Notes under the pieces: generated by a model
Told to the model about the DNA's origin: nothing
Database searches by the model: none
Seen by the model: the letters and a program-made list of their open reading frames with translations, nothing else
Program-made: the position numbers and the translations under genes
Shown here: positions 1-64,000 of the stretch, piece after piece
Numbering within the stretch: position 1 is the stretch's first letter
Layout of the letters: the number at the start of each line of letters is the position of its first letter
NCBI GenBank assembly: GCA_947503885.1
Contig: CANNFD010000001.1
Coordinates: forward strand, 186,001-250,000
Source: an uncultured Olleya sp.
GTDB taxonomy: Bacteria > Bacteroidota > Bacteroidia > Flavobacteriales > Flavobacteriaceae
Reading direction: 5' to 3'
DNA: 64,000 nucleotides

Positions 1-1
1 T

Positions 2-574
2 ACTGAGAAAGAGTGTGTTGAAATCATTTTGAAATTGTGGGATCGTAGATGGTCAATTCCAAACAAGAAACCGTTTTTTAGTGACTTTGAGCCACTAATG
101 GAAACATTAGAAAAACTTAATCCAGATAGAGAAATACCTTTTTTTTATAATCCAATTATTCAGCATGGCTTTGATAAAGGAGATAAAAAAGATGAAAAAA
201 CTCAAACACACTTTGAGAATGCACTTAAAGTTGATAAAGTTGCTAGATCTATAATTTTCGACTTATTAAGTCAGGCAGTTAACGAATTAGAGATAAGTGA
301 AGAGAGAGAAGAGGTAATAAGAAAATCTATTAGTAGTATTGATTATTTAGATAGCAGAATCATTACAATTACAACTGACTATAACAAGTTATTTAAAAGT
401 GAAGATGAAGGCGCTGATAATAAATATAAAGAAAAAATAGAAAACCTAAAAAGTAGAATAAGTAATTTGGAGAAATTCTCAGTTTTAAAAAATTCATTGA
501 TGAATAAATACAAGGAAAATCTGTTAGTACTAGAGAAACAATTAATATTAAACAAAAAAAAAACTAAAAATTAA
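2..574 (+). CDS. C-terminal part of an unidentified protein, 5' truncated by the window edge
   Basis: The reading frame of the 29..574 ORF stays open to the window edge (TEKECVEIILKLWDRRWSIPNKK...). The listed TTG start at 29 is therefore probably artificial. Coiled-coil, Lys/Glu-rich C-terminus; family not recognised. Confidence 0.6.
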   Translation, partial: TEKECVEIILKLWDRRWSIPNKKPFFSDFEPLMETLEKLNPDREIPFFYNPIIQHGFDKGDKKDEKTQTHFENALKVDKVARSIIFDLLSQAVNELEISEEREEVIRKSISSIDYLDSRIITITTDYNKLFKSEDEGADNKYKEKIENLKSRISNLEKFSVLKNSLMNKYKENLLVLEKQLILNKKKTKN

Positions 575-1197
575 GTTTTGAATAGATGATATTTTGGTAG
601 AATGAGGTATGATCTAAGTTACAAATATTATGTAAAATAGAATCTCAATGCTAAACTTGGCCTCATAAAATTTTGGTCAAAACAATAGGTGAAAAGAGCG
701 TCCATATTTTAGGCTATACAAATGCAATTATCCTGTGGATGATTGTAATTGGATACAACACTTTACTAAATGTTAGTTTCAAATGGTATTTAACTAAAAA
801 TGTCTACAAGACATTTTCTTAACGTCAAATAGTCTAAAATATAGCGAATGAGCCGTTAATTGTTTCCAAAATTATATGCAGCCTTGAATTTTTGTTTCTT
901 TTGTTTCAAGACACTATTTTAAAGAATTGATTGAGTATCAATTTTTAAAATACCTAATAATGAAACACGAAAAAAAGGATTAATTGGAGTTCTACATATA
1001 ACAAGTGTATAGAAATTTATTTTTACTCACATATTTAATTATTTGCAGAAACTTCAAATGTGTTCGTGAATCTCCTAAAAAGTCGATTTCATAAAATTTA
1101 TACTCTTGTGGCAATCCACGAGAATCGTCTAAAATTTTTTATTACGTACATTTTATCAAATACGCGATTTTTATAACGAAGCAAAAGTCTAGCTTTT

Positions 1198-1304
1198 AAA
1201 TTGCGCTGGCATGCGTTGGAAGTTATTCGCTGATTTTTATTGTTTTAATAAGGAGCTCATGAATGCTACGCTTTTGTGTGTAAAATAAATTGCCAGAGCA
1301 ATTT
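1198..1304. repeat. Inverted repeat, 14 bp with one mismatch
   Basis: aaattgcgctggca (1198-1211) versus tgccagagcaattt (1291-1304). Confidence 0.7.
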
Positions 1305-1570
1305 GATTTTATAAAACAATCGAGCACATTAGGCAGTGGCTATTTTCATAACGACTATTTATAGTTCATTTTATTTAACAAGATGTTTCTTGAGAATCTC
1401 GTATTTAAAAAATTATTGATGGTTGTACAGAATATTAAAAGTATACGAAAAGCAAAAAAGAAAAGTTTAATGACCCAAGTATTGAGTATTCTTTTAAATC
1501 TAAAAACTTTCTGGGATATTTTACATAATAGAGAATTATAGCTATACATCTAGATTATTCTAACGAAGCC

Positions 1571-1668
1571 ACAATTAGCTTGACATAATTACTGTCGATA
1601 TAAGTCTAAAGACAATTATATCTGTAATTATGTCAAATATCGCCCAAATGCGCTATTTCGCTAATTGT
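1571..1668. repeat. Long nested imperfect palindrome
   Basis: Arms acaattagc (1571-1579)/gctaattgt (1660-1668), ttgacataattac (1580-1592)/gtaattatgtcaa (1624-1636), gatataa (1597-1603)/ttatatc (1616-1622), with a small gtc-taaa-gac tip. Confidence 0.85.
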
Positions 1669-1679
1669 TATAAAATGTA

Positions 1680-1711
<32 letters not shown>

Positions 1712-1879
1712 GAATAAGTATTGCTTCTATACAACTTATAAGTTTCAAGTTGTATTTAAAAATGATGCTTTCAACCATAAAGCAAAGCTTCATTTTAAAA
1801 CTTAATATATACAATTTGGTATATGATAGTTTCAGTTTAAAAACTAAACAGTATTTCTTAATAAATTAAAAATCTAAAG

Positions 1880-3190
1880 TTATATCGTATAAGTACGTAC
1901 TTTTTTCTTTTTTAAACGCATGTTATTGGTTGTATCAACAATACTTTCGGCTTTAGCCTTAGGAATCGCTACAAACGCACAATCTTGTTTTAGCTCGATA
2001 ACACCAATTTCGTCTTTAGTTAAATGACATTGTTTAAATAATACACCAGCAATATCTCCTTTAGAGATTTTATCTTTTCGACCACCAGAAATAAACAAAG
2101 TGGTCCATTTTGTGGTTAAAGTATTAACTGTTCCTTTTGGTGTCACATTAGCATCTATTTGTATAAAATCCGGTAGGCGCTCTCCTTCCCATTGTAAAAC
2201 ATAGGACGTCCCTCCTGCATTCATACGTGCTGTACGACCATTACGGTGTGTAAATTCTTCGGCTTTTAAAGGTAGTTGATAATGGATAATATAATTAAGC
2301 TCTGGTATATCCAAACCACGTGCTGCAAGGTCTGTAGCAATAATAATTTGATGGGTTCCGTTTCTAAATTTAATTAAAGCACGCTCACGATCAATTTGTT
2401 CCATTCCGCCTTGAAAACAACCATGTGCAATATTATTTTTATTTAAAAAATCGCTTACAAATTGGATAGTATCTTTATAATTACAAAAAATAATTCCTGG
2501 TTTATTACCTATATCATGCAACAAATCGACTAAGGTTTGTAGTTTGTTTTTATCTGGTGATAGGACTTGTTTAATTTCTAATTTAGAGACTTTTGTATCC
2601 GAATAATCTATAACTAAAGGGTTTTGTAATCCCACAAATCTAGGGATTTCCATGTCCTGCGTTGCAGAGGTTAAAATGCGCTTTTTAATATGTGGTAGAC
2701 TATTAATAATCTGGCTCATTTCCTTTTCAAAACCAACTTCTAAGGACTTATCAAACTCGTCTAAAACCAAAGTATTGATATCGTCAACCAAAAAGGTCTC
2801 GCGACGTAAATGGTCTGCAACACGTCCTGGAGTCCCAACTAATATGGCTGGTGTGTGTGCCAAATCAATTTTATCCTTACTAAATGGTCGTCCACCATAT
2901 ACTGCATTGGCTTTATAACCTGTCCCCATTGTACGGATAACTTGCTCTATTTGTATTGCTAACTCACGCGAGGGTACTAAAATTAGTAACTGTACATTAC
3001 TACAGTCTTTGTCTAATGCGGTAATAGTTGGTAATAAAAAAGCGAGTGTTTTTCCTGTTCCGGTTGGTGATAATAACACGGTATTATCTGCACTGGTAAT
3101 AGATAACAAGGCTTCTTCCTGCATAGGATTTAGCGCTTTAATATTTAGCTTGTCTAAAATATCTTGCTGTACTTTAATATAATTACCCAT
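1880..3190 (-). CDS. DEAD/DEAH-box ATP-dependent RNA helicase, DbpA-like
   Basis: SPTGTGKT, DEFD, TSAT, HRNGRTAR motifs; C-terminal KGDIAGVLFKQCHLTKDEIGVIELKQDCAFVAIP resembles the DbpA RNA-binding domain. Confidence 0.9.
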   Translation of the reverse strand: MGNYIKVQQDILDKLNIKALNPMQEEALLSITSADNTVLLSPTGTGKTLAFLLPTITALDKDCSNVQLLILVPSRELAIQIEQVIRTMGTGYKANAVYGGRPFSKDKIDLAHTPAILVGTPGRVADHLRRETFLVDDINTLVLDEFDKSLEVGFEKEMSQIINSLPHIKKRILTSATQDMEIPRFVGLQNPLVIDYSDTKVSKLEIKQVLSPDKNKLQTLVDLLHDIGNKPGIIFCNYKDTIQFVSDFLNKNNIAHGCFQGGMEQIDRERALIKFRNGTHQIIIATDLAARGLDIPELNYIIHYQLPLKAEEFTHRNGRTARMNAGGTSYVLQWEGERLPDFIQIDANVTPKGTVNTLTTKWTTLFISGGRKDKISKGDIAGVLFKQCHLTKDEIGVIELKQDCAFVAIPKAKAESIVDTTNNMRLKKKKVRTYTI

Positions 3191-3191
3191 C

Positions 3192-4532
3192 TTATTTTTT
3201 CTTTTTTTGCTTTACAACCTCTTGTTTATCAACAATAGTATTGTTTTCTGCAATGTAATTGGATAAAATTTTATCAACTAACTCCTCTTTAGTTAAATGA
3301 TGAAAAATGGTTTTTACCTTAGCTTTAAAATCTTCTGGAATGTTTCTGTTGGGTTTAGTTTTAAATATTTTTCTTGCCCATAATAATCCATTATTTTCTT
3401 CAATACTTTTAGCATCTGCTTTTTGGTATTGTTTAAAGGTAATCCCAAGCTCGTCTTCAAATTCTGGGATATCTTTTACTTCGTCTTCTTGTATAACACT
3501 TAGCGCTAAACCTGTTGCTCCTGCTCTAGCGGTACGTCCACTTCTATGCACATATGCATCATAAGTATCTGGTAAATGATAATTAACCACAAATGCTAAG
3601 TCTTTAACATCAATACCACGTGCAGCCAAATCGGTAGCTACTAAAATATTAATATGACCTGCTCTAAATTGATCCATAATACGATCACGAATCCCCTGAG
3701 ATAAACTACCATGGATAGCTCCTGAAGAAAATTTATTTATAGCTAAATTTTTAGCTAATTTATTAACTGCTGCTTTAGTCTTGCAAAAAATAATTCCGCG
3801 TTGTCCATCGTTAGAATTTAAAAAATGCATTAACACATTTAGTTTCTCTATTGGCTCTACCACGACATATTGATGATCAATCCCTTGATGACCGACGGTT
3901 TCCATATCAGCCTCAATAGTAATCACCTTTTTAGACAAGCTATTTTGAACTAATTGCTTGATGGTTCCTGGCATTGTTGCAGTAAACAAAAGCGTTCGTC
4001 TTGATTTTGGTAAAGCTTTGATTATATCGTCAACGCCTTCTTTGTGTGCGCTAACCATCTCGTCTGCTTCGTCTAACACAAAATACGTGATGTCTTTGAT
4101 GTCTATAGCATTACGCGCTATCAAATCAGCCAAACGACCTGGAGTTGCTACAATTATATGTGTGGTGTTTTTAAGAGTTTCAATTTGAGGCTTAATTGGG
4201 ATTCCTCCAAATAATCCAGCAATAGACACTTGTAAACTCTCTGCATTAAAAGCGTTTAGATTTTTAAAAATCTGCTGCCCCAACTCTCTTGTAGGTGCTA
4301 ATATTACTGCTTGAATGTTAGATTTACTAACATCAATTAATTGTAGTAATGGCAATCCAAAAGCAGCTGTTTTTCCTGTTCCTGTTTTTGCTATAGCAAC
4401 AACATCGTCCGTTTTATTAAGTATTACAGGAATTACTTTTGCTTGAATATCTGTTGGTGTGGTGATCTGCAAATCTGCAAGCGCACTTTGTAATGCTGCA
4501 TTAATACCTAAACTAGAAAACTGTTGTGACAT
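3192..4532 (-). CDS. DEAD/DEAH-box ATP-dependent RNA helicase, RhlE/CsdA-like
   Basis: AKTGTGKT, PTRELGQQI, DEAD, TATM, VHRSGRTARAG motifs. Confidence 0.93.
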   Translation of the reverse strand: MSQQFSSLGINAALQSALADLQITTPTDIQAKVIPVILNKTDDVVAIAKTGTGKTAAFGLPLLQLIDVSKSNIQAVILAPTRELGQQIFKNLNAFNAESLQVSIAGLFGGIPIKPQIETLKNTTHIIVATPGRLADLIARNAIDIKDITYFVLDEADEMVSAHKEGVDDIIKALPKSRRTLLFTATMPGTIKQLVQNSLSKKVITIEADMETVGHQGIDHQYVVVEPIEKLNVLMHFLNSNDGQRGIIFCKTKAAVNKLAKNLAINKFSSGAIHGSLSQGIRDRIMDQFRAGHINILVATDLAARGIDVKDLAFVVNYHLPDTYDAYVHRSGRTARAGATGLALSVIQEDEVKDIPEFEDELGITFKQYQKADAKSIEENNGLLWARKIFKTKPNRNIPEDFKAKVKTIFHHLTKEELVDKILSNYIAENNTIVDKQEVVKQKKKK

Positions 4533-4724
4533 AAATTATAATTTTATGCAAAGATAGTAGAGTTTTGCTGTTTTAACAGAATTTAGTGTTGTGATTTAGC
4601 CAACCAACTATTTTTAATACTTAGTAAAAATTCACCTAAAATAGATTTGAAAATTATTATTAAAATTAACATTTTTTAAGAGTTGCATATAGCTATAAGC
4701 ATTAATTTTGCAGACTTAAATTAA

Positions 4725-4789
4725 TTATCAAGAATCTCGGAAAAGGAGATAGCAACCTGCAATAACAAGCAAGGTGCTAAATAGATAAG
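4725..4789 (+). ncRNA. Compact S-box / SAM-I-like riboswitch aptamer candidate
   Basis: TTATCAAGA...GCAACC...GGTGCTAA...AGATAAG appear in order, matching the conserved S-box core segments. P1 ttatc/gataa, P2 atctc/gagat, P3 acctgc/gc-a-aggt can form. P4 and the longer P2 with pseudoknot loop are not visible. Confidence 0.7.
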
Positions 4790-4850
4790 CCAATTATTTG
4801 GAACAAATGTTAAATCATACTTCTACTTATTTGCTGCTATTTCCTTTTTT
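4741..4850 (+). promoter_or_regulatory. Putative expression platform of the S-box-like leader
   Basis: aaaaggagatagca (4741-4754, the aptamer P2 3' strand plus the start of GCAACC) pairs over 14 bp (one G-U) with tgctatttcctttt (4835-4848), which is followed by more T and then the start codon at 4868. Confidence 0.6.
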
Positions 4851-4867
4851 AATAATGAAAAAGAAAA

Positions 4868-6169
4868 ATGGCCAAATTGAAAACAGTTACTCCTAAATTT
4901 TCAGCATTAATACCACTATTCGTATTTGTTTTTACGTTTTTAGGTGTTGGTATTTATCAAAACGATTTTTATGCTTTACCTGCTCCTATTGCAGTAATAG
5001 TAGGGATTGTTGTTGCTTTTTTAATGTTTAGACAATCCATAAATTCTAAAATAAAAACAGTATTAAAAGGTTGTGGTGACGATAAGATTTTAACCATGTG
5101 TTTGATCTATTTATTGGCAGGTGCATTTGCAGCAATTACTAAAGCAACCGGTAGTGTTGATGCTATCGTAAATCTTGGTTTAGATTATATAGCCCTACAA
5201 TACATTTATTTAGGTGTTTTTATTATTGCTGGATTTTTATCAGTCTCTACAGGGACTTCTGTTGGAGCTATAGTGGCTTTAGCACCAATAGTAGTTGGTA
5301 TTGCAGAAAAAAGTAATATTGACTTAGGTATACTTTGTGGTGCCTTATTAGGCGGAAGTATGTTTGGAGATAATTTATCTATTATATCCGACACCACAAT
5401 TGCAGCAACGCAATCCTTAGGATGTAAAATGAGCGATAAGTTTAAACAGAATATTAAAATTGTAATTCCTGCTGCAATATTTACTATTATTATTTTAATA
5501 TTTCAAGGTATTGGCATAAAAAACGTAGCAACTGAAACCGTAGTTTACAGTTATTCTGTTATAAAAATATCACCCTATATTTTAGTTATCCTACTATCCA
5601 TTATTGGTATTAATGTATTTGTTACTTTGTTTATTGGTGTTATTGCTAGTGGCTTACTTGGTATTATTTATGGCGATTTTACATTAATAGAATCTACAAA
5701 AATTGCCTACACAGGATTTACAAGTATGACTGAAATATTTTTATTATCACTTTTAACGGGTGGTTTGGCAGCTTTAGTAGAAAAAAATGGCGGGATTGAT
5801 TATATATTAAACAAAATCAAATCCTTAATCAAAAACAAGAGGTCTGCTCAGTTTGGTATTGCGACTTTAGTAAGTACAATTAATATGGCAATTGCAAATA
5901 ATACAGTGTCTATAATTATTGCTGGTCCAATTGCTAAAACTATTAATGACCAATATGGTTTAGACAATAAAAAAACAGCTTCAATATTAGATGTTTTTGC
6001 ATGTATTACTCAAGGTTTACTGCCTTACGGTGCACAAGTTTTAATGATTTTAAGTTTTTCTGAAGGGAAAATAGATTATTTAGATTTGGTGACTAATACC
6101 TGGTATTTGGCTGCATTACTTATTTATACTCTACTATTTATTGGCTTTAAGCCACTACGAATAAGTTAA
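4868..6169 (+). CDS. NhaC-family Na+/H+ antiporter superfamily transporter; candidate methionine transporter (MetT-like) by riboswitch context
   Basis: Polytopic membrane protein with NhaC-type motifs (STGTSVGAIVALAPIVVGIAEKS, GALLGGSMFGDNLSIISDTTIAATQ, IANNTVSIIIAGPIAK); preceded by the S-box-like leader. Confidence 0.85.
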   Translation: MAKLKTVTPKFSALIPLFVFVFTFLGVGIYQNDFYALPAPIAVIVGIVVAFLMFRQSINSKIKTVLKGCGDDKILTMCLIYLLAGAFAAITKATGSVDAIVNLGLDYIALQYIYLGVFIIAGFLSVSTGTSVGAIVALAPIVVGIAEKSNIDLGILCGALLGGSMFGDNLSIISDTTIAATQSLGCKMSDKFKQNIKIVIPAAIFTIIILIFQGIGIKNVATETVVYSYSVIKISPYILVILLSIIGINVFVTLFIGVIASGLLGIIYGDFTLIESTKIAYTGFTSMTEIFLLSLLTGGLAALVEKNGGIDYILNKIKSLIKNKRSAQFGIATLVSTINMAIANNTVSIIIAGPIAKTINDQYGLDNKKTASILDVFACITQGLLPYGAQVLMILSFSEGKIDYLDLVTNTWYLAALLIYTLLFIGFKPLRIS

Positions 6170-6250
6170 ACGCATTTATAATAATTTTATAAAAAAAATA
6201 GCCTCTAAAGTAATTTAAAGGCTGTTTTACTATTTATTAATAATAACTTA

Positions 6251-7309
6251 TTAGTCTTTAAGCGATTTCATATCAATTACAAATCTGTATTTAACATCAT
6301 TATTCAAGACACGCTCATAAGCAGTATTTATATCTTGCATATTTATAAGCTCGATATCACTAGTAATATTATGTTTCCCACAAAAATCTAACATTTCTTG
6401 TGTTTCTTTAATACCACCAATTAATGAACCTGCGATACGCTTACGCCCCATAATTATACCTCCACCATGAAACGGTTTTAATGGCTCTACTGCTCCAACC
6501 AATACCATTGTAGCGTCAATTTTAAGTAGCCCTAAATACGGGTCCATTTCGTGACCAACAGGAATAGTGTTTAAGATAAAATCAAAACTTCCTTTATGTT
6601 TATTCATGTCTTCTGCATCTTTAGATACTAATACTTCATTAGCTCCTAGCCTTTTAGCATCCTTACCTTTTTCTGGAGAAGTGGTAATCATAACTACATG
6701 AGCTCCTAATGCATGTGCAAACTTAACGCCCATATGACCTAAACCACCAAGACCTATTACACCTACTTTATCTCCTTTTTTAACTTTCCAATGACTTAAA
6801 GGAGACCATGTTGTGACACCTGCACATAATAAAGGCGCTGTTGCTGCTTCATCAAGATTTTCTGGTACACGTAGTACAAACTTTTTATCAACCACTACAG
6901 ATGTAGCGTAGCCACCATAGGTTTGTGCGCCTTTAATATGCTTATCATCACTATTATAAGTCCAAGTAGCACCTTTTTCGCAAAACTGCTCTAAATCTTG
7001 ATTACAAGACGAGCAAGTTTGACAAGAATCTACTAAGCATCCTACTCCTACTACATCTCCAACTTTATAGTTGTTTACGTCAGCACCAACTTCTGTAACA
7101 CGACCAATAATTTCGTGACCAGGCACGACAGGATAAGTTGATCCTTTCCAATCATTTTTTACAGTATGGATGTCGCTGTGACACACGCCACAATAGGTAA
7201 TATCAATCTTTACATCATCTGCTCCTACAGCGCGACGTTGTATGTCTAAAGGTTTTAAAGCTTCAGTCGATGCACTTGCACCATAAGCTTTTACTGTTGT
7301 AGTTGCCAT
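6251..7309 (-). CDS. NAD(P)-dependent zinc alcohol dehydrogenase (CAD/YahK type)
   Basis: CGVCHSDIHTVKNDW, PGHEIIGRVTEVG, GLGGLGHMGVKFA motifs; structural-zinc Cys cluster. Confidence 0.92.
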   Translation of the reverse strand: MATTTVKAYGASASTEALKPLDIQRRAVGADDVKIDITYCGVCHSDIHTVKNDWKGSTYPVVPGHEIIGRVTEVGADVNNYKVGDVVGVGCLVDSCQTCSSCNQDLEQFCEKGATWTYNSDDKHIKGAQTYGGYATSVVVDKKFVLRVPENLDEAATAPLLCAGVTTWSPLSHWKVKKGDKVGVIGLGGLGHMGVKFAHALGAHVVMITTSPEKGKDAKRLGANEVLVSKDAEDMNKHKGSFDFILNTIPVGHEMDPYLGLLKIDATMVLVGAVEPLKPFHGGGIIMGRKRIAGSLIGGIKETQEMLDFCGKHNITSDIELINMQDINTAYERVLNNDVKYRFVIDMKSLKD

Positions 7310-7311
7310 GA

Positions 7312-7737
7312 TTATGCGTTTTTAAGAGTTACTTTTAATTCGATTTCTGTATTTAACAATTTAGAAACTGGACAAACTTCCTTAGCTTTTTGGGCAATGT
7401 CATTAAACTGATCTGCGTCAATTTCTGGTACTTCACCTTCTAAATTTAAATTAATTTTAGTGATGGCACCATCTTCAAAAGTAACTGTAGCATCCACGTC
7501 TAAAGTGGTTGCAGTAAACTTAGCTTCGTTTAATAAAAAGCTTAGTTGCATTGCAAAACATCCTGCATGAGCAGCGCCTATTAATTCTTCTGGGTTGGTT
7601 CCTTTTTCTCCATCTTCAAATCGTGTATGAAAAGAATATTGTGTTTTATCTAAAACTTTACTTCCTGTGGTTAGGCTTCCTTTTCCTTCTTTACCACTTC
7701 CCTTCCATTCTGCGTTTGCTTTTCTTGTAAATTTCAT
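7312..7737 (-). CDS. OsmC family peroxiredoxin
   Basis: GTNPEELIGAAHAGCFAMQLSFLL and CPVSKLL motifs of OsmC/Ohr proteins. Confidence 0.92.
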   Translation of the reverse strand: MKFTRKANAEWKGSGKEGKGSLTTGSKVLDKTQYSFHTRFEDGEKGTNPEELIGAAHAGCFAMQLSFLLNEAKFTATTLDVDATVTFEDGAITKINLNLEGEVPEIDADQFNDIAQKAKEVCPVSKLLNTEIELKVTLKNA

Positions 7738-7761
7738 AATGTTTGTGTTTTAAATTATTAC

Positions 7762-8856
7762 TTATTTGGTTGCTTTAGGGTAATCTGTATATCCTTTAGC
7801 ACCTGTTGTGTAAAACGTGTCTTTATCCCAAGCTGCTAACTCTAGGTTGTTTTCAAAACGTTCTACTAAATCTGGGTTAGAGATAAATGGCTTTCCGTAA
7901 GCCACTAAATCTGCATAACCATCTTCAATTATTTTATTTCCTTTGTCTTGATCAAATGCAGTGTTAATCATTAAAGTCCCATTGTATAATGGTCTAAAAT
8001 GTTTAGCAATTTCTGTTACAGCATAAGGTATATCAGACACATCTGTAAATGGCTCTGATAAATGTACATAGGCTAAATTGTAATCGTTTAGTCTTTTTAT
8101 AAGATACTCAAATGTTGGAATAGTATCTTTATCCATGGTCATTCCAAATATCCCGTCTAAAGAGGGGTTAAAACGTACTCCTATTTTTTCCTGCGGAATG
8201 ACTTGCTTCATAGCGTCTAAAACTTCAAAAAAGAATCGGGTTTTATTTTCATCCGTTCCTCCATATTTATCGGTTCTTTTGTTTGAGGTACCATTAAAAA
8301 ATTGCTGAAATAAATAGCCATTAGAGGAATGAAGCTCTATACCATCAAAACCTGCTTTTACAGCGTTTGCTGCTGCATTTTTAAAATCTTTAACGGTAGC
8401 TTTAATATCTTCAATAGTCATTTCTTTTGGCGTCACAGTATCTTTAAAGCCTTGTGGAGTAAATGATTTTGAATTTGGATTTATGGCTGAAGCCGAAACC
8501 GGTAATTCTCCATTATGAAAATCTGGATGCGACATGCGTCCAACATGCCATAACTGAATAAAAATAGTACCGCCTTTATCGTGTACGCGTTTGGTTACCT
8601 TTTTCCAACCTTCCACTTGGGCGTCGGTATGGATTCCTGGTGTATGGATATAACCAACTGCTTTTTCAGACACTTGAGCACCTTCTGTAATTATTAGTCC
8701 TGCAGATGCACGTTGCTCATAATACAAGCCATGTAATTGGTCTGTTGGGACATTACCATCGTTATTAGCACGACTGCGCGTCATTGGTGCCATAACGACT
8801 CTGTTTTTAAGATTTATATTTTTATTATAAGGGGTTAAAAGGTGTTGTTTACTCAT
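7762..8856 (-). CDS. Alkene reductase, Old Yellow Enzyme family
   Basis: NRVVMAPMTRSRA, QLWHVGRMSHPDF, GFDGIELHSSNGYLFQQF motifs. Confidence 0.93.
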   Translation of the reverse strand: MSKQHLLTPYNKNINLKNRVVMAPMTRSRANNDGNVPTDQLHGLYYEQRASAGLIITEGAQVSEKAVGYIHTPGIHTDAQVEGWKKVTKRVHDKGGTIFIQLWHVGRMSHPDFHNGELPVSASAINPNSKSFTPQGFKDTVTPKEMTIEDIKATVKDFKNAAANAVKAGFDGIELHSSNGYLFQQFFNGTSNKRTDKYGGTDENKTRFFFEVLDAMKQVIPQEKIGVRFNPSLDGIFGMTMDKDTIPTFEYLIKRLNDYNLAYVHLSEPFTDVSDIPYAVTEIAKHFRPLYNGTLMINTAFDQDKGNKIIEDGYADLVAYGKPFISNPDLVERFENNLELAAWDKDTFYTTGAKGYTDYPKATK

Positions 8857-9006
8857 GTTAATTAATCTAGTTTTTTATACTACCAAAGTTACATTTCTTA
8901 AATTTTAAAATCTATTATTTATGGCAATTAGCATAGATTTAACGTTTTATCTTAGTGATCAAATCAAATACTTAAACAACTAATTATAAGGTTATAACAA
9001 ACAAAA

Positions 9007-9035
9007 AACCCATTAAGAAAACATCTTAATGGGTT
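9007..9035 (-). terminator. Intrinsic terminator downstream of the cold-shock gene
   Basis: aacccattaaga/tcttaatgggtt hairpin followed on the minus strand by a T-run. Confidence 0.8.
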
Positions 9036-9057
9036 ATAATCTAAATTATAAAGTAGA

Positions 9058-9513
9058 TTAGATTTTTTTAACTTTTACTGCATTCATCCCTTTCATTCCT
9101 CTTTCTAATTCGAAAGAGACCTTATCATTTTCTGCAATTTGGTCAACTAAACCACTGACGTGGCAAAAATATTTTTCGTTGTTTTCTGTATCGATAATAA
9201 ATCCAAAACCTTTAGAGGTATCAAAAAATGATACTTTACCGTTTCTTACTGGATCTTCTTCTTCTCCTTCAACTTTTTTAGGAACTCCTAAAACTATTTC
9301 TTCTGCATCAATCTTTTCCTTTAATTCTGGATCTGGCGGAGTATCTACCAAGTTACCATTATAGTCTACGTATGCAAACTGGATTCCATCAGAACCACCA
9401 TTAGCTTCTTTGTCAAGCTTACGTGCTTCCATTTTTTTGCGCTTATCTTCTCTTTTCTTTAAGCGTTTTTTTTCTTTTTCACTTTTATTAAATGTTTGTT
9501 GCGATTTTGCCAT
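9058..9513 (-). CDS. Cold-shock domain protein with basic N-terminal extension
   Basis: C-terminal GKVSFFDTSKGFGFIIDTENNEKYFCHVSGL is a cold-shock domain; the N-terminus is K/R/E-rich. Confidence 0.9.
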   Translation of the reverse strand: MAKSQQTFNKSEKEKKRLKKREDKRKKMEARKLDKEANGGSDGIQFAYVDYNGNLVDTPPDPELKEKIDAEEIVLGVPKKVEGEEEDPVRNGKVSFFDTSKGFGFIIDTENNEKYFCHVSGLVDQIAENDKVSFELERGMKGMNAVKVKKI

Positions 9514-9840
9514 TAGCGTTATTGAATGTGTGTTTTAAATGAATTCATTTATCAGAAGTAATTAAAAGCTATGTTCTGCTTAACGATTCTTAATTACTAA
9601 AAAGTTGGATTAACGAAAGGTTTACTTGCTTAAATGAGCTACAAATATAGTGAATTTTTAAATAATTGTATATTAAGTCTTTAAGGTAATTACAAATAAG
9701 TTAAATATCATTGATTATTAACGCTTTCTAAACCTGAAAATAATCACTGTTTTTCTTAAAATTACAATTTATAATCTATTAAGCTTTTATAATCTATAAT
9801 TTGAAAAACAATATTTATCTTTGCAAAAAAGTTATTTATT

Positions 9841-10116
9841 ATGCTTAAAACATTCAGGATTGTTGCCTTTTTAGAAGGAGTTTCTTATTTATTATTAATG
9901 GCAGCTGCTGTATACAAAAGACTTCCAGAGGGAGACGATTATTATGTTAAATTATTAGGGATGCCTCATGGATTATTGTTTGTTGCATACATAGCCTTAG
10001 CTTTTTTATTAAAACCAGAACAAAAGTGGTCTAATAAAGTTTTTGGTATCGTTTTATTAGCGTCTATACTTCCTTTTGGAACTTTTTATGTCGAAAAAAA
10101 GTATTTAAAGTCTTAA
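9841..10116 (+). CDS. DUF3817 family membrane protein
   Basis: FRIVAFLEGVSYLLLMAAAVYKRLP...KLLGMPHGLLFVAYIALAF pattern. Confidence 0.8.
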   Translation: MLKTFRIVAFLEGVSYLLLMAAAVYKRLPEGDDYYVKLLGMPHGLLFVAYIALAFLLKPEQKWSNKVFGIVLLASILPFGTFYVEKKYLKS

Positions 10117-10162
10117 AACTTTATGATAAAAATGTTAATATTGAATTGCTAATCCATTCATT

Positions 10163-11374
10163 ATGAACATTTTTCCTCGTACACCACTAGTTATAGTGTA
10201 TCTTTTACTTTTTGGTTGTGATACTTTTAATAGTAAAAAAGAAGCCACTATACCAACTACTGTTGTTGACACAGTTAATAAAGAAGTTACTTTATCTGAT
10301 CATGAGTTTTTAATTAATGGTCAGACGTTTAGTGATGCTTTAACTACTGTGTACTTACATAAAATTGAAAACAGAATCCCTATAATTATAGACTCTGCAA
10401 GTGTTAATGATAAACAGTTTCAGTTTAAAGGAAGCATTGAAAACCCTGACTACTTTAGCCTATCTAGTAATATAAGTAACAAACGATTTAGGCTATTAAT
10501 TGATGCTTCAAAAATAGATGTGTTTTTAAATGAATCTATAGAAAACTCTTCCAGCTACTCTTCTACTCCAATCCAAAAAGCTTTTAATGTTTACAATAAA
10601 AAAATGTATGACTACAGAAATAAAGGCGTTGATTTATACTATAATTTAAAAGGGGATTTTTCTAATAAAAGTATTAGCAAATTAAGAAAAGACCGTACTA
10701 AACTGTTTGCCGAAACCAGCACTTATACAGCACAATTTATTGAGTCGCATCCTGACACTTATTTTACTGCACTTTTAATTAGAGATAATATTGGTTTTTA
10801 TCATCATAAAAAAATTCGTGAATTTTACAATAATCTATCTCCAGAATTAAAAGCATTAGCTTTTGTAAAATCAATAGACTCTGCGATAATTGAAAAAGAA
10901 AATTTTGTTAGTAAACCAATTCCAATAAAAACTGAAGTTGCAACAAAAACGTTTGAAGAATATAGACCTAAAGCCTATGGTTTTAGCGGAAAAAACCAAT
11001 ACGGTCAGACCCAATCATTAAACTCCATACCTAGAGGAAAAGTAATTTTGTTAGATTTTTGGGCTAGCTGGTGTGCACCTTGTCGTGCTACCAATCCTGA
11101 TTTAGTCAATTTGTATAATAAATATAATGCAGACGGATTAGAAATCATGAGTATTAGCGAGGATAAAGGTGAAGCAGAATGGATGACTGCAATTAATGTA
11201 GATAACCTTTATTGGAATTACCATATTATTGATAAAAATAAAACTATTGCTTTTAGATATGGCGTAGAAAGTATCCCTTTTAAGCTATTAATAGATAAAA
11301 AAGGACGTATTGCAAGCGAGAAAATTTCTGGTCGTAAGCTGGAGCAACGCATAAAAGAGCTGTTAGCAGAATAA
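10163..11374 (+). CDS. TlpA-like thioredoxin-fold lipoprotein with DUF4369-like N-terminal region
   Basis: FDFWASWCAPCRATNPDL-type CxxC active site (LLDFWASWCAPCR); lipobox-like LLFGC at the N-terminus. Confidence 0.85.
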   Translation: MNIFPRTPLVIVYLLLFGCDTFNSKKEATIPTTVVDTVNKEVTLSDHEFLINGQTFSDALTTVYLHKIENRIPIIIDSASVNDKQFQFKGSIENPDYFSLSSNISNKRFRLLIDASKIDVFLNESIENSSSYSSTPIQKAFNVYNKKMYDYRNKGVDLYYNLKGDFSNKSISKLRKDRTKLFAETSTYTAQFIESHPDTYFTALLIRDNIGFYHHKKIREFYNNLSPELKALAFVKSIDSAIIEKENFVSKPIPIKTEVATKTFEEYRPKAYGFSGKNQYGQTQSLNSIPRGKVILLDFWASWCAPCRATNPDLVNLYNKYNADGLEIMSISEDKGEAEWMTAINVDNLYWNYHIIDKNKTIAFRYGVESIPFKLLIDKKGRIASEKISGRKLEQRIKELLAE

Positions 11375-11764
11375 TTAATCTGCTAACCTATCTTTTACAA
11401 ACTCTACTTTAGTTTTGCCATGTGGTTTTGTGTTTCCATCTTCATCTAAATTTACCATAATTATATTGTCTACAGTAATAATAGTTTCGCGAGAACGCAT
11501 ATTTCTAACTTCGCAATTTAAAGATATTGAAGTAGTCCCAAACTTTTTAACTTCTAAGCCAATTTCAATTATATCGCCTTCAACAGCCTTACTCATAAAA
11601 TTAATTTCGCTCATGTATTTAGTAACCACTTTATTGTTTTCTAATTGCACGACGGTATACAACGCAGCTTCTTCATCTATCCAAGATAGTAGCTTACCAC
11701 CAAACAGTGTTCCGTTTGGATTTAAATCTTCGGGTTTTACCCATTTTCTAGTGTGAAATCTCAT
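11375..11764 (-). CDS. Acyl-CoA thioesterase, hotdog fold (YciA-like)
   Basis: NPNGTLFGGKLLSWIDEEAAL, plus MSEINFMSKAVEGDIIEI motif. Confidence 0.87.
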   Translation of the reverse strand: MRFHTRKWVKPEDLNPNGTLFGGKLLSWIDEEAALYTVVQLENNKVVTKYMSEINFMSKAVEGDIIEIGLEVKKFGTTSISLNCEVRNMRSRETIITVDNIIMVNLDEDGNTKPHGKTKVEFVKDRLAD

Positions 11765-11882
11765 GTTTTTTATTTGATTTAAAGATAAAAAAAATGAATT
11801 GTTAATAACACCGTTAAGAAGTATATTTTACTATACCATCATTAGTCTTATTTATCGATATTTTTAATAAAACTTAATTATT

Positions 11883-12299
11883 ATGACATCTAGAGACACA
11901 CAACTTTTAGCCATCAGACCTATAATTAATAGCTTAATTATTAGTCCTAACATGAGTAATGATGAGCGTTTTCAAAATCTAACACTTAGGCCAATAATTA
12001 AATTGCAAAACGATTTATTTGTAGATGTATTTAAAAATTATATAGCTAAACATAAAAACGTTTTTTACCAATTAACCATTGAAAAACGTCTAAATTATAT
12101 AGAGAATGCGATACATAAAGATATTAAGTTTAGAAATAGTTTAAAGGGGATGATAATTGGTCAATTTACTAGTGATGAATATGAAAAATATAGACTAAAT
12201 TCGTCCGCTTTAAATAAACGAATGATGGCTATTGTAAAACAGCGTTTACAGAGTAATATTCAGTTATTTGAAAAATCAGAAACACTTAAAGCGGTGTGA
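11883..12299 (+). CDS. Conserved hypothetical protein
   Basis: Intact 138-aa ORF immediately upstream of 12308..12754; family not securely recognised. Confidence 0.65.
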   Translation: MTSRDTQLLAIRPIINSLIISPNMSNDERFQNLTLRPIIKLQNDLFVDVFKNYIAKHKNVFYQLTIEKRLNYIENAIHKDIKFRNSLKGMIIGQFTSDEYEKYRLNSSALNKRMMAIVKQRLQSNIQLFEKSETLKAV

Positions 12300-12307
12300 T
12301 ATAAATA

Positions 12308-12754
12308 ATGACAATAAAACAACAACTTTTGCAAATTTGTAATGAGCATGTAGAAAAACGCATAGCAGATTACAAAAATGAGATTGAAATGATCAAAGAA
12401 TCCATTGAAAGTAATGACAAAGGAAGCTCTGAAGATGATGATTCTGGAAATGGTAAGCTATTAAATGATTTAGAAAAAAACATGGGTTACCTAAACGATG
12501 CAAGAAAAACCCAAGACTACTTAAAATTAGTAAAAGCTAATTTGCTAACAACTACTGCTGCCTTAGGAAGCTTAGTTAAAACAGATTCTCTTCACTTTTT
12601 TATATCTATAAGTGTGGGCAAAATACAGCTTAATGACCAAGATTACTACGCGATCTCTTTACAGTCGCCAATTGGGCAATTATTAAAACAAAAATCTATT
12701 GGTGATACTTTTGAGTTTAATGGTACTAAATATACTATAAACGATGTGACCTAA
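12308..12754 (+). CDS. Possible GreA/GreB-like protein
   Basis: N-terminal coiled coil followed by a C-terminal segment (YYAISLQSPIGQLLKQKSIGDTFEFNGTKYTI) resembling the Gre FKBP-like domain. Confidence 0.5.
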   Translation: MTIKQQLLQICNEHVEKRIADYKNEIEMIKESIESNDKGSSEDDDSGNGKLLNDLEKNMGYLNDARKTQDYLKLVKANLLTTTAALGSLVKTDSLHFFISISVGKIQLNDQDYYAISLQSPIGQLLKQKSIGDTFEFNGTKYTINDVT

Positions 12755-13422
12755 TCTTTAATTAATGACACACCATTTAAATCGGTAGTTAATACATCAC
12801 TCATATAATCAAAAAATGGTCTAATGGTTTTAAAATCATCACTAACTTTTTGAGCAAAATTAGGAGCTAAGACTTCCTTATCTGTAAATTGTTTAACAAA
12901 AATAAATTGTTTCTTTTTTATTAAATCTATTGCTGGATGATCTTTGTCAAAGTTTCTAGGTGCAGTTTTAAGCTCTTCGCCTTGCAATTCTCCCCAAACA
13001 GATTTAAAAAAGGTGTCATTAATAATAGTTCTAAGCTCTTGATCATCCATTTCAAATTCTTTTCTAATCCTTAATAAATCTTCTTTATTTGGATCCCAAA
13101 AACCAGTAGCTATAAAATTGTTACCGGGTTGAATTTGTATGTAATAACCCCCTCTTAATCTAGGTTTAGCCCTGAGAAAAGAACCTCCAAAATTATTTTT
13201 ATAAGGTAATTTGTTTTTTGAAAAACGTACATCTCTATAAATTCTAAATATCTTAAGTTTTTCAAATTCGTCATGCGTTTGCATATTGCCATACACCTTG
13301 TTTAACAAGTCCTTAATAGCTTTTAAAGCTTTTTCGTACTCAGACTTATTATCTGCAAACCAATCGCGGTTATTATTTTTTTCTAATTTTTTTAAAAAAT
13401 CTAAAGCTAACTTTATACTCAT
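12751..13422 (-). CDS. DUF2461 family protein
   Basis: LDFLKKLEKNNNRDWFADNKSEYEKA...RIYRDVRFSKNKLPYKNNFG signature. Confidence 0.88.
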   Translation of the reverse strand: MSIKLALDFLKKLEKNNNRDWFADNKSEYEKALKAIKDLLNKVYGNMQTHDEFEKLKIFRIYRDVRFSKNKLPYKNNFGGSFLRAKPRLRGGYYIQIQPGNNFIATGFWDPNKEDLLRIRKEFEMDDQELRTIINDTFFKSVWGELQGEELKTAPRNFDKDHPAIDLIKKKQFIFVKQFTDKEVLAPNFAQKVSDDFKTIRPFFDYMSDVLTTDLNGVSLIKD

Positions 13423-13448
13423 AAATTATTGTTATTATATAAAAATAC

Positions 13449-13476
13449 AAAAGTCTCGACATTTGTCGAGACTTTT
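13449..13476. terminator. Bidirectional intrinsic terminator
   Basis: aaaagtctcgac atttgtcgagactttt perfect hairpin with A/T flanks. Confidence 0.75.
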
Positions 13477-13546
13477 GCTGCTATTAATCAAATATAATAT
13501 AAAGGTATATTTAATCACTCTTTTCCATAGCGATGGATCTTATTTT

Positions 13547-13687
13547 TTAATCTACTGCATCTTCTACATCGTCTGCAACACTTTCTACAGCGTCTTCAAC
13601 TTTGTCTCCAGTAGACTCTTCTCTACATCCTGTTAGTATTATTGATAATGAAAATAACAAGATAAATGAGTATGCTAATTTTTTCAT
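13547..13687 (-). CDS. Small lipoprotein, 46 aa (not in supplied ORF track)
   Basis: MKKLAYSFILLFSLSIILTGCREESTGDKVEDAVESVADDVEDAVD*: signal peptide with LTGC lipobox and an acidic amphipathic repeat. Confidence 0.75.
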   Translation of the reverse strand: MKKLAYSFILLFSLSIILTGCREESTGDKVEDAVESVADDVEDAVD

Positions 13688-13813
13688 GATTTTGGTTTTT
13701 TTAAAGGGTTAGTGTTGATTTTAAATTAACGTAACAAAACTAATCAGCAACTTATTTTTGCTTTTAAAAAATTATTGATTAACTGATTAGAGTTGTTAGT
13801 TAGTTTTTTTTAA

Positions 13814-13969
13814 TTAGGCTCCTTTTTTTATAAGTGATAGTATAAATAATACTAAAAATACAAAAAATAAGACTTTAGCAATTCCTGCAGATGCTCCTGC
13901 TATTCCACCAAATCCTAAGACTCCGGCTATAATTGCAATAATAATAAATGTGATTGTCCAACGTAACAT
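13814..13969 (-). CDS. DUF1328-type small membrane protein, 51 aa (not in supplied ORF track)
   Basis: [51 protein letters not shown]: typical DUF1328/YtjA pattern. Confidence 0.85.
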
Positions 13970-14016
13970 AATTGAATGGTTTTAATGATTAGTAATAATT
14001 TAAAAGTGCTTTACTT

Positions 14017-14922
14017 TTAATTTTCAGAGAATGATTTCTCTGCTTCCTGAGGGCTTTCAAATGATAATTTATTATCAAATTGTAGTGTCCTGATAGGAAA
14101 TGGTATATTAATATTTTCTTTATCGTAAGCTTTTTTAATTTCTATAATAGCTTTACTTTTTGATCTCATTTTTTCTAATGCATTTTCTGCATCTATCCAG
14201 AATCTACATAAGTAGTTTATCGAGCTTCCTCCATATTCTGTATAATAAAACTCTACATCTTCTGGTTTTTCAATTTGATCAAACGTATTGCAAATGGTCT
14301 CTTTTGTTAATTGTTCTACTTGCTCTAAGTTAGATTCGTATCCTACTCCACATTCTAAAAACACTCTCATTTTAGTTGTTAATGTGTAGTTTTTCATTGG
14401 ATTATCTAAAATCATTTTATTAGGGATAATAACCATATTGTTATCTGCTTCCTTAATAGTAAAGTCTTTTAAATTAATGTCAATAACTTCTCCAGAAAAA
14501 CCGTTAGTTTCTACCCAATGTCCAATTTGTATCTTTTTTCTAAAAGACAATACTATACCAGCAAAGGTGTTAGATAGTGTCCCTTGCAATGCTAAACCAA
14601 TTGCTAAACCTGCGACACCTGCTCCTGCTAAAAGCGAGGTTAATGTTTTACTTAAGTTTAAAATACCTAATGCTAAAAATAAACCTGCTAAAACTACAAC
14701 TACTGATGATAGACTACCTATCATGTTTGTAATAGAGTTTTGTTGTACTTTTTTAGCTACTAATTTGGTAACATATTTATTAACATACTTAGCAATAAAA
14801 TAAGCTGTTACCAATACAATAATTGCTAATATTAAATTTGGTATGTTTGCTACAATAGCGTTAAACCAAGCGCTAAGCTTGTCTATTAGTAAATTATACG
14901 CTTCTGTTAATTGTGATTTCAT
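14017..14922 (-). CDS. MscS-family mechanosensitive ion channel
   Basis: GLALQGTLSNTFAGIVLSFRKKIQIGHWVE, plus IPNKMILDNPMKNYT. Confidence 0.92.
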   Translation of the reverse strand: MKSQLTEAYNLLIDKLSAWFNAIVANIPNLILAIIVLVTAYFIAKYVNKYVTKLVAKKVQQNSITNMIGSLSSVVVVLAGLFLALGILNLSKTLTSLLAGAGVAGLAIGLALQGTLSNTFAGIVLSFRKKIQIGHWVETNGFSGEVIDINLKDFTIKEADNNMVIIPNKMILDNPMKNYTLTTKMRVFLECGVGYESNLEQVEQLTKETICNTFDQIEKPEDVEFYYTEYGGSSINYLCRFWIDAENALEKMRSKSKAIIEIKKAYDKENINIPFPIRTLQFDNKLSFESPQEAEKSFSEN

Positions 14923-14971
14923 ATTGTTTTTTAATGGTTAATTAGACTTAGTTATTATACTTAAGTTGTCA

Positions 14972-15475
14972 CTAACTATTTGTTGTTTCTTTTTTTAATT
15001 GATCAGATGTACTTTTAGACCAAGCATTAAGCATCCAACTTGTTTTTTCTAACTCTCTAATATAAGCGCCTATCAAATCCATTGTACCTTCATCTTCTGC
15101 TTCTTCAGCTTTTTTAAGTACTTGAGACATTTGCGCTAACATTGTTTTATGATCGTTTAAAAGCTCATCAACCATCTCATGATCTGTTATCATACTTGCT
15201 GCTTCAGTTAATGATGACATTTTTAAATAATCACTAAACTTACTTACTGGGTGATGTCTTAAGGTTAAAATGCGTTCTGCAATTTCATCCACTTTTAATT
15301 TAGCTTCGTTATACATGTCTTCAAACTTTTCATGTAAATCAAAAAAGTTTTTTCCTAATACGTTCCAATGGAAACTTCTTAGTTTTTGATAGTATATATT
15401 ATAATCTGATAATAATGTGTTTAATTCAACAACTACAGGTAATATTTTTTCATCTTGCATATTCAAATAATTCAT
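14972..15475 (-). CDS. Dps/ferritin-like DNA-protection protein
   Basis: RSFHWNVLGKNFFDLHEKFEDMYNE ferroxidase-site motif. Confidence 0.92.
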   Translation of the reverse strand: MNYLNMQDEKILPVVVELNTLLSDYNIYYQKLRSFHWNVLGKNFFDLHEKFEDMYNEAKLKVDEIAERILTLRHHPVSKFSDYLKMSSLTEAASMITDHEMVDELLNDHKTMLAQMSQVLKKAEEAEDEGTMDLIGAYIRELEKTSWMLNAWSKSTSDQLKKETTNS

Positions 15476-15657
15476 GTCTTCTGTGTGTTAGTTTTGTATA
15501 ATTAATTTCTATGATACAAAGATGCAACACAAATCAAGCTAACATGTTATATGTTTTTTGAAGAATGTTATACAATTTCAATAAACACCTACAGGCAGTG
15601 GTATTCGGAGTTATAAAGAAATGTAGTTATGAGAAGATTTATGATATTTAAAGTAAT

Positions 15658-16437
15658 CTATTCAAATTCGATTGCTTTTAATATCAAGCCAGAAGCAGGT
15701 GCTACATAATGAATATTACCAGTAAAATCAGGCTTAAGACTAGCTTCAATATCTTCTAAAGTACGTTTACCTTGACCTAAATCTATCAAAGCCCCCATCA
15801 TTAATCGTATTTGATTACGCATAAACCCTTTACCTTTAACACGAAGAATATAACTTTGTTCTGGGAAAAAATTTGCAGTATAAATAGTATTCTCTACTAT
15901 TTCGCATTTTAAAATGGTTCTGTTATAAATACCATTGTCTGTAGGTTTGTAACAGTAGTTTTTTAAATAATGATCACCTTCAAATAGCTTAGCTCCTTTT
16001 TTCATTATTTCGATATCTAAATGATCTAAGATAGTCGTCAATATTGGAGCACAAAAAGGATGAAATTTACCTCCAAATGCAAAAACATATAGGTATTCCT
16101 TAATTTTAGAATGCTGAATAATATTAAATTTATTATCTACTTCCTTAATAGTTAAGGCTCGTAAATCCTGAGGTAAATTATAATTAAATAAATTTAGGAA
16201 AGCCTCAAAATCCTCGATAGGTTCTTCTAAAAATAATTCAAACGCTGCGTTTTCTGCACTTACCATAGCATCTGTACGACCAGAGGTTAAAGTTTTAAAA
16301 TTCTTTTTTTCTAAAATAAAATTTAACGTCCTATCAATCATTAAATGCAAGGTTTTTAAATTTGGTTGTTTTTGCCAACCATGAAACCTATAACCTAAAT
16401 ATTGAATAGTAATAACGTAAAAAAACTTTTTTTGCAT
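15658..16437 (-). CDS. TruA-family tRNA pseudouridine synthase, divergent
   Basis: YLGYRFHGWQKQP; TSGRTDAMVSAENAAF (catalytic Asp motif); GKGFMRNQIRLMMGALIDLGQG. Confidence 0.85.
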   Translation of the reverse strand: MQKKFFYVITIQYLGYRFHGWQKQPNLKTLHLMIDRTLNFILEKKNFKTLTSGRTDAMVSAENAAFELFLEEPIEDFEAFLNLFNYNLPQDLRALTIKEVDNKFNIIQHSKIKEYLYVFAFGGKFHPFCAPILTTILDHLDIEIMKKGAKLFEGDHYLKNYCYKPTDNGIYNRTILKCEIVENTIYTANFFPEQSYILRVKGKGFMRNQIRLMMGALIDLGQGKRTLEDIEASLKPDFTGNIHYVAPASGLILKAIEFE

Positions 16438-16529
16438 GATATATTTTGAATGCCGAAAATACAGTTTTACTAGGAATTTAAAAAAAAATTAATACCTTGA
16501 AACCTAATAACTAACTAAAAAATATAATT

Positions 16530-16946
16530 ATGACTACTTCAACCACTACCAAAACCCCTATTTGGTTTATAATAATTAGCATACTTGCTTTATTATGGAA
16601 TGCAATGGGTGTTATGGCTTACTTGTCTCAAGCTTATATGAGCGATGATGCAATTGCCAAACTAACTGAAACCGAACAACAAATGTACGCTAACTTACCT
16701 TCTTGGTATATTGCTGCTTTTGCTATTGCAGTATTTGCCGGAACCTTTGGTAGTTTAGGTTTGGTGCTTAAAAAAAAATGGGCTTATGTTGTATTATTAA
16801 TCTCTTTAATTGCTGCTGTTGTACAAATGAGCTATCTAGCGTTTGTTTTAAAAATGGCTAATCCAATGACTCCTTTAATTGTAATAGTAGGTATTGGCTT
16901 AGTTTGGCTAGCAAAATATGCTACCAAAAAGCACTGGCTGTCTTAA
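16530..16946 (+). CDS. Hypothetical four-helix membrane protein
   Basis: Four hydrophobic segments; terminator downstream. Confidence 0.7.
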   Translation: MTTSTTTKTPIWFIIISILALLWNAMGVMAYLSQAYMSDDAIAKLTETEQQMYANLPSWYIAAFAIAVFAGTFGSLGLVLKKKWAYVVLLISLIAAVVQMSYLAFVLKMANPMTPLIVIVGIGLVWLAKYATKKHWLS

Positions 16947-16967
16947 CTATTAAATAAAAACATTTAC

Positions 16968-17000
16968 AAAAACTGCCACTATATTTTAGTGGCAGTTTTT
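16968..17000. terminator. Bidirectional intrinsic terminator
   Basis: aaaaactgccact/agtggcagttttt hairpin between convergent genes. Confidence 0.85.
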
Positions 17001-17006
17001 TGCTTT

Positions 17007-17609
17007 TTAATTATGAGCTCTATCTTTTAAAACAGAAACAACATCGTTAAGTCTGTAGCCTTTAGCTTGTAGTAACATTAAATAATGAAACAATAAATCT
17101 GCACTTTCATTTAAAAACAAATCGTCATTATTATCCATAGCTTCAATTACCACTTCTACAGCTTCCTCACCAACTTTTTGAGCAACTTTATTAATCCCTG
17201 AAGCAAATAATGAAGCGACATAGGACTTATCAGTATTTCCTGAATTTACCCTGTTTTCAATAGTATTTTCTAATTTTGAAATAAAGCCATAATTTTCTGT
17301 ATTGTCTTCATTCCAACAGGTATCACTTCCCGTATGACAAGTTGGTCCTTTAGGATTTACTTTAATTAGTAACGAATCATTATCACAATCTAGTTTTATG
17401 TCAACTAAGTTTAAGACGTTTCCGCTATCCTCTCCTTTAGTCCATAATCGGTTTTTTGTTCTACTAAAAAAGGTTACTAATTTGGTCTCGTTGGTTTTTT
17501 TTAACGCTGCTTCATCCATATACCCCAACATTAAAACCTTATATGTTGTTGCGTCTTGAATGATTGCTGGTACTAAACCATCTTTATTTTTATTAAAATC
17601 TATTTTCAT
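17007..17609 (-). CDS. hisIE: Bifunctional phosphoribosyl-AMP cyclohydrolase / phosphoribosyl-ATP diphosphatase
   Basis: GLVPAIIQDATTYKVLMLGYMDEAAL; GPTCHTGSDTCW; VGEEAVEVVIEA. Confidence 0.95.
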   Translation of the reverse strand: MKIDFNKNKDGLVPAIIQDATTYKVLMLGYMDEAALKKTNETKLVTFFSRTKNRLWTKGEDSGNVLNLVDIKLDCDNDSLLIKVNPKGPTCHTGSDTCWNEDNTENYGFISKLENTIENRVNSGNTDKSYVASLFASGINKVAQKVGEEAVEVVIEAMDNNDDLFLNESADLLFHYLMLLQAKGYRLNDVVSVLKDRAHN

Positions 17610-17701
17610 TAACTATTGTTTTTTGTCATTCTTTTAAAGAATAAACATCTACTAATTATTATAAGTTGTAACGTTTTGCTTTCGCAGAAATAACAACCGG
17701 T

Positions 17702-18457
17702 TTAAAATCGTACTTCTATATTATTATCTTTTAAAGCTACTTTCAATTCCTCTATAGTGATTTCGCCAAAGTGAAAAACGCTTGCAGCCAAAGCAGCGTC
17801 TGCTTTTCCTTCTTTAAAAGTCTCCACAAAATGTTGCACAGTTCCAGCGCCTCCAGAGGCTATTATCGGAATATTTAAAGTATCTGATAGTTTTGCCAAA
17901 GCTTGATTTGCAAAACCGGCTTTTGTCCCATCATTATCCATTGAAGTAAATAGGATTTCGCCAGCACCTCTAGCCTCAACTTCTTTAGCCCAATCAAATA
18001 AATTTAAATTAGTTGGTACACTTCCTCCTGCTAGATGGACTATCCAATCATCATTAATTTGCTTAGCATCAATAGCTACAACCACGCATTGACTACCAAA
18101 TTTATTAGCCAATTCATTAATTAATTCTGGACGTTTTACTGCTGAAGAATTTATAGATACTTTATCTGCACCAGACTTTAATAAAAGATCAACATCATTG
18201 ATTGATGTAATACCACCACCAACTGTAAAAGGAATATTAACGTGCTCTGCGACCTTTAAAACCATATCAATCATAGTTTTTCGACCTTCTAAGGTTGCAG
18301 ATATATCTAAAAAAACAAGTTCGTCTGCTCCTTTTAACGCATATTGTTTTGCTAACTCTACCGGATCTCCAGCATCTTTTAAATTAACAAAATTGACGCC
18401 TTTTACGGTCCTACCATTTTTAATATCTAAACAGGGAATGATTCGTTTTGTAAGCAT
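17702..18457 (-). CDS. hisF: Imidazole glycerol phosphate synthase subunit HisF
   Basis: [41 protein letters not shown]. Confidence 0.97.
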
Positions 18458-18515
18458 TTTTTTCTTTTGACTTTTAGTTTTGGCTATTAACTAACTGCTA
18501 ATAGCTAAAGGCTAT

Positions 18516-19250
18516 TTAAATAAATCGTTCTAATTGTTTTAAAGTAATTCTGTTTTCATAAAGTGCTTTTCCAATAATTACACCCTCACAACCAATGTCC
18601 TTTAATTTTTCTATGTCTTCTATAGTTGTAACACCACCTGAAGCTATAAGTTTAACTGATTGACCATAACTACTATTGCTACATTGTTTTATAATGTTTT
18701 TATAAAGCTCTATTGAGGGGCCTTCTAACATCCCATCTTTTGAAATATCTGTACAAACCACATAGCGGATACCTTGCTTTTGATAGTCTTTTATAAACGG
18801 GATAACTTCCAAGCTACTTTCTTCCAACCAACCACTAATGGCAATTTTTTGGTTATTACAATCCGCACCTAAAATAATTTTTTGAAACCCATACTTTTGA
18901 ATCCAAGTCTCAAAAACAGCTCTGTTTTTTACTGCTATGCTTCCTCCTGTTATTTGTTTTGCACCAGAATTAAATGCTGTAATTATATCGTTATCAGACT
19001 TTAAACCTCCTCCAAAGTCGATTTTTAAATTTGTTTTAGACGCAACTTGCTCTAACACTCTATAATTAACTACATGGTCCGCTTTTGCTCCTTCTAAATC
19101 CACCATATGCAAATACTCCATACCTGCATCTTCAAACTGTTTAGCCACCTCTAAAGGATTCTCGTTATAAATTTTGGTAGTATTATAATCGCCTTTTGTT
19201 AAGCGTACACACTTCCCTTCTATTATATCTATTGCTGGTATTATTCTCAT
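18516..19250 (-). CDS. hisA: Phosphoribosylformimino-5-aminoimidazole carboxamide ribotide isomerase
   Basis: [43 protein letters not shown]. Confidence 0.96.
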
Positions 19251-19301
19251 TTCTTAGCTTTTTATTTTTTTTATTTCTGAATTAAATTCAAAATGACGCC
19301 C

Positions 19302-19883
19302 TTAAAGCGTTATAAAATTTTTTAATATTTGTTCTCCTATACTACTGCTTTTTTCAGGGTGAAATTGAACTCCATAAAAATTAGCTTTTTGTAATGCAGA
19401 AGCGTAATTTAAACTATAAGTTGTGGTTGCAATACTTTCAATACAGCTTTCTGCATAAAAACTATGCACAGAATACATAAACGACTGATTTTTAACACCT
19501 TTAAATAGTTTTGATTTCAAATCTGTTATAGTGTTCCAGCCCATTTGTGGTACTTTTACTGTGTTATTAAAGCGTTTTACTTTAACATTAAAAATGTTTA
19601 ACCCTTTGGTATTTCCTTCTTCTGTAGATTTACACATTAGTTGCATCCCTAAACATATTCCTAAAACAGGTTGCTTTAATGTCGGAATTAAAATATCCAA
19701 ACCGCTAGATTTAAGCATTTGCATTGCCGAACTAGCCTCTCCAACACCAGGAAAAATTACTTTATCTGCTGTTTTAATAACTTCGGGATTATTTGATAAT
19801 ATAGCGTTATAACCCAAACGCTTAAACGCAAATTGAATGCTTTTTATATTTCCTGCTCCGTAATCTATAATTACTATTTTCAT
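19302..19883 (-). CDS. hisH: Imidazole glycerol phosphate synthase subunit HisH
   Basis: IIDYGAGNIKSI; LGICLGMQLM; FYGVQFHPEKS glutaminase motifs. Confidence 0.96.
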   Translation of the reverse strand: MKIVIIDYGAGNIKSIQFAFKRLGYNAILSNNPEVIKTADKVIFPGVGEASSAMQMLKSSGLDILIPTLKQPVLGICLGMQLMCKSTEEGNTKGLNIFNVKVKRFNNTVKVPQMGWNTITDLKSKLFKGVKNQSFMYSVHSFYAESCIESIATTTYSLNYASALQKANFYGVQFHPEKSSSIGEQILKNFITL

Positions 19884-19942
19884 ATTTAGTTTTTGACTTT
19901 TACTTTTGGCTATTAACGAGTGATAAATAGCTAAAAACTGAT

Positions 19943-21076
19943 TTACAACATCCCTTTTGTGCTTGGTAAAATCATTTTTTCAACGTCACGTTTTACAGCC
20001 ATTTTTATTGCTTTGGCAAATGCTTTAAAAATAGCTTCAATTTTATGATGCTCATTAATCCCTTCTGCTTTTATATTTAAGTTACATTTTGCACCATCTG
20101 TAAAGGATTTAAAAAAGTGAAAAAACATTTCGGTTGGCATTTTTCCAATCATTTCGCGTTTAAAATCTGCTTCCCAAACTAACCAATTTCTACCTCCAAA
20201 ATCAATTGCTACTTGTGCTAAGCAATCGTCCATAGGTAAGCTGAAACCGTATCTTTCTATACCTAATTTACCGTCCAAAGTTGTCGCAAACACTTCTCCT
20301 AATGCAATTGCTGTGTCTTCAATAGTGTGGTGTTCATCAACTTCTAAATCACCCTTCACTTTAATATTTAAATCTAATTGTCCATGACGTGCTATTTGAT
20401 CTAACATATGGTCAAAAAATGCAATTCCAGTATCAATGTTACTTTGTCCGTTACCATCTAGATTTAAATCAATATTAATTCTTGTTTCGTTAGTATTACG
20501 TGTTATGGTTCCTGTACGTTCTTTTGTTTTTAAAAAGGTGTAAATTGCTTCCCAATTATTACTTTCTAACACTATATATTGGTTTAATAACTCGCGTTTT
20601 ATCGTGATTTCATCAGTACCTAAGTTTGTGTTATCATTAATAAAAACCCCTTTAGCGCCTAAGTTTTTAGCTAGTTCCATATCTGTTAATCGGTCACCTA
20701 TAACAAAAGAGTTTGTTAAATCGTAATCGTGGTTAAAATATTTAGTTAGCAACCCTGTATTTGGTTTTCTTGTTGGAGCGTTATCTTTAGCAAATGTGCT
20801 ATCTATAAATTGCTCTTTAAAAGTAATCCCTTCTGCTTCAAATGTTTTTAAAATAAAATTATGAATTGACCAAAAACTGTCTTCTGGGTATACATCTGTC
20901 CCTAAACCATCTTGGTTTGTAACCATAACTATTTCAAAATCTAATTCTTTAGCAATTTTACTTAAGTAAGTGAATACTTTTGGGTAAAAGTCAAGCTTAT
21001 CAAAGCTATCAATTTGTTGGTCAGCAGGTTCTTTTATTAGTGTTCCGTCTCTGTCTATAAATAGTACTTTTTTCAT
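19943..21076 (-). CDS. hisB: Bifunctional histidinol-phosphatase / imidazoleglycerol-phosphate dehydratase
   Basis: N-terminal [15 protein letters not shown] motif; C-terminal [16 protein letters not shown] and [16 protein letters not shown]. Confidence 0.97.
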
Positions 21077-21168
21077 CTTAATTTATTTTTTTGTCAAACT
21101 AAATTCAGCTTTTCATTATTTGTCGGGTGTATCTAAACAAGTTTAGCATACCATCGCTTACAGTTTTA

Positions 21169-22218
21169 TTAAAGGTTGCTTAACACCTCTATTAGCTTCT
21201 TATTTTCTAAAGAAGTTCCAATTGTTAAGCGTAAGCAATTACTGCATAAGGGTTGATTGGTTCTATTTCTAACCACAATCCCATTACTAATTAATTGGTT
21301 ATAGCGTTGATTTGCATCATCTACCTTAACTAACACAAAATTAGCTTCTGACGGATAAATAGTTTCGATATAATTTATCGTGGATAATGCCTTAATTAGT
21401 TGCGTTCTTTGTGCAATAATGCATTCAATTTCAGAATTAACTTTAACTTGATTTTTAAGTCTTACTACTGCATGTTGTTGTGTTAATACATTGACGTTAT
21501 AAGGTGGTTTAATCGTCTTTAAAATTGAAATAATTTCTGCGGAAGCATAACATATTCCTAATCTAATTCCTGCCATACCATAAGCTTTAGACAAGGTTTG
21601 AGTAATAATTAAATTAGGAAACTCTTGTAATCTACTAATCCAACTTTGTTGATTTGAAAAATCAATATAAGCTTCGTCAATAACTACAATTCCATTAAAT
21701 TTATTTAATAACATTTCAATTTTAGAAGCGTCAAAACTATTGGCAGTTGGATTATTTGGCGAACATAAAAATAGCAGTTTAGACTTAGTGTTTTGAGCTT
21801 CTAGAATAGCCTCTGTGTCAGGTTGAAAACCTTCTGTTAATTCTATTTTTATAACCTCAATAGCATTAGTATTTGCTAATACTTCATACATTCCGTAAGT
21901 TGGCGGTAAAGTGATGACATTATCTTCATTCGGCTCACAAAAAGTTCTGAAAATAAGATCCAATACTTCATCACTTCCATTACCTAATAGGATTTTATTT
22001 ACTGACACCCCTTTAATTGTAGACAACAATGTTTTTACTTTGAGTTGTTGTGGATCGGGATAACGATTAAGTCCATTATTAAAAGGATTCTCGTTAGCGT
22101 CCAAAATTACCATATTATCTGTAGTAACTTCTTTATACTCATCTCTTGCTGAGGAATATGGTTTTAATGCTTTGATATTAGCTCTAACCAGGTTATTTAT
22201 GTTGAAATTTTGTTTCAT
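21169..22218 (-). CDS. hisC: Histidinol-phosphate aminotransferase
   Basis: LDANENPFN; LLGNGSDEVLDLIFRTF; SPNNPTAN; TQTLSKAYGMAGIRLG. Confidence 0.96.
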   Translation of the reverse strand: MKQNFNINNLVRANIKALKPYSSARDEYKEVTTDNMVILDANENPFNNGLNRYPDPQQLKVKTLLSTIKGVSVNKILLGNGSDEVLDLIFRTFCEPNEDNVITLPPTYGMYEVLANTNAIEVIKIELTEGFQPDTEAILEAQNTKSKLLFLCSPNNPTANSFDASKIEMLLNKFNGIVVIDEAYIDFSNQQSWISRLQEFPNLIITQTLSKAYGMAGIRLGICYASAEIISILKTIKPPYNVNVLTQQHAVVRLKNQVKVNSEIECIIAQRTQLIKALSTINYIETIYPSEANFVLVKVDDANQRYNQLISNGIVVRNRTNQPLCSNCLRLTIGTSLENKKLIEVLSNL

Positions 22219-22299
22219 TTTGTTTTAATTACTGAATTTGTTTCAGTTGTCGTTATTTATACTTGTGTGCTACTGAAGCGGGTTTAGTATGATCTTGTG

Positions 22300-23583
22300 T
22301 TATTTTAAATCTTTTAATCTAATAGTTACAGCATTTTTATGTGCTTGTAATCCTTCGGCTTCAGCCATTAACTCTATAGTTTCTCCAATGTTTTTTAACC
22401 CTTGCTTTGTAATGTTTTGAAATGTAATTGCTTTTGTAAAGCTATCTAAATTGACACCAGAATACGCTTTACTAAAACCATTGGTTGGCAAGGTATGATT
22501 AGTCCCAGATGCATAATCACCTGCGCTTTCTGGTGTGTAGTTTCCAATAAATACTGATCCAGCGTTTTCAATTCCGTTTACATAAAAATCGTTGTTTTTA
22601 GTGCATACAATAAAATGTTCTGGTCCATATTGGTTAATCATATCTAAGGCGATTTTATCCGTTTTAACTAAAATTGATTTAGAGTTTTGTATCGCTTGAT
22701 TAGCTATTTGAAACCTTGGCAGGTCTTTAATCTGTACTTCAATTTGTTCTGATACTGCGTTAATTAATTTTTGGGATGTTGATACCAAAATCACTTGACT
22801 ATCTATGCCATGTTCTGCTTGACTTAATAAATCTGATGCAACATAACTTGCATTTGCAGTATCATCTGCAACCACTAACAACTCACTTGGTCCAGCAGGC
22901 ATATCGATAGCAACTCCATATTTGGTCGCTAATTGCTTAGCAACAGTTACAAATTGATTACCAGGTCCAAAAATTTTGTACACTTGCGGAATACTTTTTG
23001 TCCCAAAGGTTAATCCTGCAATTGCCTGGATCCCACCAACTTTAATAATTTTTGTGACACCACATAATTGAGCAGCATATAAAATTTCGTTAGCAATTTC
23101 ACCCTCTTTATTTGGAGGAGAACAAAGTACAACTTCTTTACAGCCTGCTATTTGCGCAGGAATAGCCAACATTAAAACTGTTGAAAATAAAGGAGCTGTG
23201 CCTGCTGGAATATAAATCCCAACTTTTTGAATGGCTCTTTTTTCTTGCCAACAGCTTACGCCTTCTGTAGTTTGGATATAAACATTATCGTTTTTTTGAG
23301 CTTCATGAAATGCCTGGATATTGTCTTTTGCTTGTTGAATAGCTTCTTTTAATTTGGTTGAAATTTTAGAACTTGCTTCCTCAATTTCTTTGGTGTTAAC
23401 AGTATTTGAAGTTAATTTGGCTCCGTCAAATAATTGCGTGTATTTAACAATAGCTTTATCACCATTACGTTTTACGTCTTCAAAAATTTGAGTTACCGTA
23501 ACCTCTATATCCTTAACCGTTTGTGTTGGCCTTTTTAATAGTTCTGACCAAGTTGATTGTTCTGGGTTTATTATTGTTTTCAT
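22300..23583 (-). CDS. hisD: Histidinol dehydrogenase
   Basis: VGIYIPAGTAPLFSTVLM; KIFGPGNQFVTVAKQ; AEHGIDSQVILVS; YGPEHFIV. Confidence 0.97.
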   Translation of the reverse strand: MKTIINPEQSTWSELLKRPTQTVKDIEVTVTQIFEDVKRNGDKAIVKYTQLFDGAKLTSNTVNTKEIEEASSKISTKLKEAIQQAKDNIQAFHEAQKNDNVYIQTTEGVSCWQEKRAIQKVGIYIPAGTAPLFSTVLMLAIPAQIAGCKEVVLCSPPNKEGEIANEILYAAQLCGVTKIIKVGGIQAIAGLTFGTKSIPQVYKIFGPGNQFVTVAKQLATKYGVAIDMPAGPSELLVVADDTANASYVASDLLSQAEHGIDSQVILVSTSQKLINAVSEQIEVQIKDLPRFQIANQAIQNSKSILVKTDKIALDMINQYGPEHFIVCTKNNDFYVNGIENAGSVFIGNYTPESAGDYASGTNHTLPTNGFSKAYSGVNLDSFTKAITFQNITKQGLKNIGETIELMAEAEGLQAHKNAVTIRLKDLK

Positions 23584-24440
23584 TATAGTACCATATTATC
23601 GATTGGACAAACTAGGATGCCTTCTGCTCCATTTAATTTTAATTCGTCTATAATTTCCCAAAACTCATTTTTATTAATTACAGAGTGTACTGAGCTCCAT
23701 CCTGCTTGCGCAAGAGGTAATACCGTTGGACTTTTCATACCTGGTAAAATATTAATGATAGCATTAACTTTACTATTAGGCGCATTAAGCAGCACGTAAC
23801 GGGATTGTCTAGCTTTTAAAACAGATTGAAGTCTAAATTGCAGCTTGTCAAGTATTGCTTGATTAACTGTAGATATTAAAGGAGACACTGCTAACACTGC
23901 TTCGGATTTTAAAATTACTTCTACTTCCTTTAATCCGTTTTTAAACAAGGTGCTTCCACTTGATACAATATCTACAACAGCGTCTGCTAAACCTATATTT
24001 GGTGCAATCTCTACAGAGCCATTAATGATGTGTAAATTGGCAGTTACTCCGTTTTTGTTTAAATACTGATTCACTGTATTTGGATAAGAAGTAGCGATAC
24101 GTTTACCTTGTAAGTCTTTAACTGTATTGTATTTTACACCTTTAGGAACAGCTATTGAAACTTTACAACTTGAAAATCCTAATTTTTCGGTAATTGAAAT
24201 ATCATTACCTTTTTCTATAAGTATGTTTTCTCCAATAATAGCAACGTCTACAACTCCATCTTTAAGGTATTGTGGAATGTCTCCATTACGTAGATAAAAA
24301 ATTTCTAGAGGAAAATTTTTAGCTGATGCTTTTAATTGGTCTTTACCGTTATCTATAGAAATACCAACGTCTTTTAGGATTTGCATCGAATCCTGATTTA
24401 ATCGTCCTGATTTTTGAACTGCAATTTTTAATTTACTCAT
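23583..24440 (-). CDS. hisG: ATP phosphoribosyltransferase, long form
   Basis: KIAVQKSGRLNQDSMQILKD; RNGDIPQYLKDGVVDVAIIGEN; GLADAVVDIVSSGSTL; C-terminal regulatory domain. Confidence 0.97.
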   Translation of the reverse strand: MSKLKIAVQKSGRLNQDSMQILKDVGISIDNGKDQLKASAKNFPLEIFYLRNGDIPQYLKDGVVDVAIIGENILIEKGNDISITEKLGFSSCKVSIAVPKGVKYNTVKDLQGKRIATSYPNTVNQYLNKNGVTANLHIINGSVEIAPNIGLADAVVDIVSSGSTLFKNGLKEVEVILKSEAVLAVSPLISTVNQAILDKLQFRLQSVLKARQSRYVLLNAPNSKVNAIINILPGMKSPTVLPLAQAGWSSVHSVINKNEFWEIIDELKLNGAEGILVCPIDNMVL

Positions 24441-24490
24441 AGTGTTTTTGATTGTGTATGAGTAAATCTTAGGAAAGTGTATAAAAACAA

Positions 24491-24519
24491 AAAACCGTTT
24501 GATTTACTCAAACGGTTTT
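24491..24519 (-). terminator. his operon attenuator terminator
   Basis: Minus strand aaaaccgtttga-gtaaa-tcaaacggtttt followed by tgttttta, located between the leader peptide and hisG. Confidence 0.85.
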
Positions 24520-24549
24520 AAAAATATTTTGGGTTTATTCAATACATCT

Positions 24550-24606
24550 TCAACTGGCTTGAGTGCTAGTATGAAAATGATGATGTAAAGATTGAATAAA
24601 ATTCAT
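24550..24606 (-). CDS. his operon leader peptide, 18 aa (not in supplied ORF track)
   Basis: ATG AAT TTT ATT CAA TCT TTA CAT CAT CAT TTT CAT ACT AGC ACT CAA GCC AGT TGA = MNFIQSLHHHFHTSTQAS*, 4 His in 5 codons, upstream of hisG. Confidence 0.88.
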   Translation of the reverse strand: MNFIQSLHHHFHTSTQAS

Positions 24607-24685
24607 TTTTTGTTTTTTGTCTGAACAAAGATTCTGAAAAAAAGTTTACAAAACCTAATTGTTGTTCATTATTTTTTTAAAATTT

Positions 24686-25501
24686 CTATTGGTTACCTAA
24701 TATAATTGGCATTCCGCTATCTCCAGAACCAATTACAATAACCTTACTATTAGGCGATTCTGACAACTTTACGGTCGCTTCAATACCTTTGTCTTGCAAA
24801 ATTTTATCAGTTAAAGATGCACTTAAAATTCTGTTTGCATCTGCCTTACCTTGTGCTTCAATAATTACTTTTTCAGCTTCTTTAGATGCTGTTACTAATC
24901 TAAATTCATATTCTAAAGACTCTTGCTCTTGCTTTAATTTACGCTCAATAGCTTCTTTAATAGTAGGTGGTAATGTTACATCTCTAACCAAAACCTCATT
25001 TAATTGAATGTATTGATTTTCGACAAGTTTTTTAGTTTCTTCAAAAATCTCTTGTTGAATTGCATCACGCTTGCTAGAATATAATTGCTCTGGAGTATAT
25101 CTACCTACAACGCTTCTTGCTGCAGAGCGTACTGCTGGCAATAATACACGTCCTATATATTCTTTACTTTTTTCTTGGTGTAATTTTCCTAAGTTTTTAT
25201 AATCTGGTTGAAACCAAATTGAAGCATCCAATTTAATATCCAATCCGTTTGAAGATAAAGCACTCATTTTTTCAAAAACCTCTTGTTGTCTTACCTCATA
25301 GATAAACACCTTGTTCCATGGTGCTACAATATGAAATCCTTCACTCATAGGTGGCTCATCAACTACAACCCCTTTTCCAAAAGTTTGAAAAAGCACACCT
25401 GCTTGTCCAGAATCAATAGTTACTGCTGTTTTAGCTATTAAAATTATTGCTATTACAGCTGCAATAAGTATTGGGAATGCAATTTTTGGTAATTTTTCCA
25501 T
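24686..25501 (-). CDS. Prohibitin/SPFH-domain membrane protein
   Basis: VTIDSGQAGVLFQTFGKGVV; RSAARSVVGRYTPEQLYSSKRDAIQQEI. Confidence 0.92.
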   Translation of the reverse strand: MEKLPKIAFPILIAAVIAIILIAKTAVTIDSGQAGVLFQTFGKGVVVDEPPMSEGFHIVAPWNKVFIYEVRQQEVFEKMSALSSNGLDIKLDASIWFQPDYKNLGKLHQEKSKEYIGRVLLPAVRSAARSVVGRYTPEQLYSSKRDAIQQEIFEETKKLVENQYIQLNEVLVRDVTLPPTIKEAIERKLKQEQESLEYEFRLVTASKEAEKVIIEAQGKADANRILSASLTDKILQDKGIEATVKLSESPNSKVIVIGSGDSGMPIILGNQ

Positions 25502-25516
25502 CGTATTTTTTTATTT

Positions 25517-27550
25517 TTAAATTAATCCTTGATATTTTCTTAAAAACCACTCTAGCGATAAACTTAACGCTATGATAAATAGTAAATAATACCAGTCGAC
25601 CAAAGGTACGATACTTTTGTTACTTTTTTGAATGGGTTGGTAACGATTATCTGTTAATAAATCCTTAAATACCCCTTCGGTATTATCTATAAAATAAGGT
25701 GTTGCTTTACTATTAGTAGCTAATTGTTGCAACTTTGTTACATCTGCATTTAAAAATTGTTGTTCGACATTATATTCTAAAACTTTGAAACGTCCTGAAA
25801 CCGAAATATTTTCTGAAGACGCACTAGCTGTAAAGTTGTAATCTCCAGACTCTAATCCGTTTAAATTAACTTGATAACTATTCCCTTTTAAAATTAAAGG
25901 TCTATTAAAAGTTACTTGAGATTCTTTATTTTTTAATAAAATTGATAATGACTCATTAGCATCAAACTCGTAATTTTTATTAAAAAACTGAGCATTAATA
26001 ACAATGTTATCGCTTCCATTATAAAATGAATTATAATCCAGACTTAGCCTATTTTTGCGCTTGTTAGATGCTAAATACTGCACTAATTTGCCTATAAAGT
26101 TATCAAATGCTAAAAAACTATCGTCATTTAAATAGCTTTGAGAACGCCACTTCCAAATGTCTTCTCCAAATAACACTGCTTCTCTCCTACCATTAGATTC
26201 TAAAGTTGCTAGTAATGGTGCATCTGTTTTAATACCAGAAACGGTTTTGTATAATATAGTTTCAAAAGGAGTTTTAAAATCGGCTTCGCCAAAAGTTGAT
26301 TTTAATGGCGGAAGAGTTTCAAAATCTAAATCTTCTATAATAAAAGCAGAATAATTAGTATTTAAATTAGGTTGATAATCTTCGGTTTGTGATGTAATAT
26401 CTAAACTATAATTTAATGTTTCATTATTTAAAAAACGCCAATCCGTTTTAGAGCCTGTAATAGTCCATTTATTTATGTTTTGTTGCTCTAATTCACTTAT
26501 CAACTCCTTAAATGAATTGTTTGGCTGATACATGATAACCAATTGAAAATCATTTAATTGACCAATTATTTTATTTGGCTTTAAAAAGACAACTTCACGT
26601 TGTTCATTACTCTCAATACTCTTTTTTAAAGCTCCTAAATCCGGATGCAATACTGTGCTTACAATAGCAATTTTTGATTTTTGATCAATGACTTCTACTG
26701 CAAAGTTTTTATAATTATTGGTTTTATTTTTTTCAGCGTCAAGTGGTATGACTTGTGCTTTATAACTTTGCACCCCAGCACTATTTGCTGGCAACGTAAA
26801 GTTTAAAATAATACTATTGTGTGATTTATCTAATACTAATGGTTTAGAAAAAACAGTAGTATTCCCTTTAGTTACTACAAATTTGCTTGAAATTTGTTGA
26901 TTACCATTATAAACTACAATAGCCTCAACAGGGAATTTATTTTTTAAATAAGCGTATTTATTTACATTTAACTTACTAATCTGTAAATCCGAATATACCG
27001 TAGTATCTCCTAAAATTATTGGATAAATGGGTTGATTATACTTTTTTGCCGAAAACTGATAATCACTACCGATAGTTTGATTTCCGTCTGTAATTAAAAT
27101 TGTTGGTGCTACGGTGTTTTTATAAACTTGTGACAGCTCTTTAAATACCTTATCTAAATTAGTCTGGGTTTTGTTAAAAGTTAAGCTATCATTAGCATTT
27201 AAAGTACTTCCAAAAGAAAACACTTCGACATTAAATTTATCTGATAATTGAGCGTTATTTTGGATAGAATTTAAAAATACTTTTGCATTTTGATCTTGAT
27301 TTAAGTGTTTTAAGGAAGCTGAATTATCTACTGCTAGCACCAAGTTTGGTTTTTCAGTATAATATTTTACCTGTTCAAATTTTGGATTTATTAAAAGTAA
27401 TAATATTGAGAATAACGTTATAAAACGCAAAAACACAAAAAGCGCATTATAATTAGATGCGCTTTTTGTTTTGTATTTATATTGGAATAACGCTAATAAC
27501 AGCGCTATTACTCCAGCTAAAATGATATATAAGAGTGTTTCTGTTGACAT
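25517..27550 (-). CDS. Large membrane protein with vWA-like region
   Basis: N- and C-terminal TM helices; LVLAVDNSASLKHLN resembles a MIDAS DxSxS segment. Confidence 0.7.
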   Translation of the reverse strand: MSTETLLYIILAGVIALLLALFQYKYKTKSASNYNALFVFLRFITLFSILLLLINPKFEQVKYYTEKPNLVLAVDNSASLKHLNQDQNAKVFLNSIQNNAQLSDKFNVEVFSFGSTLNANDSLTFNKTQTNLDKVFKELSQVYKNTVAPTILITDGNQTIGSDYQFSAKKYNQPIYPIILGDTTVYSDLQISKLNVNKYAYLKNKFPVEAIVVYNGNQQISSKFVVTKGNTTVFSKPLVLDKSHNSIILNFTLPANSAGVQSYKAQVIPLDAEKNKTNNYKNFAVEVIDQKSKIAIVSTVLHPDLGALKKSIESNEQREVVFLKPNKIIGQLNDFQLVIMYQPNNSFKELISELEQQNINKWTITGSKTDWRFLNNETLNYSLDITSQTEDYQPNLNTNYSAFIIEDLDFETLPPLKSTFGEADFKTPFETILYKTVSGIKTDAPLLATLESNGRREAVLFGEDIWKWRSQSYLNDDSFLAFDNFIGKLVQYLASNKRKNRLSLDYNSFYNGSDNIVINAQFFNKNYEFDANESLSILLKNKESQVTFNRPLILKGNSYQVNLNGLESGDYNFTASASSENISVSGRFKVLEYNVEQQFLNADVTKLQQLATNSKATPYFIDNTEGVFKDLLTDNRYQPIQKSNKSIVPLVDWYYLLFIIALSLSLEWFLRKYQGLI

Positions 27551-27558
27551 TAATTAAA

Positions 27559-28305
27559 TTAAGTTAACATTCCACCATCAACATTGATGGTTTGACCTGT
27601 AACATAAGCTGACATGTCTGAAGCTAAAAACACACATACATTTGCTATATCCTCTGGTGTACCACCACGTTTAAGCGGTATTGCATTACGCCATCCTTTT
27701 ACAGTGTCTTCATCTAATTTTGCTGTCATTTCTGTTTCAATAAAACCAGGAGCAATTACGTTACTTCTAATGTTTCTTGAACCTAACTCTAAAGCTACAG
27801 ACTTAGAAAAACCAATAATACCGGCTTTTGATGCAGCATAGTTAGTTTGCCCAGCATTACCTTTAACACCAACAACAGAACTCATGTTAATAATTGAGCC
27901 TTTACGCTGCTTCAACATTGTGCGTTGTACTGCTTTGGTCATATTAAAAACAGACTTAAGGTTGACTTCGATGACTTTATCAAAATCGTCCTCACCCATT
28001 CTCATTAATAAATTATCCTTTGTAATTCCGGCATTATTGATTAATACATCAATACTTCCAAATTCTGCTAAAACATCTTCTGCTAGTTGCTGTGCTTCGT
28101 CAAAACTTGCTGCATTACTTTTATATCCTTTTGCTTTAACTCCCAAAGCGATTAATTCTTTTTCTAATTCGTTAGCAGCTTCTACAGATGAACTGTAAGT
28201 GAATGCTACATTTGCGCCTTGTTGTGCAAATACTTGAGCAATACCTTTACCAATACCTCTACTAGCTCCTGTGATTATAGCTGTTTTTCCTTCTAATAGT
28301 TTCAT
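27559..28305 (-). CDS. fabG: 3-oxoacyl-[acyl-carrier-protein] reductase
   Basis: ITGASRGIGKGIA; NNAGITKDNLLMRM; YAASKAGIIGFSKSVALE; APGFIETEMT. Confidence 0.95.
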   Translation of the reverse strand: MKLLEGKTAIITGASRGIGKGIAQVFAQQGANVAFTYSSSVEAANELEKELIALGVKAKGYKSNAASFDEAQQLAEDVLAEFGSIDVLINNAGITKDNLLMRMGEDDFDKVIEVNLKSVFNMTKAVQRTMLKQRKGSIINMSSVVGVKGNAGQTNYAASKAGIIGFSKSVALELGSRNIRSNVIAPGFIETEMTAKLDEDTVKGWRNAIPLKRGGTPEDIANVCVFLASDMSAYVTGQTINVDGGMLT

Positions 28306-28433
28306 AAATAATAAATAGGGTTAATTTAATTTCTACTTAAGTAGAAATGAAAACTTTAATGGTTTCTATTTTTTTGCAGATACCAAAAGAAATTTTCATA
28401 TTCAAATATAACAAATACAAGTTGCATGAAATA

Positions 28434-28463
28434 AAAAAACCTCACAAAAAATGTGAGGTTTTT
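28434..28463. terminator. Intrinsic terminator
   Basis: aaaaacctcaca/tgtgaggttttt hairpin downstream of sucD. Confidence 0.8.
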
Positions 28464-28482
28464 AAGATATATCTGTTATTGT

Positions 28483-29355
28483 TTAGCCTAAAACTTCGGC
28501 TACTTTTTTACCAATTTCAGCTGGAGAATCTACAACGTGGATTCCACATTCTCTCATAATTGCTTTTTTAGCTTGAGCTGTATCATCAGATCCACCTACA
28601 ATTGCTCCTGCGTGACCCATTGTACGTCCTGCTGGTGCAGTTTCTCCTGCGATAAAACCAATTATAGGTTTTTTACTACCTGAAGCTTTGTACCAATTAG
28701 CAGCATCTGCTTCTAATTGCCCTCCAATTTCACCGATCATTACTACACATTCAGTTTCTGGGTCATTTATTAATAACTCTACTGCTTCTTTTGTAGTTGT
28801 TCCGATAATTGGATCTCCACCAATACCAATTGCTGTAGTAATACCTAATCCTTGTTTTACAACTTGATCAGCTGCTTCATAAGTTAAAGTACCAGATTTA
28901 GATACAATACCAACTTTTCCTTTTTTGAAAACAAAACCTGGCATAATACCAACTTTAGCTTCACCTGGAGTAATAACTCCTGGACAGTTTGGCCCAATTA
29001 ATCTACAGTCTTTATCTTTGATATAAGCTGCAGCTTTAATCATATCTGCTACTGGGATACCCTCTGTAATACAAATAATTACTTTTATTCCTGCATTAGC
29101 TGCTTCCATAATTGCGTCTGCTGCAAATGCTGGTGGAACGAAAATAATAGTAGTGTCTGCTCCTGCTTTATCTACTGCTTCTTGAACAGTATTAAAAACT
29201 GGTCTGTCTAAATGTGTTTGACCACCTTTACCTGGTGTTACACCACCTACTACATTTGTACCGTATTCAATCATTTGACCTGCGTGAAAAGTACCTTCAC
29301 TACCTGTAAATCCTTGAACTATTATTTTTGAATCTTTGTTTACTAAAACGCTCAT
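28483..29355 (-). CDS. sucD: Succinate-CoA ligase subunit alpha
   Basis: [59 protein letters not shown] active-site His region. Confidence 0.97.
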
Positions 29356-29451
29356 GTTTTGTATTGATTAAGAAGTTTTATTTTGAATTGTTATTTGCAA
29401 TGCAAAAGTAAGATTTTGATTGCGATTACTAAAGTAAATTATTTTTTATTT

Positions 29452-29844
29452 TTACGAATATGAAGATAAACTTGATGGGTTTTCATCAAACAACTGACTT
29501 ATTTCAAACCCTTTATACAAAAGCCCGTCTTTTACTTCCCAAATAGAAATAAAATGTGCGATAGGCTCAATTTCGTCTGGTCTTTCAATTGTTGCTGCAT
29601 ACGCAGTATAACGTGCAGTAATCGTATTATTATCTTCTAATAGATGACTTAACTTATACGTGAAAGTCACAAAAGATTTTCTGATTTCTTTTAATTTATT
29701 ATTAATTCCATCATGGTCTAAAGCTGTATAACCCCTGCTACTATTCCAATGTAATTGACAGTTTTTGTCAAACATATCTATAGCGTTTTCTGCTTTTACT
29801 AAATCTAAATTATAAAAAGCTTCTACAATTGCTTTTGCTGCCAT
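29452..29844 (-). CDS. NTF2-like/SnoaL-type protein
   Basis: Size and pattern (AFYNLDLVKAENAIDMFDKNCQLHWN...HFISIWEVKDGLL) typical of the NTF2-like fold. Confidence 0.65.
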   Translation of the reverse strand: MAAKAIVEAFYNLDLVKAENAIDMFDKNCQLHWNSSRGYTALDHDGINNKLKEIRKSFVTFTYKLSHLLEDNNTITARYTAYAATIERPDEIEPIAHFISIWEVKDGLLYKGFEISQLFDENPSSLSSYS

Positions 29845-30780
29845 CTATTTATTTTTTAATTGTTTAATTATTTCTGGAATTTTCTTAATGTAAGCTAATT
29901 CTTTTAATTTTACTCTTGACTCTTCTATTGGAGTACCAAAATAAGACTTTCCGCCTTCTATGGATTTAGTTACTCCTGTTTGACCTAATACGTTAGCTTT
30001 TTTACCAATTGTAATTCCGCTTGTTGTACCAACTTGCCCCCAGAGCGTTACCTCGTCTTCAATAATACAACATCCCGCAATACCGGTTTGAGACGCAATT
30101 AAGCATTTTTTACCTATTATAGTATCGTGACCTACTTGGATTTGATTATCTAACTTAGACCCTTGACCAATAGTCGTATCCCCTGTTACCCCTCTGTCTA
30201 TTGTACAAAGCGCACCAATATCTACATTATCTTCTATAACTACTCTACCTCCAGATTTTAATTGATCAAATCCTTCTGGTCTGTTTTTATAATAAAAGGC
30301 GCTTGCCCCTAGAATACTTCCTGCATGTATTGTTACATTGTTTCCAATAACAGTGTCATCATAAATACTAACATTAGAATGTATTATACAATTATCTCCT
30401 ATTATTACATTGTTACCAATAAAGCAATTAGGCTGTATTATCGTGTTTTTTCCAATTTTAGCACTTGCAGAAACCGCAACATTTGAGCTTACAAAAGGCT
30501 TAAAGTGGTTAGTCAGCTTATTAAAATCTCTAAACGGGTCGTCGCTAATTAATAGCGCTTTACCTTCAGGACAGTCAACTTGCTTATTAATTAAAATAAT
30601 TGTAGCTGCACTATTTAAAGCTTTATCGTAATATTTAGGATGGTCAACAAAAACAATATCTCCTGGTGTTACTACATGAATTTCGTTCATGCCTAAAACC
30701 TGAAAATCAGCATCACCTACAAATTTGCAGTCAATAAGTTTTGCTATCGCGTCTAAATTATATGGTTTTGGAAATTTCAT
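29845..30780 (-). CDS. LpxD-like left-handed beta-helix acyltransferase (paralogue)
   Basis: Hexapeptide repeats; [36 protein letters not shown] closely parallels LpxD. Confidence 0.88.
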
Positions 30781-30791
30781 TGTATTCCAAA

Positions 30792-31358
30792 CTACTCTTT
30801 AACACGTTCTTTATAAGTTCCTTTGTCAGTTTCAACTTTAATTTTATCACCTTCATTAATAAATAAAGGCACATTTACAGTTGCACCTGTTTCAACAGTT
30901 GCAGGTTTTGTTGCATTAGTTGCTGTGTTACCTTTAACACCTGGCTCCGTAGCTGTTACTTCTAGTATTACACTTGCTGGCATCTCTACAGATAAAGGCA
31001 TATTGTCTTCTGTATTGATAATTACAGTAACAACCTCTCCTTCTTTCATTAATTCTGGAGTATCTAAAGCAGCTTCTAAAAGTCTAATTTGAGTATAATC
31101 AGCTTCATTCATAAAATGATAAAATTCGCCATCATTATATAAATATTGAAACTTATGCGTTTCTACTCTTACATCTTCTAATTTATGTCCTGCAGAAAAC
31201 GTGTTGTCTAACACTTTACCGTTAGTTACACTTTTCATTTTAGTTCTAACAAACGCTGGACCTTTACCTGGTTTTACGTGTAAGAATTCTATTATTTTAT
31301 AAATATCATTATTATATCGAATACAAAGTCCGTTTCTAATATCTGAAGTAGTTGCCAT
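30792..31358 (-). CDS. efp: Elongation factor P
   Basis: [44 protein letters not shown]. Confidence 0.97.
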
Positions 31359-31379
31359 TATATTTTATTTTTTAATTTT

Positions 31380-32165
31380 TTAGTTTGATTTGAAATAACC
31401 TTTCATTATTCCACGATGAGAATTCTTTATAAACTGAAGAATCTCGTCACGTTCTGTAGTTGCCTCCATTTCTGCTTCAATAATAGCTGCAGCTTGAGAA
31501 TTATTATAATTTTTTTGATATAGGATTCTGAAAATATCTTGAATTTCTCTTATTTTTTCTGTTTCATACCCTCTTCTTCTTAATCCAACCGAATTAATAC
31601 CGACATAAGATAAAGGCTCTCTACCTGCTTTAACAAAAGGCGGTACATCCTTACGCACTAAAGACCCCCCTGTTACAAATGCATGATTACCGACAGAGCA
31701 AAATTGGTGCACCGCAGTCATACCTGCCAACACAACATAGTCGCCTATATTTATGTGACCAGCTAATGTTGTGTTATTAGAAAAGATGCAATTTTTACCA
31801 ACAATACAATCGTGAGCAATATGGCAGTAAGCCATTATTAAACAATTGTCACCAACAACAGTTTTCATCCTGTCAGCAGTACCTCTGTTAATTGTAACGC
31901 ATTCTCTTATAGTAACATTATCACCTATTATTGTAAGTGTATCTTCGTCGTTATATTTTAAATCTTGTGGTACTGCAGATATTACTGAACCTGGAAAAAT
32001 ATTACAATTTTTACCGATTCTTGCGCCTTCCATGATAGTAACATTACTACCAATCCAAGTTCCTTCTCCAATAATCACGTTATTACTAATTGTTGTAAAA
32101 GGCTCAATAACTACATTTTTTGCAATTTTTGCTCCTGGATGTACGTATGCTAGGGGTTGGTTCAT
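31380..32165 (-). CDS. lpxA: Acyl-ACP--UDP-N-acetylglucosamine O-acyltransferase
   Basis: AYVHPGAKIAKNVVIEPF; IRECVTINRGT; HIAHDCIVG; GLRRRGY. Confidence 0.96.
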   Translation of the reverse strand: MNQPLAYVHPGAKIAKNVVIEPFTTISNNVIIGEGTWIGSNVTIMEGARIGKNCNIFPGSVISAVPQDLKYNDEDTLTIIGDNVTIRECVTINRGTADRMKTVVGDNCLIMAYCHIAHDCIVGKNCIFSNNTTLAGHINIGDYVVLAGMTAVHQFCSVGNHAFVTGGSLVRKDVPPFVKAGREPLSYVGINSVGLRRRGYETEKIREIQDIFRILYQKNYNNSQAAAIIEAEMEATTERDEILQFIKNSHRGIMKGYFKSN

Positions 32166-32180
32166 TTTTATTGTATTGTA

Positions 32181-33587
32181 TTATTTTACTTTTGATATTT
32201 GTGCCATTAGCTCTGCTTCTGCACATAACTTTCCGTTAGCATAAGCATAACCTTGCATGTGACAAATACCTCTTCTAATTGGTGATATTAATGAACATTT
32301 AAAAATTAAAGTATCTCCAGGTACTACTTTTTGTTTAAACTTTACATTGTCCATTTTCATAAAAAATGTTAAGTAGTTTTCTGGGTCAGGAACTGTACTT
32401 AGCACTAAAATCCCTCCTGTTTGCGCCATAGCTTCTACTATTAACACACCAGGCATCACAGGTGCTCCTGGAAAATGACCTTTAAAAAACTCCTCATTCA
32501 TCGTTACATTTTTAAGACCTATAACGTGAGAGTCTGAAAGCTCAAATACTTTGTCAAGTAATAAAAATGGCTGTCTATGTGGTAACATGTCCATAATTTG
32601 ATTAACATCCATTACTGGTGTTTGATTTACATCAATTTTTGGTACATTATTACGTCTTTCGTTTTTAATTAATTTGGACATCTTTTTTGCAAATTGTGTA
32701 TTTACAAAATGTCCTGGTTTATTAGCAATTACTTTACCTCTAATACGTGTTCCGATTAAAGCTAAATCTCCAATAACATCTAATAGTTTGTGTCTTGCAG
32801 CTTCATTAGGGTAATGTAACGTTAAATTATCTAATATTCCGTTTGGATTAATAGCAATTGAATCTTTTTTAAATGCTGTTTTTAATTTTTCCATTGTAGA
32901 TGCTGATAATTCTTTATCTACATATACAATTGCATTGTTTAAATCACCGCCTTTTATTAATCCATGTTCTAATAAAGATTCTAACTCATGTAAAAAACTA
33001 AAAGTTCTAGAATCAGAAATTTCCTTTTTAAAATCAGCAATATTATTTAGAGTTGCATTTTGAGTACCTAATACCTTAGTTCCAAAATCAACCATTGTTG
33101 TGATCTGATATTCTTTAGATGGCATTACCAAGATTTCGCTACCTGTTTCTTCGTCCGTATACGATATAACATCAGAAACCTCATACACCTCCCTAAAAGC
33201 ATCTTGCTCTTCAATTCCTGCTTTTTCTAATGCTTCAACAAAAAACTTAGAAGATCCATCCATAATTGGTGGCTCAGAGTTGTCTAATTCTAAAATAGCA
33301 TTATCTATATCTAAACCTACTAAAGCAGCTAAAACATGCTCGCAAGTTTGAATAGTGACTCCGTTTTTTTCCAAACAAGTACCACGTTGTGTGTTTGTTA
33401 CGTAATTAGCATCCGCTTCAATTACTGGACTACCTTCTAAATCAATTCTTTTAAAAGAAAAACCTTTATTTACAGGTGCAGGTTTAAAAGTTAAGGTAAC
33501 TTCTTTACCTGTATGTAAGCCAACACCTTTAAGGGAAATTTCCTTAAGTATTGTTTTTTGCTTTATGTCAGTGCTAACTATTCCCAT
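32181..33587 (-). CDS. Bifunctional UDP-3-O-acyl-GlcNAc deacetylase / 3-hydroxyacyl-ACP dehydratase (LpxC-FabZ fusion)
   Basis: N-terminal LpxC (TILKEISLKGVGLHTGKEVTLTF, HKLLDVIGDLALIG); C-terminal FabZ (LPHRQPFLLLDKV, GHFPGAPVMPGVLIVEAMAQTGG). Confidence 0.97.
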   Translation of the reverse strand: MGIVSTDIKQKTILKEISLKGVGLHTGKEVTLTFKPAPVNKGFSFKRIDLEGSPVIEADANYVTNTQRGTCLEKNGVTIQTCEHVLAALVGLDIDNAILELDNSEPPIMDGSSKFFVEALEKAGIEEQDAFREVYEVSDVISYTDEETGSEILVMPSKEYQITTMVDFGTKVLGTQNATLNNIADFKKEISDSRTFSFLHELESLLEHGLIKGGDLNNAIVYVDKELSASTMEKLKTAFKKDSIAINPNGILDNLTLHYPNEAARHKLLDVIGDLALIGTRIRGKVIANKPGHFVNTQFAKKMSKLIKNERRNNVPKIDVNQTPVMDVNQIMDMLPHRQPFLLLDKVFELSDSHVIGLKNVTMNEEFFKGHFPGAPVMPGVLIVEAMAQTGGILVLSTVPDPENYLTFFMKMDNVKFKQKVVPGDTLIFKCSLISPIRRGICHMQGYAYANGKLCAEAELMAQISKVK

Positions 33588-34611
33588 TTCCTTTTTTTTC
33601 TAATTCGTTTATAGTTTTAACTAATTTTGGAAGGTTTTTAAAATACACATAAGACTTATTCCAGTCTCCATAACTAAACGCTGGAGAACCTTGTAATATC
33701 TCGTTATCTTTAATGTTTCTTCCTATTCCTGATTGTGCTTGTATTTTTACGTTATTACCTATAGTTAAGTGCCCTGCAAATCCTACTTGACCTCCTATTT
33801 GACAATTTTCGCCTATTTTAGTTGAGCCTGCAATACCTGTTTGAGCTGCTATTACTGTGTTTTTACCAATTTCGACATTATGCGCTATTTGGATTTGATT
33901 ATCCAATTTAGCACCTCGTCTTATAATTGTAGATCCTAAAGTTGCCCGATCTATAGTTGTTGCTGCTCCGATATCTACAAAATCTTCTAATATAACATTA
34001 CCAATTTGTGGTACTTTGCTATACTCTCCATTCTCATCAGGTACAAAACCAAAACCATCAGCTCCAATAATTACTCCAGAATTGATGACACAGTTGTTAC
34101 CTATTACGCAATCAGAATAAATTTTAGCGCCAGCAAATAAAACTGAATCATTTCCTATAGTAACATTGTCACCAATATAGCAATTAGGAAAAATCTTTAC
34201 ATTATCTCCTATCTTTACATTATCTCCTATCACAGTAAAAGCGCCTACATATATATCCTTTCCAATGGTTGCAGATTTAGATATTGATGTTGGTTGCTCT
34301 ATCCCAAACTTATTTAGTTTGACTTGATTATAATACTCTAACAGTTTAGAAAACGACTTATAAGCATCATCTACTTTTATTAATGTACAGCTTATTTCTT
34401 GTTCTGGTACAAAGTCTTTATCAACAATTGCAATCGTTGCTTTTGTTGTATATATATATGGTGTATATTTTGGGTTTGCCAAAAAGGTCAAAGCGCCTTC
34501 CACACCTTCTTCTATTTTGGATAATTTAGATACCTCCGCTTGAGGGTTGCCTTCTACGACACCATCTAAAATACCAGCTATTTGTTCTGCAGTAAATTTC
34601 ATTGTCAACAA
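33574..34611 (-). CDS. lpxD: UDP-3-O-(3-hydroxymyristoyl)glucosamine N-acyltransferase
   Basis: VDIGAATTIDRATLGSTIIRRGAKLDNQIQIAHNVEIGKNTVIAAQTGIAGSTKIG. Confidence 0.96.
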   Translation of the reverse strand: MLTMKFTAEQIAGILDGVVEGNPQAEVSKLSKIEEGVEGALTFLANPKYTPYIYTTKATIAIVDKDFVPEQEISCTLIKVDDAYKSFSKLLEYYNQVKLNKFGIEQPTSISKSATIGKDIYVGAFTVIGDNVKIGDNVKIFPNCYIGDNVTIGNDSVLFAGAKIYSDCVIGNNCVINSGVIIGADGFGFVPDENGEYSKVPQIGNVILEDFVDIGAATTIDRATLGSTIIRRGAKLDNQIQIAHNVEIGKNTVIAAQTGIAGSTKIGENCQIGGQVGFAGHLTIGNNVKIQAQSGIGRNIKDNEILQGSPAFSYGDWNKSYVYFKNLPKLVKTINELEKKGNGNS

Positions 34612-34627
34612 AAATAGAAAAAATGTG

Positions 34628-35857
34628 CTAAAGTTGGTCTTTTGGATAACATATATAATATTTAGTCACCGGTTTTGATAACGCTTTTAGGCTAAGTTGG
34701 TCTGAAGCCTTAACTATATCCTCAACTTTACCGTTTTTATGAAGAATATTAATATTTTGTTTTTTTTGCGAATAAGCTTGATTACTAATCTGTCCTGTGA
34801 AGACAAAATAGTCCGCTTCTGTGTCTGATAAATTATATTTTTTTATTAATGTCGCCTTACGGGCTTTTATAATTTCTTTTTTTATAGGTTTCTTTTTAAT
34901 TTTAACCTTTAAAAGATGTCTATTTATAATCATCTCGCAAAGATTTTTTAATACAAAATCTTCATGATATTGCCAGTTTTTCATTGCTGAAACAATATCA
35001 TAATCATCTAACTTAGCAAATGTCTCAAGGCAATCAGTATTAAATTCATCTAAAGTAATTTCGTTTTCCAAAAAGAAAGTTAATGGTTTATTAGCTTCTA
35101 AGGTCACACCTTTTTTAACCAACTCTTTAGCTCGCTTTAGCACTCTAATTAATAATTGTTCTGCAACCAAGCTAGTTTTGTGCAAATAAACTTGCCAATA
35201 CATCAAACGCCTTGCTACTAAAAATTTTTCTACACTATAAATACCTTTATCTTCAATTACTAATTGGTCATCTTTAACATTAAGCATGGTTATTAGACGC
35301 TCGCTATTTATATTTCCTTCGGACACGCCTGTATAAAAACTATCCCGTTTTAAGTAATCAGCACGATCCATGTCAATTTGACTAGAAATTAACTGCAACA
35401 TAAAGGTCCTATGGTAGTCCCCTTTAAAAATCTGAATGGCAAGTGTTAAATCGTCGTTAAATTCTATATTTAACTGCTCCATAAATAACAACGAAATTTC
35501 TTCATGAGACACACCGCTTACAATACTATGTTCCATAGCATGGCTAAAAGGTCCATGACCAATATCGTGTAATAAAATAGCAATATATAATGCTTTTTCT
35601 TCGTCTTCAGAAATCTCAACCCCCTTAAAACGAAGCACTTGAACAGATTTTTGCATTAAATGCATACAACCAATAGCATGATGAAAACGCGTATGATGCG
35701 CACCCGGATAGACCAAATAAGATAAGCCCATTTGAGAAATACGTCGTAAACGCTGAAAGTATTTATGCTCTATTAAATCAAAAATAATAGAATTAGGTAT
35801 AGTAATAAATCCGTAAATTGGATCGTTTAGTATTTTAAGTTTGTTACTTGGTTTCAA
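34628..35857 (-). CDS. HD-domain phosphohydrolase (dNTPase-like)
   Basis: HHTRFHHAIGCMHL; ILLHDIGHGPFSHAMEH; SSQIDMDRADYLKRD. Confidence 0.93.
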   Translation of the reverse strand: MKPSNKLKILNDPIYGFITIPNSIIFDLIEHKYFQRLRRISQMGLSYLVYPGAHHTRFHHAIGCMHLMQKSVQVLRFKGVEISEDEEKALYIAILLHDIGHGPFSHAMEHSIVSGVSHEEISLLFMEQLNIEFNDDLTLAIQIFKGDYHRTFMLQLISSQIDMDRADYLKRDSFYTGVSEGNINSERLITMLNVKDDQLVIEDKGIYSVEKFLVARRLMYWQVYLHKTSLVAEQLLIRVLKRAKELVKKGVTLEANKPLTFFLENEITLDEFNTDCLETFAKLDDYDIVSAMKNWQYHEDFVLKNLCEMIINRHLLKVKIKKKPIKKEIIKARKATLIKKYNLSDTEADYFVFTGQISNQAYSQKKQNINILHKNGKVEDIVKASDQLSLKALSKPVTKYYICYPKDQL

Positions 35858-35894
35858 GCTTAAGCCTTTATTTAATTAATATACACAAATATAC

Positions 35895-37448
35895 ATGAAC
35901 AATATAAATATTCTTTGGGTTGATGACGAAATAGATTTATTAAAGCCTCATATCATTTTTTTAGAACAGAAAAACTACAAAGTAACAACTTGTAATAGTG
36001 GTACCGAAGCATTAGAAATTTTAAATGACAAAAAATTTGATATTGTTTTTTTAGACGAAAACATGCCTGGTTTAACAGGATTAGAAACTTTAAATGAAAT
36101 TAAAGAAAAACAAGACACCCTACCTGTGGTAATGATTACCAAAAGTGAAGAAGAATATATTATGGAAGAGGCTATTGGAAACAAAATTGCCGATTACCTT
36201 ATTAAACCTGTTAATCCAAATCAAATATTACTTAGTTTAAAGAAAAACTTAGACCATTCTAGATTAGTGTCAGAAAAAACCACTTCTAACTACCAACAAG
36301 AGTTTAGAAAAATTGCAATGGACATGTCTATGGTTAATAGTTATGAAGAATGGGTTGATTTATATAAAAAACTAATTTATTGGGAAATACAATTAGAAGA
36401 CATTGAAGACCCTAGTATGTTTGAAATTTTAGAGTCTCAGAAAAACGAAGCTAACACACAATTTGGTAAGTTTATCGACAAAAACTACCCGTCTTGGTTT
36501 GAGCCTAATACTGATGCTCCTGTATTATCACATACACTATTTAGAGAAAAAATTGCTCCAGAATTAAGTAAAGAGCAACCAACACTATTGATTGTAGTAG
36601 ACAACCTACGTTATGATCAATGGAAAGCTTTTGAGCCTTTTGTGAGCAACCATTATAAAAAACAAAAAGAAGAAGCGTTTTACAGCATCTTACCTACTGC
36701 AACACAGTACGCTAGAAATGCTATATTCTCTGGTTTAATGCCAAGTGATATGGAAAAAATGTATCCTGAATACTGGAAAAACGATACAGATGAAGGAGGT
36801 AAAAACTTACACGAAGCAGATTTTTTAAACGCACAAATGAAACGCTTAGGACTTACAAACCTAAAACACGAGTATTATAAGATTACAAACCTATCCTCTG
36901 GAAAAAAACTAGCCGATAATTTTAGAGGGCTAAAAGATAACGACTTAACCGTTGTTGTGTATAATTTTGTTGACATGTTATCACACTCCAAAACTGAAAT
37001 GGATGTTGTTAAAGAGCTGGCATCTAACGACAAAGCTTACCGTAGTTTAACACAGAGTTGGTTTAAAAACTCACCATTACTAGAGATGATACAACAAGCA
37101 CAGCAAATGGGCTTTAAACTAATAATTACCACAGACCACGGTACTATTAATGTAAAAAATCCATCAAAAGTTATTGGAGATAGAGACACAAGTTTAAACT
37201 TACGTTACAAAACTGGACGTAGCTTAAGTTATGAGTCCAAAGATGTATTGGCTGCAAAGGACCCAAAAACTATCCACTTACCGTCAATTAACATGAATAG
37301 CTCATTTATTTTTGCTAAAAGCGATTTGTTTTTTGCTTACCCTAATAATTATAATCATTATGTCAGTTATTATAGAAACACCTACCAACATGGGGGTGTG
37401 TCTTTAGAAGAAATGATTATACCTTTTGTAGTTTTAAGTCCTAAATAA
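35895..37448 (+). CDS. porX: PorX: response regulator with C-terminal alkaline-phosphatase-superfamily (PglZ-type) domain, type IX secretion regulator
   Basis: N-terminal receiver (ILWVDDEIDLL, IVFLDENMPGLTGLE, KPVNPNQI); C-terminal LLIVVDNLRYDQWKAF...YNFVDMLSHSKTEMD...ITTDHGT. Confidence 0.92.
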   Translation: MNNINILWVDDEIDLLKPHIIFLEQKNYKVTTCNSGTEALEILNDKKFDIVFLDENMPGLTGLETLNEIKEKQDTLPVVMITKSEEEYIMEEAIGNKIADYLIKPVNPNQILLSLKKNLDHSRLVSEKTTSNYQQEFRKIAMDMSMVNSYEEWVDLYKKLIYWEIQLEDIEDPSMFEILESQKNEANTQFGKFIDKNYPSWFEPNTDAPVLSHTLFREKIAPELSKEQPTLLIVVDNLRYDQWKAFEPFVSNHYKKQKEEAFYSILPTATQYARNAIFSGLMPSDMEKMYPEYWKNDTDEGGKNLHEADFLNAQMKRLGLTNLKHEYYKITNLSSGKKLADNFRGLKDNDLTVVVYNFVDMLSHSKTEMDVVKELASNDKAYRSLTQSWFKNSPLLEMIQQAQQMGFKLIITTDHGTINVKNPSKVIGDRDTSLNLRYKTGRSLSYESKDVLAAKDPKTIHLPSINMNSSFIFAKSDLFFAYPNNYNHYVSYYRNTYQHGGVSLEEMIIPFVVLSPK

Positions 37449-37460
37449 ATTATTTTTACC

Positions 37461-37483
37461 AAAAAAAAAAAAAAAAAAAAAAA
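37461..37483. repeat. 23-nt poly(A) homopolymer
   Basis: Direct count of consecutive A between porX and tsaE. Confidence 0.9.
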
Positions 37484-37492
37484 TAAACTAAA

Positions 37493-37906
37493 GTGATTAT
37501 CAATTATACATTAGATGATGTCGAAGCTGTAGCTAAACAAATTTTAGACCTATCGGCATCTAAAATAATATTATTTGAAGGCGAAATGGGCGTTGGTAAA
37601 ACCACACTTATCAAAACCTTAGTAAAATTATTAGGAAGTGACGACATGGTAAGTAGTCCTACATTTTCATTAGTTAACCAATATATAGGTAAAGACCATG
37701 ATATATATCATTTTGATTTATATCGCGTCAACGATGAAGAAGAATTATACAATTTTGGAATAGAAACCTATATATATTCAGATAGTTTTGTTTTTGTGGA
37801 ATGGCCTGATTTATTAAAACCTTTACTACAAGACAGTTTTACAATAGTTAAAATAGAATTGTCAGAAAATACTGCAAGAGAATTATCTGTGACTAATTTT
37901 GATTAA
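37493..37906 (+). CDS. tsaE: tRNA threonylcarbamoyladenosine biosynthesis ATPase TsaE (GTG start)
   Basis: LFEGEMGVGKTTLIKTL; SSPTFSLVNQY; HFDLYRV; FVEWPD. Confidence 0.95.
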   Translation: MIINYTLDDVEAVAKQILDLSASKIILFEGEMGVGKTTLIKTLVKLLGSDDMVSSPTFSLVNQYIGKDHDIYHFDLYRVNDEEELYNFGIETYIYSDSFVFVEWPDLLKPLLQDSFTIVKIELSENTARELSVTNFD

Positions 37907-38074
37907 AAATTCTAAATTTTCTAACTTTAAAAAGTGTATTTTTGACTAATTGCGGTTTTAACCACAACAGAAATTAAAAAAAATGCTGATTTTAACATAA
38001 TTTTAACATTTGGCCGAATTTTGTGCTTAGATTTTATATAGTTTAGAGGTATAATTAATTAAATCCCTAACATT

Positions 38075-38218
38075 ATGAAAACAAAAAAGTATGTATTAGC
38101 AATCGCTATTTTCGGAGGTGTATTATTCACAGCACAAGCTACAAATCTGATTGATTTAGATGGACAACAAACAACAGAAATTGAAAGAAGTAAAATCAAA
38201 GTTCCAAGACACGGATAA
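38075..38218 (+). CDS. Small secreted/membrane peptide, 47 aa (not in supplied ORF track)
   Basis: MKTKKYVLAIAIFGGVLFTAQATNLIDLDGQQTTEIERSKIKVPRHG*: clear signal-like N-terminus; overlaps the 38160 ORF by 59 bp in another frame. Confidence 0.7.
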   Translation: MKTKKYVLAIAIFGGVLFTAQATNLIDLDGQQTTEIERSKIKVPRHG

Positions 38219-38702
38219 TAAAAGTCTTATTTTAGGTGGTATCGTAGCTACTCTTATAGCTATAACTCCCTATATATTTTATTCTTATGAAAATGTCCCA
38301 GACCAACAGGTCTGGGACACTTTTTTGTTTACCTATGATAGTAAATATTACGAGAGTGCCTTAACAGGTATATGGACTTTAATGGGTAAATTAATCCCTT
38401 TATACTTATTAATTATTTGGTTTTTTACTTGTCGTCATTGGTGGTATCATTCATTATTAATACCAATAACAATGTATATATTCCAACTTTCGAACGTAAT
38501 CAACGAAGATATTCAATATGTTGATAATCATCAGTTTAAATATTTAATATTTATAATGGCAATTATAATCCCTTCAATTTATTTAGTAAGAGCAAGATTA
38601 TTTAATAGAATAAATTCAATAGGAAAGTCTACTCAAGAACTTGAAGACGAATTAACCTTTAGGCCAAAAACACTTTGGGGAAAAATTAAACAGTACTTTT
38701 AA
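38160..38702 (+). CDS. Hypothetical membrane protein
   Basis: Four or so hydrophobic helices; initiates inside the preceding small ORF. Confidence 0.7.
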   Translation: MDNKQQKLKEVKSKFQDTDNKSLILGGIVATLIAITPYIFYSYENVPDQQVWDTFLFTYDSKYYESALTGIWTLMGKLIPLYLLIIWFFTCRHWWYHSLLIPITMYIFQLSNVINEDIQYVDNHQFKYLIFIMAIIIPSIYLVRARLFNRINSIGKSTQELEDELTFRPKTLWGKIKQYF

Positions 38703-38870
38703 TTAAACCACTTAAATTCTATTAAGTTAAAAAAATACATTTACTGATTTATCATAAGTAGAAAGACAATTACTAGAACAACTTTGTTTAAAATAAATAA
38801 GACTGTATTTTTAATGCATTTAATTACAATAATTTTGTAATTTGTTTGTGTTTTTAAAATCAACTTAAAT

Positions 38871-40070
38871 ATGTCTAAACAACTCTCTCCATTTTCTAAA
38901 GCAGAATTACTCCCTCAAGAAGAAACCTTAGAGATTTTTAAACATAAAAGCAATCTTTTTATCGGCATACCTAAAGAAACCGCTTTTCAGGAAAAGCGCG
39001 TATGCCTTACACCTGATGCTGTATCTGCAATTGTCAACAACGGACATCGGGTTTTAATCGAGTCTGAAGCTGGTAAAGGCGCCAACTTTAGCGATAAAGA
39101 TTATAGCGAGGCTGGTGCAGAAGTCACCAAAGACACTGCAAAAGTCTATTCTTGCCCAATGATTTTAAAAGTAGAACCTCCTACTCTAGCTGAATTAGAA
39201 TTAATAAACCCGCAGACCACTTTAATTTCTGCGCTTCAAATAAAAACACAATCCAAAAAATATTTTGAAAAGTTAGCTTCAAAACGTATAACTGCATTAG
39301 CTTTTGAATTTATTAGAGATAGTGATGGTGCTTATCCTGCAGTTAGAGCGCTAAGTGAAATCGCAGGAACTGCATCTGTACTAATTGCTGCCGAGCTTTT
39401 AAGCAACTCTAGTAATGGTAACGGGTTAATGTTTGGAAACATTAGCGGAGTGCCACCTGTTGAAGTTGTAATACTTGGCGCAGGTACTGTTGGTGAGTTT
39501 GCTGCTAGAAGTGCGGTTGGTCTAGGCGCTAATGTTAAAGTTTTTGATAATTCTATTACCAAATTACGCTGTTTACAGGCTAATTTAGGTCGCACACTTT
39601 ACACATCAACTATACAACCTAAATATTTAAGTAAAGCATTAAAACGCTGTGATGTAGTTATTGGCGCGGTTAGAGGAAAAGACAGAGCCCCAATTATAGT
39701 GTCTGAAACAATGGTAGAAAGCATGAAAAAAGGTGCTGTTATTATTGATGTAAGTATTGATATGGGTGGTTGTTTTGAGACCAGCGAAGTTACTACACAC
39801 AATAATCCAACTTACAGAAAAAATGGAGTTATCCATTATTGCGTCCCTAATATTCCTGCACGCTATTCTAGAACAGCATCTGCCTCTATTAGTAATATTT
39901 TTACTCCTTATTTATTAGAAATTGCAGACAATGGTGGTCTAGAGCATGCTATACGATTTGATAAAGGTCTTAAAAATGGGCTCTATTTTTATCACGGAAT
40001 TTTAACCAGTCGTGCAGTTGGTGAATGGTTTGATCTAAAATATAGTGATATTAACTTATTAATATTCTAA
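38871..40070 (+). CDS. ald: Alanine dehydrogenase
   Basis: IGIPKETAFQEKRVCLTPDAV; VVILGAGTVGEFAARSAVGLGANVKVFD. Confidence 0.93.
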   Translation: MSKQLSPFSKAELLPQEETLEIFKHKSNLFIGIPKETAFQEKRVCLTPDAVSAIVNNGHRVLIESEAGKGANFSDKDYSEAGAEVTKDTAKVYSCPMILKVEPPTLAELELINPQTTLISALQIKTQSKKYFEKLASKRITALAFEFIRDSDGAYPAVRALSEIAGTASVLIAAELLSNSSNGNGLMFGNISGVPPVEVVILGAGTVGEFAARSAVGLGANVKVFDNSITKLRCLQANLGRTLYTSTIQPKYLSKALKRCDVVIGAVRGKDRAPIIVSETMVESMKKGAVIIDVSIDMGGCFETSEVTTHNNPTYRKNGVIHYCVPNIPARYSRTASASISNIFTPYLLEIADNGGLEHAIRFDKGLKNGLYFYHGILTSRAVGEWFDLKYSDINLLIF

Positions 40071-40092
40071 ATTTGCAATTCAAAAATTTAGA

Positions 40093-40476
40093 ATGAAAAT
40101 ATTACACAGAATTGGTTATTACTTAGGAGGATTTTCTATTGGGTTAGTATTACTAGCTTTATTCTTAAACGGAAGAGGTGTGTCTTGCGAGTATAATTAC
40201 GGTCCAGAAGGTAGAGTGCTTAAAAATATAAGAACAAAAACACTTAAATACTCTTCTAAAAGTCAGCTTTTTATAGATTCTAAAGCTATAGATACAGCTT
40301 CAATAAGTCACATCTTAAAAAAGGGTGATATTGACTTTTCTAAAAGTGAACCTAGAAATAAACCTTGCGGTATCTATTTTATTTACGGAGAAACTAAAGA
40401 CAATAAAAAGGTAGAGTTCTACATAGAAAACTGTGACAGCATAGCTACTATGCAAACCATAAAACTTTTAAACTAG
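40093..40476 (+). CDS. Hypothetical protein, possibly DUF4258-like
   Basis: N-terminal TM helix; small ORF abutting ald. Confidence 0.6.
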   Translation: MKILHRIGYYLGGFSIGLVLLALFLNGRGVSCEYNYGPEGRVLKNIRTKTLKYSSKSQLFIDSKAIDTASISHILKKGDIDFSKSEPRNKPCGIYFIYGETKDNKKVEFYIENCDSIATMQTIKLLN

Positions 40477-41669
40477 CTGTTTTTACGTCTTTTACGCTCT
40501 TTTTTCAATAAAGTCAACTCACGTCCTGTTTGTCCTGCAACCGATGTGTTTTCTTCTGCGCGTCTAATTAAATAAGGCATCACATCTTTAACCGGTCCAA
40601 ATGGCAAGTATTTTGCAACATTATATCCATGAGCAGCCAGATTAAAACTAATGTGATCACTCATCCCAAACAATTGACCAAACCATACACGATTATCATT
40701 TTTTTCAACTCCCAAATCACTCATTAATTGCATGGCTAATAATGAGCTTTTTTCGTTATGTGTCCCAATAAAAATTGAAATTGTATCTAAATTGTTTAAA
40801 ATATAAAGTAAACAGTCATCAAAATTTTGATCTGTTGTTATTTTGTCTTTGCAAATTGGCGACTCATAGCCTTTTTCTTCAGCACGCTCACGCTCTTTTT
40901 CCATGTAAGCGCCTCTAACTATTTTATAGCCTAATGTATATTCTCCAGACTTCGCACGCTCATGAGACGCCCTTAAAAACGCTAATCTGTCGTGTCTGTA
41001 ACACTGCAAAGTATTATATACAATTGGTTTTTCTGTATTGTAAGCAACCATCATATCTTCTGCTAAATCATCTGCAGCATCCTGCATCCAGCTTTCTTCA
41101 CCATCAATCAAAACTTCAACATCTTTTTCTTTAGCTAGTTTACAAATAGAGTGATATCGATCCACTATTCTTTCCCATTCTTTTTGTTCTTCTTCTGTAA
41201 ACGGTTTTCCTTCGCCTTTTTTCTGAAACAAATAAAAGCGCCCTAACCCTGTTGGTTTAAACACAACAATTGGCATGGCTTCTTTTTCTTCACAAAAATA
41301 AACCAGTTTCATTATTTTTTCTTTAGCAGAGTCAAACTGATTTTCTACAGCTTTACCCTCTACTGAATAATCTAATACAGAACATACCCCAGCTGTAAAC
41401 ATTTTGTCTATAACTGGCAGACAATCTTCTTCATTTACACCACCACAAAAATGATCAAATACCGTAGCCCGGATCAATCCTTCTACTGGTAAGTTTGCTT
41501 TTAATGCAAAGTTAGTTGCTGCTGTACCAATCCTAACTAAAGGTTGATGCGATATCATTTTAAATAAAAAATAAGCGCGTTCAAGCTCTGAATCACTTTT
41601 TAATTTAAAAGCAACTTCTGTGTTTTCAAAAAGAGTATCTTTTATCATAATACATTTTAATTTAGACAA
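40473..41669 (-). CDS. Proline dehydrogenase family protein
   Basis: GRFYLFQKKGEG, VEVLIDGEESWMQDAADDL, YNTLQCYRHDRLAFL, KIVRGAYMEKERERA, IGTHNEKS motifs. True start may be the internal Met (MIKDTLFENTEVAF). Confidence 0.92.
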   Translation of the reverse strand: MSKLKCIMIKDTLFENTEVAFKLKSDSELERAYFLFKMISHQPLVRIGTAATNFALKANLPVEGLIRATVFDHFCGGVNEEDCLPVIDKMFTAGVCSVLDYSVEGKAVENQFDSAKEKIMKLVYFCEEKEAMPIVVFKPTGLGRFYLFQKKGEGKPFTEEEQKEWERIVDRYHSICKLAKEKDVEVLIDGEESWMQDAADDLAEDMMVAYNTEKPIVYNTLQCYRHDRLAFLRASHERAKSGEYTLGYKIVRGAYMEKERERAEEKGYESPICKDKITTDQNFDDCLLYILNNLDTISIFIGTHNEKSSLLAMQLMSDLGVEKNDNRVWFGQLFGMSDHISFNLAAHGYNVAKYLPFGPVKDVMPYLIRRAEENTSVAGQTGRELTLLKKERKRRKNS

Positions 41670-41742
41670 AACAAATATACTATCTATTGGTCTTGTATTT
41701 TAAAAAAACTATTAATTTTACTTCTTAATATTTTACATATCC

Positions 41743-42807
41743 ATGACTCCCATACAAACTCAAGATTATAGTGTCCAGTTTAACCAAGATTGCTACCCTG
41801 CTTTAAATACTTACATTAGTAAAAATAGATTTTCTAATATTTTTATTCTTGTTGATAGTAACACTGCAAACCATTGTTTACCAATATTATTAGCGCAGTT
41901 AGAAACAGATTTAACAATAGAAATTATTGAAATTGAAGTTGGAGAACAACACAAAACCATAGAGACTTGCATGGGGGTTTGGCAGACCTTATCAGAATTA
42001 AGCGCAGACCGCAAGTCACTAATGATTAATTTAGGAGGTGGAGTTGTGACAGATTTAGGAGGTTTTGTAGCTTGTACTTACCAACGAGGTATACAGTTTA
42101 TAAACATTCCTACGACACTTTTATCGATGGTTGATGCTTCTATTGGAGGAAAAAACGGAGTGGATTTAGACAATATAAAAAATCAAATAGGCATTATCAA
42201 AACACCTAATATGGTGTTGATTGATACTAACTACCTTGCCACTTTATCAAGTAGAGAAATGCGTTCTGGATTAGCAGAAATGCTTAAACACGGATTAATA
42301 CATAACGAACTGTACCATAGCAAATTATCAAACTTATCTAATCTAACACTTGAAGATTTAGACCAGCTAATTTATGACTCCGTTTTAATTAAAAAAGACA
42401 TAGTAGAACAAGATCCTACAGAACAAAACTTAAGAAAATCTCTAAATTTTGGACATACGCTTGGACACGCAATTGAATCTTTTTATTTAAATCACGGCAC
42501 TAAAGCATTATTACACGGTGAAGCTATTGCAATAGGAATGATATTAGAGGTTTACTTATCTTCAATATTACTTGATTTTCCTATTGAAAAAGTCAACCAA
42601 ATAAAAGACAACACCATTAAACTGTTTGGAAAAGTTGAAATCCCAGAAACCGACTACTCCTCAATTATAGACCTAATGAAGTTTGATAAAAAAAACGATA
42701 ACGGTAATGTCAATTTTGTATTACTTAACGCAATTGGACAACCCAAGATTAATTGCATTATTGATAACTCACTGATAATCAAATCTTTTAATTTTTATAA
42801 CGAATAA
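41743..42807 (+). CDS. aroB: 3-dehydroquinate synthase
   Basis: NLGGGVVTDLGGFVACTYQRGIQFINIPTTLLSMVDASIGGKNGVD; NFGHTLGHAIE. Confidence 0.97.
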   Translation: MTPIQTQDYSVQFNQDCYPALNTYISKNRFSNIFILVDSNTANHCLPILLAQLETDLTIEIIEIEVGEQHKTIETCMGVWQTLSELSADRKSLMINLGGGVVTDLGGFVACTYQRGIQFINIPTTLLSMVDASIGGKNGVDLDNIKNQIGIIKTPNMVLIDTNYLATLSSREMRSGLAEMLKHGLIHNELYHSKLSNLSNLTLEDLDQLIYDSVLIKKDIVEQDPTEQNLRKSLNFGHTLGHAIESFYLNHGTKALLHGEAIAIGMILEVYLSSILLDFPIEKVNQIKDNTIKLFGKVEIPETDYSSIIDLMKFDKKNDNGNVNFVLLNAIGQPKINCIIDNSLIIKSFNFYNE

Positions 42808-42893
42808 TACTTTCGCATTAAAAAAAATCGTAATTTTAATTAATTGCTATGTTAATAAACTATTCAAACTAGTTTAATTTAAAACATATTGAT

Positions 42894-43208
42894 ATGCGAA
42901 AAGTTATTGTAGATTATAAAAAATTAACACCAGAAGTGTTAAACTTATTGACACAGAAGTTTCCTGATGGCTATGGAGATAACGATATTATTGTATTTGA
43001 TAACCACAGAAACGAAACTATTGAAGCTGTAGAAGTAAAAACAGAAGACACCATTTACCTAGTTAAAGTAAGCAGCAAACTACACTATACTATGACTAAT
43101 TTTGACTCTACCATTGAAGTAGAAACTAATAACGAGGGACATGTAGTTGTAGATTTTAACGACAAACAACTAGATAGTAATTTTATACTATCTGACGATG
43201 AAGAGTAA
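42894..43208 (+). CDS. Conserved hypothetical acidic protein
   Basis: Intact 104-aa ORF. Confidence 0.65.
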   Translation: MRKVIVDYKKLTPEVLNLLTQKFPDGYGDNDIIVFDNHRNETIEAVEVKTEDTIYLVKVSSKLHYTMTNFDSTIEVETNNEGHVVVDFNDKQLDSNFILSDDEE

Positions 43209-43724
43209 TTATAAATAACGCTCTTTAACAACGTTAATATGATGCTTTTCATGCCCTATAACTAAAAAACCTAGCGCCCTTACAGAAACTTCTCCTGACC
43301 CAGCAACACCTTTGTTTAACAAACTACCTTCAGTAAAACTTTTAAACAAAGTTATAGTCGCTTTTCTTACACTTGAATATTCTTCTAATAAATCATCAAT
43401 CGTTCTATCATTTGCATTAGACCAATCCACATAGTCATTCTCATCAAAACCAGCCAAAACAGTCTTATCATTCCTAGAAAACCTAAGCGCCCTGTAACAA
43501 AATACACGCTCACAATCAATTAAATGACTAATAACCTCTTTAATTGTCCATTTTCCTTCGGCATATCTATAATTAAGCTTATCCAAAGATATAGATTGGA
43601 AAAAATTTAATGCAGCTTCAGCACTTACTTGTAAACCTGGAAGCAACTCAAGACCTTTAGCATGGTCGATATACCCTTTAAAATAAGGCAAATATTCGTT
43701 ATTATTTAAATCTGAAGTTGTCAT
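43209..43724 (-). CDS. DinB-family protein
   Basis: KWTIKEVISHLIDCERVFCYRALRFSR; GHEKHHINVVKERYL. Confidence 0.9.
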   Translation of the reverse strand: MTTSDLNNNEYLPYFKGYIDHAKGLELLPGLQVSAEAALNFFQSISLDKLNYRYAEGKWTIKEVISHLIDCERVFCYRALRFSRNDKTVLAGFDENDYVDWSNANDRTIDDLLEEYSSVRKATITLFKSFTEGSLLNKGVAGSGEVSVRALGFLVIGHEKHHINVVKERYL

Positions 43725-43752
43725 TTTATTTTATTTATATTAATTAAACAAA

Positions 43753-43779
43753 AAAACGCTTCAAAAAATGAAGCGTTTT
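43753..43779. terminator. Intrinsic terminator
   Basis: aaaacgcttca/tgaagcgtttt hairpin. Confidence 0.8.
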
Positions 43780-43801
43780 AATATAATTGATTTATTACGA
43801 T

Positions 43802-44281
43802 TTACAACTCGTTAAAAATACTGTGCATTAAACGCTTTTTATCGTTAATACTTTCTTCTAACGATATCATAGTTTCTGTTCTGTAAACCCCTTCAATATC
43901 ATCTAACATAAAGATAACATCCTTTGCATGCTCTGTATTACGCGCTCTAATCTTACAAAAGATATTAAACTTACCAGTAGTCACGTGAGCAACGGTAACA
44001 AAAGGAATTTCGTTAATACGCTCTAAAACAAATGATGTTTTAGATGTGTTTTGAAGAAAAACACCAACATAAGCTATAAAAGAATAGCCTAACTTTCTGT
44101 AATCTAATGTTAAAGAAGACCCTTTAATAATTCCAGCATCTTCCATTTTTTTTACTCTTACATGAACTGTTCCTGCAGAAATTAATAATTTTTTTGCAAT
44201 ATCTGTAAAAGGAACCCTTGTGTTCTCAATCAACATATCAAGAATTTGATGATCAATTTCATCTAATTTAAACTTCGCCAT
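43802..44281 (-). CDS. Lrp/AsnC-family transcriptional regulator
   Basis: LDEIDHQILDMLIENTRVPFTDIAKKLLISAGTVHVRVKKMEDAGIIKG; RAM domain. Confidence 0.95.
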   Translation of the reverse strand: MAKFKLDEIDHQILDMLIENTRVPFTDIAKKLLISAGTVHVRVKKMEDAGIIKGSSLTLDYRKLGYSFIAYVGVFLQNTSKTSFVLERINEIPFVTVAHVTTGKFNIFCKIRARNTEHAKDVIFMLDDIEGVYRTETMISLEESINDKKRLMHSIFNEL

Positions 44282-44354
44282 TTTATGATTTTATTATATA
44301 ATATGCAAAATTAAAACATTTTCAATAATTTTTATGTGTTAAACACAGAATTTT

Positions 44355-45491
44355 TTAAAGATTTAATGATATTTTCACATTATCTATTTTTACGAAATCG
44401 ATTGCGCTTCCAATTGTAAGTGATTGATTATTTGTAGTAAAAACCTTATCTTCCTTAGCATCAATCTCTTTATGGCCATAAAAACCTGACAAATCTCCTG
44501 TCATAGCCACTTTAGGAACAAATATTACGTTATCATCAACTAGTACCTCTTCATAATTAAAACCTACATCTAACACCTGGTTAGAAAACTCAGCATTTCT
44601 AATAATTATATCATAGAATAGTTTTCCGTTTTCAGGTATTGTAAAATAAGCTTCATAGTCATCACCAGACACATTATTCTTTGCAATATAATCTAGCGCT
44701 ATCACAAGCGACTTATAAACAAACCCTCTAACCTTCTCTCTATTATAGTCATTTGCATAATGACCAGCCTCAAATAAGACCGTAGGCGTATTTAAAGACT
44801 GAAAAGTATCTCCAACACAGTTAAGATTAAAACCGTCATCATATCTACCTATTTGATTACACAAGTCTGACTGCATCCCTATATTGATAGCATTTATCAA
44901 CTCCATTGCTTGTTTTCGGGTCTTGGTAACACTTCGCTCTTTATCTTGAGAAGGCGATAAAAACGATAAAGTAGCAGTATTATTAGTGTCTGCAACACTA
45001 TACATTGTACGCTGCCCATGTAAATTAAAACAAAAATTAGGCTTAAAATGGTCATAACACTGCCTTAAAGCTACACTTTCTGGTTGCGACAAATCTTGTG
45101 CATCCCTATTTAAATCGACCTTATTTGCATTTAGTCTGGTGTAAGCTTTAGCTCCGTCAGGGTTTAACATCGGAATAACCTTGATCGTACAAGCAGCTAA
45201 AACTTCAGAAAGCTGATTGGCTCTAAAAGTGTTTAACACATCAAAAATAGCCTTTGTAGTCGTAGACTCATTTCCATGCATTTGTGACCACATTAATATT
45301 TTAATAGGACCAGACCCAACTGTAATAGAAAACACATCATCACCTAATACAGAATTTCCGATTACCTCTTTTTTAAAAATTGAAGGCAACAAATGTATCA
45401 GAGGTTTAATATCAGACAACTTAATATATCGTCCAAAAAGAGAAGGCTCTTTATATGTTTTTAACAAGTCGTTTAAAGTAGTACAATCCAT
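44355..45491 (-). CDS. M14-family metallocarboxypeptidase-like protein
   Basis: KILMWSQMHGNESTTTKAIFDVL (HxxE), MLNPDGAKAYTRLNANKVDLNRDA, FNLHGQR. Confidence 0.9.
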   Translation of the reverse strand: MDCTTLNDLLKTYKEPSLFGRYIKLSDIKPLIHLLPSIFKKEVIGNSVLGDDVFSITVGSGPIKILMWSQMHGNESTTTKAIFDVLNTFRANQLSEVLAACTIKVIPMLNPDGAKAYTRLNANKVDLNRDAQDLSQPESVALRQCYDHFKPNFCFNLHGQRTMYSVADTNNTATLSFLSPSQDKERSVTKTRKQAMELINAINIGMQSDLCNQIGRYDDGFNLNCVGDTFQSLNTPTVLFEAGHYANDYNREKVRGFVYKSLVIALDYIAKNNVSGDDYEAYFTIPENGKLFYDIIIRNAEFSNQVLDVGFNYEEVLVDDNVIFVPKVAMTGDLSGFYGHKEIDAKEDKVFTTNNQSLTIGSAIDFVKIDNVKISLNL

Positions 45492-45506
45492 TGCTCTTAT
45501 TTTAGT

Positions 45507-45800
45507 TTACAAATGTAACCAAATGTTTATTTACAATTGTAACCATAAAAATTTACATTTGTAATTTACTTATGTAAACATTTTAGAAGTTGTTTAATAA
45601 GTTTGTTACCTTGCTAGATATCAAAATAATAGTGATTCAAAAAACATTACATAAAATACTTGTTTTCAGTTATTTAAAGAACTTTAAATGAAGTTATAGT
45701 TTAATGTTTTTATCTGTTTAAAGCACTTAACTACTACTGTTTTGTCAACAAATTTACATTTGTAACATTGTTTATCGCTTGTAATTGTTTACATTTGTAT
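45507..45800. promoter_or_regulatory. Array of six TTACAnnTGTAA-type palindromic operator candidates in a divergent promoter region
   Basis: TTACAAATGTAA 45507-45518; TTACAATTGTAA 45531-45542; TTACATTTGTAA 45553-45564; TTACTTATGTAA 45566-45577; TTACATTTGTAA 45754-45765; TTACATTTGTAT 45789-45800. Confidence 0.8.
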
Positions 45801-45804
45801 CGTT

Positions 45805-46239
45805 ATGATAAACAACGAAGAATTTTCAAAAAGACTACAAGAAGTCATGGATTATTACGGTGAAAACGCCTCATCTTTCGCAGAAAAAATAGGTGTTCAG
45901 CGTTCTAGTATTTCGCATATATTATCTGGTAGAAATAAACCAAGTTTAGAATTTGTTTTAAAAGTTCTCTCCTCTTTTGATCAAGTAGAATTATATTGGT
46001 TGATGAATGGAAAAGGAAAATTTCCGAAATCAGATTCTAAAAATAAAATTGAAACACCTTCCCCCTCAAAAAAACCGAATGAAGATTTATTTACAAATTC
46101 AAATAATGAAGATTCTGACAATTCTAAAAATTCTGATTTATCTAAAATCATAACTCAAAATAATTCTGCTGGAAAAAAAATTGAACGTATTGTCATATTT
46201 TATACTGATGGTAGTTTTTCAAATTTTGAGAATTCGTAA
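45805..46239 (+). CDS. XRE-family HTH transcriptional regulator
   Basis: FSKRLQEVMDYYGENASSFAEKIGVQRSSISHILSGRNKPSLEFVLKVL HTH. Confidence 0.9.
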   Translation: MINNEEFSKRLQEVMDYYGENASSFAEKIGVQRSSISHILSGRNKPSLEFVLKVLSSFDQVELYWLMNGKGKFPKSDSKNKIETPSPSKKPNEDLFTNSNNEDSDNSKNSDLSKIITQNNSAGKKIERIVIFYTDGSFSNFENS

Positions 46240-46337
46240 ATAGATACATAAAAAAATCAAATACGCGATTTATAGAAAGCCTACTTTTTTAAACATTTAA
46301 ACAAACATTTCATTAATTTTGTTTTAAATATTTAGAA

Positions 46338-46712
46338 ATGAAATTAAAATTTATTTACCTATTAGTCTGTTTTTCTTTATTTAGCTGCTACAATGTAGAA
46401 CGCAATTGCAATGACTTTAAAACAGGACAATTTTATACCGAAGTTAAAGTTGGAGAAACTGTTTACAAATCTACTTTTACTAGAACTGATAATTTACAAA
46501 TAGAAAATTATAACGGTAAAATTGACAGCACCCAGGTTAGATGGGTAAATGACTGTGAGGTTATATACAAAACTATCAATCCAAAAAACATGGCAGAGCG
46601 CAAAGATGTGCATCTTAAAATTTTAACCACTACAGACTCTTCTTATACTTTTGAATATTCATATGTTGGAGAAACCAACAAACAAAAAGGTATAGCTTAC
46701 ATAAAAAAATAA
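46338..46712 (+). CDS. Small lipoprotein
   Basis: MKLKFIYLLVCFSLFSCYN signal peptide and lipobox. Confidence 0.75.
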   Translation: MKLKFIYLLVCFSLFSCYNVERNCNDFKTGQFYTEVKVGETVYKSTFTRTDNLQIENYNGKIDSTQVRWVNDCEVIYKTINPKNMAERKDVHLKILTTTDSSYTFEYSYVGETNKQKGIAYIKK

Positions 46713-46715
46713 AAC

Positions 46716-47513
46716 ATGTTAGAGTTTCTTACTTCTAGTGATGCTATTTTTGCATTATTAACATTGACTTTTTTAGAAATTATTTTAGGGATAGATAACA
46801 TTGTCTTTATATCTATTGCTGCCAATAAATTACCCGAAGACCAACGCGCAAAGGTTACCAACATTGGTTTAATACTAGCAATGGTACAACGTATAATTTT
46901 ATTATTTTTTGTATCGTTTTTGGTTGGACTATCAGAACCTTTTTATAAGTTAGATCTTGATTGGATGCACTTAGAACTTAGCTGGCAAGCATTAATTTTA
47001 TTTTTTGGTGGCTTGTTTTTAATTTATAAATCTACTTCAGAAATTAGAGAGAAAGTTGAAACACCTTCACACGATGAAGATGAAGTAAAAGGAAAAGCTA
47101 TTAAGTCTCTAAAACATGCTATAGTTCAAATTTTAATTATAGATTTTATATTTTCTATTGATTCAATTTTAACTGCAGTAGGTATGACAAATGGATTGTC
47201 GGACAATCATAATTACAACTTAATATTAATGATAATTGCTGTTGTTATTTCTATTATAATAATGATTGTTTTTGCTAATAAAATTAGACTTTTTATTGAT
47301 GCTAATCCAAGTGTACAGATCTTAGGATTATCTTTTTTAATATTAATTGGTTTTATGTTAATTACAGAAGCAGGACACTTATCGCACACAACATTTTTTG
47401 GTAAAACCGTTGGCGCAATACCTAAAGGATATTTGTACTTTGCAATTGCTTTTTCGTTATTTATAGAGTTTTTAAATCAAAAGGTTGCAAAACGAAGCAA
47501 AAAGGTTAAATAG
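46716..47513 (+). CDS. TerC-family membrane protein
   Basis: LTFLEIILGIDNIVFISIAANKLPEDQR; IDFIFSIDSILTAVGMT. Confidence 0.95.
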   Translation: MLEFLTSSDAIFALLTLTFLEIILGIDNIVFISIAANKLPEDQRAKVTNIGLILAMVQRIILLFFVSFLVGLSEPFYKLDLDWMHLELSWQALILFFGGLFLIYKSTSEIREKVETPSHDEDEVKGKAIKSLKHAIVQILIIDFIFSIDSILTAVGMTNGLSDNHNYNLILMIIAVVISIIIMIVFANKIRLFIDANPSVQILGLSFLILIGFMLITEAGHLSHTTFFGKTVGAIPKGYLYFAIAFSLFIEFLNQKVAKRSKKVK

Positions 47514-47520
47514 AAATAAA

Positions 47521-47550
47521 AAAAAGACCATCAATTAAGATGGTCTTTTT
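47521..47550. terminator. Bidirectional intrinsic terminator
   Basis: aaaaagaccatc/gatggtcttttt hairpin between convergent genes. Confidence 0.85.
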
Positions 47551-47590
47551 TTTTAAATTTAAAGTAATACTAATAAAGTAATAGTTACTA

Positions 47591-50266
47591 TTAAAATAGT
47601 GTTACCTGACCTTTATCGTCTAATCCAAAATCTTTATCCTCTTCATTATTTTTAGTTGCTGAAGCATCTGATTTAGTCTTAATCGTTTCAGAAACATTTT
47701 CCTCATCTTTTACCTCTAATTCATCTGCAGGAATATCCTCTGGTGCCTCATAAGGCAAAGCATCTAATAAATTAATTGCATTAACTTTTTCTTTAGTTAA
47801 TTGATTACCTAATGCTGTTATTCCTTTAATAGAAATAAATTCTTCTAAATTAATTGCTTCATTATCCTTTCTGTCTTTACCTCTTTCTTTGGCAAAAACA
47901 ATTTCGGCTACAGGCTTCCAATCTGTAGAAACAATTTCTAACTGAGAGTTTGGATGATCTGTTATAAATAATTCTTCTTTATTTTCATTTTCAATTAAAA
48001 AACGTTTTACATAATAACGTTCCTTCTCTCCATCATAATAAATTGCAGAAATAGGTTTTTTAGGCATCCATTTTTCTAAGACTATCATATCGTCATCAAA
48101 ATGAAGTGTTACTTCTGGCGTTACTGTTTTTACAATACCTTTTTGATTAATTATTAGCAGCTTATCTTCCCCTCTAAACTCGCCAACCAACTCACCTCTA
48201 CCGTCAACATTTAAACGCTGTACAGTGTCATCGAACCAAATTTTTCGTGGTTTTAAAGTTGAGATTCCTTTTTCTTTTAACTCTACAGATTTAATAGCGT
48301 GTTTAGTAACTACGTTACCTTTAGAAGCACGACCTTTAATTAAAATATCAGCAAAATCTAAATCCCATTTTAACTTTTTAATACTTCCAACTTGACGCAA
48401 ACTAATGGACACCACCTCAGCTTCTCCATTTGGATTTGCTGAAAAATACCAAAACTTAGAGCCTTTGTTACCGTTAGTTAAATCGTATTCTTTATCTCTT
48501 GTAATAGAGGTAACTGCAAAACGCTTTACATAAGACGGACCTTTAGTCCCATCACGATAAATTAAATTATAAATAGTACGCTTGTCTTTTTTCTTGAAGA
48601 CCGCTACGTGGATAATACCTTTACCTATAAACGTTTTACTATCTACTTTAGTCACCATCATTTTTCCGTCTGCTGTAAACGCAATGATATCGTCAATATC
48701 ACTACAATCACACACATACTCGTCACGACGTAAAGAGGTCCCAATAAACCCTTCTTCTCTATTTACGTACAATTTAGTGTTTCTAATTACTACCTTGGTA
48801 GCATCTACATCTTCAAAAGCACGTAATTCTGTCTTACGCTCTCTACCTTCGCCATATTCTTTTTTAAGTCTTGTAAAATAAGCAATAGCATATTCTATTA
48901 AATTTGCTAAATGGTGTTTAACCTCAGCAATTTGAGCTTCTAAAGCATCAATTTTTTGCTGTGCTTTATCAATATCAAATTTAGAAATACGTTTAATTCG
49001 TATTTCTGTTAAACGCGTAATATCATCGACCGTTATAGCGCGTTTTAAGTGTTTAATATGTGGTTTAAGCCCTTTATCAATTGCATCAATTACACCATCC
49101 CAAGTTTCTTCCTCTTCTATATCACGATAGATTCGGTTTTCAATAAAAATACGTTCTAAACTAGCAAAATGCCACTGTTCTTCAAATTCGCCAAGCTTAA
49201 TTTCTAATTCTTGTTTTAATAACTGAACTGTATTATCTGTACTACGACGTAACATTTCTGTTACACCTACAAATAAAGGTTTGTTATTTTCAATTACACA
49301 GCCTAAAGGCGAAATAGAAGTCTCGCAAGCTGTAAATGCATACAATGCATCAATGGTTTTATCTGGAGATAATCCTGAAGGTAAATGAATCAAAATCTCT
49401 ACTGTAGCAGCAGTATTATCTTCAATCTTCTTGATTTTAATCTTTCCTTTATCGTTTGCTTTTAGTATAGAATCTATTAATGATGATGTTGTAGTCCCAA
49501 AAGGCAACTCGTTTATCACTAGCGTATTCTTATCTAACTGACTGATTTTAGCGCGACAACGTACTTTTCCACCACGTAAACCATCATTATAATCACTACA
49601 ATCTGCAATACCACCAGTTGGAAAATCTGGTAAAATTGTAAAGCGTTTACCTTGAAGGTGTTTTATTGAAGCATCTATAAGCTCGATAAAGTTATGAGGT
49701 AATATTTTAGTAGATAACCCTACAGCAATACCCTCTCCTCCTTGTGCTAACAGTAATGGAAACATTACTGGAAGGTTAGTAGGCTCCTTACGACGACCAT
49801 CATAAGATGCTTGCCATTTTGTAATTTTTGGATTATAAACAACGTCTAATCCAAATTTAGAAATCCTAGCTTCAATATATCTTGCTGCTGCTGCGCGATC
49901 GCCTGTTAGGATATTCCCCCAGTTTCCTTGGGTATCTATTAATAAATCTTTTTGACCAATTTGCACCATTGCATCTGCAATACTAGCATCCCCGTGTGGA
50001 TGGTACTGCATTGTATGTCCAACAATATTAGCTACTTTGTTATATCGTCCATCATCCAAATCCTTCATCGAGTGCATGATACGACGTTGCACAGGTTTAA
50101 AACCGTCTTCAATAGCAGGTACAGCACGCTCTAAGATTACATAAGAGGCGTAATCTAAGAACCATTCTTTATACATACCAGTTATCCTGGTAATAGTTTC
50201 TTGTGGTTCTTGGTTATCTAAGTTTTCTAAATTGTCGTTAGCTAGGTCGTCGTTGTCTTCTATCAT
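47591..50266 (-). CDS. parC: DNA topoisomerase IV subunit A
   Basis: MYKEWFLDYASYVILERAVPAIEDGFKPVQRRI; AAAARYIEARIS catalytic Tyr; follows parE directly. Confidence 0.93.
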   Translation of the reverse strand: MIEDNDDLANDNLENLDNQEPQETITRITGMYKEWFLDYASYVILERAVPAIEDGFKPVQRRIMHSMKDLDDGRYNKVANIVGHTMQYHPHGDASIADAMVQIGQKDLLIDTQGNWGNILTGDRAAAARYIEARISKFGLDVVYNPKITKWQASYDGRRKEPTNLPVMFPLLLAQGGEGIAVGLSTKILPHNFIELIDASIKHLQGKRFTILPDFPTGGIADCSDYNDGLRGGKVRCRAKISQLDKNTLVINELPFGTTTSSLIDSILKANDKGKIKIKKIEDNTAATVEILIHLPSGLSPDKTIDALYAFTACETSISPLGCVIENNKPLFVGVTEMLRRSTDNTVQLLKQELEIKLGEFEEQWHFASLERIFIENRIYRDIEEEETWDGVIDAIDKGLKPHIKHLKRAITVDDITRLTEIRIKRISKFDIDKAQQKIDALEAQIAEVKHHLANLIEYAIAYFTRLKKEYGEGRERKTELRAFEDVDATKVVIRNTKLYVNREEGFIGTSLRRDEYVCDCSDIDDIIAFTADGKMMVTKVDSKTFIGKGIIHVAVFKKKDKRTIYNLIYRDGTKGPSYVKRFAVTSITRDKEYDLTNGNKGSKFWYFSANPNGEAEVVSISLRQVGSIKKLKWDLDFADILIKGRASKGNVVTKHAIKSVELKEKGISTLKPRKIWFDDTVQRLNVDGRGELVGEFRGEDKLLIINQKGIVKTVTPEVTLHFDDDMIVLEKWMPKKPISAIYYDGEKERYYVKRFLIENENKEELFITDHPNSQLEIVSTDWKPVAEIVFAKERGKDRKDNEAINLEEFISIKGITALGNQLTKEKVNAINLLDALPYEAPEDIPADELEVKDEENVSETIKTKSDASATKNNEEDKDFGLDDKGQVTLF

Positions 50267-52141
50267 CTATTTATCCTCCTCTATTAAATCTAATTCCACT
50301 TTTAGATTATCAATAATAAACTCTTGTCTTGTTGGTGTGTTTTTTCCCATATAAAAAGAGAGTAACTCTTCAATAGACATATTGTCATCTAACATGATTG
50401 GGTCTAATCTAATATCTTCACCAATAAAATGCACAAATTCGTCTGGACTAATTTCACCTAAACCTTTAAATCGGGTAATTTCAGGCTTTGGTTTTAGTTT
50501 TTCAATTGCATTTCTTCGTTCTTCTTCAGAATAACAGTATATGGTTTCCTTTTTATTACGTACTCTAAACAATGGTGTCTGTAAGATATACAAATGTCCT
50601 TCCTTAATAACTTCTGGGAAAAATTGCAAAAAGAATGTAATTAACAATAGCCTAATGTGCATTCCATCTACATCGGCATCGGTAGCAATTACTACGTTAT
50701 TGTATCTTAAATCCTCAAGAGATTCTTCTATATTTAAAGCTGCTTGAAGCAGGTTAAACTCTTCATTTTCATAAACAATCTTTTTAGATAACCCATAACT
50801 GTTTAATGGTTTTCCTTTTAAACTAAAAACCGCTTGCGTATTTACATCTCTAGATTTAGTGATACTTCCTGATGCAGAATCCCCCTCTGTAATAAACAGT
50901 GTGCTTTCTAAGTTACGTTCGTTTTTAGTATCTCCAAAGTGCACACGACAATCGCGTAGTTTTTTGTTATGTAAACTTGCTTTTTTAGCTCTGTCTTTTG
51001 CTAGCTTTCTAATACCAGACAATTCTTTACGCTCGCGCTCTGCTTGCAAAATTTTACGTTGTAATTTATCCGCAGTGTCTGGATTTTTATGTAAATAATT
51101 ATCTAAATAAGTCTTTAAAAAATCTGTAATATATGTACGTACAGTAGGCAAATCGCCTCCCATGTCTGTAGAACCCAACTTTGTTTTTGTTTGACTTTCA
51201 AAAACAGGCTCCATTACTTTTATTGCAACTGCACTAACAACAGATTTACGTATATCTGATGCATCGTATTGCTTGCCAAAAAAGTCTCTAATGGTTTTTA
51301 CAATCCCTTCTCTAAAGGCATTTAAGTGTGTTCCTCCTTGTGTGGTGTTCTGTCCGTTTACAAAACTATTATACTCTTCGCTATATTGTGTTTTACTATG
51401 TGTTAGAGCAACTTCAATATCATCACCACGAAGATGGATTATAGGATAAAGCAAGTCAGACTCTGCAATCTTTTCTGCTAATAAATCTTTAAGACCGTTT
51501 TCGCTAAAATATTTTTCGCCATTAAAAACTATTGTTAAACCTGGATTAAGGTAAACGTAGTTTTTAAGCATTTTTACAATATACTCACTTCTATACTTGT
51601 AATTTTTAAATATGATTTCGTCAGGAATAAAAGAGACCTTTGTCCCTTTTCGGCGGGTAGTTTCTTCCAAAAATTCTTGATCGACTAAATTACCTTGTTC
51701 AAAATCTGCAGACGCACTTTTACCTTCTCTAGAAGATTCTACTCTAAAGTAAGACGATAATGCATTTACTGCTTTAGTACCTACTCCGTTTAATCCTACA
51801 GATTTTTTGAAGGCTTTAGAGTCGTATTTACCACCGGTATTCATCTTAGACACTACATCTACGACTTTTCCTAACGGAATACCACGTCCGTAATCACGAA
51901 CTATTACTTTGCTACCTTGTATAGAAATCTCGATAGTTTTTCCTGCGCCCATAACAAACTCGTCAATTGAGTTGTCTAAGACTTCTTTTAACAGAATATA
52001 TATACCATCATCTGGCGACGATCCATCACCAAGCTTACCAATATACATCCCTGGACGCATGCGGATATGTTCTTTCCAGTCTAGTGATCGTATATTATCT
52101 TCGGTATATTTAGTTTGTTCTGACATAAAATTTAGGTGCAA
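50267..52141 (-). CDS. parE: DNA topoisomerase IV subunit B (start probably at internal [10 protein letters not shown])
   Basis: [55 protein letters not shown]. Confidence 0.93.
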
Positions 52142-52282
52142 TTTTGAGATACGTTGCTAATATAATATAACCCTTTAAAAAATGAAACACTGCATCGATA
52201 AAGTAATTAACAATAAGCAGTTAATCGTGTTGAGAACAGCTTTATAGTATAGAGTATAATTATATTTAATTGTAAAAATACA

Positions 52283-52318
52283 AAAATGCCATAATGATAT
52301 GATTCATTATGGCATTTT
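52283..52318. terminator. Intrinsic terminator
   Basis: aaaatgccataatg/cattatggcatttt hairpin. Confidence 0.8.
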
Positions 52319-52338
52319 AAATTATTTATTAAGCAGTT

Positions 52339-53433
52339 TTAAACGTTAAATAAGAAATGCATTACATCCCCGTCTTTAACGACATAAGTTTTACCTTCTA
52401 CTCTCATTTTACCTGCCTCTTTAACTTTAGCTTCACTTCCGTATTGCACATAATCTTCATATGCTATTACTTCTGCTCTAATAAATCCTTTTTCAAAATC
52501 GGTATGTATCACACCTGCTGCTTGAGGTGCAGTGTTACCAACTTGAATTGTCCAAGCTCTAACTTCTTTTACTCCTGCTGTAAAGTAAGTTTGAAGATTT
52601 AATAATTTATATGCAGAACGAATTAATTTAGCCGAACCTGCTTCTTCTAACCCTATATCTGCAAGAAACATTTGACGCTCTTCATAATCATCTAATTCTG
52701 TTATATCTGCTTCAGTACCTACTGCAAGAACTAACACTTCAGCGTTTTCGTCTTTAACAGCTTCCCTTACTAAATCTACATATTTATTACCATTTACTGC
52801 ACTACCTTCATCTACATTACAAACGTACATTACTGGCTTATCTGTAATAAATTGTGACGGTTTTATATAGTCTTTATAATCATCTTCAGAAAACTCTAAA
52901 GCTCTAACAGATGTACCTGCTTCTAATGCTGCTTTTACTTTTAGTAATACAGCTTCTTCTGCTTGTGCTTCTTTATTACCGGTTTTTGCAGCTCTCTTAA
53001 CTTTTTCTAACTTTTTTTCAGCAGTTTCTAAATCTTTAAGCTGTAACTCCATATCGATAGTTTCTTTATCTCTTATAGGATTTACATTTCCATCAACATG
53101 CACAATGTTTTCATTATCAAAACAACGTAATACATGTAAAATAGCATCGGTCTCTCTAATATTAGCTAAAAATTGGTTTCCTAACCCCTCTCCTTTACTT
53201 GCTCCTTTTACTAAACCTGCAATATCCACAATCTCTACCGTTGCCGGCAAAACGCGTTCTGGATTTACTAATTCTTCTAATTTTTCTAATCTAGTATCTG
53301 GTACATTTACCACACCAATATTAGGTTCGATAGTACAAAACGGAAAGTTTGCACTTTGCGCTTTTGCGTTAGATAAACAATTAAATAATGTTGACTTCCC
53401 AACGTTTGGCAATCCTACTATACCTGCTTTCAT
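52339..53433 (-). CDS. ychF: Redox-regulated ATPase YchF
   Basis: [45 protein letters not shown] domain. Confidence 0.97.
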
Positions 53434-53660
53434 TTATAAAAATTTACAATAATTTAAGGGTGCAAATATAGTACTATCTTAACAACTATATATTAGATAT
53501 CATATTTTTAATTTTTTAACATTTAACCTACAAAAACAAGAGCTTAAAAATCAAATAAAACACGAATTTGTTAACTAAAAACAATAAATACTACATATAT
53601 CACATCGCTTTGTTAAAATTTTAACATATTTTAGAGATTAATTAATTAAACCAATTAAAT

Positions 53661-56534
53661 ATGAAAAAACTAAAATTATTATTCTTGCTACTTCTTTCCG
53701 TAGCATTTGCTAATGCACAAAACAATGTTTCCGGAACAGTTTCTGGGGATGATGGTTTTGGCATACCAACAGTCAACGTAACAGAAAAAGGAACAAGTAA
53801 CGGAACAACAACAGATTTTGATGGGAATTATTCTTTAAATGTTTCTGAAAATGCAATTATTGTATTTAGTTATGTTGGATATGAAACTAAAGAAATTAAT
53901 GTAGGAAGTAAATCTATAATTAATGTTACCTTATCTAGTGGAGAAGCTTTAGATGAAGTTGTTTTAATTGGATCTAGAAATCCAAACCGAACAGCTACTA
54001 ATACAGCAGTAGCTGTAGACGTAATTGACGTCACGGAATTAGTAACCAAAGGACCGCAAGTAAATTTAAATCAAATTTTAAATTTTGTTGCTCCGTCATT
54101 TACATCAAATACTCAAACTATTTCTGATGGAACAGACCATATAGACCCAGCTTCTTTGAGAGGTTTAGGACCAGATCAAGTTTTAGTATTAATTAACGGA
54201 AAAAGACGACATACCTCTTCTTTAATAAATGTCAATGGTACATTTGGTAGAGGAAGCGTTGGTACAGATTTAAACTCTATCCCATCTGCATCAATTAAAA
54301 GATTAGAAGTATTACGTGACGGTGCAGCTGCACAATATGGAAGTGATGCAATAGCTGGTGTTATTAACATTGTATTAAATGATAGTACTAACGAGTTAAA
54401 CTTTAATATAACCACTGGTGCCAATAGTAGTAAAAATGCGAATGGACAAACGGGTGGTATAGATGGAGAAACCATTAATGTAAGTGCCAACTACGGTTTA
54501 GATATTGGCGAAAAGGGAGGTTTTATAAACTTTACGGGAGACTTTGATTATAGAGAAGATTACAATCGAATGAAAGAATGGGAAGGAGATGTTTTCAACC
54601 TTTACAATACAGTAGAACGTTTTGCAAATGCAGATGGCTACCCATTAGCTAATTTATTAGATGATGATGTTAACGATGTTATCAACTATGCAAACCAAGC
54701 AGGAATTGATCTTATGGGGGCAACAACTAAACCAGAATTACAAGCTGTATTAATTGCCGATAATACAAATGCAGAACTTGCAGCTAGAGGTTTAGAGCGT
54801 AAAGATTTTAATATGAGAGTGGGTCAATCTGCACTTCGTGGAGGACGTTTTTTTGCTAATATGTCAATACCTTTAGACGATAACGGAACAAAATTATACT
54901 CATTTGCTGGATTAAGCTCTAGAACTGGTAACTCGGCAGGTTTTTACAGACTACCTAATCAAAGTAGAACCTATACTCCTGCTTATATAAATGGATTTTT
55001 ACCTGAAATAAACTCTAACATTAAAGACCAATCTATTTCTGTTGGAATTAAAGGAAAAGTAAACGACTGGAATGTTGACTTTTCAAATACCTATGGTAAA
55101 AACGCATTTTTATATACTATTAGTAACACTTTTAATGCGTCTTTACAAAACGCATCACCAACCACTTTTGATGCTGGAGGTTTTAATTTTGCACAAAATA
55201 CGGTCAACTTAGATATTAATCGTTTTTATGATGATCATTTTGAAGGATTGAATGTTGCTTTTGGAGCTGAATATCGTCAAGAAAATTATCAAATTACAGC
55301 AGGTGAAGAAGAGTCTTACACACAATACACAGCTGCAGGAGAAGCTATTACTTTATCTACACAAAATCCTTCTGAAGACTTTTTTGGTAACAGTCGTCCT
55401 GGTGGTTCGCAAGTTTTTCCTGGTTTTAGTCCAAATAACGAATTATCAAGAGGAAGAAGTAGTGTTGCTGGGTATTTAGATTTGGAAGCAGATATAACTG
55501 ATCGTTTTTTACTGAATTTTGCTACAAGATTTGAAAATTATTCTGATTTTGGTTCTACACTAAATTTTAAACTAGCTTCACGTTATAAAGCAACTGAAAA
55601 CTTAAACATAAGAGCTGCTTTTAACACTGGATTTAGAGCGCCATCGTTGCACCAACTTTATTTCAACTCGACAGCTACTATATTTGACCAAAACGGAAAC
55701 CCACAGGACGTTGGTACTTTTGCTAATGACAGTAGAGCTGCTAAATTATTAGGTATCCCAGAATTAAAAGAAGAAACTTCAAGAAGTATTAGCTTAGGAT
55801 TTACTAATAAATTTCCAGAAGCAAATATAACACTTACTGTTGATGGTTATTTTGTAGCTATTGATGACAGAGTTGTTTATACAGGACAGTTTTCAGGACC
55901 TGGAACCGGAACAGAACTTGACAATCTTTTATCTCAGGCTAATGCATCTGCAGCTTCATTTTTTGCAAATGCTATTAATACAGAGTCTAAAGGCTTAGAT
56001 ATTGTAGTAACACATAAAACAAACCTAAATGAGAACATGACTTTAAAGTCTGATTTATCTGCTACTTTATCTAAAACAAAACAAGTTGGAGCTATTAAAG
56101 CTTCACAAGTATTAGAGGATGCTGGATTAATCGATACTTATTTTCCAGAAGATAGTAGAGTGTATTTAGAAGAAGCTGTACCTAGAACTAAATTTAATTT
56201 ATCTAATACCCTAAGCACAGATAAGTTTAATATCTTTTTAAGAAATGTTTATTTTGGAGAAGTAACCGAAGCAACAACTAACATAGACAGACAACAAGTT
56301 TTTGGTACAAAACTAGTAACCGACTTGACTTTTGGTTATAACATGTCAGAAACAACTACAATAACTATAGGAGCAAATAACCTTTTAGATGTATATCCTG
56401 ATCGTGCAAGTCAATCTTTATCAGATGGTGGTAATAACAGAAGTGATGGTAGATTTGATTGGTCTAGAAGAGCTCAACAATTCGGAATTGGAGGTCGTTT
56501 TATTTTTGCTAGATTAAGTTTTAAAATAAAATAA
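53661..56534 (+). CDS. TonB-dependent receptor with N-terminal carboxypeptidase-like domain
   Basis: Signal peptide; [37 protein letters not shown]; plug [43 protein letters not shown]-terminal beta-barrel. Confidence 0.95.
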
Positions 56535-56551
56535 TTATTAAATAATTAATC

Positions 56552-56589
56552 AAAAAAAATCCTGAGTTTTAAAACTCAGGATTTTTTTT
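56552..56589. terminator. Bidirectional intrinsic terminator
   Basis: aaaaaaaatcctgagtttt/aaaactcaggatttttttt perfect palindrome. Confidence 0.88.
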
Positions 56590-56599
56590 GTTTTTATGA

Positions 56600-56953
56600 T
56601 TATCCATCAGGATGCATAAATTTTTGCTTTCCTAATAAAGTTTCTTGACTTTCTACATGATCATCATCAGGTACACAACAATCTACAGGACACACCGCAG
56701 CACATTGTGGCTCTTCATGAAAACCAACACATTCTGTACACTTATCAGGTACGATGTAATAAATCTCATCACTAATAGGTTCTTGCGCTTCGTCTGCATC
56801 AACTTCCTTACCGTCAGTTAAAACTAATTTACCGTTTAAACTCGTCCCGTCCTTATATCTCCAATCGTCAGCACCTTCATAAATAGCGGTATTTGGGCAT
56901 TCAGGCTCACAAGCTCCACAGTTAATACATTCGTCTGTTATAATAATTGCCAT
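56600..56953 (-). CDS. 4Fe-4S dicluster ferredoxin
   Basis: [12 protein letters not shown] and [22 protein letters not shown]. Confidence 0.95.
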
Positions 56954-57031
56954 AGCGTATTTTTAATCTTTTTTGTTTACTTAACTTTGTGGTGCAAAAA
57001 TAAAGCCAAAAAAGGTGTTATACAAATAATA

Positions 57032-58093
57032 ATGAGTAACAAAAATTACATTACGGAAGCTTTTATCGAATTAGGACGTTTTATTAGTCAATTTACTACT
57101 GAAAGCATTGAAAAAAAAGAAAACATACTACATAACGATTTGTTTTTTGATGGATTTAACCATCAGATTAAATTAGCTAAAGAACATAATGGTTGGTTTA
57201 CAAAACAAAATATACAATTTTCTTTGGAAGGTTGGAGTAAACAATTAACTAAAAATAAATTAGAACAATGGTTAAGCAATTATACTATTGAAAATAAAAA
57301 CCCAAAAACTGTCGCTATTATTATGGCAGGAAATATTCCGTTAGTTGGGTTTCATGATTTTTTATGTGTACTGCTTACAGGTCATGCTGTTTTAGTTAAA
57401 CAGTCGACTAACGATAAACATCTATTACCTTATTTAGCAAAATATTTAGAGCATGTAGCACCTAAATTAAAAGGAAAAATAATATTTACTGAAGATAAAT
57501 TAGAAAATTTTGATGCAGTAATAGCTACTGGAAGTAATAATACAGCGCGCTATTTTGAATATTATTTTAAAAACAAACCGTCAATAATTAGAAAAAACAG
57601 AAACTCTGCTGCCATACTTACTGGTCAAGAAACAACAGAGCAATTAGATGCATTATCCGAAGACATTTTTAGATATTATGGCTTAGGGTGCAGAAACGTT
57701 TCAAAATTATTTTTACCTAGAAATTATAATTTTGATGCTTTTTTTAACGCTATGTATAAATGGAATCCAATTATTAACGAAGCAAAATATGCTAATAATT
57801 ACGATTACAATAAAGCTGTGTATATAATGAGCGAGTTTGATATGCTAGAAAATGGGTTTTTAATGATTAAAGAAGACCAAAGCTACGCATCTCCTATTGC
57901 AACAGTATTTTACGAGTATTACGACTCTACAGAAGCGCTAAAACAAAAAATAGAATTAGATAAAGAACTAATCCAATGTGTGGTTGCTAATAATTTTAGC
58001 GAATCAGAAGTTCCTTTTGGCAAAACACAAAAACCAGAACTTTATGATTACGCTGACAATGTGGACACTATTGCATTTTTGTTAAAAATATAG
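57032..58093 (+). CDS. Acyl-CoA reductase, LuxC-like
   Basis: KTVAIIMAGNIPLVGFHDFLCVLLTGHAVLVKQS; RKNRNSAAILTG; YYGLGCRNVSKL. Internal ATG at 57032 preferred over the track start at 56987. Confidence 0.85.
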   Translation: MSNKNYITEAFIELGRFISQFTTESIEKKENILHNDLFFDGFNHQIKLAKEHNGWFTKQNIQFSLEGWSKQLTKNKLEQWLSNYTIENKNPKTVAIIMAGNIPLVGFHDFLCVLLTGHAVLVKQSTNDKHLLPYLAKYLEHVAPKLKGKIIFTEDKLENFDAVIATGSNNTARYFEYYFKNKPSIIRKNRNSAAILTGQETTEQLDALSEDIFRYYGLGCRNVSKLFLPRNYNFDAFFNAMYKWNPIINEAKYANNYDYNKAVYIMSEFDMLENGFLMIKEDQSYASPIATVFYEYYDSTEALKQKIELDKELIQCVVANNFSESEVPFGKTQKPELYDYADNVDTIAFLLKI

Positions 58094-58199
58094 TTGATAA
58101 ATTATTATATTCTTAACTTAATTTAAATCAATAATTAGCACCTTTGTCAACCAATAAAAAAGATAAATTCTGTATTAACAGAAAACAAAATTTGTAACC

Positions 58200-59261
58200 A
58201 TGCAAAGACATAATTTTAGCGCAGGACCTTGCGTATTACCTAAAGAAGTATTACAAAAAGCATCAGAAGCCTTATTAGATTTTGATAACGGTTTATCTCT
58301 AGTAGAGATTTCTCATAGAAGTAAATCCTTTGTTGATATTATGGAGCAAGCTAGAGCCTTAGCTTTAGAGTTGTTAGGTTTAGAAGGTAAAGGCTACAAA
58401 GCATTATTTTTACAAGGGGGTTCAAGCCTACAGTTTTTAATGGTGGCTCAAAATCTTTTAGAAAAAAAAGCTGCTTATTTAAATACTGGTACTTGGGCTG
58501 ATAAAGCTATAAAAGAAGCTAAGATATATGGTGACATTTTAGAAGTTGCTTCATCAAAAGCTGCTAACTATAATTATATTCCTAAAGGATATGAAATCCC
58601 AGAAGACTATGATTATTTTCATTGTACATCTAACAACACCATTTTTGGAACTCAAATAAAAAAATTCCCTAAATCGCCAATACCAATGGTATGCGATATG
58701 AGTAGTGATATTTTTTCACGCACTTTAGACTATTCACAATTTGATTTAATTTATGCTGGAGCTCAAAAAAACATTGGACCAGCAGGTACTACATTAGTTA
58801 TTGTTAAAGAGGACATACTGGATAAAGTATCACGTAAAATTCCTTCAATGTTAGACTACAAGGCACATATTGACAAAAGTAGTATGTTTAATACACCACC
58901 TGTTTTCGCTGTTTACACATCAATGTTAACAATGCAATGGTTAAAAGACTTAGGTGGTATTGCTGCTATCGAAAAAGAAAATGATAAAAAATCTCGATTA
59001 ATGTATTCTGAAATTGACTTAAACCCATTATTTAAAGGGTTTGCTGCAAAAGAAGATCGTTCTGACATGAATGCAACATTTACACTATTAAATGATGACT
59101 TAAAAGAAACATTTGATACCATGTGGAAAGAAGCAGGAATTAATGGATTAGATGGTCACAGAAGTGTTGGAGGTTACAGAGCAAGTATGTATAATGCCTT
59201 ATCATTAGATAGCGTTAAAGCACTTGTTGAAGTAATGAGTGAATTAGAAAGTAAAGCATAA
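58200..59261 (+). CDS. serC: Phosphoserine aminotransferase
   Basis: MQRHNFSAGPCVLPKEVL; GGSSLQFLMVAQNL; YAGAQKNIGPAG. Confidence 0.97.
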   Translation: MQRHNFSAGPCVLPKEVLQKASEALLDFDNGLSLVEISHRSKSFVDIMEQARALALELLGLEGKGYKALFLQGGSSLQFLMVAQNLLEKKAAYLNTGTWADKAIKEAKIYGDILEVASSKAANYNYIPKGYEIPEDYDYFHCTSNNTIFGTQIKKFPKSPIPMVCDMSSDIFSRTLDYSQFDLIYAGAQKNIGPAGTTLVIVKEDILDKVSRKIPSMLDYKAHIDKSSMFNTPPVFAVYTSMLTMQWLKDLGGIAAIEKENDKKSRLMYSEIDLNPLFKGFAAKEDRSDMNATFTLLNDDLKETFDTMWKEAGINGLDGHRSVGGYRASMYNALSLDSVKALVEVMSELESKA

Positions 59262-59272
59262 AAAATATTAAA

Positions 59273-60229
59273 ATGAAAATATTAGCAAACGACGGAATCT
59301 CACAAAGTGGAATTGACGCTTTAACTGCTGCAGGATTTGAAGTTATTACAACTACAGTAGCACAAGAACAATTAATAAACTTTATTAATGATAAAGACAT
59401 CTCTGTTTTATTAGTAAGAAGTGCAACTACCGCAAGAAAAGACTTAATTGATGCTTGTCCAAACCTAAAAGTAATTGGACGTGGTGGTGTCGGTATGGAT
59501 AATATAGATGTGGACTACGCTAAACAAAAGGGTATACATGTTATTAATACGCCTGCTGCTTCATCACAATCTGTAGCAGAGCTTGTTTTTGCTCACCTTT
59601 ATGGTGGGGTTAGATTTTTGCACGATGCTAACCGTAATATGCCATTAGATGGTGATTCTCAATTTAAAAAGTTGAAGAAAAACTACGCAAAAGGTGTTGA
59701 GCTAAGAGGAAAAACATTGGGTATAATAGGTTTTGGTCGTATTGGTCAGGAAGTTGCTAAAATAGGTTTAGGTGTTGGAATGAAAGTTATTGCAGCAGAT
59801 AAATTTATCGATGCTGCAGAGGTCAGTGTTGATTTTTTTGACGGACAATCTGTTAAATTCAATATTAAAACCGAAGCTATGGAAGACGTTTTAAAACAAT
59901 CAGACTTTGTTACTTTACACGTACCTGCCCAAAAAGACTACATTATTGATAAACCAGAATTTGATTTAATGAAAAACGGATCTGCTATCATAAACGCTGC
60001 TCGTGGTGGTGTTGTTAATGAAGTAGAATTAGTTAAAGCTTTAGAAAACGGTAAGTTAGCATTTGCAGGTTTAGACACTTTTCAAGACGAACCTACCCCA
60101 GCAGTGCAATTATTAATGAATGGAAGAATATCACTAACACCTCACATTGGTGCTGCAACTAACGAAGCACAAGATAGAATTGGTACCGAATTAGCTACAC
60201 AGATTAAAAAACTGCTTTTAGTCGACTAA
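59273..60229 (+). CDS. serA: D-3-phosphoglycerate dehydrogenase family (D-2-hydroxyacid dehydrogenase)
   Basis: GRGGVGMDNIDVDYAKQKGIHVINTPAASSQSVAEL; GKTLGIIGFGRIGQEVAK; adjacent to serC. Confidence 0.92.
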   Translation: MKILANDGISQSGIDALTAAGFEVITTTVAQEQLINFINDKDISVLLVRSATTARKDLIDACPNLKVIGRGGVGMDNIDVDYAKQKGIHVINTPAASSQSVAELVFAHLYGGVRFLHDANRNMPLDGDSQFKKLKKNYAKGVELRGKTLGIIGFGRIGQEVAKIGLGVGMKVIAADKFIDAAEVSVDFFDGQSVKFNIKTEAMEDVLKQSDFVTLHVPAQKDYIIDKPEFDLMKNGSAIINAARGGVVNEVELVKALENGKLAFAGLDTFQDEPTPAVQLLMNGRISLTPHIGAATNEAQDRIGTELATQIKKLLLVD

Positions 60230-60271
60230 AACACTCCGTTAATCGGTAAATAATTTAATATAGTATTTATA

Positions 60272-60304
60272 AAAAGTCACATTGTCCAAATGTGGCTTTT
60301 TTTT
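60272..60304. terminator. Intrinsic terminator
   Basis: aaaagtcacatt/aatgtggctttt hairpin with T-run after serA. Confidence 0.8.
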
Positions 60305-60350
60305 GTACTTTTAAAGTATCAATATTAATAACAATTAATTTATATATATA

Positions 60351-60998
60351 ATGGCAGGAATTTTAGACTTACTAAACTCAGATTTAGGAAAAACAATAAT
60401 TAGTGGTGTATCAGGATCTACAGGTACAGACCAAGACAGAACAGGTAGCGTTTTAACTATGGCTTTACCAGTGTTAATGAAAGCTATGGAGCGTAATGCT
60501 TCAACACCAGAAGGTGCAGAAGGGCTTTTAGGAGCAATTAAAGGTAAGCACGATGGAAGTATTTTAGATAATTTAGGTGACCTTTTTGGAGGTGGCGTAA
60601 ATGATGAAGTTGTTAATGATGGTGATAAAATACTTGGTCATGTTTTAGGCTCTAAAAGAGACGGAGTACAACAAGTTATTGGTCAAAAATCTGGTTTAGA
60701 TGCTGGATCAGTAGGTAATATTTTAAAAGTAGCTGCACCAATACTAATGGGTGTTTTAGGTAAACAAGCAAACCAAAACAATGTAAGCTCAACTAACGAC
60801 CTAGGTGGGTTATTAGGTGGATTATTAGGTGGTAATGACTCTAAAAACGAACAAAGCTTTTTAGAAAAAATATTAGATGCTGATGGTGACGGTAGCGTAA
60901 TAGATGATGTTGCAGGAATGCTTTTAGGAGGTGCTGATAAAGGTGGTTCTAAAAAAGGAGGACTTGCTGGTTTATTAGGCGGACTTTTCGGAAAATAA
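60351..60998 (+). CDS. DUF937 domain protein
   Basis: Gly-rich LGGLLGGLLGG repeats; HVLGSKRDGVQQVIGQKSGLDAGSVGNILKVAAPILMGVLG. Confidence 0.85.
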   Translation: MAGILDLLNSDLGKTIISGVSGSTGTDQDRTGSVLTMALPVLMKAMERNASTPEGAEGLLGAIKGKHDGSILDNLGDLFGGGVNDEVVNDGDKILGHVLGSKRDGVQQVIGQKSGLDAGSVGNILKVAAPILMGVLGKQANQNNVSSTNDLGGLLGGLLGGNDSKNEQSFLEKILDADGDGSVIDDVAGMLLGGADKGGSKKGGLAGLLGGLFGK

Positions 60999-61013
60999 TA
61001 TTCCTAATTTATA

Positions 61014-61049
61014 ATAAAAAAAGCCAAACTTAAGTTTGGCTTTTTTTTT
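61014..61049. terminator. Intrinsic terminator
   Basis: aaaaaaagccaaact-taagtttggctttttttt hairpin. Confidence 0.85.
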
Positions 61050-61097
61050 GTGGGTATAACTAACAATATATTTTGTATTTTTATTAAAATATTGGTT

Positions 61098-61529
61098 ATG
61101 AAAAATTTACTTTTAATTGCAGTGTTGCTAACTATCGCTTTTAGTTGTGGATCAAACAAATCGATAATACAAAAAGACAAGTCTTTAGCCCAAAAAGGAG
61201 ATACTATTACAATATCTAGTAATCAAACTGAATATGATATAATAATTATTGAACCTCGATATAATACTTGGTTAAAAACGGTTGCAAAACCTGAAGGGTA
61301 TTTCACACAACAATACTTAGAAAACAAAAATAAATTTTATGTTTCAGAGTGGAATAGTCGTGTTTTACAACCCCAACGCTATAATTCTAATTTGTATGAA
61401 CTACAAATTGATTATAGATCAGACATAGATTATGGGTATGATGTCAATTACAAATTATACAATTACTTTATCTTTTTTCAAAACAGATATAATCAAAATC
61501 TTTTAGGTGGTCATGTTCCTCCTAATTAA
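61098..61529 (+). CDS. Lipoprotein, DUF6146-like
   Basis: MKNLLLIAVLLTIAFSCGSNKS lipobox; internal ATG at 61098 preferred over the track start at 61050. Confidence 0.7.
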   Translation: MKNLLLIAVLLTIAFSCGSNKSIIQKDKSLAQKGDTITISSNQTEYDIIIIEPRYNTWLKTVAKPEGYFTQQYLENKNKFYVSEWNSRVLQPQRYNSNLYELQIDYRSDIDYGYDVNYKLYNYFIFFQNRYNQNLLGGHVPPN

Positions 61530-61565
61530 AGGCATTTCTATATCTTTGCAAAGACAAAAATTGCA

Positions 61566-62057
61566 ATGGAAAAATTTAAAACACGTTGGGAAATCCAACA
61601 AAATTGGCAACTATTATTCCCTGTTTTAGGCTTTTTAGCACTAGCTTATTCTAGCTATAAGCTTGCTAATAAAATGATTGACAACAATATATTTTTAGTT
61701 ATAGCTTCAACTATAATATTAACTTCAGTCTTATTAAAATTCATTTTATTTCTATTTAAAAAATTAGAAAACAAATGGGAAGTTACCTATAGATGGGAGA
61801 TGATTCGCATTTTTATAGTATTTGCACTAACAGGAAGCTCTTCATTATTCATTGGAAAACCAATTATTTATTGGTTAGGTATTACTAAAGAAAACTTAAA
61901 TATTGTTGTCTATTGGATTTTATATATTATCATTGGACTTGTTTTTTATCAAATACTATTAGTAACTTTTGGCTGGTTAGCTGGCCAACATAAATTCTTT
62001 TGGGAATTTGAAAAAAAGATGATTAGACGTTTTGGTCTTGGTAAATTTGTAGATTAA
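61566..62057 (+). CDS. Membrane protein, DUF6787-like
   Basis: KFKTRWEIQQNWQLLFPVLGFLALAYSSYKLA; several TM helices. Confidence 0.7.
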   Translation: MEKFKTRWEIQQNWQLLFPVLGFLALAYSSYKLANKMIDNNIFLVIASTIILTSVLLKFILFLFKKLENKWEVTYRWEMIRIFIVFALTGSSSLFIGKPIIYWLGITKENLNIVVYWILYIIIGLVFYQILLVTFGWLAGQHKFFWEFEKKMIRRFGLGKFVD

Positions 62058-62387
62058 TTGAAACAACAACAACACATAGCCTTTAAAATTGCAGCAATAG
62101 TAGTACTATTAGCTGTCTTATTACCGTCTGCTGTACAGTTTACACACCTATTAGAGGACCACAAACATCAGGTTTGTACAGATAATTCTAGTACACACAT
62201 GCATGAAATTGATTTGGATTGCGAGTTTTATAAATTTCAAATCAACCCCGTGTTTTCTTTTAACACCAAAACGATAACATTTTTAAAAGCATTCAAAAAA
62301 CAATCCCTTATAGCGTCTCAATATCATTTTATTAGCGACTACCAAAAACTTGGTTTTGCGCTTCGTGGTCCACCACAATTAATATAA
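62058..62387 (+). CDS. Small His-containing membrane/periplasmic protein (TTG start)
   Basis: N-terminal TM then HLLEDHKHQVCTDNSSTHMHEIDLDC; directly upstream of a His-rich TonB receptor. Confidence 0.6.
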   Translation: MKQQQHIAFKIAAIVVLLAVLLPSAVQFTHLLEDHKHQVCTDNSSTHMHEIDLDCEFYKFQINPVFSFNTKTITFLKAFKKQSLIASQYHFISDYQKLGFALRGPPQLI

Positions 62388-62451
62388 CTCTTGTTTGTTT
62401 TCTTCGGAAAACCATTTTTTACGAACAAAAATTATATTAAACAATCATAAA

Positions 62452-64000
62452 ATGAAAGCATTATATTTTATGCTATTGGCATTAGTTTCTACTGCATCAA
62501 TAGCACAACAAACCTTATCTGGTCAAGTAACGATTATAAACACAACAGAAGTTGTTCCATACGCAAACCTATATTTTCCACATTTAGAAAAAGGTGCTAC
62601 AACCGACCTAAACGGAAACTTTACAATTAAAAACTTACCTACTGGTACACATAAAATAATAGTATCAGTGATTGGTTTTGAAACTATTTCTCAAAACATT
62701 ACACTTCCGGCTTCAAAAGCTATTACATTTAAATTAGTACCCTCTGTAATAGAAATAGACGAAGTAATTTTATCAACTCCGTTTCATAAACTTCAAAAAG
62801 ATAATGTGATGAAGGTCGAACAAGAAAAAATGAGTACCCTTCAAGCTAAAGGCGCTATGACGTTGTCCGACGGAATGACTAATATCGCTGGTGTAGAAAG
62901 TATTACCACAGGTTTAAGTATTGGTAAACCAGTTATTAGAGGTCTAAGCAGTAATCGTGTTTTAGTCTATGCACAAGGTGTGCGATTAGAAAACCAACAA
63001 TTTGGAGACGAGCATGGTTTGGGTGTTAATGATGCTGGAATTGAAAGTATCGAGGTTATTAAAGGTCCAGCTTCCCTCCTATATGGTAGCGATGCACTTG
63101 GTGGTGTGATGTATTTAAACCCAGAACGCTATGCCTTTTCTAATAATAGCAAAACAGATATAAACACTCGCTATTTTACAAATACCAACGGTTATAGTAC
63201 CAATATTGGTTTTAAAAAATCTGCAGATCAATTTAAATTTTTAATTAGAGCTAGTCAAGCAGAACATAGCGATTATGAAACCAAAAATTATAGCGTTACA
63301 AACACAAGATTTAGAGAACAGGATTTAAAAACAGGAATTGGTTACCAAAGTACTAATTTTAAAACCGATTTTAGATATAATGTAAACCTTTCAAAATTAG
63401 GGATTCCAGAAGAAATTGGTGTACAATCAAATGCTAGAACACCTTTAGAGCCTTACCAGTCATTGAATAATCATATATTAAGTTCTAAAAGCACATGGTT
63501 TTTTAATAACTCTAGTTTAGACATTAATTTAGGTTTTATTTATAACGACAGAAAAGAGTTTGAAGACCACCATCACGGTGATGAAGCACATCATGACGAG
63601 GAGCACGAAGAAGATAGCCACCATGAGGAGCATGAAGAAGCTTTAGAAGATGAAGCACCTGCCTTACACATGAAATTAAAAACGTTTAATTACGACATTA
63701 AATATAACTTAGCAACCCATGGTAAATTTGAAACTATTGTTGGTCTACAAGGGATGAACCAAACAAATAGTAATTATGGTGAAGAGTTATTAATACCAAA
63801 TGCAACAACTAATGATGTTGGGGTTTTAGCTACATCACACATCCACTATGATACTTTTGATATACAGTTAGGTGCACGTTTTGACAACAGAAACATAACT
63901 ATTAACAATACTATAAATAAACAATTTAATAGCTTTAATGGTGCTGCTGGTATAAAAGCAAACCTTATAGAAAACACAGTCATTAGATTAAATTTAGCAT
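62452..64000 (+). CDS. TonB-dependent receptor with His/Glu-rich loop, 3' truncated by the window edge (not in supplied ORF track)
   Basis: MKALYFMLLALVSTASIAQQTLSGQV signal peptide and CarboxypepD-like domain; plug IGKPVIRGLSSNRVLVYAQGVRLENQQFGDEHGLGVNDAGIESIEVIKGPASLLYGSDALGGVMYL; open to the window end. Confidence 0.93.
   Translation, partial: MKALYFMLLALVSTASIAQQTLSGQVTIINTTEVVPYANLYFPHLEKGATTDLNGNFTIKNLPTGTHKIIVSVIGFETISQNITLPASKAITFKLVPSVIEIDEVILSTPFHKLQKDNVMKVEQEKMSTLQAKGAMTLSDGMTNIAGVESITTGLSIGKPVIRGLSSNRVLVYAQGVRLENQQFGDEHGLGVNDAGIESIEVIKGPASLLYGSDALGGVMYLNPERYAFSNNSKTDINTRYFTNTNGYSTNIGFKKSADQFKFLIRASQAEHSDYETKNYSVTNTRFREQDLKTGIGYQSTNFKTDFRYNVNLSKLGIPEEIGVQSNARTPLEPYQSLNNHILSSKSTWFFNNSSLDINLGFIYNDRKEFEDHHHGDEAHHDEEHEEDSHHEEHEEALEDEAPALHMKLKTFNYDIKYNLATHGKFETIVGLQGMNQTNSNYGEELLIPNATTNDVGVLATSHIHYDTFDIQLGARFDNRNITINNTINKQFNSFNGAAGIKANLIENTVIRLNLA

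What the first reader, a model, noticed from the sequence alone, without database searches (positions are those of the whole stretch)
4725..4868. Miniature S-box/SAM-I-like riboswitch upstream of an NhaC-family transporter
Seen directly: UUAUCAAGA, GCAACC, GGUGCUAA and AGAUAAG occur in S-box order within 65 nt, and P1, a short P2 and P3 can be drawn. The usual long P2 arm with its pseudoknot loop and the P4 arm appear to be missing. Established: S-box RNAs control methionine/SAM genes, and MetT-type methionine transporters belong to the NhaC superfamily. Inference: this is a compact S-box variant controlling a methionine transporter, so the '4868 Na+/H+ antiporter' label is probably wrong in function. 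The apparent loss of P4 and the pseudoknot could mean altered ligand recognition.
Basis: partly seen in the sequence, partly recalled or inferred. Interest (0 to 1): 0.78.

Follow-up and report, generated by a model that had tools for sequence, protein, structure and literature searches.

The report
SAM-I/IV riboswitch controlling a methionine-type transporter
The sequence is a complete member of a known class of RNA switches that sense the methyl donor S-adenosylmethionine; it sits in front of what is very probably a methionine uptake gene in marine flavobacteria, and the new part is a well-supported prediction of how it hides the gene's start codon when the cell has enough S-adenosylmethionine.

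Summary
Window 4720-4817 (+) is a full-length Rfam RF01725 SAM-I/IV riboswitch (62.1 bits, cut-off 41.1). It is not a stripped or ligand-altered S-box. Lack of P4 and of the P2-loop pseudoknot is normal for this class. In 59 orthologous leaders the SAM-pocket nucleotides are invariant.

The gene at 4868 is a MetT-type transporter. It is 49% identical to a Fusobacterium protein encoded beside methionine gamma-lyase and about 42% identical to Vibrio proteins with MetJ operators, and it falls far below the NhaC equivalog cut-off. In sampled Flavobacteriaceae genomes all ten close orthologues carry the riboswitch.

New here is a comparative model of the expression platform. Strand 4835-4848 pairs either with the aptamer (4741-4754) or with the start codon (hairpin 4836-4872), predicting a translational OFF switch in a phylum that lacks Shine-Dalgarno sites. 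SAM binding and methionine transport were not measured.

Verdict: new member of a known kind, modest interest.

The parts
4703..4711 (+). Bacteroidota -7 promoter element TAATTTTGC (TAnnTTTG); expected transcription start about 4714-4720, just before the aptamer
   Evidence: Motif present at a near-constant distance in 56 of 60 orthologous leaders; the consensus itself is from established knowledge of Bacteroidetes promoters; start site inferred.
4720..4817 (+). SAM-I/IV riboswitch aptamer (RF01725), full length
   Evidence: cmscan 62.1 bits, E 7.4e-08 over the window, model 1-99/99
4725..4729 (+). P1 5' strand (pairs with 4784-4788); J1/2 AAGA follows
   Evidence: Compensatory changes at 3 of 5 pairs across 34 Bacteroidota RF01725 hits
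4734..4750 (+). P2 hairpin AUCUC...GAGAU (no internal loop, no PK-1)
4751..4778 (+). P3 with the SAM-pocket nucleotides AGCAACC...AGGUGCU
   Evidence: C-AA-CC and GGUG invariant even in distant members
4763..4767 (+). PK-2 5' strand UAACA in the P3 loop
   Evidence: Pairs with 4808-4812; pair types UA/CG/AU and AU/GU/GC at the two ends
4784..4788 (+). P1 3' strand GAUAA
4790..4801 (+). P5 hairpin CCAA-UUAU-UUGG
4808..4812 (+). PK-2 3' strand UGUUA
4741..4754 (+). Strand 1: P2 loop, P2 3' arm and J2/3 (AAAAGGAGAUAGCA); pairs with strand 2 in the SAM-free state
   Evidence: Duplex -20.9 kcal/mol, z -4.4 in the window; mean z -3.3 over 60 leaders; 5 pairs with two-sided changes
4835..4848 (+). 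Strand 2: switching strand UGCUAUUUCCUUUU; pairs with strand 1 (ON) or with the start-codon region (OFF)
4836..4872 (+). Start-codon sequestering hairpin: GCUAUUU 4836-4842 x AAAUGGC 4866-4872, inner stem 4844-4851 x 4856-4863
   Evidence: -9.9 kcal/mol, z -3.0; accessibility tests over 60 leaders
4868..6169 (+). MetT-type transporter, 433 aa, of the NhaC/CitMHS superfamily
   Evidence: Pfam PF03553; TIGR00931 NhaC equivalog 89.9 bits against a cut-off of 370; 49% identical to the protein encoded beside Fusobacterium methionine gamma-lyase

Best explanation
A SAM-I/IV riboswitch that turns a methionine transporter (metT) off, by blocking translation, when S-adenosylmethionine is plentiful. SHOWN (sequence and comparison): a complete SAM-I/IV aptamer with P1, P2, P3, P5, PK-2 and an intact SAM pocket lies between a Bacteroidota -7 promoter element and the start codon of a MetT-type transporter, and this arrangement is conserved in Flavobacteriaceae. 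Also SHOWN by comparison: strand 4835-4848 is complementary both to the aptamer's P2/J2-3 segment (4741-4754) and to the start-codon region (4866-4872). INFERRED: with SAM bound, the aptamer holds strand 1, so strand 2 folds back on the start codon and ribosomes cannot start. Without SAM, strand 2 invades the aptamer (14-16 bp), leaving AUG 4868 and its A-rich upstream region single-stranded, so the transporter is made. INFERRED: the imported substrate is methionine, the direct precursor of SAM, which closes a feedback loop.
For: RF01725 full-length 62.1 bits. Pocket columns invariant in 59 leaders. PK-2 pairs stay paired through UA/CG/AU and AU/GU/GC changes. Family-level covariation: 124 two-sided cells against 57 in shuffles, 0/500 reach it. 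Anti-aptamer duplex: mean z -3.3 in 60 leaders; cognate pairings stronger than non-cognate, -16.3 against -14.7 kcal/mol, with the lowest of 2000 permutation means at -15.7; covariation score 0.176, 0/500 shuffles and well above any slid register (at most 0.101). Locking the aptamer lowers start-region accessibility in 36 leaders and raises it in 4 (Wilcoxon p 6e-8). For the window, OFF fold -30.7 with the AUG fully paired, ON fold -32.6 kcal/mol with the AUG free, before ligand and PK-2. No intrinsic terminator at 4540-4900. Flavobacterium mRNAs lack Shine-Dalgarno sites and initiation is tuned by secondary structure and upstream adenines (PMC6847099). Transporter: 49% identical to a Fusobacterium protein encoded beside methionine gamma-lyase, a gene pair described as the megL-metT operon in F. 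nucleatum (PMC9600241); Vibrio homologues with tandem MetJ boxes 72-79 nt upstream, matching the MetJ-repressed metT of PMC3228920. Ten of ten close orthologues (58% identity or more) among 101 Flavobacteriaceae genomes lie right behind an RF01725 hit; the second NhaC-family protein of this genome (25% identical) has none.
Against: No binding, expression or transport data. In the window the unconstrained fold already forms the sequestering hairpin (start accessibility 0.33 free against 0.30 locked), so switching must depend on co-transcriptional folding and ligand. About a third of the leaders show no accessibility difference, and a few have a weak anti-aptamer duplex (L049, L051, L047). Methionine as substrate rests on homology to a subfamily whose own assignment is mostly regulatory and contextual.
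Confidence: 0.78

Rival explanations
1. A degenerate or compact S-box (SAM-I) that lost its pseudoknot and P4 and now recognises another ligand.
For: P4 and PK-1 are absent; the RNA is only about 98 nt.
Against: SAM-I model 29 bits, below its 44.4 cut-off, against 62.1 for SAM-I/IV. P5 and PK-2 are present and covary. All pocket positions invariant. PMC2864571 describes SAM-I/SAM-IV variants without the P2 internal loop as an established group.
Confidence: 0.03
2. Same riboswitch and gene, but the switch acts by transcription attenuation (intrinsic or Rho-dependent) instead of start-codon masking.
For: SAM-I/IV hits before metK (L111) and metY (L116) in other Bacteroidota are followed by terminator-like GC hairpins with T runs (sequence), so the class can work that way.
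Against: No terminator in 4540-4900; strand 2 folds onto the AUG itself in the window, and the model OFF fold pairs the AUG at least partly in 58 of 60 leaders. Rho-dependent termination cannot be excluded.
Confidence: 0.12
3. Regulation through a leader peptide whose AUG lies in the PK-2 3' strand (4807-4809): SAM masks that AUG, and translation of the short frame opens the metT start.
For: An AUG is present at this place in 49 of 60 leaders, and in many the frame ends within about 15 nt of the metT start.
Against: 11 of 60 leaders lack the AUG; frame lengths vary from 3 to 200 codons; changes are not concentrated at third positions (167/222/202) and 323 codon differences are non-synonymous against 89 synonymous.
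Confidence: 0.05
4. The transporter carries another substrate (Na+/H+ exchange, tyrosine, arginine/ornithine or a SAM-pathway by-product) and SAM control serves another purpose.
For: NhaC-family proteins include such transporters: tyrosine T-box controlled members (PMC2494555) and ArcD (weak match).
Against: NhaC and ArcD equivalog cut-offs clearly missed; nearest well-contextualised homologues lie beside methionine gamma-lyase or under MetJ boxes; three unrelated methionine-linked contexts agree.
Confidence: 0.12

Closest known systems
SAM-I/IV riboswitch, Rfam RF01725 (variant SAM-I/SAM-IV RNAs of PMC2864571)
   Same: Full-length model match; same P1-P2-P3-P5-PK-2 layout; same SAM-pocket nucleotides; P2 without internal loop.
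   Different: The Rfam consensus tail (aaggaguua) resembles a Shine-Dalgarno site; here the PK-2 3' strand is UGUUA and the start codon lies about 55 nt further on, reached through a separate switching strand.
SAM-I (S-box) riboswitch, RF00162
   Same: Shared core motifs and SAM pocket.
   Different: No P4, no PK-1, short P2; 29 bits, below the family cut-off.
SAM-IV riboswitch
   Same: PK-2 and P5 (layout in PMC6890682).
   Different: No P2a/P2b split and no PK-1.
MetT, the NhaC-superfamily methionine transporter of Vibrio, Shewanella and Fusobacterium (PMC3228920, PMC9600241)
   Same: 42-49% identity over nearly the full length to Vibrio and Fusobacterium members; tied to methionine regulation or enzymes in each lineage.
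   Different: Regulator: SAM-I/IV RNA here, MetJ in Vibrio, the shared megL promoter in Fusobacterium.

Membership tests
SAM-I/IV riboswitch (RF01725) | Match to the family covariance model above its gathering score, full length | tested here: met
   62.1 bits against 41.1, model 1-99/99
SAM-I/IV riboswitch (RF01725) | SAM-pocket nucleotides of the clan (A-U..G-A in J1/2, C-AA-CC, GGUG, AU in P1) | tested here: met
   Invariant in 59 orthologous leaders and in 34 diverse hits; assignment to the pocket from established SAM-I structure
SAM-I/IV riboswitch (RF01725) | PK-2 between P3 loop and 3' tail | tested here: met
   5 bp UAACA x UGUUA; compensatory end pairs
SAM-I/IV riboswitch (RF01725) | Hairpin 3' of P1 (P5); P2 without internal loop or PK-1 | tested here: met
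   sequence
SAM-I/IV riboswitch (RF01725) | Binds SAM | not testable with these tools
   Needs in-line probing or calorimetry
SAM-I (S-box), RF00162 | Model score above gathering cut-off; P4 and PK-1 | tested here: not met
   29 bits against 44.4; P4 and PK-1 absent in the sequence
SAM-IV | PK-1 and split P2a/P2b | tested here: not met
   P2 is 5 bp with a short A/G-rich loop; no PK-1 partner (sequence)
NhaC Na+/H+ antiporter (TIGR00931 equivalog) | Score above the curated equivalog cut-off | tested here: not met
   89.9 bits against 370; 26% identical to an annotated NhaC and split from it by a long, fully supported branch
MetT methionine transporter | Close homology to genes in methionine regulons or operons | tested here: met
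   Fusobacterium homologue beside methionine gamma-lyase, Vibrio homologues with tandem MetJ boxes
MetT methionine transporter | Transports methionine | not testable with these tools
   Needs uptake assay or growth of an auxotroph

The most novel reading that the evidence does not exclude
A SAM-I/IV riboswitch with a Shine-Dalgarno-free translational platform: one switching strand is shared between the aptamer's P2/J2-3 segment and the start codon itself, the aptamer strand (AAAAGGAGAUAGC) and the start region (AAAAAGAAAAAUGGC) being look-alikes that compete for it. If general, this would be a model of how riboswitches control translation in a phylum whose mRNAs lack Shine-Dalgarno sites.
Probability: 0.6. 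Interest if true: 0.42.

Novelty: new member of a known kind. Interest (0 to 1): 0.28.

Why it matters
It corrects two labels at once: the RNA is an ordinary SAM-I/IV riboswitch rather than a stripped S-box, and the gene is a methionine-type rather than a sodium/proton transporter. It also gives a concrete, covariation-backed proposal for riboswitch control of translation in Flavobacteriia, where the usual textbook target (the Shine-Dalgarno site) is absent. That proposal can be tested with a simple reporter.

Tried and rejected
Leader peptide starting in the PK-2 tail: rejected as a conserved coding frame. Intrinsic terminator: none found. S-box (RF00162) or SAM-II (RF00521) elsewhere in the genome: RF00162 gives only the same locus below cut-off; RF00521 gives nothing, but no control genome rang either, so that negative is weak. 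Solved structures of the transporter: no sequence relative in the PDB. Riboswitches beside distant homologues (L058, L065-L082, L138-L145): none. The Aeromonas homologue (L139) gave no clear metbox; its reading frame start was not resolved. SAM-I/IV structure paper (PMC4020084): not held.

Full report
Observation. A scan of the whole window against Rfam gives one hit at gathering thresholds: RF01725, SAM-I/IV riboswitch, 4720-4817 (+), 62.1 bits against a cut-off of 41.1, E 7.4e-08, all 99 model positions (alignment). Against the S-box model RF00162 the same place reaches only 29 bits, below its cut-off of 44.4. The RNA is therefore not a shortened S-box. It is a full-length representative of the SAM-I/IV family described in 2010 (PMC2864571), whose members lack the internal loop in P2.

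The "missing" parts. There is no hairpin between P3 and the 3' strand of P1, and no long P2 with a pseudoknot loop; both absences fit the RF01725 consensus. The hairpin 3' of P1 (P5, 4790-4801) is present. So is the family's own pseudoknot PK-2: UAACA in the P3 loop (4763-4767) with UGUUA in the tail (4808-4812). In relatives the outer PK-2 pair is UA, CG (L121, L123) or AU (L129, L131), and the inner end pair is AU, GU or GC. P1, P2 and P3 show many compensatory changes over 34 Bacteroidota members (whole structure: 124 cells changed on both sides against 57 in shuffles, none of 500 reaching it; slid registers at most 54). PK-2 and P5 align poorly across the most distant members, so their low pairing percentages are not informative. 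One caution on naming: PMC6890682 says in passing that SAM-I/IV has a P4 when compared with SAM-IV. The Rfam consensus and the RNA here have none between P3 and P1, and I follow the SAM-IV naming for the 3' hairpin.

Conservation. A protein search brought in 79 loci. Sixty-one of the 62 leaders examined (the window and L004-L064) carry the core right upstream of the orthologous gene; the exception is L058. L044 has the core but its PK-2 tail was not recognised, leaving 60 for the later tests. In 59 distinct leaders the pocket-forming nucleotides are invariant. A Bacteroidota -7 element (TAnnTTTG) lies at a near-constant distance upstream in 56 of 60, so transcription probably starts just before P1. 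In a sample of 101 Flavobacteriaceae genomes, ten have a close orthologue (58% identity or more) and all ten have an RF01725 hit directly upstream. Nearly all of the genomes hold a more distant NhaC-family protein, including a second one in this genome (G000:C1:364990-365736, 25% identical), which has no RF01725 hit.

Expression platform. The segment from the P2 loop through J2/3 (4741-4754, AAAAGGAGAUAGCA) is complementary to 4835-4848 (UGCUAUUUCCUUUU). The duplex scores -20.9 kcal/mol in the window (z -4.4), with mean z -3.3 over 60 leaders. Matching a leader's strand 1 with its own downstream region gives stronger pairing than with those of other species (-16.3 against -14.7 kcal/mol; none of 2000 permutations as good). 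The alignment shows five pairs changed on both sides and a covariation score of 0.176, against at most 0.101 for any slid register. These controls do not fully remove relatedness, but the slid registers do keep it.

The same strand also folds onto the start codon: 4836-4842 pairs with 4866-4872, which includes AUG 4868-4870 (hairpin 4836-4872, -9.9 kcal/mol, z -3.0; counts). When the aptamer is taken out of competition, start-region accessibility falls in 36 leaders and rises in 4. With each state imposed, the window's OFF fold is -30.7 with the AUG paired and the ON fold -32.6 kcal/mol with the AUG free, before ligand and PK-2 are counted. That near balance is what a switch needs. Over all leaders the median difference is 2.1 kcal/mol in favour of OFF. 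Flavobacterial mRNAs lack Shine-Dalgarno sites, and initiation is tuned by secondary structure and upstream adenines (PMC6847099), so masking of the AUG and its A-rich flank is a sensible target. No intrinsic terminator was found. A leader peptide from the AUG inside PK-2 was tested and rejected.

The gene. The 433-aa protein matches Pfam PF03553 but reaches only 89.9 bits against the NhaC equivalog model, cut-off 370. The best relative outside Bacteroidota found in the plasmid collection is from Fusobacterium (49%), directly downstream of methionine gamma-lyase. In F. nucleatum this gene pair is described as the megL-metT operon, with metT encoding a methionine transporter (PMC9600241). Two Vibrio homologues carry tandem MetJ operators 72-79 nt upstream of the start: AGACGTCTAGACGTTG scores 14 of 16 (0 of 2000 shuffles) and GGACGTCTAGACTGTT 12 of 16 (p about 0.01). 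This agrees with the MetJ-repressed metT of PMC3228920. In the tree the true NhaC outgroup is separated by a long, fully supported branch, while relations inside the MetT side are poorly resolved. The substrate remains an inference.

What is known and what is new. The riboswitch class is known and the transporter type is known. I found no paper in the held library describing this pairing in Flavobacteriia or this platform, but the library lacks most subscription journals. The platform model is the only part that adds to knowledge, and it awaits experiment. I therefore score the finding modestly.

Noticed in passing
L002:1501-1594 (-), own genome contig C6:119908-120001 (-): A second RF01725 hit (48.6 bits) in the same genome, with J1/2 reading UAUUUCGAA instead of UAUCAAGA (A-U and G-A of the pocket kept), upstream of a 217-aa protein without Pfam match that lies next to an XdhC-like gene.
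   Followed up: partly
L087, L089, L091, L095, L096, L099, L103-L107, L109, L112-L115, L120, L124, L126, L128, L134: More than half of the RF01725 hits fetched from Bacteroidota genomes have a variant P3 (ACCAACCGA...CGGUGGU) or altered J1/2 and mostly lie 40-85 nt before short proteins of unknown function (no Pfam match in 9 of 10 tested, the tenth only below threshold). The SAM pocket nucleotides are kept; why such genes would be under SAM control is unexplained.
   Followed up: partly
L111, L116: SAM-I/IV hits in other Bacteroidota families precede metK-like and metY-like genes and are followed by terminator-like hairpins with T runs, suggesting transcriptional platforms there.
   Followed up: no
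L129, L131: SAM-I/IV hits in two genomes of another family of the same order lie upstream of a probable TonB-dependent receptor, a candidate outer-membrane partner for methionine or cobalamin uptake.
   Followed up: no
window 4807-4896: A 29-codon frame starts at the AUG inside the PK-2 3' strand and overlaps the metT start; not conserved as coding sequence.
   Followed up: yes
L121, L123, L125, L127: Relatives with an orthologous transporter (about 60% identity) carry a diverged version of the same leader with compensatory PK-2 changes.
   Followed up: partly

Follow-up and report, generated by a model that had tools for sequence, protein, structure and literature searches.

A predicted histidine operon attenuator in Olleya and its relatives, with a conserved segment beyond the terminator

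The leader upstream of hisG in an uncultured Olleya sp. (Flavobacteriaceae) almost certainly controls transcription of the his operon, in its core, by ribosome-mediated attenuation, and the whole is very probably best explained as a his attenuator that, in Flavobacteriales, carries an additional segment (F) beyond the terminator, complementary to the terminator apex. The parts of the leader, their mutual exclusivity, their conservation and a partial co-variation are established; the order of the switching events is inferred. The window analysed is a stretch of 64,000 nt (assembly GCA_947503885.1, contig CANNFD010000001.1, positions 186,001 to 250,000), to which all coordinates refer. A first-pass annotation made from the same letters had named a promoter-like element, a leader ORF, a pause hairpin, an antiterminator and a terminator with T-run, and all of these are present on the minus strand before hisG. 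It had also contrasted the case with the Proteobacteria and judged it worth documenting outside them, which is agreed; the phylum-wide spread of the leader was missed, as was F, the proposed interval covering promoter to terminator but stopping before 24468–24456.

The leader follows an SPFH-type gene (end at 24686) on the same strand as hisG, and is itself followed by a complete his operon in the order G-D-C-B-H-A-F-IE, assigned from ORFs and NCBIfam equivalog matches, all on the minus strand: hisG, the first gene (23583–24440, starting at 24440), hisD (23583–22300), hisC (22218–21169), a bifunctional hisB (21076–19943), hisH (19883–19302), hisA (19250–18516), hisF (18457–17702) and hisIE (17609–17007). 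The promoter-like element, TTTTG-N14-GAATCTTTG (24626–24653, minus strand), is a weak match to the Bacteroidota TTTG/TAnnTTTG promoter: the first T of TAnnTTTG is absent and the spacer, at about 14 nt, is shorter than usual. This is the weak point of the earlier proposal, although 166 of 196 relatives have DAnnTTTG no more than 60 nt from the leader ATG, and TAnnTTTG, expected in about 10, is present in 43.

The leader ORF (24550–24606, minus strand) encodes the peptide MNFIQSLHHHFHTSTQAS, with four His codons; its codons read ATG AAT TTT ATT CAA TCT TTA CAT CAT CAT TTT CAT ACT AGC ACT CAA GCC AGT TGA. Short His-rich ORFs precede hisG in all 30 of the first relatives compared and in all 80 named genomes, 79 of the latter by a strict rule (an ORF of 6–44 aa upstream of hisG that contains two or more overlapping HH). 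Of 135 Flavobacteriaceae loci, 125 pass the same rule, while shuffled regions pass it at a rate of 0.15%. Eight of the ten that fail have a His-rich ORF whose run is broken by one residue; also among the ten are a locus whose leader is visible on the strand opposite to that read (L108) and one mis-cut at a contig end (L052), whose leader is present in L227, apparently another copy of that record. With these two corrected, all 135 loci carry a His-rich leader. The HHHFH-type leader ORF recognized in the first-pass annotation is thus confirmed, and the absence from relatives that had been named there as counting against attenuation was not encountered in any Flavobacteriaceae locus inspected. 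The hairpin before hisG might instead be a mere terminator of the SPFH gene, which does lie upstream on the same strand, and the ORF fortuitous; given a His-run ORF before hisG in all relatives inspected, and the rarity of such ORFs among shuffled regions, this has a negligible probability.

Among 196 distinct Flavobacteriaceae loci with a terminator, the leader ORF is 17–18 aa long in 187 and starts with ATG in 194, and each leader has 3–6 His codons, both codons being used (775 CAT, 58 CAC). Divergent leaders (e.g., MKQITHIHHHHFLTNG and MKQFLHIHHHHILPDGKRDDAM) precede hisG in most loci sampled from other families of the phylum; no leader was found in the stretch inspected upstream of hisG at loci L196, L198, L200–L202 and L204. 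As judged from these sequences, His attenuation is phylum-wide in Bacteroidota, with predicted leaders across most sampled families. In loci L137–L165, from other families of the phylum, the leaders are often longer, with many scattered His codons (e.g., MKQTLLYISHLHLDVHHAHHGHHHIHVQ), possibly a different leader design. The ORFs of L010, L014, L099, L105 and L284 are shortened by a stop inside or before the usual position of segment B (e.g., MKFIQSHHHHHHICT, then stop), leaving B after the stop codon; the position of the ribosome at release would differ in these.

The 127-nt leader RNA folds into a pause-type hairpin followed by the terminator, with an energy of −30.2 kcal/mol, whereas shuffled sequences average −13.3 (z = −6.4; none of 200 dinucleotide shuffles as good). 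The intrinsic terminator, AAAACCGTTTGAGTAAATCAAACGGTTTT (24491–24519, minus strand), has 12 pairs, a loop GTAAA and a following T-run; the terminator scan, in which 0.1 would be expected by chance, recovered it, in agreement with the strong hairpin described beforehand, and a scripted search placed a terminator between leader ORF and first gene in 230 of 252 distinct loci. The pause-type hairpin consists of segments A (TTTATTCAATctttACATC, 24582–24600), which overlaps the ORF start and first His codon, and C (GATGTATTGAATAAA, 24534–24548). Nearest-relative swaps favor the native A:C combination (own better in 21, swapped in 8), but in branch-disjoint pairs on the hisG tree, which replaced single-trait independent-pair tests with too few changes, the difference is weak (18 vs 10, p = 0.18); the pause hairpin proposed earlier folds as described and is best taken as a candidate.

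Segment B (ACTCAAGC, 24564–24557), near the end of the ORF, is the predicted 5′ partner of the antiterminator. It is complementary to the first part (24513–24506) of segment X, the terminator 5′ arm plus loop (24513–24501), forming eight pairs, including one G-U, that overlap the terminator arm and exclude it. The first base of the codon before CAA/CAG in this region (in Thr ACT, Ser TCT or Ala GCT) is Watson-Crick complementary to the second base of the terminator loop in 105 of 182 species, against 60 expected, and own X:B was better than swapped in 25 nearest-relative comparisons and worse in 8. The branch-disjoint test, with few informative changes, gave a non-significant 7 vs 5, and at equilibrium the terminator wins over both B:X and X:F in almost every species, whether or not a ribosome is modelled. 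The antiterminator as first described is borne out as a conserved, mutually exclusive pairing, but not as the equilibrium winner: with a masked ribosome, the switch failed to appear in equilibrium folds, the terminator being almost always preferred. This speaks against a purely thermodynamic account, and antitermination would have to rest on the order of synthesis, with B:X forming first.

The leader is laid out on the classical plan, in compact shape. Segment A shares sequence with the first His codons, and a ribosome stalled on them would keep A from pairing with C. B lies downstream of the His run: a ribosome halted at the first His codons would leave it exposed, and one that has reached the stop codon and waits there would cover it. 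With His-tRNA in short supply, the ribosome would stall on the CAT codons, masking A and leaving B free to pair with X the moment it is transcribed; the terminator pairing of X with its 3′ arm (E) would then come too late, and RNA polymerase would enter hisG. When His-tRNA is plentiful, the ribosome would reach the stop codon and cover B, X would pair with E, and transcription would stop. If the leader is untranslated, A:C would trap B and transcription should stop as well. With the His run, mutually exclusive stems, terminator and operon all present and conserved, the ribosome-mediated reading put forward in the first-pass annotation is well supported.

Segment F (GATTTACTCATAC, 24456–24468, minus strand) lies 15 nt before the hisG ATG and is complementary, in 12 of 13 positions, to GTTTGAGTAAATC, which spans the end of the terminator 5′ arm, the entire loop and two bases at the start of the 3′ arm. 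Across the 196 Flavobacteriaceae loci, own sequences have a mean X:F score of 22.8, shuffled F regions 12.7 and swapped ones 17.3; in 144 loci the own score exceeds all 20 shuffles. Among 57 nearest-relative pairs with different apices, own X:F was better in 43 and worse in 4 (p = 2.8e-9; controls A:F 20/21 and C:F 22/19), and branch-disjoint pairs on the hisG tree gave 16 vs 4 (p = 0.012; controls 20/17 and 19/14). There are 37 different loop sequences, each with a fitting F across the whole loop. The pattern recurs in 11 genomes of four other Flavobacteriales families, with very unlike terminator apices (e.g., GCCTTGAGTTTTTCAG, CTGGTCGCCAG, TGCCGAAGTGTTT): the own X:F sum is 279, against 182 ± 14.5 when permuted, and 0 of 20,000 permutations reached the own sum. 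Outside Flavobacteriales, 27 loci gave no X:F signal (own 280.5, permuted 288). By these comparisons, F is conserved across Flavobacteriales, is real and is evolving with X, and the two very probably pair in vivo.

One alternative is a plain attenuator in which F, repeating the terminator apex by accident or inheritance, has no function. Some Flavobacteriaceae have lost F (the X:F score is at least 19 in 84 of 116 tree rows), it is absent in other classes, and the terminator is thermodynamically preferred, all of which would fit; that F follows 37 loop sequences, including unrelated ones in other families, goes beyond shared ancestry and makes a functionless F improbable. Another is that X and F, which are inverted copies at a fairly constant distance, form an inverted DNA repeat bound by a protein regulator. 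The letters vary freely between species while complementarity is kept, even in families with unrelated sequence, and such a repeat is very hard to credit. A protein site would keep its letters, whereas those of F change freely along with X, and on this ground F as a DNA operator was rejected.

Since F is transcribed only once RNA polymerase is beyond the terminator, it can have no part in deciding termination. The most likely role of F is that of a post-terminator competitor adding control of hisG translation or mRNA fate: in readthrough transcripts F would compete for X and thereby add a second layer of control on hisG, through start-site access or the fate of the mRNA. Possibilities for how it would act, in descending order of preference, include: mainly in cis on translation initiation, the first choice here though held tentatively; in cis on mRNA stability or processing, which is possible but rather doubtful; in trans, through terminated leader RNA, which is unlikely; and some other role, which is less likely still.

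Translation start in Flavobacterium is described as tuned by mRNA structure, with Shine-Dalgarno sequences absent (PMC6847099). If mRNA structure tunes the start in this way, a helix ending 13–18 nt before the hisG ATG, as F does in 92 of 128 species, could limit ribosome entry, and B not holding X would leave X available for it. A second group at 33–50 nt, about 20 species that include the closest relatives of the window (about 36 nt), weakens simple occlusion of the start site. X:F is lower in energy than X:E in only 10 of 128 species (median gap 3.2 kcal/mol), a figure which bears the mark of the folding program's scope, since a state with the lower terminator stem and X:F paired together lies outside it; in cis, X:F may be short-lived unless part of that lower stem stays paired.

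As to action in trans, the short leader made at high histidine, presumably abundant, might bind F on the remaining his mRNAs by its terminator loop, and repress them. Complementarity to loop and 5′ arm suits loop-to-linear pairing, F adjoins the hisG start, and trans-acting attenuator RNAs have a precedent in rnTrpL of Sinorhizobium (PMC7298713); X on the same mRNA would, however, normally win in cis, and the probability assigned to this route is low. There is about an even chance that the his attenuators of Flavobacteriales work as four-way RNA switches. Here antiterminator, terminator and the post-terminator F would all contend for X, and a single leader peptide would govern transcription readthrough as well as what becomes of the resulting mRNA or how it is translated, either in cis or, by way of the terminated leader RNA, in trans.

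Of known systems, the his attenuator of E. coli and Salmonella (hisL; RF00514, His_leader) is alike in having a short ORF with a His run, a stop codon near the antiterminator, an intrinsic terminator shortly before hisG and, presumably, the same logic. It differs in that E. coli has seven His codons and Olleya four, in that B is inside the ORF in Olleya, and in F, which is present in Olleya and absent in E. coli (score 10, below shuffles). The Olleya leader has no match to RF00514 at the gathering score or up to E = 10, nor, at the gathering score or in a permissive search, to RF01692 (Bacteroid-trp) or the Rfam T-box model.

In the trp leader of B. subtilis, downstream structure in the readthrough RNA adds control of translation of the first gene. 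The suggested role of F resembles this in placing a second control on the first gene in readthrough RNA. The B. subtilis system differs in its reliance on TRAP and a hairpin at the Shine-Dalgarno sequence; Bacteroidota are without Shine-Dalgarno sequences (PMC6847099). The predicted His attenuators of Firmicutes (PMC9413887) and the hisS/hisZ attenuators of bacilli (PMC2965389) are similar in having leader peptides with 3–5 His codons and a terminator and antiterminator predicted from compared sequences; they differ in their independent sequences and lineages, and the passages that describe them report no post-terminator complement.

Rfam 15 yielded no family for the Bacteroidota his leader, in a whole-window search and a permissive search of the leader, and no report of a Bacteroidota his attenuator was found in the literature searched. 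The abstract of Vitreschak et al. 2004 reportedly mentions attenuators in Bacteroidetes/Chlorobi, and some Bacteroidetes attenuators may have been predicted before. The authors of a 2010 survey (PMC2965389) wrote that they knew of leader-peptide systems demonstrated in no groups other than Proteobacteria and Actinobacteria, and a 2022 study of histidine regulation (PMC9413887) names attenuators in Proteobacteria and some Firmicutes. With no Rfam family, and with attenuators reported for other phyla, the evidence suggests that the core is a newly documented case of a known type, classical His attenuation, and that F is a feature not previously described, as far as was found. Textbook His attenuation would then be standard in a large phylum with mRNAs devoid of Shine-Dalgarno sequences, with the his leader supplying a family missing from Rfam. 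F, in turn, points to an unreported layer of attenuation, in which a conserved segment further downstream competes for the terminator arm; should F act in trans or on translation, a single leader would control both RNA synthesis and how the escaping transcripts are used.

Attenuation in Bacteroidota is in itself already known: Bacteroid-trp (RF01692; Weinberg et al. 2010, PMC2864571), likewise an attenuator-type leader of Bacteroidota, matches the trpE leader of this genome. That leader (L297, 1230–1355, plus strand) has a Trp leader peptide, MNIILNHTWWWNFRKSNFVN (WWW), and a terminator; it differs from the his leader in a presumed response to Trp through its codons and in unrelated sequence, and no F-like segment was found in the trpE leaders of the relatives examined. 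A further short ORF in the same genome (L313), Ile/Val-rich (MSKQVIIIISIISIVIISRSQGML), lies about 350 nt upstream of an ilvD match and is followed by a terminator-like hairpin; it is identical in L315, has no Rfam match and is likely an ilv attenuator. Elsewhere in the window, at 4720–4817 on the plus strand, the Rfam search identified a SAM-I-IV riboswitch (RF01725, 62 bits).
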